Below the pieces are notes generated by a model. The model worked only from the letters and a program-made list of their open reading frames with translations, had not been told where the DNA came from and did not search any database. Below, piece by piece: positions 1 to 25,432 of a DNA stretch of 25,432 nt. The position numbers and the translations under genes were made by a program. How positions within the stretch are numbered: position 1 is the first letter of the stretch; every line of letters starts with the position of its first letter. This DNA is from a virus. The stretch lies in IMG/VR virus record IMGVR_UViG_3300037493_003860, positions 1 to 25,432 of that record, one strand, 5' to 3'.

Positions 1-2
1 CA

Positions 3-308
3 TGGGCCGCCGCAGGGGCCGCCGCCGCAGGGGCCGCCGCCGCACGGGCCGCCGCAGGGGCCGCCGCGCGGGCCTCCGCATGGGACGCCGCAGGGGCCGC
101 CGCGCGGGCCTCCGCATGGGCCGCCGCAGGGGCCGCCGCGCGGGCCTCCGCATGGGACGCCGCAGGGGCCGCCGCGCGGGCCTCCGCATGGGACGCCGCA
201 GGGGCCGCCGCCGCAGGGGCCGCGCTCAAAGCCACCCGCGACGAGTTGCAGCTATCCGCCGTTGATCTTGTCGAGCGCATGGCCGCTCTTTCGGAGACGC
301 AGTCATGA
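3..308 (+). CDS. Ala/Trp-rich repeat protein, C-terminal part (partial)
   Basis: This is the end of a gene entering from the left edge; no start codon is in the window, and the first complete codon is at 3. The visible 101 residues are mostly 12-residue repeats of the type AWDAAGAAARAS, followed by a more normal tail (LKATRDELQLSAVDLVERMA). I chose this frame because its TGA (306-308) overlaps the ATG of the next gene as ATGA, the junction used through the rest of this run of genes, and because the tail reads as an ordinary amphipathic sequence. The other two forward frames give pure Arg/Gly or Pro/Gly repeats. From general knowledge, Ala-rich stretches with regular Trp/Asp/Arg occur in phage hypothetical proteins and probably form long helices. 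The function is unknown. Confidence 0.7.
   Translation, partial: WAAAGAAAAGAAAARAAAGAAARASAWDAAGAAARASAWAAAGAAARASAWDAAGAAARASAWDAAGAAAAGAALKATRDELQLSAVDLVERMAALSETQS
42..221 (+). repeat. 36-bp tandem repeat, five units
   Basis: Five consecutive 36-bp units begin at 42, 78, 114, 150 and 186. Each starts GCA-TGG (GCA-CGG in the first) and encodes 12 residues in the frame ending at 308. The units differ at a few positions: Asp or Ala as the third residue, and the last unit diverges near its end. Bases 3-41 look like a further diverged unit. The period is a multiple of three, so copy-number change would keep the frame. There are no spacers, so this is not a CRISPR array. Confidence 0.9.
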
Positions 309-565
309 CCATCGCCAACGAACTACGCGCCGAGACGAAGCGCATATTGAAACGCAACTTCGGCCTGCCGAACGAGCTGGCCGCTATCAAGATCAGCACC
401 GTCGCGCGCATCGACGCCTACGTCACCGAGGCAGAGGATCGCGCGGCGGCGTGTACGTGCAGGGAGCCGGAAGCGTTCAACCCGTTCCGCCGTGAGACGC
501 GCCTGGATTACGATCTGAAGCTCGCGCGGTTCAAGCGGATGGCGGCTGAGGAAGGGCGGGCGTGA
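305..565 (+). CDS. Hypothetical phage protein, 86 aa
   Basis: I do not recognise the family. The ATG overlaps the upstream stop (ATGA at 305-308), and the TGA (563-565) shares its last base with the next ATG. The protein is soluble, charged and probably mostly helical: a basic N-terminal helix (residues about 3-20), a mid-region with Cys50 and Cys52 in an ACTCREPEAFNPF segment, and a helical C-terminus rich in Arg/Lys/Glu. The two close cysteines could bind a metal, but no full zinc motif is present. Its place in a run of small genes around a DNA methyltransferase suggests an early accessory role. That is inference from context only. Confidence 0.7.
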   Translation: MTIANELRAETKRILKRNFGLPNELAAIKISTVARIDAYVTEAEDRAAACTCREPEAFNPFRRETRLDYDLKLARFKRMAAEEGRA

Positions 566-741
566 TGGGAACGTGGCACATCAAGACGCGGGAAATCCCC
601 GAGGATAAGGACGGCTGCACATGGCAAGCCTACCTCGTTGACGATCCGCGCGGTCCGAAAGGTCGCGGCACAACCTCGCGCGAAGCCATCGCTGATCTGG
701 TGGAATACATCCAGAGCGATGAAGAAGAGAGCGCGCAATGA
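565..741 (+). CDS. Small hypothetical protein, 58 aa
   Basis: The ATG at 565-567 shares its first base with the TGA of the preceding gene, and its own TGA (739-741) overlaps an ATG at 738, so it fits the coupled gene chain on both sides. The product begins MGTWHIKTREIPEDKDGCTW and continues with a DDPRGPKGRGTTSREAIADL segment before an acidic tail. It looks like a small alpha/beta protein: two predicted strands around HIKTRE and TWQAYLV, then a helix from SREAIADLVEYIQ. This strand-strand-helix plan resembles small HicB-like or DUF-type folds, but I cannot assign a family. No signal peptide or membrane segment is visible. Confidence 0.7.
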   Translation: MGTWHIKTREIPEDKDGCTWQAYLVDDPRGPKGRGTTSREAIADLVEYIQSDEEESAQ

Positions 742-782
742 CCCCGCGCAGGCTGGAGCGGATGCGGGTGGAGGATGCGTGA
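738..782 (+). other. 14-codon mini-cistron bridging to the methyltransferase
   Basis: A reading frame MTPRRLERMRVEDA starts with ATG inside the previous stop (ATGA at 738-741) and stops with a TGA that shares its last base with the methyltransferase ATG (780-784). It would carry ribosomes across what is otherwise a 40-base gap and continues the coupling seen at every other junction. It may be a translational coupling or leader peptide, or simply the spacer holding the methyltransferase ribosome-binding site (GGAGG at 770-774). No function is claimed for the peptide. Confidence 0.35.
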
Positions 783-1858
783 TGCGCAAGCTTCGCGTCC
801 TCGATCTTTTCAGCGGCGTCGGCGCGTACTCGCTTGGCCTTGAACGCACAGGCGGCTTTCAGACCGTGGCGTTCTGCGAGCTTGAAGACTACCCGCGCCG
901 CATACTGAGGAAGCACTGGCCCGATGTCAAAATCTACGAAGACGTCCGTGAACTCACCGGCGCCCGACTTGCCGCAGATGGAATTGTTCCCGACTGGATC
1001 GTTGCCGGCTGGCCCTGCCAAGACATCAGCAGTGCGGGTACGGGACATGGCCTGGACGGCGCACGCTCAGGACTATGGACGGAAATCGTGCGACTGGCTC
1101 GCGAGTTGGGAGTTAAAGGGCTCATTCTGGAGAACAGCTCAAACCTCCTTAGCATCAACGGGGGAGCTGACTTCGGAACGGTTCTCGGAGACTTGGCCGC
1201 GCTCGGGTTTGATGCGGAATGGCACTGCTTACCTGCTGCCGCCTTTGACGCACCGCACATCCGTGATCGCCTCTGGGTCGTCGCAACTTCTGCCGACGCC
1301 AACCTGCGCTGCAAACATGATGTCTCCATCAATGCAGAAATGGCCGCTTCACCGCAATCTGTGGCCGACGCCTCACGGGTTCAGCGCGGATGGGAAGAGC
1401 AACGGGCCAAGCGGGAACGAGTTGGGCCGGGCGGTGAACCAGAGACTGTTTCCAACGCCAAGGTCGTCGGACGGAGAAAAAGGAAGCAGGACGGCACAGG
1501 GAGCGGCTCGAGAACTCGAGCGCGGGAAGAATATCGACCTGGGAATGGTGGCTGCACTTTGGCCGACACCGACAGCGTCGGCGGGCGGACAAGACACTGC
1601 GGCGCTAGCGAGGGGCAAGACGCTGAATTTGGCGGGAGCGGTGCAAATCTGGCCGACGCCAACATCGTCGCGCCGATCGGGACTGCAATCGCACGGATCG
1701 AACGCCATACTTGGGAGCCTGAACCCGGACTGGGTCGAGTGGCTACAGGGATTGCCGATAGGGTGGACCGCCTCCGCGCAATCGGAAACCTCAACCCGCC
1801 CATCATCCCGGAAACGATAGGCCGCGCAATTCTCGCAGCACAGGAAGCAGCAGCATGA
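782..1858 (+). CDS. C5 cytosine DNA methyltransferase (Dcm-like)
   Basis: This 358-aa enzyme should transfer a methyl group from S-adenosylmethionine to carbon 5 of cytosine in DNA. The start is ATG 782, preceded by GGAGG at 770-774; the frame is open further upstream, but motif I begins just after this Met. Visible motifs: I, VLDLFSGVGAYSLGLE (residues 7-21); IV, GWPCQDIS with catalytic Cys79; VI, LENSSNLL with Glu117 (usually ENV); VIII, HIRDRLWVVA (159-168; the family usually has QxRxR); and X, LRAIGNLNPPIIPETIGRAI (331-350). Residues 170-310, where the target-recognition domain should lie, are low in complexity and contain five spaced [A/S][D/N][A/T] repeats. Phage C5 enzymes with such a region are known. 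It could protect phage DNA from restriction or alter host methylation. A second long frame overlaps most of the gene. Confidence 0.93.
   Translation: MRKLRVLDLFSGVGAYSLGLERTGGFQTVAFCELEDYPRRILRKHWPDVKIYEDVRELTGARLAADGIVPDWIVAGWPCQDISSAGTGHGLDGARSGLWTEIVRLARELGVKGLILENSSNLLSINGGADFGTVLGDLAALGFDAEWHCLPAAAFDAPHIRDRLWVVATSADANLRCKHDVSINAEMAASPQSVADASRVQRGWEEQRAKRERVGPGGEPETVSNAKVVGRRKRKQDGTGSGSRTRAREEYRPGNGGCTLADTDSVGGRTRHCGASEGQDAEFGGSGANLADANIVAPIGTAIARIERHTWEPEPGLGRVATGIADRVDRLRAIGNLNPPIIPETIGRAILAAQEAAA
924..1820 (+). CDS. Overlapping +1-frame protein nested in the methyltransferase gene
   Basis: A 298-aa frame lies wholly inside the methyltransferase gene, +1 relative to it. GAGGAAG at 906-912 is a possible, somewhat distant ribosome-binding site. 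It looks like protein rather than noise: a segment FSETWPRSGLMRNGTAYLLP (residues 87-106), five regularly spaced [LFI][LFW]PTP motifs at residues 122-126, 146-150, 175-179, 212-216 and 242-246, and a C-terminal SLNPDWVEWLQGLPIGWT (265-282). I recall phage proteins with this pattern (WPTP repeats, then LNPxWVEWLMGxPIGWT), often annotated as hypothetical or methylase-related, so both frames may be conserved. The last motif resembles motif IX of C5 methyltransferases. The function is unknown; a partner or target-recognition role for the methyltransferase is a guess. Confidence 0.55.
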   Translation: MSKSTKTSVNSPAPDLPQMELFPTGSLPAGPAKTSAVRVRDMAWTAHAQDYGRKSCDWLASWELKGSFWRTAQTSLASTGELTSERFSETWPRSGLMRNGTAYLLPPLTHRTSVIASGSSQLLPTPTCAANMMSPSMQKWPLHRNLWPTPHGFSADGKSNGPSGNELGRAVNQRLFPTPRSSDGEKGSRTAQGAARELERGKNIDLGMVAALWPTPTASAGGQDTAALARGKTLNLAGAVQIWPTPTSSRRSGLQSHGSNAILGSLNPDWVEWLQGLPIGWTASAQSETSTRPSSRKR

Positions 1859-2055
1859 GCCCCGATGACAAACAGCGCGAGTTGCTTGCGGAGGCGTTGG
1901 ATGCTTTGCAGCTAATCGCCAACTGCATTCATCCGAGGTTTCGGGCGGAAGACGACATTGACCTGCTGTACGCCAACGAAAAGGCGTTTGGACAATGCAT
2001 CAATGTTGCCCGCGCCGCCGCCGACAAAATCCGCGCTGCTATGGGAGGGGGGTGA
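1855..2055 (+). CDS. Small hypothetical protein, 66 aa
   Basis: The ATG overlaps the methyltransferase stop as ATGA (1855-1858), and the TGA shares a base with the next ATG (2053-2057). The protein (MSPDDKQRELLAEALDALQL...) appears all-helical: an acidic first helix (residues 4-23), a short loop with HPRF, then two helices ending in RAAADKIRAAMGGG. Cys25 and Cys48 are present but far apart. Its C-terminal codons include the purine-rich run at 2042-2051 that serves as ribosome-binding site for the next gene. Small helical proteins of this type are common in phage early operons; I do not recognise the family. Confidence 0.7.
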   Translation: MSPDDKQRELLAEALDALQLIANCIHPRFRAEDDIDLLYANEKAFGQCINVARAAADKIRAAMGGG

Positions 2056-2435
2056 TGGACGCCGTGAGACCTGTTTGGAAATACAAACTTCCAGAAGCCA
2101 CGTTTCGCAAACTGACCAGCAGACCGATCACGCGCGTTGATCACGGTTGGCGGTTTCTCACATCAGACACATCGGAAAGCTGGATCACGCTAATAACGGC
2201 AGACAATGGCAGCAGCGACAAAGGCGACACGATAAAAATCGCCTCGCACAATCTGTCCGCGTTCTTTGAGCTGTTCCAGTTCAAGCCTGACCACGCCCGC
2301 CTGTTCTGGCTGACTTACGTAGGCGAAGGGGCGCAGAAACAGATAGCGGAAATCGACAAGTTTGAGCGCACGTATGATCGCGACCGCCGCGACTATGAAC
2401 GGCTGAAGCGCAAGTTTGAAGGAGGCCAGACGTGA
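2055..2435 (+). CDS. Hypothetical protein, 126 aa, helical C-terminus
   Basis: I place the start at ATG 2055, which overlaps the upstream TGA and follows a strong purine run (GGGAGGGGGG at 2042-2051), rather than at an in-frame ATG 60 bases upstream inside the previous gene. The N-terminal two thirds look like a beta-rich fold (WKYKLPEATF, GWRFLTSDTSESWITLITA, DTIKIASHNLSAFFELF). The last 35 residues (KQIAEIDKFERTYDRDRRDY and on) are strongly charged and helical. No catalytic motif is recognised. It ends with a GTGA overlap onto the next gene, preceded by GGAGG at 2421-2425. Confidence 0.7.
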   Translation: MDAVRPVWKYKLPEATFRKLTSRPITRVDHGWRFLTSDTSESWITLITADNGSSDKGDTIKIASHNLSAFFELFQFKPDHARLFWLTYVGEGAQKQIAEIDKFERTYDRDRRDYERLKRKFEGGQT

Positions 2436-2713
2436 CGACGCAAGAACTGGTGGAGCGGCTGCGAGAGGGGTTGCCCTATGTCGTCAGCGCTACCGTATGG
2501 GCCGAGTCTGATGCGCTCAAGGCCGAAGCAGCATCCCGCCTCTCCGAGATGGACGCTGAGAACAAGAGGCTTAGGGAGGCGCTGACAAATCTCATGGCGC
2601 ACGTTGGCCCTGCTGTCCTTGGCAATTCCGACTTTAGCCCAAGCTGGCGCAAGGCTGCACGAGAAGCCCGCGCGGCGCTGGAGCACCAGCAGAAGGGGGA
2701 GCCGAAGCCGTGA
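2432..2713 (+). CDS. Small coiled-coil protein, 93 aa, GTG start
   Basis: The start is GTG at 2432, overlapping the previous TGA as GTGA and positioned 6 bases after GGAGG (2421-2425). The protein has a short N-terminal helix (TTQELVERLREGLPYV), a central heptad-like stretch (ASRLSEMDAENKRLREALTN, residues about 34-53) that should form a coiled coil, and a helical C-terminus (SWRKAAREARAALEHQQ). Ead/Ea22-like or other short coiled-coil proteins are frequent in phage early regions, but I cannot assign it. It is the last clear plus-strand gene here. Its stop lies only two bases from the stop of the convergent minus-strand module. Confidence 0.7.
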   Translation: MTTQELVERLREGLPYVVSATVWAESDALKAEAASRLSEMDAENKRLREALTNLMAHVGPAVLGNSDFSPSWRKAAREARAALEHQQKGEPKP

Positions 2714-2715
2714 GC

Positions 2716-2808
2716 CTACAGCCGATCAATCACCAGCGCGAACCAGACCAGAAAGCTGAAGCTGGAGATGACCAGAAGCGACATCTTGAGGAACGGCACG
2801 AACCTCAT
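2716..2808 (-). CDS. 30-aa membrane microprotein at the end of the lysis module
   Basis: This short minus-strand gene starts with an ATG that overlaps the stop of the upstream gene as ATGA (plus-strand 2805-2808) and ends with TAG at 2716-2718. The product is MRFVPFLKMSLLVISSFSFL followed by VWFALVIDRL: a short basic N-terminus and one long hydrophobic segment (residues about 10-27) with a charged end, which is a plausible single-span membrane peptide. The coupling and hydrophobicity favour a real gene. It could be a holin accessory, antiholin or envelope-disturbing peptide, judged only from its place next to the spanins and holin-like gene. Confidence 0.55.
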   Translation of the reverse strand: MRFVPFLKMSLLVISSFSFLVWFALVIDRL

Positions 2809-3020
2809 TGCCGCACCCACACGCGGATTACCTTTTCGGGGTACCAGCGCCCCGCCGCCTCAACCAGGCACTGCCCGTCCCGGTAGGTCACACGCAGGCC
2901 GCTATCAGCCCAACGCGCGTCACAGTCCGCAGCATGTCCCGCGACGAACACCCACGCGCCAACAGCCCCGGCGAGCGCTACAGCCGCAGCCGCAGGCATC
3001 ACCGGGGGTAGAGGTCGCAC
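2805..3020 (-). CDS. Small membrane-anchored or exported protein, 71 aa
   Basis: The gene begins either at GTG 3020, whose G is the last base of the upstream TAG, or at ATG 2999, seven codons in; neither has a strong ribosome-binding site. I chose the GTG for its coupling. Residues 8-28 (MPAAAAVALAGAVGAWVFVA) form one hydrophobic segment that acts as a membrane anchor or uncleaved signal. The remaining 40 residues (beginning GHAADCDARWADSGLRVTY) would be periplasmic, with Cys33 and Cys51 able to form a disulphide. The C-terminal GQCLVEAAGRWYPEKVIRVW looks like a small beta module. Similar short proteins are common near phage lysis genes; the role is not known. Confidence 0.7.
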   Translation of the reverse strand: MRPLPPVMPAAAAVALAGAVGAWVFVAGHAADCDARWADSGLRVTYRDGQCLVEAAGRWYPEKVIRVWVRQ

Positions 3021-3217
3021 TACTTCGTCAGTTCTTTGTGGATGATCAGCGCGCTGACAACGCCGAGAACGATAGCCGCGAAGTCCGAGATGCCCGGAAC
3101 TTTCGGCCCGCCCAGCACGGTGTTGATCGCGATGCCAAAGCAGACGGCAACTGCAAAGATGCCGATATGTAGGAACGGCCCGAGCGCGTCTTTCTGTTCT
3201 TTAGTCAGGAATGCCAT
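3020..3217 (-). CDS. Putative holin, 65 aa, two membrane segments
   Basis: The start ATG is preceded by AGGAGAG with good spacing. The 65-residue product has a charged N-terminus (MAFLTKEQKDAL), two hydrophobic segments (about residues 13-35, LGPFLHIGIFAVAVCFGIAI; and 43-60, ISDFAAIVLGVVSALII) separated by a GGPKVPG turn, and a basic tail HKELTK. Size, two spans and a basic C-terminus fit a class II holin, which would open the inner membrane and let the endolysin through. Its neighbours (endolysin and spanins directly upstream) support this. No holin family is certain from sequence, and the other small membrane proteins nearby are alternative candidates. Confidence 0.65.
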   Translation of the reverse strand: MAFLTKEQKDALGPFLHIGIFAVAVCFGIAINTVLGGPKVPGISDFAAIVLGVVSALIIHKELTK

Positions 3218-3226
3218 TTATCTCTC

Positions 3227-3499
3227 CTAGAGTTTACACCCAGCCTCGAGCCATTGCGCCACGTTGGATGTGGCGTAGTCCTTCGCCGCGGTGGGCCAGG
3301 TATCGTATTCAGCGCGGGAAACGGATGCGGGGGTCTGGCCCCGGCAGAACTCGATCAGCAGGCCAACACGCAAATCCTCAACCGGCTTTACCGCTTCCGC
3401 TTTCTCCTCGGAAAAGAACGGAAGCGATGGGGTCTGGCACGCTGTTAGCGTCGGGATAGACAGGGCTAGTATCCCTAGCCGTGATAGCTGCATCCGCAT
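3227..3499 (-). CDS. Outer-membrane lipoprotein spanin (Rz1-like)
   Basis: The 90-aa product starts with a signal peptide (MRMQLSRLGILALSIPTLTA) followed by Cys21 in a lipobox LTAC, so it should be lipid-modified and sorted to the outer membrane. After the Cys comes a Pro-containing stretch (QTPSLPFFSEEKAEAVKP), then a segment with Cys54 and Cys88 that may form a disulphide. The gene begins inside the upstream inner-spanin gene in another frame, overlapping it by 122 bases; this is the overlapping Rz/Rz1 arrangement. Together the two proteins span the periplasm and disrupt the outer membrane in the last step of lysis. It implies a Gram-negative host. Confidence 0.82.
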   Translation of the reverse strand: MRMQLSRLGILALSIPTLTACQTPSLPFFSEEKAEAVKPVEDLRVGLLIEFCRGQTPASVSRAEYDTWPTAAKDYATSNVAQWLEAGCKL

Positions 3500-3716
3500 G
3501 GGTTCTCTCTTCTGTGATGATTTCTGCGCTACGCGTGGTGACAGCTTCCCTGGCCTGCGCCTGCTTCACGGCTGATGCCTGGCGCTCGGCTTTGCGGCCG
3601 GCGTCCTTGAGGTGCCGCTTGACGGCTTCCCAGCCGAGAAGCGCGACAACTGCCCACGCGATGAACCGCGCGATCGGGTTGTCGGTGAAGAATTTGCCTA
3701 TTGCCGCCCACGTCAT
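3378..3716 (-). CDS. Inner-membrane spanin (Rz-like)
   Basis: This 112-aa protein has an N-terminal membrane segment (RFIAWAVVALLGW, residues about 17-29), then a long charged helix (KRHLKDAGRKAERQASAVKQ through the EERTHADAAITARD region, about residues 34-82) that should form a periplasmic coiled coil, and a Pro/Ser/Gly-rich C-terminus. This is the expected plan of an i-spanin. The outer-spanin gene starts within it in a different frame. The start is ATG 3716, with AGGGG a few bases upstream, just after the endolysin stop. The assignment rests on architecture and position, since i-spanins diverge strongly in sequence. Confidence 0.78.
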   Translation of the reverse strand: MTWAAIGKFFTDNPIARFIAWAVVALLGWEAVKRHLKDAGRKAERQASAVKQAQAREAVTTRSAEIITEERTHADAAITARDTSPVYPDANSVPDPIASVLFRGESGSGKAG

Positions 3717-3725
3717 TCCTTGCCC

Positions 3726-4964
3726 CTATTTCAAAAGCGTCGTTGCTTCGACCATGCCCTTGGTCATGACCTTCGTGCCGCGCTTGCGTGTGAGCCAGCC
3801 GATGCCCGCCACGACTGCGGTTGCGACCAGCGCGATGACGACAGGGTCGCGCGAGAGATCAAAAGCAATGGCCCCCACGGCCGTGCCAACGCCAAGACGC
3901 ACGGTCACGATCTGGATCACAGAACCGATGCCAACGATGACCATGCCGACGCCGCGCTGGCTGTCGCTCATGTTCTTTGCGCCCTTGTCGAGGTCGATTT
4001 CCCCGTAAGGCACGGAGCGCACGTCAACCGTCTTCGGCGCGATGATGACGGGCTCAGGCGGGGGCTTCGTCTCAATCTTAGGCGCAAGTGGCGGCGCAGG
4101 CTTAACCGGCGGCGGCGACGGCTGGGGAGCCGGATTTATCGCCACCGCCGGCCCTGCTACCACGGGACCACTCGGCGGCGCAGGAACGGGGGCAGATGCC
4201 AGCGGAGGGGGGCTGGGCTGGGGGGCTTGCTTCTCCGCTGGCTCCGCATCGCCTGGCGCTTCAGCGGCGACAGGCTCAGCTTTGACGGGTTCGGGCTTGA
4301 CCAGCTCCGACCACGATTTCTTGAAAATATGCGAGGTGTCGGGCGGCTTCGATGTGTCCAGCCGCGCACGCATGAGGGTGTCTTCCAGAGACGTGCTTTC
4401 GTTCGTGTCGATCTGCCCGCCTTCGGTCACTGACAGCTTGATGACGCTGATGCTGCAAGCGTTCTCCCACGGCAGATCCGAGAACAGGCAGGCTTCAGCC
4501 AGGCGGCGCCGATACAGGCCCTTGAGCGGCTTGCCTCCCGCCCGGCAGTTGCGCGGAAACTGAAGCAGGGCGCTTCCATACGAACCCGGCGTCATCACCT
4601 TGCCCGCGTCAGTCACGCCGCCATTCAGGCAGGCTTTCAGGCTTTTGGGGATGTACCCTAGATTGAAGGCGAGACTTGCCAGCGCATCAAATTCCCCTTG
4701 CGTGAGCGGCACGGTGATCTGGTCCCGCACGATCTGCGCGTGCTTCGCGACGTCCTCGTCCAGCAGCGCGTCAGCTTCGGCAAGCGTGATGGTCTTGCCG
4801 ACGACTGCGACCGGCCCCGTGCGGCCGTAGCCGATGGTCGGGATGTTGATCGGGTCGAGGTAGCCGACGAGGCTTAGACCCTCGAAATGCCGGATGAGAT
4901 CAACCGCCGCGCGCGACGGATACAGCTCACTCGGCGGCCTGCGGCGGAGAATTTCTATCGCCAT
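3726..4964 (-). CDS. GH24 endolysin (lysozyme) with Pro-rich linker and C-terminal membrane segments
   Basis: The N-terminal ~170 residues are a T4-type glycoside hydrolase family 24 lysozyme, which cuts the MurNAc-GlcNAc bonds of peptidoglycan. The triad spacing of T4 lysozyme (E11-D20-T26) is reproduced exactly as Glu28 (HFEGLSL), Asp37 (GYLDP) and Thr43 (IPTIGYG). FDALASLAFNLG and the RRLAEACLF region also fit the family. Known phage lysozymes are about 150-180 aa; this one is 412. The extra part is a long Pro/Ala-rich linker (about residues 215-320), then two hydrophobic segments near 338-368 and 373-391 ending in RKRGTKVMTKGMVEATTLLK. The C-terminus could anchor the enzyme in the membrane or be a fused holin-like piece. 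The gene overlaps the upstream membrane-protein gene by 38 bases. Confidence 0.88.
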   Translation of the reverse strand: MAIEILRRRPPSELYPSRAAVDLIRHFEGLSLVGYLDPINIPTIGYGRTGPVAVVGKTITLAEADALLDEDVAKHAQIVRDQITVPLTQGEFDALASLAFNLGYIPKSLKACLNGGVTDAGKVMTPGSYGSALLQFPRNCRAGGKPLKGLYRRRLAEACLFSDLPWENACSISVIKLSVTEGGQIDTNESTSLEDTLMRARLDTSKPPDTSHIFKKSWSELVKPEPVKAEPVAAEAPGDAEPAEKQAPQPSPPPLASAPVPAPPSGPVVAGPAVAINPAPQPSPPPVKPAPPLAPKIETKPPPEPVIIAPKTVDVRSVPYGEIDLDKGAKNMSDSQRGVGMVIVGIGSVIQIVTVRLGVGTAVGAIAFDLSRDPVVIALVATAVVAGIGWLTRKRGTKVMTKGMVEATTLLK

Positions 4965-5940
4965 CGTTCTTGTCCTCCGAGAGATCGGCTTTGGTTTCGG
5001 TGCGTGCTTTGCGCATGTCTTCGATCAGGCGGCGGCGCGATGTTGTGCGTCCGCCCTTTGCGCCGTTCTCCTGCGCTTCCTTGCGCTTGCTCATGCCCAT
5101 CTGGACCGCAAGCAAAGCCTGCGCGCCGACAGAGCCGCACGCCTCAAGCAGGATCACCCAGAATAGCGCGAAGATGTCTCTGAACGTCACGCCATCAAAG
5201 CCGGGGAAGTAGCGCGCGGGAGCCTGGAACACCGCAGGCAAGGCCGGATCGCCAATGGCGGCTTCCGTCGCCTGCTGACGTGCGCCGAGACGGTCAGTCT
5301 CTGCGGCCGCAATCTTCGCGTCCTGCTCGTCCAGCTTGGCTTGCGCCTCGGTCTGATAGAGCGCGATATTCTTCTCGAACGTGGACACGTCATCGTTGCG
5401 GCTGTTGCCGTCGTCCAAGACAAGGTTCATCGACTGACGCGCGGCTGCTACCAACTGGTCACGGTCGGCGCGGATCGCCACCTTTTCCTTCTCGGCACGG
5501 GCAATGATCGTGTCAGCGCTTTCCGTCGATGCGCTTTCCGTCTGCGAAATCGCGGCGCCCTTACGATAGTGCCAGTCGTTTCCTTCAGTGACGAAGCCTA
5601 ACGCAGCGATGCCGCACGCAATCAGGCCCATGACCCAGATGAAGCGCAGCGTGCGGCCGGCAGCGGGGTTGATCTTGTTCGTTTTGAGCCAGACAATTGC
5701 GAGGCCCCCGAAGATGACGAACGTGCGGAACACGATGCCCGCAGCCATAAAGCTGGTCTCCATGCCGGGCGGGGCGAGGCTGGAGTAAAACTGGCTGTCC
5801 CATACGTAGAGCGTCAGGCACGCCACCACGACAGCGGCCCAGAGCGCCGAGAACGTCACGAAGGAGACGGTGAACGCGGGAGCGTGGTCCCTGACCCACC
5901 GGCCAGCAGACGCCCACTCCGCTTTCGTGTGGCCTCTCAA
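4927..5940 (-). CDS. Multi-span membrane protein with periplasmic coiled coil, 337 aa
   Basis: The frame begins at TTG 5940, which overlaps the upstream TGA as TTGA and follows AAGGGGTGGGG; no ATG lies close enough to be a better start. There are three hydrophobic segments in the first ~120 residues (FVTFSALWAAVVVACLTLYV; FRTFVIFGGLAIVWL; FIWVMGLIACGIAALGFV). A charged, probably coiled-coil region follows (about 140-225, with EKEKVAIRADRDQLVAAARQ), then another segment (FRDIFALFWVILLEACGS, about 254-271) and a basic cytoplasmic tail. The plan resembles phage and bacterial membrane proteins of the DUF4407 type, but I cannot confirm homology. Being coupled to the endolysin suggests an envelope or lysis-timing role. 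Confidence 0.7.
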   Translation of the reverse strand: MRGHTKAEWASAGRWVRDHAPAFTVSFVTFSALWAAVVVACLTLYVWDSQFYSSLAPPGMETSFMAAGIVFRTFVIFGGLAIVWLKTNKINPAAGRTLRFIWVMGLIACGIAALGFVTEGNDWHYRKGAAISQTESASTESADTIIARAEKEKVAIRADRDQLVAAARQSMNLVLDDGNSRNDDVSTFEKNIALYQTEAQAKLDEQDAKIAAAETDRLGARQQATEAAIGDPALPAVFQAPARYFPGFDGVTFRDIFALFWVILLEACGSVGAQALLAVQMGMSKRKEAQENGAKGGRTTSRRRLIEDMRKARTETKADLSEDKNDGDRNSPPQAAE

Positions 5941-6344
5941 CGCCCCACCCCTTGAAACTCGGCCCAGCGCTCAAGGCCAAGCTGCATCACGGCGAAGCAA
6001 CCCACGGCCATCAGCGCCCAGCCGAAAGCGGGAATGCGTGACCAGCCGTTGATTTTCTGGCTGTCCTGTACCTGCGCAACTTCACGCTTGTGGACACTAA
6101 GGTCCGTGCGCAGATGCTCGATTGTCTCAATCAGCTTTTGCAGGCTGTGGCGGACTTCCTGGCTGTCGGATTGCAGAGAGGCCAGCTTGGTCCTCATCTC
6201 CGATTCCAGCGCTGTGACCTTCGCGGCTACCTGCTCCACGTCTTCTCCGTTTGCCTTGCGTTTCCGCAGTTGTTCGAAATCCTCCGCCACCTCACGCAAT
6301 TCACGCTTGAGCGCCTTGAAGCGCTCGTTGAAATCGTCATCCAT
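5937..6344 (-). CDS. Coiled-coil protein with C-terminal membrane anchor, 135 aa
   Basis: The first ~100 residues are one long charged helix (FNERFKALKRELREVAEDFE and ALESEMRTKLASLQSDSQEV), strongly suggestive of a coiled coil. A single hydrophobic segment near the end (IPAFGWALMAVGCFAVMQLG, about residues 105-124) follows, then a short tail. This makes it a tail-anchored protein with the coiled coil probably cytoplasmic. It is coupled to the membrane-protein gene by TTGA at 5937-5940, and the two may form a complex. Short coiled-coil proteins with one membrane span lie next to many phage lysozymes; the molecular role is not known. Confidence 0.72.
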   Translation of the reverse strand: MDDDFNERFKALKRELREVAEDFEQLRKRKANGEDVEQVAAKVTALESEMRTKLASLQSDSQEVRHSLQKLIETIEHLRTDLSVHKREVAQVQDSQKINGWSRIPAFGWALMAVGCFAVMQLGLERWAEFQGVGR

Positions 6345-6370
6345 TGTTCCCAGCCTTTCAGTTCAGGGCG

Positions 6371-6934
6371 TCAGGCTTCCAGCCAGCGCCCCAGCGTCTG
6401 CCGTCGTTCAAGGTCTTGCAGTTCGGCTTGCTCGCCCGCTGTGAGGCCGACAGAGCCGTCCTCGTTGACCTTGATTTCCGGGGCGATCAGGTAGTGACGT
6501 AGCTCGCGCAGGCGCTGCGACAGACGCGCGCGCGCGTCGTCAATCGTCTCGTCTGCAAGCATCAGGTCTGCGAAATGGTTTTCCGGTTCCGGGTCGGGCT
6601 CCGGCTTGGGCGCCGCGACTTCCACGATGCGCTCAACGATCTTTTCAACCTCGACAATCTTCACTTCCGGCTTGCGCGCTTCCAGCTCCGCAATGCGCCT
6701 CTGCATCTCTGCGATGCGCGGGTCAGGCTTTGGCTCTGGCTCGTAAGCAACCGTAACCTTGACCGTGACGGGCAGGTATCGCGCCTTGGCCCATGCGATC
6801 GCATCCGCAAGCGTGTCGCGGACAACGCTGTCGTCATCCAGTGAAAGCTGCACCTTGCCGCCGATGTGCCACACGCTGACGGCAGCATTCGGGAACGCCG
6901 CGCGCACCAGCGCTTCGTCTGTCTCTTCTGTCAT
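6371..6934 (-). CDS. Hypothetical coiled-coil protein, 187 aa, first gene of the lysis/envelope module
   Basis: This is a soluble protein with an N-terminal ~65-residue alpha/beta-looking region (VSVWHIGGKVQLSLDDD, then ADAIAWAKARYLPVTVKVTV), a Glu/Lys/Pro-rich middle (IAEMQRRIAELEARKPEVKI and EVEKIVERIVEV, then APKPEPDPEPE), and a helical C-terminus (ARARLSQRLRELRHYL; AGEQAELQDLERRQTLGRWL). The middle is a coiled coil flanked by Pro-rich linkers. It is the first minus-strand gene after the control region 6935-7187. It may be the last structural or assembly gene rather than a lysis gene. I do not recognise the family. Confidence 0.68.
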   Translation of the reverse strand: MTEETDEALVRAAFPNAAVSVWHIGGKVQLSLDDDSVVRDTLADAIAWAKARYLPVTVKVTVAYEPEPKPDPRIAEMQRRIAELEARKPEVKIVEVEKIVERIVEVAAPKPEPDPEPENHFADLMLADETIDDARARLSQRLRELRHYLIAPEIKVNEDGSVGLTAGEQAELQDLERRQTLGRWLEA

Positions 6935-6962
6935 TGGATGGGTTCCGGTTGGACATAACGAA

Positions 6963-6986
6963 GCGCCCTCCGGTGAGAGAGGGCGC
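6963..6986 (-). terminator. GC-rich hairpin upstream of the lysis module
   Basis: GCGCCCTC (6963-6970) and GAGGGCGC (6979-6986) form a perfect 8-bp stem with an 8-base loop. On the minus strand it is followed by TTCGTTATG, a poor U-tract, so termination would be weak at best. Its place, 28-52 bases before the first lysis-module start codon, also suits a leader structure that limits read-through or controls translation. No T-run follows on the plus strand. Confidence 0.35.
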
Positions 6987-7014
6987 GATGGATGGGTTTC
7001 AAAAACAGTTTCTG

Positions 7015-7055
7015 GCCCCTCACTTAGGGGGCAGACCGCCCTTCACTTGGGGGGC
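7015..7055. promoter_or_regulatory. Two similar dyads in tandem, possible operators or terminator
   Basis: GCCCCTCACTTAGGGGGC (7015-7032) and GCCCTTCACTTGGGGGGC (7038-7055) share a CACTT centre and have C-rich/G-rich arms; their centres are 23 bp apart, about two helical turns. As DNA sites they could bind a dimeric regulator on one face of the helix. As RNA on the minus strand, the first forms a hairpin, and a TTTTT run (plus 7001-7005) comes about 9 bases later, so it might also be a weak terminator for read-through from the virion genes. Confidence 0.45.
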
Positions 7056-7133
7056 GAGCTGTCGGCTGTCTGAAAAAAGCGTGGTAAGCGTTGGGCACGT
7101 AGTCATCTGGTTTGCTCCAGTTGGCTGCTAGAG

Positions 7134-7162
7134 GCCGAGGGCAAGTTGTAGCTTCCCTCGGC
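7134..7162. promoter_or_regulatory. Inverted repeat in the leader of the RHH gene
   Basis: GCCGAGGG (7134-7141) pairs perfectly with CCCTCGGC (7155-7162). Inside the loop, AAG (7143-7145) and CTT (7152-7154) can extend the stem around TTGTAG. The plus strand continues TTCGCTTTCTT, a broken U-tract, so in a plus-strand transcript this could be an attenuator or leaky terminator before the regulator gene. As DNA it could be an operator. It lies 26 bases before the start codon. Confidence 0.5.
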
Positions 7163-7170
7163 TTCGCTTT

Positions 7171-7182
7171 CTTGATATCAAG
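7171..7182. promoter_or_regulatory. Perfect 12-bp palindrome, probable RHH operator
   Basis: CTTGATATCAAG is a perfect palindrome ending five bases before the ATG of the ribbon-helix-helix gene, where a Shine-Dalgarno would normally be; no good ribosome-binding site is visible. RHH proteins bind such short palindromes as dimers and often repress their own genes, so autoregulation at this site is likely. This is inference from position and symmetry. Confidence 0.55.
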
Positions 7183-7187
7183 CCATC

Positions 7188-7382
7188 ATGAAACGCACAA
7201 GTGCTGAAATCAAGAAATCACGCGGTCGGCCTGCTGTTGGTGCTGGCGAACCCGTGCTGATCAGGATTCACGACCCCCTTTTGTCTGCGATAGATGACTG
7301 GTGTGCGGAGCAGCGCCCCATCCCAGGACGCCCAGAAGCAATCCGCAGATTGGTAGCTCAAGCCCTTGGCCTCAAGGAGTAG
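7188..7382 (+). CDS. Ribbon-helix-helix transcriptional regulator, 64 aa
   Basis: The C-terminal ~45 residues fit the Arc/MetJ/CopG fold: a strand EPVLIRIHD (21-29), helix A LLSAIDDWCAEQ (31-42), a turn PIPGRP and helix B EAIRRLVAQALGL (50-62). The RPEAIRRLVAQAL stretch is typical of CopG-like proteins. The N-terminal 20 residues are basic (KRTSAEIKKSRGRP) and may contact the DNA backbone. In this fold dimers place a paired beta-strand in the DNA major groove. A palindrome and an inverted repeat lie just upstream, which suits self-repression. The gene is followed after 4 bases by an FkbM-type methyltransferase, whose ribosome-binding site AAGGAG lies inside this gene's end. The two plus-strand genes stand alone among minus-strand late genes. 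Confidence 0.85.
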   Translation: MKRTSAEIKKSRGRPAVGAGEPVLIRIHDPLLSAIDDWCAEQRPIPGRPEAIRRLVAQALGLKE

Positions 7383-7386
7383 ACAC

Positions 7387-8172
7387 ATGTCCGAAGTGAT
7401 GGAAACGAACTGGCAAGAGCAGGCCGAGTTTCATGCCTTCTCTGTCCGCCAGATGATCAAGCAGCGCGATCGGCTGCACACTCTCCTGTCCGCCCTTGGT
7501 CAGTTCGGCACGTTCCCGAACGGGACCACGATGGCAGAGATTGCCGATGCAGTTCCGCACTCCACCTCTCAGTTCTTTCAGGACGTCTTCGCCCTGATCC
7601 ACAATCAGGGAAAGCACGGCGGATACGCGGTCGAATTCGGAGCATGTGATGGGCTAACCATGTCCAACACTGTGATGCTTGAGCGCGAGTTCGGCTGGAC
7701 GTGCCTCCTTGCCGAACCCTCACGTCACTGGCAGCGCGATCTTCAAACCAACCGCACCGCCAAGATTGAGACCCGCTGCGTCGCTCCCAAGAGCGGGGAC
7801 TACCTCACCTTCTCCGAAGCTGAACACGATCATACGCAGAGCACGACCGCTGCACACATGCCCGCCGCAAGCGTTGGAGGCCGATCCTACAACGTCGAGA
7901 CGATCTCTCTGTTCGACATGCTGCGACACCACAAAGCGCCGCGGATAATCGACTATCTCAGCTGCGACACTGAGGGATCAGAGCACGCGATCCTTGAAGC
8001 GTTTTTCACTGAGAATGCCAAAGCGGCAGAGCCCTACCGGATCAACTTCCTCACCGTGGAGCACCATGGGGACGCGATTGAAGGGCCGATGAAGGCGATG
8101 CTTGAGCGTGCTGGCCTCAAGCAAGTGTTCCGGGCCGCCAGCGGCCATGATGGGTTCTATGTCCCGGCCTAG
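7387..8172 (+). CDS. FkbM-family SAM-dependent methyltransferase
   Basis: The start is ATG 7387, seven bases after AAGGAG (7374-7379); the frame runs a little further upstream but without a ribosome-binding site. The 261-aa product has the FkbM-type Rossmann fold: SAM-binding motif GGYAVEFGACDGLTMSNT (residues 78-95), the post-I segment GWTCLLAEPSRHW (103-115), and IDYLSCDTEGSEHAIL (188-203) with the acidic DxEG site. Residues 62-70 (QFFQDVFAL) match a stretch often seen before motif I in phage homologues. FkbM enzymes O-methylate small molecules, sugars or glycans. In phages they may modify host surface polysaccharide or a nucleotide/glycan decoration; the substrate here is unknown. With its RHH partner it resembles a moron cassette. 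Its TAG is fused with the stop of the convergent gene in one CTAG. Confidence 0.87.
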   Translation: MSEVMETNWQEQAEFHAFSVRQMIKQRDRLHTLLSALGQFGTFPNGTTMAEIADAVPHSTSQFFQDVFALIHNQGKHGGYAVEFGACDGLTMSNTVMLEREFGWTCLLAEPSRHWQRDLQTNRTAKIETRCVAPKSGDYLTFSEAEHDHTQSTTAAHMPAASVGGRSYNVETISLFDMLRHHKAPRIIDYLSCDTEGSEHAILEAFFTENAKAAEPYRINFLTVEHHGDAIEGPMKAMLERAGLKQVFRAASGHDGFYVPA

Positions 8173-8495
8173 TTCGGCGCTGTGTATTCCGCGCCGTTGG
8201 GTTTTGCGACCTCGACCTTAACTTGCTTGGCCGCTACGATCTTGTCATTCGCCGTGCTGACCTCTTCGACGTAGCGCCCCCACACCATTCCGTCGAAGCA
8301 CCTCTTGAGAAAGTCGAACTCCACCTTCTCAAGCAGCAGCGCCGGAAACTCAGCGTCAGCTTCGATTGCCTCTTTGAACTTCCCCAGCATGACGCACGCC
8401 TTGAGCATGTCTGGCGTCGAATGACCTTTAGGTGGATTGGTAATCGACACCTGAATGGCTGCAAGTTCCTGCGGAGTGAATTGAATCGAATACAT
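8169..8495 (-). CDS. Hypothetical protein following the tail fibre gene, 108 aa
   Basis: The start ATG 8495 follows AAGGAG with good spacing, 17 bases after the tail-fibre stop. The product appears alpha/beta and soluble: an N-terminal strand-helix (MYSIQFTPQELAAIQVSI), central helices (DMLKACVMLGKFKEAIEADA; FPALLLEKVEFDFLKRCFDG) and a Lys/Val-rich tail (AAKQVKVEVAKPNGAEYT). It is the last gene of the virion run, a place where tail-fibre chaperones or minor proteins are often found, but I see no chaperone signature. Its TAG overlaps the FkbM TAG on the opposite strand in the palindrome CTAG (8169-8172). Confidence 0.7.
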   Translation of the reverse strand: MYSIQFTPQELAAIQVSITNPPKGHSTPDMLKACVMLGKFKEAIEADAEFPALLLEKVEFDFLKRCFDGMVWGRYVEEVSTANDKIVAAKQVKVEVAKPNGAEYTAPN

Positions 8496-8512
8496 GTGGT
8501 CTCCTTGAGTGC

Positions 8513-10324
8513 TTAGGCCGCAGCCTCATAAATTATCTCGAAATCAACGATTGTTCCGTTGCCGCCAGTGAAAACACTGGCGGCATCCACAAAAATGCAG
8601 TTCACAAGATCGGCAGACTGGATCGTGCCTGCGACACCCTTGCCGGTAGTTCCAACTTCGCGCCCATAGAGCACCGCAGAATTGGTTGTGTCCGCATCGA
8701 CTGGAAGGTCAATCTGCAACGCACCCGTAGCTGTGCCCACCGTCGTCAGCGTAACGCGCCCGCGATAAACGATTGTTCGACCAAAAAGCCGCCGATATTG
8801 TCCGGATGTGGAAGACGTCGTGATGGAGCCACCAGCGGAGCTGATTGCCGGAGTGTGGCTAGACCAGCCAAGTTCATCAATCGTCGCACCGTTGTATCGC
8901 CCTGCGCCGTCAATCTCCAGGTTCAGCGTCTTGATGTGATAAGCATCAACGTCCCAATCAGGCAGGTAGATCAGGCTCCCAAGTGTCCCCGGATTGTCTG
9001 CGTCGATGAGATTTCCGTCCGTGTCGATAGGCTGCGGCGTATCCCCGTCCCCGCCTTCGTTGGTGTAAAGCTTGATACCCGACTTCCACTTCGCGGCCCC
9101 CGGCGCACCACTGACACCAATCAGGTAGGCGCTATATGTGTTCGTTGCTTGGTATGCGCCCCAACTCCACGAGTTGATGCCACCGCCGTTTATCACTCCG
9201 TCCGGCGTGTTGATCGCAAGGTCACATTCCCAAGTGAGGACCTGAGGGCTTTCGCCTCCCGCTTCAACCGTGACGGCACTAGCGCCCGCATAACCTTTGC
9301 CGGGGCTTGCATGTGAAATTCTCAACCCTGTCGAGAAAGCGGTCTTATCTCCAGCGCACGAGTCGTCATCGGTAGTGATAATGCTCACCGCAACCGCGAA
9401 GGCTGCCACCAGCCCGTCATAGTTGGGGCCGCCCACATTCAGCTGAAAGACGGTACCGGTAAGCGAGGCGCTGCCGTCCTCACCCGGCCCGCCCGTCCCG
9501 GACATGCCTGACGACCACTCGGCAAAGATGTAGTTGAATTTGAATGGCCCCGGCGTCGTACCGCTGAGCGGACCAGATGAGTCAATGGTTAAGGCCACCT
9601 CAGTCGTGTTTTCGTCGGTCGAAATCACAACCGGGGCGTTGATCTGCACCTGCGTGCCATCTGTGCCCGTGCGATCAATTGCGATGATATTTTCGCCAAA
9701 CGTACCGGAGTCGTTTCGCGATTGAATGAACAACCGGCCAGCATCTGATACGATGCTGAAATACTTCTCATCTGTTGGTGCGTCGCTCTCAATGAAGTTC
9801 AGGCGTGGCGTTGTTCCGCCGATGATCAGATCATTGACCGTCGCGCCGTTGGCCAACACCACCACGCCGGTTCCGGTTTCGCCAACGGTGGACGCCGTGC
9901 CAGAGCCTGTCCGCTTGACAAAGCCCGTTCCCGTGAGGCCCGCATACGCCGTCAGGTCGTCATCGATCGGCTGAAAGTTTAGCTGCGCATCAATCGCGGA
10001 AACCAGGGAATTGTAGTTCGGGACCGTGCCGCCCGTCACCGCGATGACAGAACCGGATGCGGTGTAGGTCACTTGCAGAAGCGTCGTCGCATCGTTCGCG
10101 GTCTTGATGGTGATCGTGTAGTTGAGCGTCGAGTTGATATAGAACACCATGTAGCCGAGCGAGTTCGCCACGACTGGATTGCTTGCGGGGGTCGTCAGCG
10201 CCGTGTCTGTATAGACGGCAAGCGGCGTGGCTGTGTCCTTGACATAGGTGTACGCCTTCGCGCCGGATTCGGGACCAACGCCGCTGGCCGCAATGGCGTT
10301 GAACACGAAGGGAATAGCGGCCAT
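8513..10324 (-). CDS. Tail fibre / tailspike-like receptor-binding protein
   Basis: This is a 603-aa protein rich in Gly, Thr, Ser and Asp, as expected for a beta-structured fibre. The N-terminal ~100 residues contain TPLAVYTDTALTTPASNPVV and NSLGYMVFYINSTLNYTITI, matching the virion-attachment domain seen at the start of many podovirus tail fibres and spikes (Y-T-D-x-A-L-T-T-P...NPVVA...G). The middle (about 150-500) is long and unique, with several Gly/Asp turns. The C-terminal ~100 residues (SGQYRRLFGRTIVYRGRVTL, then VGTATGALQIDLPVDAD) resemble a common fibre C-terminal beta-module. It probably trimerises and binds the host receptor. The start ATG 10324 follows GGAG, and a hairpin lies between it and the upstream gene. 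Confidence 0.8.
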   Translation of the reverse strand: MAAIPFVFNAIAASGVGPESGAKAYTYVKDTATPLAVYTDTALTTPASNPVVANSLGYMVFYINSTLNYTITIKTANDATTLLQVTYTASGSVIAVTGGTVPNYNSLVSAIDAQLNFQPIDDDLTAYAGLTGTGFVKRTGSGTASTVGETGTGVVVLANGATVNDLIIGGTTPRLNFIESDAPTDEKYFSIVSDAGRLFIQSRNDSGTFGENIIAIDRTGTDGTQVQINAPVVISTDENTTEVALTIDSSGPLSGTTPGPFKFNYIFAEWSSGMSGTGGPGEDGSASLTGTVFQLNVGGPNYDGLVAAFAVAVSIITTDDDSCAGDKTAFSTGLRISHASPGKGYAGASAVTVEAGGESPQVLTWECDLAINTPDGVINGGGINSWSWGAYQATNTYSAYLIGVSGAPGAAKWKSGIKLYTNEGGDGDTPQPIDTDGNLIDADNPGTLGSLIYLPDWDVDAYHIKTLNLEIDGAGRYNGATIDELGWSSHTPAISSAGGSITTSSTSGQYRRLFGRTIVYRGRVTLTTVGTATGALQIDLPVDADTTNSAVLYGREVGTTGKGVAGTIQSADLVNCIFVDAASVFTGGNGTIVDFEIIYEAAA

Positions 10325-10346
10325 TGCTCAGGCTCCAAATGCAAGC

Positions 10347-10367
10347 GCCCCGCCTTGTGAGCGGGGC
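10347..10367 (-). terminator. Hairpin between the large virion protein and the tail fibre
   Basis: GCCCCGC (10347-10353) and GCGGGGC (10361-10367) form a perfect 7-bp stem with a 7-base loop. On the minus strand it is followed by GCTTGCATTTGG, a poor U-tract. It may act as a partial terminator that lowers tail-fibre expression, or as an RNA-processing or stability element. It occupies the 69-base gap (10325-10393), one of few real gaps among the virion genes. Confidence 0.45.
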
Positions 10368-10393
10368 CGGGTCGTGGGTGGTGGTGGGTGGGG

Positions 10394-13336
10394 TTAGCGG
10401 GCTAGGGGCTTGTCGTCTTTGGGAAGCGTTGCGCCTGCGGACAGAACGCCGAGGCCCATCACTCCACTCATCCCAGCAAGGAGCTTGGAGCTTTGTTCTT
10501 GGGAGGGGTCGAACTTGGCGTTGACGGATCGAATGTCTTTCGGATCGAACACGACAACGACAGCGGCAGGTTTACGCGGATTTCCCTGCGGCCCGATATT
10601 GTCCATGATGCCGGGGTCACGAACGCCCCGAAGGATAACGCCGGGCGCTCCGTTCTCTTTGGCCTCTTTGATCACACGCTGCATGAACTCAGGGTCATAG
10701 CCGCCGCCGCCCATGTCCCACGTTTCGTAGTCTTTCAGATTTCTCGCGTAGACTGGATAGACCGCAGAGCCCTTGCTGTAGTAACGACCAACACCGTCAC
10801 CCATATCTACGCCGCGCGCATCCTTCTCAATGATTTTTGGCGCGTCTCGCTGTACGTATGCGCCGGGGAGATAGCTGTCAGCAACTGCGGGCGAGTTCGT
10901 CAGGAAGATTGCATCTTCGCCAAGCTGTAGGTCGGTCCTGATTTTCTTGGTGTCGAATTCGTCAAAGTCGCTGCTTGTGGCGTGAAACAGTTTGTAGCGC
11001 GTATCAAAGCCTTGCTGTTTCGCCCGCTCCATCCTGCTTCCCTCATCCATAGGGAGATCGCGAGAGCCTCCGAAGCCCGCCTGATCTGGCCTGCGTGGGG
11101 CCAGTGCGTTTGTCGGCGGTCCCTGCGGCGTCGGGGGCGGCTCCACGTTGAGGGGGTTGCGCGGGGGGCGGTTGCCGTAGATGCGGGCGAGGTTCTCGTC
11201 AGTCGCGCCGCCATAAAGAATGTCGGCCATGAGGTCGCGTTGGGCTTTAGTGTAGGAGCCGCTACGGGTCAGCGCCGCAAGGACCGTTGCGAGCGGGTTT
11301 GTTTTGAACGCCAGCGCGCTTTGCGCAATTTCGGCAGCGTTCTGAATGCCGCCCGCGCCGCCCATAGCTGCCTGCGATGTCGCAGAACCGATGTTAGGAT
11401 TGCGGCGCTGCGCCCCCTTGATGATGACCTGATCCGCGCGAATGCGGGCAACCAGGTTGTCAGCAACGTCCTTGTCAAACACAGCGCCGAGGATTTCGCG
11501 CATCCGCTCGCTTGCGATGCCGTCAATCCCGCGCGCCTTCTCGATATCCAGCGCCAGCTTTTCTACGGCGCCCATTTGCAGGGCCGTGAGCGGCTTGCCT
11601 TTCAGCCCTGAAGCCAGCGAGCGGACACGCTCAACCAGCATGTTACCGCCTGCGACTTCCTTGCCTTTTTCGCGAGCCTGACGCATCCGGGGAGCGTCGG
11701 CTCCTTCACGCACCGCAGCGTATTCCGGCATCAGCGCGTCGAGTTCTTTGACAACCGCCTCGCGCGCCCTCAACAGGGCTTCGCTTGGCCTGCTGCCGCC
11801 TGAGAATGCCTTGTCGATTGGCCGATCCAGCGCACGCTTGACCAAGTCCCATGTGCGGGCATTGCTGGGGGCCTGCCCTGCGGTCGTGGCAAGGCTTTCC
11901 GCTTCATTGATAGCAGCGCGAACATACTTCCCGACGATCCTGTCATCCGCGAGTTGCATGAGCCGCTCGGAGTTGACACCAGCGTGCTTGGAAAACAGCG
12001 CTTCGTAAGCTGGGCTGATCTCTTCGGACGCTTGCTTGATGGCTGCATCAAGATCAGTTGCAACGCTTGCGGGGTTGATATTTGTGGTTGCCTGCACATC
12101 CGAGAACAAGCGTCCGGTGCGCGTGCGAAACACGTCGTCTGCCTGCTGTATCGCCAATTCAGGGGCTTTGCCTGGAAGGCGCGAGAGGCCAACGCCAAGG
12201 TTCTGCGCTTGCTGCGTGGCGTCTGCCAGAGACACAGGCTTGTCGCCATACTGCGCAGTAAGGCTTGCTTTGACTTCATCAGCAGTCTTGCCTAGCGGCG
12301 CCAGCGCGTTCTGGAGAACGTTGGACACCACGCGCTCATCAAACCCTTTTGGGCGGAATGGCTTTGCCGCAGCACGCCAGCCACGGCCGGCAAGGCGCGG
12401 CGCAATCATCCCGGCAATCGCGCCAGTGCCAGGATTGATGATGTCCGGCCCGCCGCCTGACCCATCGCCTTCCGCCGCAAGAGCATCGCCTGCGCTACCC
12501 GCAAACGCTCCCACGCCACCGCCAACGATCCTGTCCGCATTATTCCGCAGGAAACTGCTCGGCTTGGGCTCTGCGGGGGCGCTGAAGGGCGCGGGCTGCG
12601 GCTGGGGGGCTGCGGCTTGCGCAACGGGCTTGCCCACAGGCGGGGCTCTGGTGGCCTGCATGGCTGCGCGTTCCAGATCAGCCACGTTCAGCGCAAGCGT
12701 GTTTCTCGGCACGGTCAGGCCGCGCGCTGTCATTGAGCCGGGAAGCATCTGAAGCGCTGCAAAGCTGCCCTCGATCGACGCCTGCTGCGCGCCTTGCGCG
12801 GCTTTGCCCATGTCGCCTTCAATGAGGCCAGCGCCAGCGTCACGCAGGCCCAGATAGGCACGGCCCGCCTCGTCCACGGGGCTGATGAAGTCCACAGCCT
12901 GCGTTGCGCCGAGAAGCGGGTCGGCCTGCAACGTGCGCGCCCAGCCTTCAAGGCCCCCGCCTGTCAGGCCCCTGACAGGAGCTTCAAGGCCGCGCGCCAC
13001 GTCCGCAATCAGGCTGTTCTGGTTGCCCGTGTCAGCCATGCGCGGCTGTTGGGCCTGCGGGCGGGCATACCCCGACTTTGCGAGCGGGTCTTGCACATAG
13101 CCCATCGCAGCCATGCGCTGCGGATCGGCAGGCTTGGCGTCGAACGCCGCGAAGCCGCCAGGAATGGCCGCAGCGGCTTCCTCAATGATGGCGTCAGTCT
13201 CGGAGCGGAGGGACGGGGCGGCAGGGGCGGCAGGCGCCGCCTGTCCCATCTGCTGAAGACGCAGACGCGCCTTCGCCTTGGCGATTGCCTGCCGCTGCTG
13301 CGGCGTCATCTGTGCGGGTTGGGTCTGATCGTTCAT
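10394..13336 (-). CDS. Large internal virion protein with ADP-ribosyltransferase-like C-terminal domain
   Basis: This 980-aa protein is Ala/Gln/Pro-rich at the N-terminus, mostly helical in the middle (about 330-720) and has small hydrophobic Gly/Ala stretches (about 270-300 and near the C-terminus, LLAGMSGVMGLGVLSAGATL). It sits where podoviruses encode internal proteins ejected with the DNA. Residues about 781-945 resemble the ADP-ribosyltransferase domain found in phage polyvalent proteins: RYKLFHATSSDFDEFD with His785, AIFLTNSPAVADSYL with Tyr822, ENGAPGVILRG, and VVVFDPKDIRSVNAKFDP. The usual catalytic Glu just before the VVFD strand is not obvious (PAAVVVVFDP), so activity is uncertain. 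If active it could modify a host protein at infection. The gene is joined to the upstream gene by ATGA. Confidence 0.75.
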   Translation of the reverse strand: MNDQTQPAQMTPQQRQAIAKAKARLRLQQMGQAAPAAPAAPSLRSETDAIIEEAAAAIPGGFAAFDAKPADPQRMAAMGYVQDPLAKSGYARPQAQQPRMADTGNQNSLIADVARGLEAPVRGLTGGGLEGWARTLQADPLLGATQAVDFISPVDEAGRAYLGLRDAGAGLIEGDMGKAAQGAQQASIEGSFAALQMLPGSMTARGLTVPRNTLALNVADLERAAMQATRAPPVGKPVAQAAAPQPQPAPFSAPAEPKPSSFLRNNADRIVGGGVGAFAGSAGDALAAEGDGSGGGPDIINPGTGAIAGMIAPRLAGRGWRAAAKPFRPKGFDERVVSNVLQNALAPLGKTADEVKASLTAQYGDKPVSLADATQQAQNLGVGLSRLPGKAPELAIQQADDVFRTRTGRLFSDVQATTNINPASVATDLDAAIKQASEEISPAYEALFSKHAGVNSERLMQLADDRIVGKYVRAAINEAESLATTAGQAPSNARTWDLVKRALDRPIDKAFSGGSRPSEALLRAREAVVKELDALMPEYAAVREGADAPRMRQAREKGKEVAGGNMLVERVRSLASGLKGKPLTALQMGAVEKLALDIEKARGIDGIASERMREILGAVFDKDVADNLVARIRADQVIIKGAQRRNPNIGSATSQAAMGGAGGIQNAAEIAQSALAFKTNPLATVLAALTRSGSYTKAQRDLMADILYGGATDENLARIYGNRPPRNPLNVEPPPTPQGPPTNALAPRRPDQAGFGGSRDLPMDEGSRMERAKQQGFDTRYKLFHATSSDFDEFDTKKIRTDLQLGEDAIFLTNSPAVADSYLPGAYVQRDAPKIIEKDARGVDMGDGVGRYYSKGSAVYPVYARNLKDYETWDMGGGGYDPEFMQRVIKEAKENGAPGVILRGVRDPGIMDNIGPQGNPRKPAAVVVVFDPKDIRSVNAKFDPSQEQSSKLLAGMSGVMGLGVLSAGATLPKDDKPLAR

Positions 13337-14784
13337 TGAGCGAACTCTGCACGCTCATCTTCCGTCATGACGTCCCAAAGCTCCTTGGGAACGCCAGCCG
13401 GAATGCCCGCTGATGGCGTCGGCTTGGCAAGCAGGAACGGCACGCCTTGCCGCGTCCGTGTCGCGCCCGTCGCGCCTGCCGGCCGTCCCGGCAGCACGGG
13501 AGCCTTGACCGCCTTATCTCGCGCGACTTGGATACCCTTCCGGTAGTAGCCCTGAAGCTCGTTTGCAGCTTTCAGGGCCTCGCCTACGCTGATGTTCTGA
13601 TCTTTGAGGCGTGTGATGGCTGCAGTCGCAGCCGCACCCTCCGTTTCCGTGATAGCGCCCGCGCCCTTCAGTTGATCGAAGGCGTTGAGGAATGCCTGGC
13701 TTGCAACCTGATTGACCAGCGCCTGAATGTCCGCGCCCTCTGTGCCGGGGATGGCGTACAGCTTGCCCTGCATCCCGTAGCGTTGGCCGATGTTTCGGCT
13801 CTTGAGATCGTCAATCGAGTTGATGGCCGTTGTGGAACGAAGCTCAATGCCGGGAAGGTCAAACGCGGCCTGACCTTGCGACTTGCCTTGCAGTGTCGCA
13901 CTCGCCACGGCTGCGGCGTTGCCCGCAACGTCAGGGAGCGACGCAATCTGCTGGGTTTGCGCATTGGGTATTCTGCTGGCGAGCGTGGGGACACCGCCGA
14001 CATCGACAATCTGCGTCTGCACGGGCTGGAAGCCGAGGTCTTTGATCGACCCGTCACGCATGACAGCCGTGGCGCGACCTGACGTCTGGTCGATGTGAAC
14101 CGACTGCACGCCCTGCGCCCCGCCTTCTCCGTTAATCTTCGCGGCGGGGGCTTTGACGCCCGTGTCTTCCATCTGTCCACTGGCGGTATTGAATGACCAG
14201 TAATTGCCGTTTCCGCCGACTTCGGTCGTCAGCTTGTCCGCGCCAGTTTTCGCAAGCTCCTGCTCTCTCAGCTTGATCTGCGCCGCCTCGTAAGCGCTCA
14301 TCGGCTTCGCCACTTCCGGCGAAATCCCCGCCTGCGCCGACAGCGCCGCGATCTGGCCGTCTAGCTCCTGGTCACTGAACTTCGACACGTCCAGCGGCAT
14401 CTGCGAGACGTCCTGCCCGATGATCTTGCTGATGGTCGGCGCGTTCTGTTGCCACCACTGGCCGCGCTGCGTCTCGGGGAGCGCGCGTTGCTGCTGCATG
14501 AGCGCGAGCGTCTGTTTCAGCTTGTCGCCTTCGGCGGCTTTTGCCTCGTCCTGGCTGGCCTTGTAGCCTTCCGGATCGAAGCTCTTGCGGAAGGCGTTCA
14601 GCCCGCCGCCGATTGCTTGCATCAGCGCATTGTTTGGCGGGGAAGGCATGGACTGTTGCAGGCCCATTGATCCGGTCGGGTTCATCGGGGCCGGCGCAGG
14701 CGGTGCCATCTGCGGGCTCATGTTGCGCGCAGCCGACTGCATGGGCTTCTGCATCATGCTGGCCGCGAGTGGGTTCTGGATCAT
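13333..14784 (-). CDS. Internal virion / structural protein, 483 aa
   Basis: I place the start at ATG 14784, which overlaps the upstream TGA as ATGA (14781-14784), rather than at a GTG four codons earlier. The first ~60 residues are rich in Met, Pro, Gln and Ala. Helical stretches with Gln/Glu follow, then a beta-like centre (NGNYWSFNTASGQMED, VQSVHIDQTSGRATAVMRDG). A C-terminal segment, SQAFLNAFDQLKGAGAITET followed by EGAAATAAITRL (about residues 360-395), matches a pattern I know from phage structural proteins (AF-LKG-G-IT-EG--A--AI-RL). The tail is Pro/Gly-rich. It lies between the glycine-zipper protein and the 980-aa protein, so it is probably ejected or internal. Confidence 0.72.
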   Translation of the reverse strand: MIQNPLAASMMQKPMQSAARNMSPQMAPPAPAPMNPTGSMGLQQSMPSPPNNALMQAIGGGLNAFRKSFDPEGYKASQDEAKAAEGDKLKQTLALMQQQRALPETQRGQWWQQNAPTISKIIGQDVSQMPLDVSKFSDQELDGQIAALSAQAGISPEVAKPMSAYEAAQIKLREQELAKTGADKLTTEVGGNGNYWSFNTASGQMEDTGVKAPAAKINGEGGAQGVQSVHIDQTSGRATAVMRDGSIKDLGFQPVQTQIVDVGGVPTLASRIPNAQTQQIASLPDVAGNAAAVASATLQGKSQGQAAFDLPGIELRSTTAINSIDDLKSRNIGQRYGMQGKLYAIPGTEGADIQALVNQVASQAFLNAFDQLKGAGAITETEGAAATAAITRLKDQNISVGEALKAANELQGYYRKGIQVARDKAVKAPVLPGRPAGATGATRTRQGVPFLLAKPTPSAGIPAGVPKELWDVMTEDERAEFAQ

Positions 14785-15944
14785 GTCGTCCACCACTTAT
14801 TTTTGTTGCCGTAGTCCACGATCCCGCCAAGCGCGTCACTGATGCCGGTTCCATAGCCCTTGTATGCGGATGACAGCGCATTCGCTCGAGCATCACCGGC
14901 TTTCATCATCGCATTGCCCGCGTTGACGCCGTAGTTACCCGCAGCGTTGGACGCAAGCTGCGAACTGGTCTGGTTCATCCCCGCCATGTCAGCAAGGCGG
15001 TTCGTATAGTCCCCGAACGCGCCGTAAGTGTTCCCGGCTAATGTCTTCGCGTAACGGCCCTCTGCGGCCCCGCTGATGCTCTTGCCCGCCGCGCCGAGGT
15101 TGCCCTTGATCTGGTCGAATTGATCGTTGCTGATCGTCGTGGCCAGCTTGGCGTAGGGGCTATCATAGAACTCCGCGAGCGGGTTGGACGGCGTGCCCAT
15201 TGCACCGCCAGATTGCCCCGCCATCTGCGCGCCACCGACAGGCACGTTGGTCTTGTCGGCAGTTGGCGCGAGCGTGCGGCCCTCGTTCTTGCCGAACTGG
15301 TTGTAATGCCAGTTGGCATATGCGTCCTGGTTGCCGCCGAACAGCGCCTTGATGTCGGGCTTGGCCCATTCCGCAGCGAGGTCAGGCTGCTGCATGTAAG
15401 CGGCGTAGTTGAAGCCGCCCGGCGCTTGCGTTGCCACCGTCTTCCAATCGTCGCCGCCGTTGCGGATCATGCCGCCGACAGCACCGCCGAGCGCGCTACC
15501 GATGGGGCCAAGACCGGGAATAAAGCTGCCCGCAACGCTACCGATCAGACCCGCAGCCGCGTTAGGCCCGCCGCCGCCCGAGCGCCCCTGCACGGGCTGG
15601 CCGGCGCCGAGGTTGGGCAGCATCTGCCCGCCCCCGCTCATCCCGCCGCTCATCCCACCGCCACCGTAGGCCGCCTGATAGTCCTGCGGCGCGATGCCGA
15701 ACAACGCCGCGAGCTTGTTGGAGGCCGCCCCGCCTGTCATGTAGCCCGGTGAGGCAAGCCCGCGCTGGTCCATGTAGATCTGACGCTGTAGCGCAGTCGT
15801 CTGGTTCGCTGCGTCCTGTTGCGCTTTGGCTGACGCCTGCCCGCCTTGGCCAGACATATAGCCGCCCGCAAGCGACGCGCCCGCATTGATCAACGCTGGC
15901 GCGTTGTCCATGGCGAACTTGATGACCGAATCCCAGCCACTCAT
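14781..15944 (-). CDS. DNA-ejection (pilot-like) protein with glycine-zipper segment, 387 aa
   Basis: The protein is rich in Gly, Ala and Asn. Residues about 130-160 contain a glycine-zipper hydrophobic stretch (AAGLIGSVAGSFIPGLGPIG, then SALGGAVGGMI), a type of segment found in phage proteins that insert into host membranes during DNA injection. A module with DIKALFGGNQDAYANWHYNQ then FGKNEGR (about 193-221) matches a repeat of the form A-x-HY-x(2)-FG-x(2)-EGR seen in phage and bacterial surface proteins. The C-terminus (about 315-385) is an Ala/Gly/Asn-rich helix pattern common in phage virion proteins and ends DALGGIVDYGNKNKWWTT. Its place downstream of the tail hub fits P22-like gene order (tail, then pilot proteins). 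Confidence 0.75.
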   Translation of the reverse strand: MSGWDSVIKFAMDNAPALINAGASLAGGYMSGQGGQASAKAQQDAANQTTALQRQIYMDQRGLASPGYMTGGAASNKLAALFGIAPQDYQAAYGGGGMSGGMSGGGQMLPNLGAGQPVQGRSGGGGPNAAAGLIGSVAGSFIPGLGPIGSALGGAVGGMIRNGGDDWKTVATQAPGGFNYAAYMQQPDLAAEWAKPDIKALFGGNQDAYANWHYNQFGKNEGRTLAPTADKTNVPVGGAQMAGQSGGAMGTPSNPLAEFYDSPYAKLATTISNDQFDQIKGNLGAAGKSISGAAEGRYAKTLAGNTYGAFGDYTNRLADMAGMNQTSSQLASNAAGNYGVNAGNAMMKAGDARANALSSAYKGYGTGISDALGGIVDYGNKNKWWTT

Positions 15945-15970
15945 GGTTATGCCGTCCTGATTTCTAGAAG

Positions 15971-16498
15971 TTACGGCGCGACGCCTTCAGCGTAGATCGC
16001 AACGCCGATTGATATGCTTGCCGTCGCCGCGAGGCTGTCGGTAACCGTGCAGGTTGCGATGTCCTCAGTCGTGGTGCCGATCGACACGAACCCGGAAAAG
16101 TCCGTTGTCGCAGACGTCGCCGCACCGATGGTGAAGTTCGCCAGGTCCAGAACCCATGCGTAGGTGTAAGGCCCCGTCCCGCCTGTTGGCGTCACGGTCA
16201 CTGTGTTGGTTGTCGCGGTGCCTGTGCCAACACGATCACCGAATGCGCTGGAAGGCGTTGCGGAGGCGTAGAAGCCTCCCGGAGCTGTCTGGCTGGCCAG
16301 CGTTGCGATGCCCGCCACCGCTCCCGTTGCCGTCGCCTGCGCTTGCGCTGCCGCAGCCTGGGCCTGTGTAACGCCGCTGTTGACGTTGCTTGTGAATGTC
16401 ACGCCGCCGGTCAGGTATTTGTACCACTCGACCGTCAATCGCCCGTCCTTGTCCACAATCGGCACAGCCAGCGATGGCGGATTAGGAGCCCTCGCCAT
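15971..16498 (-). CDS. Virion protein with Ig/PKD-like C-terminal domain, 175 aa
   Basis: The start is taken at ATG 16498, whose A is the last base of the upstream TGA (TGATG); a GTG directly before it is also in frame. The N-terminus RAPNPPSLAVPIVDKDGRLT followed by VEWYKYL is a familiar opening of phage tail-associated proteins. A helical linker (VTQAQAAAAQAQATATGAVA, about 43-62) leads to a Thr/Gly/Ala-rich beta domain (about 85-170) containing TPTGGTGPYTYAWVLDL, which looks like a PKD or Ig-like fold. It follows the gp10-like hub and may be a tail needle or hub accessory. The helix followed by a beta domain resembles a needle, but this is inference. Confidence 0.7.
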   Translation of the reverse strand: MARAPNPPSLAVPIVDKDGRLTVEWYKYLTGGVTFTSNVNSGVTQAQAAAAQAQATATGAVAGIATLASQTAPGGFYASATPSSAFGDRVGTGTATTNTVTVTPTGGTGPYTYAWVLDLANFTIGAATSATTDFSGFVSIGTTTEDIATCTVTDSLAATASISIGVAIYAEGVAP

Positions 16499-18315
16499 CA
16501 CAGATCCTCGTTGACCAGAACGCCCAGATAGGCCGCCGGCGCCGGGTCGGACTTGGAGAACTGGAACACCATGCCCGCGAGCTTCGTTCGCCCGCAGCGA
16601 TGCCAGACCGTGCGTTGATCGTAGACACCCTGCGCGCCCAGCTTGCGGTCACGCCAGTTGGTCCACGTATTGCCGCCATCGATTGACGCACGCATCCGCA
16701 CGATGGGATTGACACCCTGCCCGGTCGCCACGCCGATGCCCTTGGCGCTCTCAAGCCGCAGCGTGGTCACTGGCAGGCTATCGGGAACGCCCGACATGTG
16801 CGCCGTGAACTCGCGCACGATCTCCGTCCCCATCGTCGTCGTGTTTGCCATGCTCTCGGACGTGTAGTCCCGGCTCAATTCGTCAAATTGCCCCGTTCCA
16901 TCGCAGACGAACACGCGGCCCGCAGCCGTGATGATATCCGTGTAGCGCCACGAGTTTTGCAGGTTGGTTCCGCGTGTGTGCCATTCCTGCGTCAGCACGT
17001 CGAAGACCATGCACGCCGTGGGCGTCCTGTAGCTGATGAAGATGTGGCCGCGATCCTGGTAAGTCTTGCCGATGATGTTCGCAGCGCCTGCCGATCGCAG
17101 CGCCGCGGACACCCAAGGCTCAGAGACGATGGGCGAGCCGCCCTGACCCAGCCTGCGGACGTTGAACGCCTCGTCCACGAAGAAAAGCGAGTTGTCAGCC
17201 TTCACGATGCTATCACGGCACGCGCATCCGACTTGCTGCGTCATGCCCGCCTGCATGGCGAACGGGTCGGCGCTGTCGCCGGTCTGCGACCAGACTTCAA
17301 TCGTCTGCGAGCCCATGAGATAGTAGAACTCGCCCAGCACGCGGCCGGCCACGATGTCATCCGGCGAACTCTCGGCCGTGTAGTAATTCAGCGATGTTGT
17401 CGATTGCAGGTCAAGAACCGACGTAAACCCAAAGCGGTTCTTCCACGTCATCAGTCCGCGCTGGCCTAGCGTGTCCACGCTGGTAAAGACCGTTGCGCCT
17501 GCGTCTGATAGCAGGGTCGTGAAACCCGTATTCACAGGGCTGTCAGTGTAAGCAACCGTCGTGTTTGCCGCTGCTAGCGATGTCGTGCCGAAGGTGAACG
17601 CGCCGTCTGATTTCGTGGCAGTCACATAGCCGATGCGGACACGCGTCGTCAAAACCGTGGGCAATGCCGCAGCCGCAGCCGATGCGCTTGCGTAGCCCGT
17701 GGCGTTGGCTGGCGCCTCAATCGCCGTGATGGTCCCCGCGCTGTCGATGTCCAGCGCAACCGCGCCGAACAGGCCGAGCGGAACCACGTCATTGCCCGGC
17801 GCCGTACCTGCTGCAACGGCTGTCTTGTTGTAGACCGTTCCAGCTATCGAATAGCTGAAAGCGCCCGTTGCGACGTTTGCAGGGGTCGAGCCTATCGCAA
17901 GGTTGGCGTCAATCGTAATTCCGTCCGATGCCCGCCTGATATACGTCCCGTCCGACACATAAGGCTGGCCGTTGAACAGGCCAAAGCCCTGCGTCTCGGT
18001 GAATGCGAAATCCCCGCGATCAGTCCCGGCAATTGTCCCCGTGAGGCTGCTTGTCGTGTTGGAGCCCGGCGCAAACGTCGATAGCGTCGTCCCCTGCGCG
18101 ATCAGCACATTGCCCGAGGCGTGGCCGTCAGCCTGCCACATCCCACGGCACGCGCCGGCAAAGTCGGCACGCTGGAGACTGCCAGGCGCTTCGATCAGCA
18201 CATTCTCGCGCTGCGGGTCGTTCGGATGCGGTTCGCGATAGACGTTGTGGCACTTCTTCTCCGCAAGCCCCGTGACAACAGCAGAGGCTGCGGAAGTCGC
18301 CATAGGGACACGCAT
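16498..18315 (-). CDS. P22 gp10-like tail hub (packaged DNA stabilisation) protein
   Basis: This 605-aa protein matches the pattern of the P22 gp10 family, which closes the portal and holds packaged DNA with gp4. Visible hallmarks: N-terminal KKCHNVYREPHPNDPQRENV leading to a PG; the central YYTAESSPDDIVAGRVLGEF and YYLMGSQTIEVWSQTGDSAD segments; a DSIVKADNSLFFVDEAFNVR blade; and the repeated beta-propeller-like layout (HIFISYRTPTACMVFDVLTQ, then EWHTRG). The C-terminal part (VRMRASIDGGNTWTNWRDRK) looks like a sialidase-type repeat. The start ATG 18315 overlaps the stop of the connector gene as ATGA; an alternative Met lies four codons in. With the gp4-like gene just upstream, it defines a P22-type short tail. 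Confidence 0.85.
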   Translation of the reverse strand: MRVPMATSAASAVVTGLAEKKCHNVYREPHPNDPQRENVLIEAPGSLQRADFAGACRGMWQADGHASGNVLIAQGTTLSTFAPGSNTTSSLTGTIAGTDRGDFAFTETQGFGLFNGQPYVSDGTYIRRASDGITIDANLAIGSTPANVATGAFSYSIAGTVYNKTAVAAGTAPGNDVVPLGLFGAVALDIDSAGTITAIEAPANATGYASASAAAAALPTVLTTRVRIGYVTATKSDGAFTFGTTSLAAANTTVAYTDSPVNTGFTTLLSDAGATVFTSVDTLGQRGLMTWKNRFGFTSVLDLQSTTSLNYYTAESSPDDIVAGRVLGEFYYLMGSQTIEVWSQTGDSADPFAMQAGMTQQVGCACRDSIVKADNSLFFVDEAFNVRRLGQGGSPIVSEPWVSAALRSAGAANIIGKTYQDRGHIFISYRTPTACMVFDVLTQEWHTRGTNLQNSWRYTDIITAAGRVFVCDGTGQFDELSRDYTSESMANTTTMGTEIVREFTAHMSGVPDSLPVTTLRLESAKGIGVATGQGVNPIVRMRASIDGGNTWTNWRDRKLGAQGVYDQRTVWHRCGRTKLAGMVFQFSKSDPAPAAYLGVLVNEDL

Positions 18316-18671
18316 CAGAAATACTCAGCCCGCGTCGGCTTGTTGAACCGCTCGCCGCTCTGGACCAGACGCCGCAGGTTGCGTTCCGCCGTGGGCTCAT
18401 AGGTCTGACGGAATGATGCAGCCTGCCCGCCGTCCATGTAGTCGTCTGCCGCATGGCAGGCGACGTAGGTCGCGAGGTCTTCCAGCATCGACTGCGGACA
18501 CGCGCTGTCGGACCAGTAGGCAATGCCAAGGTCGCGCAGCTTCTCGTTGACGCTGGCAATCAGCCCCTCAATCAGCGCGGTGTCCTCGGCTTCCGCCGTC
18601 TCGCCTGCTTGCAGCACCTTGAGCTTTTGCAGCACGCGGTTGCGCAGTTCGGCAAGGGTCGCGTCAGCCAT
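18315..18671 (-). CDS. gp4-like head-tail connector / tail accessory protein, 118 aa
   Basis: This is a small helical protein with the pattern LAELRNRVLQKLKVLQAGET (5-24), EDTALIEGLIASVNEKLRDL (29-48), then AYWSDSACPQSMLEDLATYV and ACHAADDYM. I associate this layout with head-completion/adaptor proteins encoded just before gp10-like hubs. Such proteins bind under the portal and form the platform for the hub. It overlaps the preceding gene by 8 bases and the hub gene by ATGA. The call rests on position plus pattern; distant gp6/gp15-type adaptors are the alternative. Confidence 0.68.
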   Translation of the reverse strand: MADATLAELRNRVLQKLKVLQAGETAEAEDTALIEGLIASVNEKLRDLGIAYWSDSACPQSMLEDLATYVACHAADDYMDGGQAASFRQTYEPTAERNLRRLVQSGERFNKPTRAEYF

Positions 18672-19005
18672 TGACCACCTCGGCTTCGATCACTTCCAGC
18701 GGCTCACGCGTTGCGCCCTCGAGCGCCGCGCGCAGGCGTTCGATGCCCCAGCGCTTGTCATAGGTCACGCCAAGGTCATCGAGCTGCTGCTTGATGATTG
18801 CTCGCTCGTCCTGTTCCGGGTTGCCTTTCGGCGCGGGGGCATTCTCCGGGGCTTCCGTGAAATGCGGATTGCCCCGGAGCTTGTTGACCTGCCACGGGAG
18901 CAGATGCCCCACGTCAACAGATTGCCCAACCGGGAACGTCACGTGAAAGAGGGAGCAGAACTCTGCCCCCTCATCCTCGTCACCCTTCCAGATGAACACC
19001 GTCAT
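18664..19005 (-). CDS. Hypothetical protein with HeH/LEM-like C-terminus, 113 aa
   Basis: The N-terminal half (TVFIWKGDEDEGAEFCSLFH, then VTFPVGQSVDVGHLLPWQVN) looks like a small beta fold. After a Pro/Asn-rich linker (ENAPAPKGNPEQDE), residues 69-95 (AIIKQQLDDLGVTYDKRWGI, then ERLRAALE) fit the helix-extended-loop-helix pattern (I-x(2)-L-x(3)-G-x-x-Y-x(5)-L-x(2)-AL), seen in small phage proteins near head genes. The ATG overlaps the stop of the decoration-like gene (ATGA at plus 19002-19007), and the end overlaps the connector gene by 8 bases. It is probably a minor head protein or assembly factor. Confidence 0.65.
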   Translation of the reverse strand: MTVFIWKGDEDEGAEFCSLFHVTFPVGQSVDVGHLLPWQVNKLRGNPHFTEAPENAPAPKGNPEQDERAIIKQQLDDLGVTYDKRWGIERLRAALEGATREPLEVIEAEVVNG

Positions 19006-19439
19006 CAGGAGGTCGTTGCGTCTTCCTGGATGCCAAAAAGCACCAGGATGATTGTGCCGGCCGCGCCCGTGGTGGCGTTCGCCGCCGCAACGCCAGTGAT
19101 CAGCGTTTTGTCACTGTATTTGTACCCGAGCCCGGTCGTTGCAATCGCTGACGACACGGTGCCTGTGCCGGCGACAGTCGAAGCTGCAAAGATACGATCG
19201 GCATCGCCCGAGTCCCCAACGTTCAGGGTCAGGGTCGGGCCGCCGGTATCCATGTCGGTTGCTTCGATGGTCGCGTGCATAAGCCGGAAGTTCTTCGGCA
19301 CATAACCGAAGTTGATGGTGTCCGAAGTCGAGGGAGCTGCTGTGCAAGCCACCTCAAAATAGAACGCCTTCAGGTTGTTGGCCAGCCCGTGTGTCGGGAC
19401 CGGCTTCGTCAGGTAGTCAACGGCTGAATAGGTAGCCAT
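19005..19439 (-). CDS. Capsid decoration-like protein, 144 aa
   Basis: The gene starts at ATG 19439 with AAGGAGA upstream, 26 bases after the major capsid stop. The protein is beta-rich, with high Thr, Ala and Gly: TSDTINFGYVPKNFRLMHAT, MDTGGPTLTLNVGDSGDADR, FAASTVAGTGTVSSAIATTG and a C-terminal TGAAGTIILVLFGIQED. This layout (an exposed-loop beta-sandwich following the capsid gene) is typical of decoration or head-stabilising proteins. The start MATYSAVDYLTKPVPTHGLA does not show a known signature. The assignment is by position, size and composition. Confidence 0.6.
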   Translation of the reverse strand: MATYSAVDYLTKPVPTHGLANNLKAFYFEVACTAAPSTSDTINFGYVPKNFRLMHATIEATDMDTGGPTLTLNVGDSGDADRIFAASTVAGTGTVSSAIATTGLGYKYSDKTLITGVAAANATTGAAGTIILVLFGIQEDATTS

Positions 19440-19465
19440 GTTTATTTCTCCTTATCCAGCTACAA

Positions 19466-20575
19466 TCACGAATCCGCGGCGGCCGCGAAAAACGCCGAAA
19501 CGATACCCTGCTGGACGCCGTTGAAGCAGAGCTTCTTGACGCCGAGCAGTTCTTCAATCGCGACACCAGGACGGAACGAGTAGTCTTTCGTCATGTCCGT
19601 GCGCGGGGTCGGTTCCTGACCCCATGCAATGCCGACAGCCTGAGCACCGCACAGGAAGACCGGGCGGACGTCAGCCGAAGACGCGCCGATACCCGTGAAG
19701 TTGTACGTGCCGAGCGCGGACTGGTCGTCGATCTCAGGGACTTCGCGATGGATGATCCCATCATACAGGAGGTCGCCGTCTTGGAAGATCGGGTTGTCGT
19801 CCATGCCGTTGCCTTCGCGCGAGCGAGCTTCGCGGTTGGCTTGGGTCATCGTGGTGTCAGCTTTCAGATCGCGGAACGTCCGCGAGCCGTGGAACGCCAC
19901 ATAATATTCGCGACCATCGCCCGTGCGATACGGGCGGATGTGCGGGTCAGCGTTCTTCGCAATGCGCTTCGCCAGCGACATCGAAGCGACCGTGCATTTG
20001 TCGTTCGTGGTGTCGATGTTGCCGACAGCGGTTGCCCACGTTGCCGAGTAGTTTGAGCGCAGGGCGCCGAACAGCACGCGGTCAGTGTTCGCCGCGTTGA
20101 AGGCGTTCCGGTTTGCTGCCGAGCTGTCAGCCATCAAAACGACAGTGTCGCCAGTCGTGACAAACGACAGCATTGCCTTGATGACGTCGTCACGCAGCTT
20201 CTCCGCTTCCCATGTCCGCAGCATGTCCTTGGCCGCGCCGAAAAGGTCCAGCTCGGTCTTGTAGCTGGTGGACTTCGGCACGCGCACCGCGTTGCGGCGC
20301 CAGTCGAGGGAGATGTTGCAGTTGTAGTTGCCGAGTTCTTCTTCGTTGCCGTCGAGGCTCGTGGAGCCGGTGACGCCGGTTCCCTTCAGGCGCGTGATCA
20401 GCGGGATGTTGATCGACTTCCCCGCTTCTTCCGTCATCTCGTACTTGCTGATGATGATCGAGTTGTTGCCGCGACCCATGTAGGGCTTGAAGCCCGAGTT
20501 GCGGACGTACTCTGCGAAATAGTTCGTGACCCACTTCTGACGTTCAGAAGCGGATGCAAGGGCGACTTCGGCCAT
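19466..20575 (-). CDS. Major capsid protein (N4-gp56 / DUF4043-like)
   Basis: This 369-aa protein starts at ATG 20575 after AAAGGA, three bases after the scaffold stop. It has features I associate with the N4-gp56 (DUF4043) coat family: an N-terminal arm (KWVTNYFAEYVRNSGFKPYM), the segment EAGKSINIPLITRLKGTGVT followed by GSTSLDGNEEELGNYN (about 51-87), the RRNAVRVPKSTSYKTELDLF spine region, and a C-terminal DYSFRPGVAIEELLGVKKLC. The family has the HK97 fold and forms the icosahedral shell. N4-type coat proteins are not the P22 coat, so the head and tail modules here seem to come from different lineages. Confidence 0.85.
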   Translation of the reverse strand: MAEVALASASERQKWVTNYFAEYVRNSGFKPYMGRGNNSIIISKYEMTEEAGKSINIPLITRLKGTGVTGSTSLDGNEEELGNYNCNISLDWRRNAVRVPKSTSYKTELDLFGAAKDMLRTWEAEKLRDDVIKAMLSFVTTGDTVVLMADSSAANRNAFNAANTDRVLFGALRSNYSATWATAVGNIDTTNDKCTVASMSLAKRIAKNADPHIRPYRTGDGREYYVAFHGSRTFRDLKADTTMTQANREARSREGNGMDDNPIFQDGDLLYDGIIHREVPEIDDQSALGTYNFTGIGASSADVRPVFLCGAQAVGIAWGQEPTPRTDMTKDYSFRPGVAIEELLGVKKLCFNGVQQGIVSAFFAAAADS

Positions 20576-20578
20576 TGG

Positions 20579-21310
20579 TTATCCTTTGAAGAGGTTGTCG
20601 AAAGCGTTGCCTGGTCCCGTGGGGACCGAGCCTGCTCTCGCTGCCGCTGGTCTTCCGACCACTGACGGCGGGGGTTGCGATTGTGACGACTGGGCCGGCT
20701 GGACGCCTTGGCCCTGAAGTTCAGCCAATACCTGCTGACGGATTTTCTCGGCTTCGCTCTTGCGCCAGGCTTCCGGGTCTTGCCCGATCTCTGACATCAG
20801 CTTGTGCTGCTTGTGCCACTTCACCACAAAGTCGTACGGATGGATCTGGCCTTGCAGTTGCTGTTGCAGCATCGGGTTTTGACCGACAGCGGCTAGAAAC
20901 GCCTGTTGCGCCTGGCTCACGATTTCTTCGCCGTGGCTCTGTCGGGCCATCAGCTCGGATGTGTTGAGGCGTTCGTTGAAGGCGATGCGCTGCTGTTCAG
21001 CCAGTGCGTACTGAATGATGCCGCTAGGGTCAGTCGGTATCTGCTCAGGCTGTTGCGGTTGCTGGTAGCGTTGGAGTTGGGCTTCGAGGTCTTCCCGTTT
21101 GCGGGTCTCGGCTTGCCGTTTATCGCGCTCGTCTAGAAGCGCGCTGATGGGAACGAAACGCCCTGTTTCCGGATCGCGCAGCCTGCCATCGCCTTGCGGC
21201 TCGGGCTCGGGTGCGGCTGGCTTCTCGGCTTCGATGACCGGAGCTGATGGCTCAGGCGCAGGCGTTGCCGGTTCTTCAGCATCCAGAAAGTTCAGCTTCT
21301 CGTCGCTCAT
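20579..21310 (-). CDS. Scaffolding-like protein, 243 aa
   Basis: I place the start at ATG 21310 (MSDEKLNFLDAEE), six bases after AAAGGT, rather than at a GTG eight codons upstream. The N-terminus is acidic and Pro/Glu/Ala-rich (residues 12-40), followed by RLRDPETGRFVPISALLDER. A long Gln/Glu/Arg-rich helix comes next (DKRQAETRKREDLEAQLQRY and QQPQQPEQIP), then a helical C-terminal half with EAWRKSEAEKIRQQVLAELQ and a short basic/aromatic end FDNLFKG. This is the usual composition of a phage scaffolding protein, and it directly precedes the major capsid gene. It should direct procapsid assembly and then leave. A terminator lies before its start codon, so it probably has its own promoter. Confidence 0.8.
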   Translation of the reverse strand: MSDEKLNFLDAEEPATPAPEPSAPVIEAEKPAAPEPEPQGDGRLRDPETGRFVPISALLDERDKRQAETRKREDLEAQLQRYQQPQQPEQIPTDPSGIIQYALAEQQRIAFNERLNTSELMARQSHGEEIVSQAQQAFLAAVGQNPMLQQQLQGQIHPYDFVVKWHKQHKLMSEIGQDPEAWRKSEAEKIRQQVLAELQGQGVQPAQSSQSQPPPSVVGRPAAARAGSVPTGPGNAFDNLFKG

Positions 21311-21394
21311 CGTTCGACCTTTCGTCGTCGTCACGCAATCGCCCGAAACAGCGGCGTCCTGTTTGACGCCCGATTGACCCCGGCGGCGGGTACG

Positions 21395-21420
21395 AAAAAA
21401 CCCGCCTGATCAGGGCGGGT
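21395..21420 (-). terminator. Rho-independent terminator before scaffold and capsid genes
   Basis: ACCCGCC (21400-21406) and GGCGGGT (21414-21420) form a perfect 7-bp GC-rich stem with a TGATCAG loop. Read on the minus strand, the hairpin is followed directly by a run of T (plus-strand A's at 21395-21400). This is the best terminator in the window. It stops or reduces transcription from the upstream structural genes and separates them from scaffold and capsid. Confidence 0.85.
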
Positions 21421-21446
21421 CTTGCATCTCGAATTGTTGCGAAGCG

Positions 21447-21905
21447 TTACGCCGCCATCAGCAGCAGGATCGCCTCGTCTTCATCTTCCTGTTCAAGCGC
21501 CAGGCGAGCGGCTTCCGCCCTCTGGCGTTCCATCGCCTCAATGGCGTCAGCAAACTGTTGCCACGTCTGCGCAAGGGCTGCGTCCTGACGCGCGAATATC
21601 TCTTGCGGCGCGGGAAGCGGCGGAATGGCCGGCCGTGGTGTCGGCGGCTGCCAATCGTCCCCGAAGCCTTTGGAGACAGGCTCGGGCTGCTTCTTCTTGC
21701 GCTTCTTGTAGTAGTAGGGGTCAACAAAGCCCCCAAGCGATCGGGAGCGGACTTCCTCAGTGCCTTCGCCGGTGAGCGTTCCCGTCCACGAGGACGAGCC
21801 CGCGAAGCTTCCCGAAATCGCGTTGGGATCGACAGCAGTTTCCTGCCCGCCCATCGCCTTGAAGTAGAGCGCCTTCCAGTAGTCGGCTGAGAAGAAGTTA
21901 GCCAT
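21447..21905 (-). CDS. Conserved phage protein of unknown role, 152 aa
   Basis: The N-terminus ANFFSADYWKALYFKAMGGQ then SGSFAGSSSWTGTLTG matches an opening I recall from phage structural-region proteins (YWKALYFKAMGG...GSFAGS). A basic Tyr/Lys stretch (VDPYYYKKRKKKQPEPVSKG, about 61-80), a Pro-rich linker (PPTPRPAIPPLPAPQE) and an acidic coiled-coil tail (AIEAMERQRAEAARLALEQE) follow. The first ATG overlaps the stop of the repeat-protein gene (ATGA, 21904-21907). It is the last gene before the terminator at 21395-21420. It may be a minor structural or assembly protein; function is not known. Confidence 0.72.
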   Translation of the reverse strand: MANFFSADYWKALYFKAMGGQETAVDPNAISGSFAGSSSWTGTLTGEGTEEVRSRSLGGFVDPYYYKKRKKKQPEPVSKGFGDDWQPPTPRPAIPPLPAPQEIFARQDAALAQTWQQFADAIEAMERQRAEAARLALEQEDEDEAILLLMAA

Positions 21906-22711
21906 CAGTCGAGGTCGTAAGTTATGGCGGTTCTGTTGCCCGAGCCATCCACAGTCGCCGTAATGCGGTCTACGCCGTCCACAACCGCATTGCGGATCGT
22001 GATGGTTGACGTACCCCCGCCTGCAATCTTGCCCGCCGTCGCCGCCGTCACCAGCCGCAGCGCCTGCCTCAGTGTCAGCCCAGTCTCAACGTCTTCCTGA
22101 TCCAGCAGGTAGGACGAGAACCCTGCCGCCTCCAGCGTCACAGCCGGAGCGAATGAGCCAGACATTGACCCTGTCGCGTACCGGATCGCCACGAAGCTTG
22201 CGACGCCTGTAAACGCGCCCACGATGTTGCCCTTCGCAAGCACAGCGCCAGAGAACGCAGCCACGCCCGCAAACGTTCCAACCGCACCCAGCGCCGCCGT
22301 GACGTTGCCAGTGAACGCCCCGACACCGGCAAACGAGCCAACGCCCGACACGACAAGCTGACCCGTGCCAGTGAACGTCGCAGCCCCGGCAAAGGTCGCC
22401 GCGATGTTCCGACCCGCAGCGATTGACGCCGTGAACGCCGCGAGCCCGTTGGCCGTCGAGTGCGCAGAGATGCCGCCAGACGTGCGCGGCATCATCCAGC
22501 CGCGAGCGCCATAGCCTCCTGGTATCGACGCCAGTTCGTAAGCGTCCGTCGAGTATTCCGTAATCGCCTTGTTGCGCAGCGCGCCGTTGCCGCCCCAATT
22601 GGCGCGTGTCTGTACCTGCGCCGTCCCAACGCCAGAGGCGTGAAAGGTCGAGTTGCCGCCAAGCCAGCGGCCCGGCGTCTTGTTCAGAACGCTGTAATTG
22701 CCCCAGAGCAT
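21905..22711 (-). CDS. Virion protein with 20-residue tandem repeats, 268 aa
   Basis: The start is ATG 22711 (MLWGNYSVLN), preceded by GGAG; it replaces an upstream TTG that would overlap the previous gene. After an N-terminal region (1-92), the protein has exact 20-residue repeats with a phenylalanine at 107, 127, 147, 167 and 187 (core F[A/T]G[V/A][A/G]xF[T/S]G), likely a beta-solenoid or fibre shaft. The C-terminal ~55 residues (TLRQALRLVTAATAGKIAGG followed by GTSTITIRN, and DGVDRITATVDGSGNRTAIT) match a terminal domain I know from phage tail-associated proteins. It may be a fibre or adaptor on the virion. Confidence 0.75.
   Translation of the reverse strand: MLWGNYSVLNKTPGRWLGGNSTFHASGVGTAQVQTRANWGGNGALRNKAITEYSTDAYELASIPGGYGARGWMMPRTSGGISAHSTANGLAAFTASIAAGRNIAATFAGAATFTGTGQLVVSGVGSFAGVGAFTGNVTAALGAVGTFAGVAAFSGAVLAKGNIVGAFTGVASFVAIRYATGSMSGSFAPAVTLEAAGFSSYLLDQEDVETGLTLRQALRLVTAATAGKIAGGGTSTITIRNAVVDGVDRITATVDGSGNRTAITYDLD
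22154..22393 (-). repeat. 60-bp coding repeats, four complete units
   Basis: Residues 107-186 of the protein encoded at 21905-22711 consist of four repeats of exactly 20 residues. Half-units flank them: residues 93-106 before, and a diverged fifth copy from 187. The DNA period is therefore 60 bp. The units are conserved mostly at the Phe/Gly positions and differ in DNA sequence, so they look like an old, diverged structural repeat rather than a recent duplication. Confidence 0.85.
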
Positions 22712-22712
22712 G

Positions 22713-23873
22713 TCAGCTCCAGCCAAAATCCAAGTGGCCGAAGAAGCTGGAGTTGTTCGGAATGGCCGCGCCCGCGTAGATCATCCACGCAAGGCAGGCC
22801 CCGTCATAGACGCGCGGCATAGAGGGTAGCTGGTTCACCAAATCTCGCTCTGCGGCCACGCCCAGCGTCGTGATCGGCAGCGTCAGCAGCGGCTTGGCGA
22901 AGCACAGGTTGTAGACGCCCGTGGTGACGCCCGCACTGGCAAGGATGATGTTTTGGCAGGTGCGGATACCCGCGTCCCCGCCCGCAAGCGGCATGAAAGG
23001 CCCGAACTTGCCCGAGCCCGTCCCGCTGTAGGGAACGCCCAGCAGCGGCGACGTCGCGTTGTTCGTCGGCAAGGCTGGCGTTGATGGCGTCGTGCGTGAG
23101 CCCGTGCCCGCGCTGTTCGTATAGGTGAGCTGGAATGTGCCCGTGCCCGCCGTGCCTGCCGTCGAGGCCACCAGAAAGGCTTGCACCCCAGCCCCGTCCG
23201 AATAGCGCGGCAGGCGTACCGTCATCGTGTTCGTGCCTGAGCCCGCATCGGTGTACGCAATGGCCGTTGCCGCCACCGCATTGGTCAGCGACGTGGCAAG
23301 GCGTGAGGTCGTCGCGGTGACGCGGATCGTCCAGTAGATTGTGCCGGCCACAAGGCCCGTGGGTAGCGCGCCGGTCGTCGTGAAGCTGACGGGCGTATAA
23401 TCCGCATAATCCGCCACGGTCGTCATCAGCAGGCCCGAGGACGAGGAAAACGTCACCGCCTCGGTATTCACCAGCGTCTTTGTGCCAGCCGTCGAAATCG
23501 TCGCGTTCGTCAGCGTGGCGTAGCTCAGAAGATCCACGAGCATCATCACGGCCGGCACGGTCGTTGACGCCGCGGTGAAGGCGGAGGCGTTCAGCAGCAC
23601 CTTGTAGTCAGTCGCACTCGCCCCGACGTTGCCGCCGTGCTGAATGCCGCCATGAGTTGCGCCAAGGTCGTATTGCGGCTTCTGAACCAGCGTGACGCCA
23701 GAGCCCAGCGCCGTATTGGCGACAGGGTTTCCCGCTCCACCCGCCAGGAATTGCCACGAGCCCGCAACAACCGTGCCGCCTGTCGCGTGGTTCTTGTTCC
23801 AGTCCGCGCGGAAGAACTTCCCCGAGTTGGAGACGTTCGTCACGAGGTTATCAAGCGAGGAAAAGCCAGCCAT
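22713..23873 (-). CDS. Virion structural protein, 386 aa (long paralogue with inserted domain)
   Basis: This gene and its upstream neighbour (23873-24736) encode related proteins. Shared landmarks are an F-S-L start, LPRYSDGAGVQ (residues 221-231; LPRYPTGAGVQ in the neighbour), TYTNSAGTGSRT, GKFGPFMPLAGGDAGIRT, the FAKPL segment, AAERD and a closing FGHLDFGW. This copy carries about 80 extra residues (roughly 135-216), including PVSFTTTGALPTGLVAGTIY then WTIRV, a small beta-domain type I know from other phage virion proteins. Its ATG overlaps the neighbour's stop as ATGA. It is probably an exposed head or tail protein; the exact role is unknown. Confidence 0.75.
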   Translation of the reverse strand: MAGFSSLDNLVTNVSNSGKFFRADWNKNHATGGTVVAGSWQFLAGGAGNPVANTALGSGVTLVQKPQYDLGATHGGIQHGGNVGASATDYKVLLNASAFTAASTTVPAVMMLVDLLSYATLTNATISTAGTKTLVNTEAVTFSSSSGLLMTTVADYADYTPVSFTTTGALPTGLVAGTIYWTIRVTATTSRLATSLTNAVAATAIAYTDAGSGTNTMTVRLPRYSDGAGVQAFLVASTAGTAGTGTFQLTYTNSAGTGSRTTPSTPALPTNNATSPLLGVPYSGTGSGKFGPFMPLAGGDAGIRTCQNIILASAGVTTGVYNLCFAKPLLTLPITTLGVAAERDLVNQLPSMPRVYDGACLAWMIYAGAAIPNNSSFFGHLDFGWS

Positions 23874-24736
23874 CAGTTCCAGACCGTTTCTATTGTGCCC
23901 ATGATCTGCGCGCCTGACAGCGTGCCGCTCGGGTAGCAGATCAGATTGAGATAGGCGTCGCTCTTGATCTCAGCCAATTGTACGCCGTCGAGGATCATGT
24001 CCCGCTCTACCGGCGCCGTGATGTCGTGAACCGCAAACGATGCCAGCGGCTTGACCAGAACCAGCGTGATCAGCCCCACATCGCCCGTCAGGAATGTGCA
24101 GCTTTCAATTGACCGCACGCCACTGTCGCCAGCCTGAAGCGGGATGAATGGCCCGGCGCAACCTAGCGTGGCCGGAGCCGTCGAGATAATCGTCCCGTTC
24201 ACCGTCTGCGTGTTGCAAGTGACCGTCGCGCTTGTCCGTCCCGCAACGCCGTTTGAATTGGTATAGGTGACAAAGAAACTGACCCCGCCAATCTGCGAGG
24301 CAACCTCAACCGCCATGATCTGAACGCCCGCCCCGGTCGGATATCGCGGCAGGGCATCGCCCACGGTCATCGCCTGCGCGTCCGTCACGCTCATGTCCAC
24401 GAACGGATAGTAAAGCAGGTAATCCAGCAAGATGCAGGGCAGCGGAACCGCAGTAGCCGTGACCGTCAAGGCCATGATCCGGCGCAGATGCTTGGTGTAT
24501 GTGCCTCCCGGCGCTGCCCCGTGGAACAGCCCGCCGTCCGTCGATTGCGCCAGCGCCTTACCGATAAGCGGCGCGGCAGCGTAGAAGTTCGGGACCGGAT
24601 TGCCGGGGCTCATCGACAGGTCGAACCAGATGCCCGAACCCGTCGTCTGCGTCGGGACTTTCCGCCATCCAAACAGCGTGGCCTGTCCTGCCTCTTCGGC
24701 GTCTATCAGCTCCTTGAATGAACGAAACGCGGTCAT
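23873..24736 (-). CDS. Virion structural protein, 287 aa (short paralogue)
   Basis: The ATG at 24736 overlaps the stop of the zinc-ribbon microprotein gene (ATGA). The protein opens TAFRSFKELIDAEEAGQATL and is mostly beta-like, with LPRYPTGAGVQIMAVEV (129-145), FFVTYTNSNGVAGRTSATVT, CAGPFIPLQAGDSGVRSIES and LVLVKPLASF. It shares this order of motifs with the next gene but lacks that protein's inserted domain. The pair probably arose by duplication and may assemble together on the virion. I do not recognise a family name. Confidence 0.75.
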   Translation of the reverse strand: MTAFRSFKELIDAEEAGQATLFGWRKVPTQTTGSGIWFDLSMSPGNPVPNFYAAAPLIGKALAQSTDGGLFHGAAPGGTYTKHLRRIMALTVTATAVPLPCILLDYLLYYPFVDMSVTDAQAMTVGDALPRYPTGAGVQIMAVEVASQIGGVSFFVTYTNSNGVAGRTSATVTCNTQTVNGTIISTAPATLGCAGPFIPLQAGDSGVRSIESCTFLTGDVGLITLVLVKPLASFAVHDITAPVERDMILDGVQLAEIKSDAYLNLICYPSGTLSGAQIMGTIETVWN

Positions 24737-24882
24737 GGCGCGGGCTCAGGTTCGGGCGGCGGCGGATCGTCTTCGTTCACCACATCCGCAGGCGCTACGC
24801 ACGCGCACGCCTTCCACGCACCGTCATCCTCGACCCTCGTGACAAGGCCGCACTCGGTGCATGTGTAGCGATAGATGACCAT
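24733..24882 (-). CDS. Zinc-ribbon-like microprotein, 49 aa
   Basis: This short gene starts at ATG 24882, preceded by GAGGCGAG, and its TGA overlaps the next ATG (24733-24736). The product begins MVIYRYTCTECGLVTRVEDD and has Cys8-x2-Cys11 and Cys26-x-Cys28, four cysteines spaced like a small zinc ribbon (half knuckle plus CxC). An acidic/Pro-rich tail (NEDDPPPPEPEPAP) follows. Coupling on its downstream side and the paired cysteines support a real gene. It may be a small structural or assembly factor, or a nucleic-acid-binding peptide. The function is unknown. Confidence 0.65.
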   Translation of the reverse strand: MVIYRYTCTECGLVTRVEDDGAWKACACVAPADVVNEDDPPPPEPEPAP

Positions 24883-24914
24883 CCATCTCGCCTCAGTTTC
24901 GTGTGAGTCAGTCC

Positions 24915-25355
24915 TCAGTCTTCAGTTCCGTCCAGGTCACCGGCGCCGAACTGCGGTTGAATTCCTGACGAAATCGCCAGAGAAGCCGACAAAGCGCCAC
25001 GATACAGCACCTTACCCGTACCGGATGATGCCGTGCCAATCGCAAAGTAGGTCGCCGTCTCGGATGAGCCCGTGCATTGCGGAAACTGGACCAGCGCAGC
25101 ATTCGTCACTGCGTTGCCACTGATCGTCCATCCGCCTGCCGTGCGAGCCACAGCGACCCGCGCATAGCTCGTATAAGCGCATTCGCTCGTGGTCTGCGTG
25201 CCAGCCTCGCCCGGGTCGCCCGTATGCAGCGACACGTAGAGCGATCCAGCCGTAGCGGACGGCTGCAAGCCAGAAGCGTCACCGATCAGCGCAATAGCCG
25301 TGTTGTTGAAGATCAACAGAAGCAGCTCGTTCTCGAAGGTATTGCCCTTGCTCAT
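24915..25355 (-). CDS. Conserved phage structural protein, 146 aa
   Basis: The sequence SKGNTFENELLLLIFNNTAI followed by ASGLQPSATAGSLYVSLHTG (residues 2-46) and NAALVQFPQCTGSSETATYF with FAIGTASSGTGKVLYRGALS is a pattern I recognise from a widespread family of small phage virion proteins, often labelled tail fibre or structural. The protein is beta-rich, without membrane segments. Its ATG shares a base with the TAA of the upstream gene (TAATG at 25353-25357). A 32-base gap separates it from the microprotein gene. Confidence 0.8.
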   Translation of the reverse strand: MSKGNTFENELLLLIFNNTAIALIGDASGLQPSATAGSLYVSLHTGDPGEAGTQTTSECAYTSYARVAVARTAGGWTISGNAVTNAALVQFPQCTGSSETATYFAIGTASSGTGKVLYRGALSASLAISSGIQPQFGAGDLDGTED

Positions 25356-25432
25356 TATTCAATCCCTATCGGCTTGCCATCCGCACCGCGGACGATCGAT
25401 TTTGGCTTGCTCAGCGCGGCGGCCAGAGCCTG
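25355..25432 (-). CDS. C-terminus of an upstream phage gene (partial)
   Basis: Only the last 25 residues are visible (ALAAALSKPKSIVRGADGKP and IGIE before TAA). The start lies beyond the right edge. The ending KPKxIVRxADGKPIGIE is a C-terminal signature I have seen on phage structural-region proteins. Judging by gene order, portal or a portal-adjacent protein is possible, but the fragment is too short to name. Its stop is joined to the next ATG by TAATG. Confidence 0.7.
   Translation of the reverse strand, partial: QALAAALSKPKSIVRGADGKPIGIE

Follow-up and report, generated by a model that had tools for sequence, protein, structure and literature searches.

A virus locus predicted to encode a split C5-cytosine DNA methyltransferase with its second subunit nested in the +1 frame of the first

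Both reading frames considered here lie in a stretch of virus DNA of 25,432 bases (the window). The larger frame, termed alpha, most likely starts at the ATG at position 782, and the smaller frame, termed beta, lies entirely within it. The preliminary description had placed a 298-codon frame at 924-1820 inside the methyltransferase gene, in its +1 phase, and we found this frame open and its coordinates correct. The protein-like features listed for it, namely FSETWPRSGLMRNG, five PTP motifs and a C-terminal LNPDWVEWLQGLPIGWT, were likewise all present, with the PTP motifs starting at 1287, 1359, 1446, 1557 and 1647. The features of the locus are as follows.

782-1858, plus strand: alpha, the large polypeptide of a C5-cytosine methyltransferase, 358 aa, without motif IX
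800-826, plus strand: alpha motif I, LDLFSGVGA
907-926, plus strand: possible translation start of beta (GAGGA at 907-911, a 12-base gap, ATG at 924), weak
924-1820, plus strand: beta, nested gene in the +1 phase of alpha, 298 aa, predicted second methyltransferase subunit
1007-1030, plus strand: alpha catalytic motif IV, GWPCQDIS
1074-1223, plus strand: conserved N-terminal part of beta, from YGRKSCDWLASW (1074-1109) to FSETWPRSGLMRNG (1182-1223), overlapping alpha upstream of motif VIII
1130-1150, plus strand: alpha motif VI, ENSSNLL
1247-1285, plus strand: alpha motif VIII, DAPHIRDRLWVVA
1287-1661, plus strand: variable region of beta with five (L/F/I)(L/F/W)PTP repeats and beta-type codon phase, putative target-recognition region
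1652-1741, plus strand: stretch of strongest constraint on both frames, from synonymous change in six relatives
1719-1769, plus strand: beta motif IX, LNPDWVEWLQGLPIGWT
1763-1789, plus strand: alpha motif X, VDRLRAIGN

Upstream of the methyltransferase, positions 1-211 hold a GC-rich tandem repeat with a 36-base unit in 5.7 copies, which is open in several frames. Genes for an endolysin, head closure, a major head protein and DNA-ejection-like functions lie at 3729-23873 on the minus strand, opposite to the methyltransferase, together with several large ORFs without a PHROG match.

Alpha matched the Pfam family DNA_methylase with an E value of 1.7e-35, the match being confined to positions 2-189 of the 324 in the profile, and phrog_363 with an E value of 2.9e-64. 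Residues P78 C79 and E117 N118 were invariant in the alpha alignment. AlphaFold2 gave a confident large domain like that of M.HhaI with motif X folded (pLDDT mostly above 90 at residues 1-170 and 340-357, and below 50 for almost all of residues 175-319), and Foldseek matched the model to M.HhaI with an E value of 8.6e-16. Alpha thus has motifs I, IV (PCQ), VI (EN), VIII and X and the M.HhaI large-domain fold of a C5-cytosine DNA methyltransferase. As a single-chain enzyme of this class it is incomplete, because the Pfam match stops at position 189, residues 175-319 are unstructured, and motif IX is found in beta and not in the chain that holds motifs I-VIII.

Beta matched phrog_1008, labelled 'DNA methyltransferase', with an E value of 3e-32. 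Its variable region at 1287-1661 is read by alpha as a linker predicted to be disordered. Modelled alone with AlphaFold2, beta gave a poor structure (mean pLDDT 55.6), and searching PDB sequences with the profile of beta returned no match; both results fit, without proving it, a chain that may fold only with its partner.

With the alpha protein and its codon usage held fixed, the +1 frame was free of stops across the 297 overlapping codons in 0.2% of synonymous shuffles. By itself this test was considered biased, since open frames had defined the overlap, and the stop count was repeated between fixed alpha landmarks; between motifs VI and X of 43 loci, 14 stops were seen in the +1 frame against 123 expected. 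Scored against a beta profile built without this sequence and the closest relatives then collected, the +1 frame reached 188.7 bits, compared with a mean of 49 bits (SD 11, maximum 82) in 1000 alpha-synonymous shuffles. The roughly 49 bits of the shuffles account for the share of the resemblance that alpha creates, so that the remainder represents independent conservation of beta. In the reverse test, with the beta codons shuffled, the alpha motif X region scored 60.8 bits versus 15.5 +/- 7.5. The two shuffle tests therefore indicate that each frame is conserved beyond what its partner imposes. A chance open reading frame was ruled out by the stop-free shuffles, the stop deficit and the beta-profile shuffles. 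The beta of one relative, L016, at first seemed broken; its stop sits upstream of the conserved part.

Alpha-synonymous change was measured against six close relatives. At codons with an unchanged alpha residue it stood at 0.48 ahead of beta, fell to 0.26 in the catalytic overlap and to 0-0.02 at 1652-1741 (2 of 122 identical codons), and was about 0.55 around and past the beta stop. Fisher tests for this suppression gave p values of 6e-8 and 3e-21, to be read with the fact that all pairs share one sequence and hence are not independent. By codon position, substitution in the catalytic part was alpha-like (0.092, 0.046, 0.194), and in the variable region it was beta-like (0.226, 0.105, 0.127; position 1 in alpha corresponds to position 3 in beta). 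Around motif IX substitution was low in both phases, and the flip in phase was blurred in more diverged comparisons with this sequence. The analysis shows beta to be a coding frame that is conserved and under selection. Dual coding, suspected earlier because both frames looked constrained, thus gained strong support from the shuffles, synonymous suppression, codon phase and conservation of the +1 frame. Two outcomes had been named in advance as speaking against it, a +1 frame broken in homologous genes and a lack of purifying selection on it; both analyses were run and gave neither.

Relatives of the locus were collected through beta in IMG/VR and bacterial genomes, with a profile in 369 gammaproteobacterial genomes, and through alpha alone to avoid bias. 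Among named relatives, those nearest to beta are methyltransferase genes of phages annotated for alpha only, such as that of Synechococcus phage Ssp-JY42. The recognition part of beta lay in the +1 frame alone in 303 of 308 loci, which are not all independent, and the scans with alpha alone found beta in +1 alone in 127 of 129 loci, the remaining two being L283, of the third layout described below, and L227, whose alpha is truncated. The +1 relation held in 85 of 85 phage and IMG/VR loci, in every bacterial-genome locus where both parts were found and in all typed gammaproteobacterial loci. Beta occurred without alpha at three loci only, each ending at a contig or locus edge.

Some loci of the survey had individual peculiarities. 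L227 is the only relative of alpha without beta; its alpha stops soon past motif IV and is followed by unrelated sequence. For L207, L208 and L280, the match to the motif X profile lies in the +2 frame, not in 0 or +1, which may be a real layout or a sequencing error. The alpha and beta parts of L108 (2223-3645) fall in three different frames, and the initial parts of the two share one of these, possibly through an assembly error. The beta frame of L079 (2291-3943) has no stop and continues into an amino-methyltransferase-like sequence (DPFCGSGTTG). In the gammaproteobacterial L186, the alpha ORF (105-2132) seems to carry an intein-like insertion that ends just before the catalytic Cys (..ADGIIVHN|CQPFSTAGKN).

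A meaning can be given to the C-terminal peptide of the LNPxWVEWLMGxPIGWT type: by sequence comparison LNPDWVEWLQGLPIGWT of beta is the C5-methyltransferase motif IX, which is absent from alpha. In four loci (L095, L112, L129 and L149) the motif IX peptide is part of alpha's own chain and directly precedes motif X, and a profile comparison tied the family of this sequence to the peptide of these four. phmmer aligned stretches of this type with LHPRECARVMGYPDSY...GNSVV of M.HhaI, in a second domain of about 7 bits that is weak alone and collinear. LNP-WVEW was invariant in the beta alignment, though the loci had partly been gathered by that peptide. Because the beta collections from IMG/VR and bacterial genomes relied on the exact peptide NPDWVEW as one of their patterns, its invariance in those two sets is partly built in; the nearest-relative search, the 369-genome profile scan and the alpha-only scans are free of this bias.

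Three layouts were distinguished by the position of motifs IX and X. In type 1, comprising this locus and 243 loci in all, the recognition region and motif IX are in +1 and motif X is in frame 0. In type 2 (about 26 loci, including mycobacteriophage Inventum L001, Arthrobacter phage ArV1 L004, and L010), motifs IX and X are both in +1 and alpha stops after motif VIII; phrog_116 is a single profile that spans alpha and the beta of such loci, which bears IX and X. In type 3 (5 loci), the recognition region alone is in +1, and motifs IX and X belong to alpha. The type 3 loci form one tree clade, mostly from alphaproteobacterial genomes including Rickettsiales, plus one IMG/VR contig. We considered them as single-chain enzymes and rejected this, as their +1 frame remains open and resembles beta across the recognition region. 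About 12 layout changes were needed on the alpha tree, which was built quickly and has many weakly supported branches, and at least 5-6 changes between types 1 and 2 were forced by well-supported branches. The recognition region remained in +1 across the tree. We consider the chances about even that one widespread family holds its recognition region permanently in the +1 frame, with motifs IX and X moved between the frames many times.

Alpha combines the catalytic domain with motif X but lacks motif IX, which beta carries; beta therefore has what alpha misses. The preliminary description had left the function of the nested protein as not established, and this can now be improved: beta is most likely the second methyltransferase subunit, because it carries motif IX and, by codon phase, the recognition region, both missing from alpha. 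We estimate a probability of about 0.86 that the locus encodes a naturally split, two-polypeptide C5-cytosine methyltransferase of the M.EcoHK31I type with beta nested in alpha. In such an enzyme, alpha (frame 0) would contribute motifs I-VIII in the cofactor-binding and catalytic domain, together with the closing helix of motif X. Beginning within alpha in the +1 frame, and probably initiated independently, beta would provide motif IX and, at its presumed location, the target-recognition region, which together make up the small DNA-binding domain. The two chains would assemble into one active enzyme, presumably a heterodimer, which may methylate the phage's own DNA, perhaps against host restriction. 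The rule that beta supplies motif IX does not extend to the five type 3 loci.

Independent starts agree better with the data on beta than frameshifting does, because conserved beta sequence already lies ahead of motif VIII and because Shine-Dalgarno-like sequences precede internal ATGs. Many relatives have GAGG, AAGG or GGAGG 8-10 bases ahead of a conserved internal ATG. At this locus the start is less clear: the position of the ATG at 924 is kept in all six comparison relatives, including L195, where the alpha residue changes from Asp to His, and the GAGGA near 907-911 is not conserved in them. In one clade we also considered whether the conserved alpha peptide PWRG preserves the Shine-Dalgarno sequence; the Arg and Gly codons showed a weak bias, and we did not keep this explanation.

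Among other explanations, programmed ribosomal frameshifting would fuse the N-terminal part of alpha to the C-terminal part of beta, giving one chain with motifs I-VIII, the recognition region and motif IX, and in type 2 also motif X. The type 2 loci, whose alpha ends after motif VIII while beta continues through IX and X, would suit such a fusion, as would the single chain modelled by phrog_116. However, a fusion past motif VIII has no need of the conserved beta sequence upstream of it (YGxKSxxWLA, FSETWP), the type 1 alpha is open and conserved through to motif X, and the Shine-Dalgarno-like sequences stand ahead of conserved internal ATGs at many loci. No conserved slippery site was noticed, although this was not a systematic search, and we regard frameshifting as unlikely.

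Somewhat less probable still is that beta is a separate protein with a role of its own, for example in anti-restriction or as a regulator, which merely shares DNA with alpha. The deposition of the K1ind2 beta under its own name, 'Mte8-like protein', agrees with this, but a separate role would not account for a beta that bears a methyltransferase motif IX, and at some loci also X, missing from the overlapping alpha, nor for the finding of beta without alpha only where three loci are cut at a contig or locus end. That the beta frame is non-coding and a shadow cast by the codon usage and repeats of alpha is hardly credible: the approximately 49 bits that persist in the shuffles point that way, yet the 188.7 bits of the native frame far exceed the shuffle maximum of 82, and the suppression of alpha-synonymous change, the beta-type codon phase and the stop deficit all oppose it.

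The beta of M.EcoHK31I is nested inside its alpha in another frame. According to PMC3404938, this E. coli enzyme (YGGCCR) has motifs I-VIII and X in the larger subunit and IX in the smaller, with its recognition region predicted in the larger subunit, and the two-polypeptide precedent dates from 1995 (Lee et al., cited in PMC3404938). The split enzyme predicted here shares the division of motifs in this published description, and its smaller chain is likewise nested in a different frame; it differs in that codon phase places the recognition region in beta and in that it is a phage gene, with no partner endonuclease noticed next to it, short of a dedicated search. A search for the M.EcoHK31I sequence in plasmids and gammaproteobacterial genomes gave no identifiable match. 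In the two-polypeptide M.AquI (CYCGRG), as the same source describes it, the smaller subunit comprises the distal variable region and motifs IX-X. This pattern, with a larger subunit ending after motif VIII, was matched by type 2 loci (L001, L004, L010), whereas the alpha of this locus retains motif X and contains the nested beta.

Among phages, Escherichia phage K1ind2 has beta in +1 within its methylase gene, and its record lists a 'C-specific methylase' and the 'Mte8-like protein'; the labels of phrog_1008 and K1ind2 differ from our reading in giving no enzyme role to beta. Gene 58 of coliphage N15, a DNA cytosine methyltransferase distant in sequence from this locus, contains in +1 a beta of 214 aa that is not annotated (E value 3e-25 to the beta profile) and has a clean ribosome-binding site, GGGAGG 8 bases ahead of its ATG. 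Kagunavirus phages carry the same nested arrangement. In the open literature, to which the search was confined (subscription papers lay outside it), we found no paper describing this phage family as two-subunit enzymes with nested genes, and none of the sources found points out motif IX in the nested frame.

The two-polypeptide kind is already known from one characterised bacterial enzyme, and some phage records list both frames. What looks new and seems undescribed is how broad the family is, that the recognition region stays in +1, and that motifs IX and X have moved repeatedly from one frame to the other. In hundreds of 'DNA methyltransferase' genes of phages and prophages there appears to be a hidden +1 gene, which mostly lacks annotation and is probably required for activity. 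A nested beta would explain why these methyltransferases apparently lack motif IX and a recognition domain, and would warn against cloning or recoding the annotated frame only. The family would also form a large natural collection of long genes that code in two frames, each with a function that can be named. If the movement of motifs between frames is true, the split of one enzyme across two overlapping frames would itself be an evolving trait, and recognition regions could alter specificity in trans with the catalytic chain unchanged.

Follow-up and report, generated by a model that had tools for sequence, protein, structure and literature searches.

The window, that is, the whole stretch of 25,432 nucleotides analysed here, carries a GH24 gene of an uncultured freshwater phage. 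This gene, which probably encodes an endolysin, lies on the reverse strand (3726-4964), starts with ATG and is preceded by a strong Shine-Dalgarno sequence, CGGAGG. Its features, and those of the genes around it, are as follows.

4927..5940, reverse strand: predicted four-span membrane protein, whose gene precedes the endolysin gene and shares 38 nt with its start
4974..4978, reverse strand: Shine-Dalgarno sequence GGAGG (within CGGAGG) of the endolysin gene
3726..4964, reverse strand: endolysin gene, 412 aa, with a GH24 domain, a Pro-rich linker and a C-terminal membrane tail
4365..4964, reverse strand: residues 1-200, GH24 catalytic domain with its adjunct (Pfam, alignment, AlphaFold2)
4881-4883, 4854-4856 and 4836-4838, reverse strand: codons of the catalytic triad E28, D37 and T43, respectively
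4008..4364, reverse strand: residues 201-319, disordered Pro/Ala-rich linker, the joint between catalytic and tail alleles (composition, allele comparison, AlphaFold2)
3729..4007, reverse strand: residues 320-412, predicted C-terminal membrane tail of type A with a basic C-terminus (free-energy scan, selection, charge)
3888..3956, reverse strand: hydrophobic segment 1, residues 337-359, marginal (dG +1.11)
3786..3842, reverse strand: hydrophobic segment 2, residues 375-393 (dG -0.06), with a basic stretch after it
3378..3716, reverse strand: i-spanin, Rz-like, with an N-terminal transmembrane segment at residues 15-34 (weak match to phrog_5151, E 1.3e-3)
3227..3499, reverse strand: o-spanin candidate, Rz1-like, with a lipobox-like LTAC, overlapping the i-spanin gene
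3020..3217, reverse strand: 65-aa two-span protein (residues 15-35 and 45-63), holin candidate
2805..3020, reverse strand: one-span protein of 71 aa at the end of the cassette, often conserved

A prophage relative of the phage was sought in genome contigs and none was found; GcrA was encountered in one relative, below cut-off only.

The N-terminal part of the protein looks like an active-type GH24 muramidase, its catalytic activity being predicted from the residues present. The Pfam family Phage_lysozyme (PF00959) matches residues 26-157 with an E-value of 4.6e-27 (95.3 bits against a curated cut-off of 22.3), and a PHROGs search with the same ORF leads to endolysin families. The Glu28/Asp37/Thr43 spacing of T4 lysozyme reported by the first-pass annotation can be read directly from the translation: E28, D37 and T43 are intact, are arranged as E-8x-D-5x-T as in T4-type lysozymes, and align with 42 other GH24 domains. 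The triad is likewise intact in most of the clade to which the endolysin belongs, with Asp replaced by Cys in two members (L056 and L058). The Pfam domain is followed by a conserved adjunct of about 40 residues (163-200, LPWENAC..LEDTLMRA). AlphaFold2 models residues 1-205, including the adjunct, with a mean pLDDT mostly above 90 when provided with a more diverse alignment (an earlier alignment gave a pLDDT of 47), and the structures matched are those of GH24 endolysins and of the SpmX muramidase domain (6h9d).

The rest of the protein agrees with the initial description of a Pro/Ala linker leading into two hydrophobic segments. The linker (~119 residues) consists of 29% Pro and 14% Ala and is disordered in the AlphaFold2 model. 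Scanning the whole endolysin for transmembrane free energy, on a scale with parameters taken from the literature, revealed two segments only, a strong one at residues 375-393 with basic residues behind it and a marginal one at 337-359, and no N-terminal transmembrane, SAR or signal segment; the topology check proposed beforehand thus places both predicted spans at the C-terminus. Hydropathy is only moderately beyond chance and does not serve as our main argument, because two such segments also occurred in 6 of 200 composition-preserving shuffles (3%). What decides that the tail is real is its conservation and purifying selection. Linker and tail occur in every complete relative from viral metagenomes (~33, including near duplicates), and the dN/dS of the tail (type A, 0.15; type B, the commonest, 0.09) is close to that of the GH24 domain (0.11-0.15) and lower than that of the linker (0.30-0.34). 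The tail helices of the AlphaFold2 model (residues 336-356 and 374-411) lie apart from the lysozyme fold, albeit with low confidence for 374-411 and for the tail overall. Family searches with the tail yielded nothing useful in Pfam or PHROGs.

The endolysin gene sits in a lysis cassette. Directly downstream come the two spanin genes, which show the same order and overlap as P2-type spanins; the o-spanin candidate has no family match in Pfam or PHROGs, and neither has the holin candidate behind it. The readable cassettes of relatives contain, at the position of the holin candidate, a separate small membrane ORF of one of several types, mostly with two spans, and it is 3020..3217 or these equivalents that may act as the holin. 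The upstream membrane protein exists as two alleles, ~34% identical to each other, that are freely shuffled among the relatives. Exactly one GH24 ORF, always of the long form, was found per contig in 13 relatives, represented by contig fragments of 24-46 kb in which other hydrolase families were partly searched. The cassette context and the single GH24 gene together support the role of the protein as an endolysin. In two relatives, an ORF of ~260 aa on the reverse strand is inserted between the endolysin and i-spanin genes (L004:1368-2156(-) and L006:6161-6943(-)); by eye it resembles an HNH-type homing endonuclease.

Comparison of the relatives reveals three tail types: A, shared by this phage and a minority of its relatives, B (SRRFWGLLLVVAGRVWML...), present in most of them, and C, restricted to two. 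An unrelated origin of the three was considered and rejected: tails B and C are related (0 of 300 shuffles score as high), and A and B are probably distant relatives, with again 0 of 300 shuffles scoring as high and an hhalign E-value of 0.024 at a probability of only 2%. Matches between the tail and the small downstream two-span ORFs gave weak scores only, over many comparisons. Several A- and B-type phages are alike in their DNA identity to the catalytic domain of this phage (~81-84%), whereas the A and B tails share 45-53% at the DNA level and are not alignable beyond background. In up to 33 cassettes, from sampled phages that are not independent, the normalised mutual information between the tail type and the type of the downstream i-spanin is 1.0, compared with 0.29 for the GH24 allele of the very same gene and 0.05 for the upstream membrane gene. 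The tail thus follows the i-spanin and is nearly independent of its own catalytic domain, and the recombination joint is therefore the Pro-rich linker. Judged from these sequences, the unit exchanged comprises the tail and the spanin genes, mostly together with the holin candidate. As these genes are adjacent or overlapping, the association of tail and i-spanin may be simple linkage; what is informative is that the tail is decoupled from the catalytic domain encoded together with it. As the sequences indicate, the swapping of the tail together with the i-spanin between related phages is what is new here.

Endolysins with a C-terminal transmembrane domain (TMD) have been published before, namely LysAP of the Acidovorax phage AP1, whose TMD is needed for localisation and lysis (PMC8879335), M4Lys of the phage BSPM4, which needs its C-terminal membrane domain for lysis (PMC7143992), and Enc34 ORF39, whose C-terminal domain has two helices (PMC8943055). 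The predicted layout of the protein studied here, with a muralytic N-terminal domain, C-terminal transmembrane segments and no N-terminal signal, is that of these enzymes. LysAP (OM049504, locus L081) shares with it the GH24 motif E-8x-D-5x-T, the lack of an N-terminal signal and a C-terminal transmembrane segment followed by basic residues, but differs in its length of 227 aa, in a short spacer in place of the Pro-rich linker, in having one clear span (198-219) and in a holin gene located upstream in its cassette. Homology of the two tails was rejected, as their score does not exceed that of shuffles. M4Lys and Enc34 ORF39 similarly combine an N-terminal muralytic domain and a C-terminal membrane domain within a lysis cassette (that of Enc34 includes holin and spanin genes), and of each only the full-length form is toxic; unlike our protein, they possess a PHA02564 catalytic domain, which has no sequence relation to GH24, measure 230-259 aa and lack a long Pro-rich linker. 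SAR endolysins such as P1 Lyz and phage 21 R resemble it in pairing a GH24 domain with membrane-linked control of lysis, but their membrane segment is N-terminal, and the absence of such a segment rules out a SAR endolysin here. P1 Lyz has Cys in place of the catalytic Asp, as do L056 and L058.

The survey of GH24 endolysins suggested by the first-pass annotation did find C-terminal spans, in one of 30 Burkholderiales GH24 proteins, in four of the best 28 Pseudomonadota loci (one span each) and in six of 36 viral GH24 proteins that are more distantly related (a single family, again with one span). Among the nearest GH24 endolysins of cultured phages, eight have a length of 145-185 aa and no such extension. 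C-terminal-TMD endolysins are hence a known but uncommon kind, and the notion of an unusual lysis design holds only in part: both such endolysins and the SpmX layout, to which the first-pass annotation makes no reference, had already been published. As far as searched, a phage GH24 enzyme with a Pro-rich linker of ~120 residues followed by a two-span tail is new.

We find it probable that a C-terminal hairpin tethers the endolysin to the inner membrane and that the enzyme stays, most likely, in the cytoplasm until a separate holin opens the membrane. The enzyme would lack an N-terminal export signal, and the tail would most likely form a two-span hairpin with both ends cytoplasmic, keeping the enzyme waiting inside. 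The separate holin, in this view the small membrane protein encoded at 3020-3217 or an equivalent of it, would then open the membrane, the Pro-rich arm of ~120 residues would let the still-tethered enzyme reach the peptidoglycan, and the Rz/Rz1-type spanins would complete the outer-membrane step. The topology is suggested by the net charge after the second span, which is basic in all tail types (+5, +3 and +5): these residues place the C-terminus inside and, given two spans, the enzyme therefore inside as well. SpmX, whose lysozyme domain is cytoplasmic and sits on a Pro-rich arm with two C-terminal spans, serves as an independent precedent (PMC5347347; PMC8849385). The tethered endolysin envisaged in the first-pass annotation is thus well supported by the C-terminal tail, the lack of an N-terminal SAR or signal segment and the lysis cassette, its membrane location being a prediction.

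One span is marginal in each tail type (the first in A, dG +1.1; the second in B, +2.4; the first in C, +2.2), and if it failed to insert, the topology would invert and the enzyme would require export, which has been claimed for LysAP. On that alternative the tail would be a C-terminal signal anchor, in which only the strong span inserts (N-out/C-in), and the exported enzyme would be retained in the periplasm until its release. Such a mechanism has been proposed for LysAP, whose lysis is delayed by azide, taken by its authors as a sign of Sec-dependent export, and speculated upon for Enc34; it would also suit tail types A and C, where the last span alone is strong and is followed by the basic C-terminus. 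In type B, however, the strong span is the first one and basic residues precede it, so that one topology for all three types needs both spans inserted, and a hairpin is therefore favoured. Moreover, no known route exports an N-terminal domain of ~330 residues by a C-terminal signal (argued in PMC8943055), and a Sec inhibitor did not block lysis by M4Lys (PMC7143992). We regard the signal anchor as rather unlikely.

The first-pass annotation also offered a single-chain endolysin-holin, a tail that oligomerises, opens the membrane and frees its own enzyme. The two-span tail does show the N-in/C-in charge pattern of class II holins (with one span marginal), and overexpressed full-length M4Lys alone lyses E. 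coli (PMC7143992). This idea fared poorly. The separate small membrane ORF after the spanins in the readable relatives disfavours the tail as the only holin, and no free-standing homologue of the tail, which would have betrayed a fusion, was found in viral contigs or phage records. An internal start that could release the tail was rejected, too: the nearly invariant Met332 has no conserved ribosome site and its codon is ATT in one relative (L003). All in all, an endolysin-holin seems very unlikely. A virion-borne peptidoglycan hydrolase used at entry would fit the location of the gene after the structural genes and on the same strand, but is highly improbable given the spanin genes directly downstream, the lack of a second GH24 gene in the relatives that could act as the endolysin, and a membrane tail unexpected for a virion enzyme.

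A different kind of relative is SpmX, a Caulobacter polarity protein composed of a GH24 domain, a Pro-rich intermediate domain and two C-terminal transmembrane segments, whose lysozyme domain binds cytoplasmic proteins (PMC5347347). The domain order, including the disordered state of the Pro-rich middle, is identical to that of our endolysin, which together with the structural match to 6h9d and a match of the NCBIfam model LysLocSpmX (NF051871) to the GH24 part could point to a phage-borne SpmX-like factor acting on host polarity or morphology, not on lysis. We find this hardly credible. The model match, confined to residues 17-103, scores 49.8 bits where the cut-off is 700, whereas one of the SpmX-type proteins found in our genome survey scores 736 bits over its full length. 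A tree built from 43 GH24 domains separates the SpmX types (a starred group with support 99/98) from the clade of this endolysin (likewise starred, 100/99), which falls on the phage side. SpmX of Caulobacterales is a cellular gene with an acidic linker, has mostly lost the catalytic Asp that is kept here, and showed no activity in vitro detectable by its authors; our gene lies within a lysis cassette as the sole GH24 gene. Likeness of the tail to SpmX tails is not established either, as one of 48 pairs scored beyond 300 shuffles, which we do not accept as homology. Judging by the model score, the tree placement and the retained Asp, membership in SpmX is ruled out, and the endolysin is not SpmX. 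By eye, two of the SpmX types (L223 and L228) both adjoin an MgtE-like gene.

Forcing both two-span groups into one clade is rejected at the borderline (p-AU 0.047); together with the separate clades this tends to favour separate origins of the shared layout. SpmX has reportedly been described by Randich et al. in 2019 as a domesticated phage lysin. One could go further and imagine that these phages carry an active lysin version of the SpmX layout, cytoplasm-facing, tethered, perhaps self-assembling and released by a holin, that SpmX inherited its whole three-part design from such a lysin, and that the tail with its partner spanin and holin makes up one inner-membrane unit; we deem this scenario distinctly unlikely. 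In a bacterial genome, a GH24 gene with one C-terminal span (L250:2947-3825(+)) adjoins flagellar genes that by eye look FlgI-like and rod-binding-like, and is perhaps another domesticated lysozyme.

C-terminally anchored endolysins have been tested in few phages. The present family offers natural variants recombined by the phages themselves (three tail types, several catalytic alleles and linkers of varied length), with which the membrane side of the enzyme and the need for a match between tail and spanin can be addressed. SpmX, a polarity factor whose core is a lysozyme domain of phage type, shares the layout, so that the origin of the design can be tested. The main interest lies in the natural exchange of tails and in the combination of an SpmX-like layout with a phage enzyme that seems active.

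Several other features of the window deserve a mention. Its major capsid protein (19466-20575(-)) is 49% identical to that of the Pseudanabaena phage Pam1, whose lysozyme gene is short and tail-less. A 980-aa protein (10394-13336(-)) sits where a DNA-ejection protein would be and matches, at residues 782-940 and below cut-off (E 5e-5), ART-PolyVal, the ADP-ribosyltransferase of polyvalent proteins. Two genes occupy the strand opposite to the structural genes, one for a C-5 cytosine DNA methylase (638-1858(+)) and one for an FkbM-type methyltransferase (7366-8172(+)), the latter flanked by the lysis region and the tail-type genes. Finally, positions 1-211, at the contig end, consist of 5.7 copies of a 36-bp GC-rich tandem repeat, in which several frames are open, one of them coding for Pro/Gly-rich repeats.
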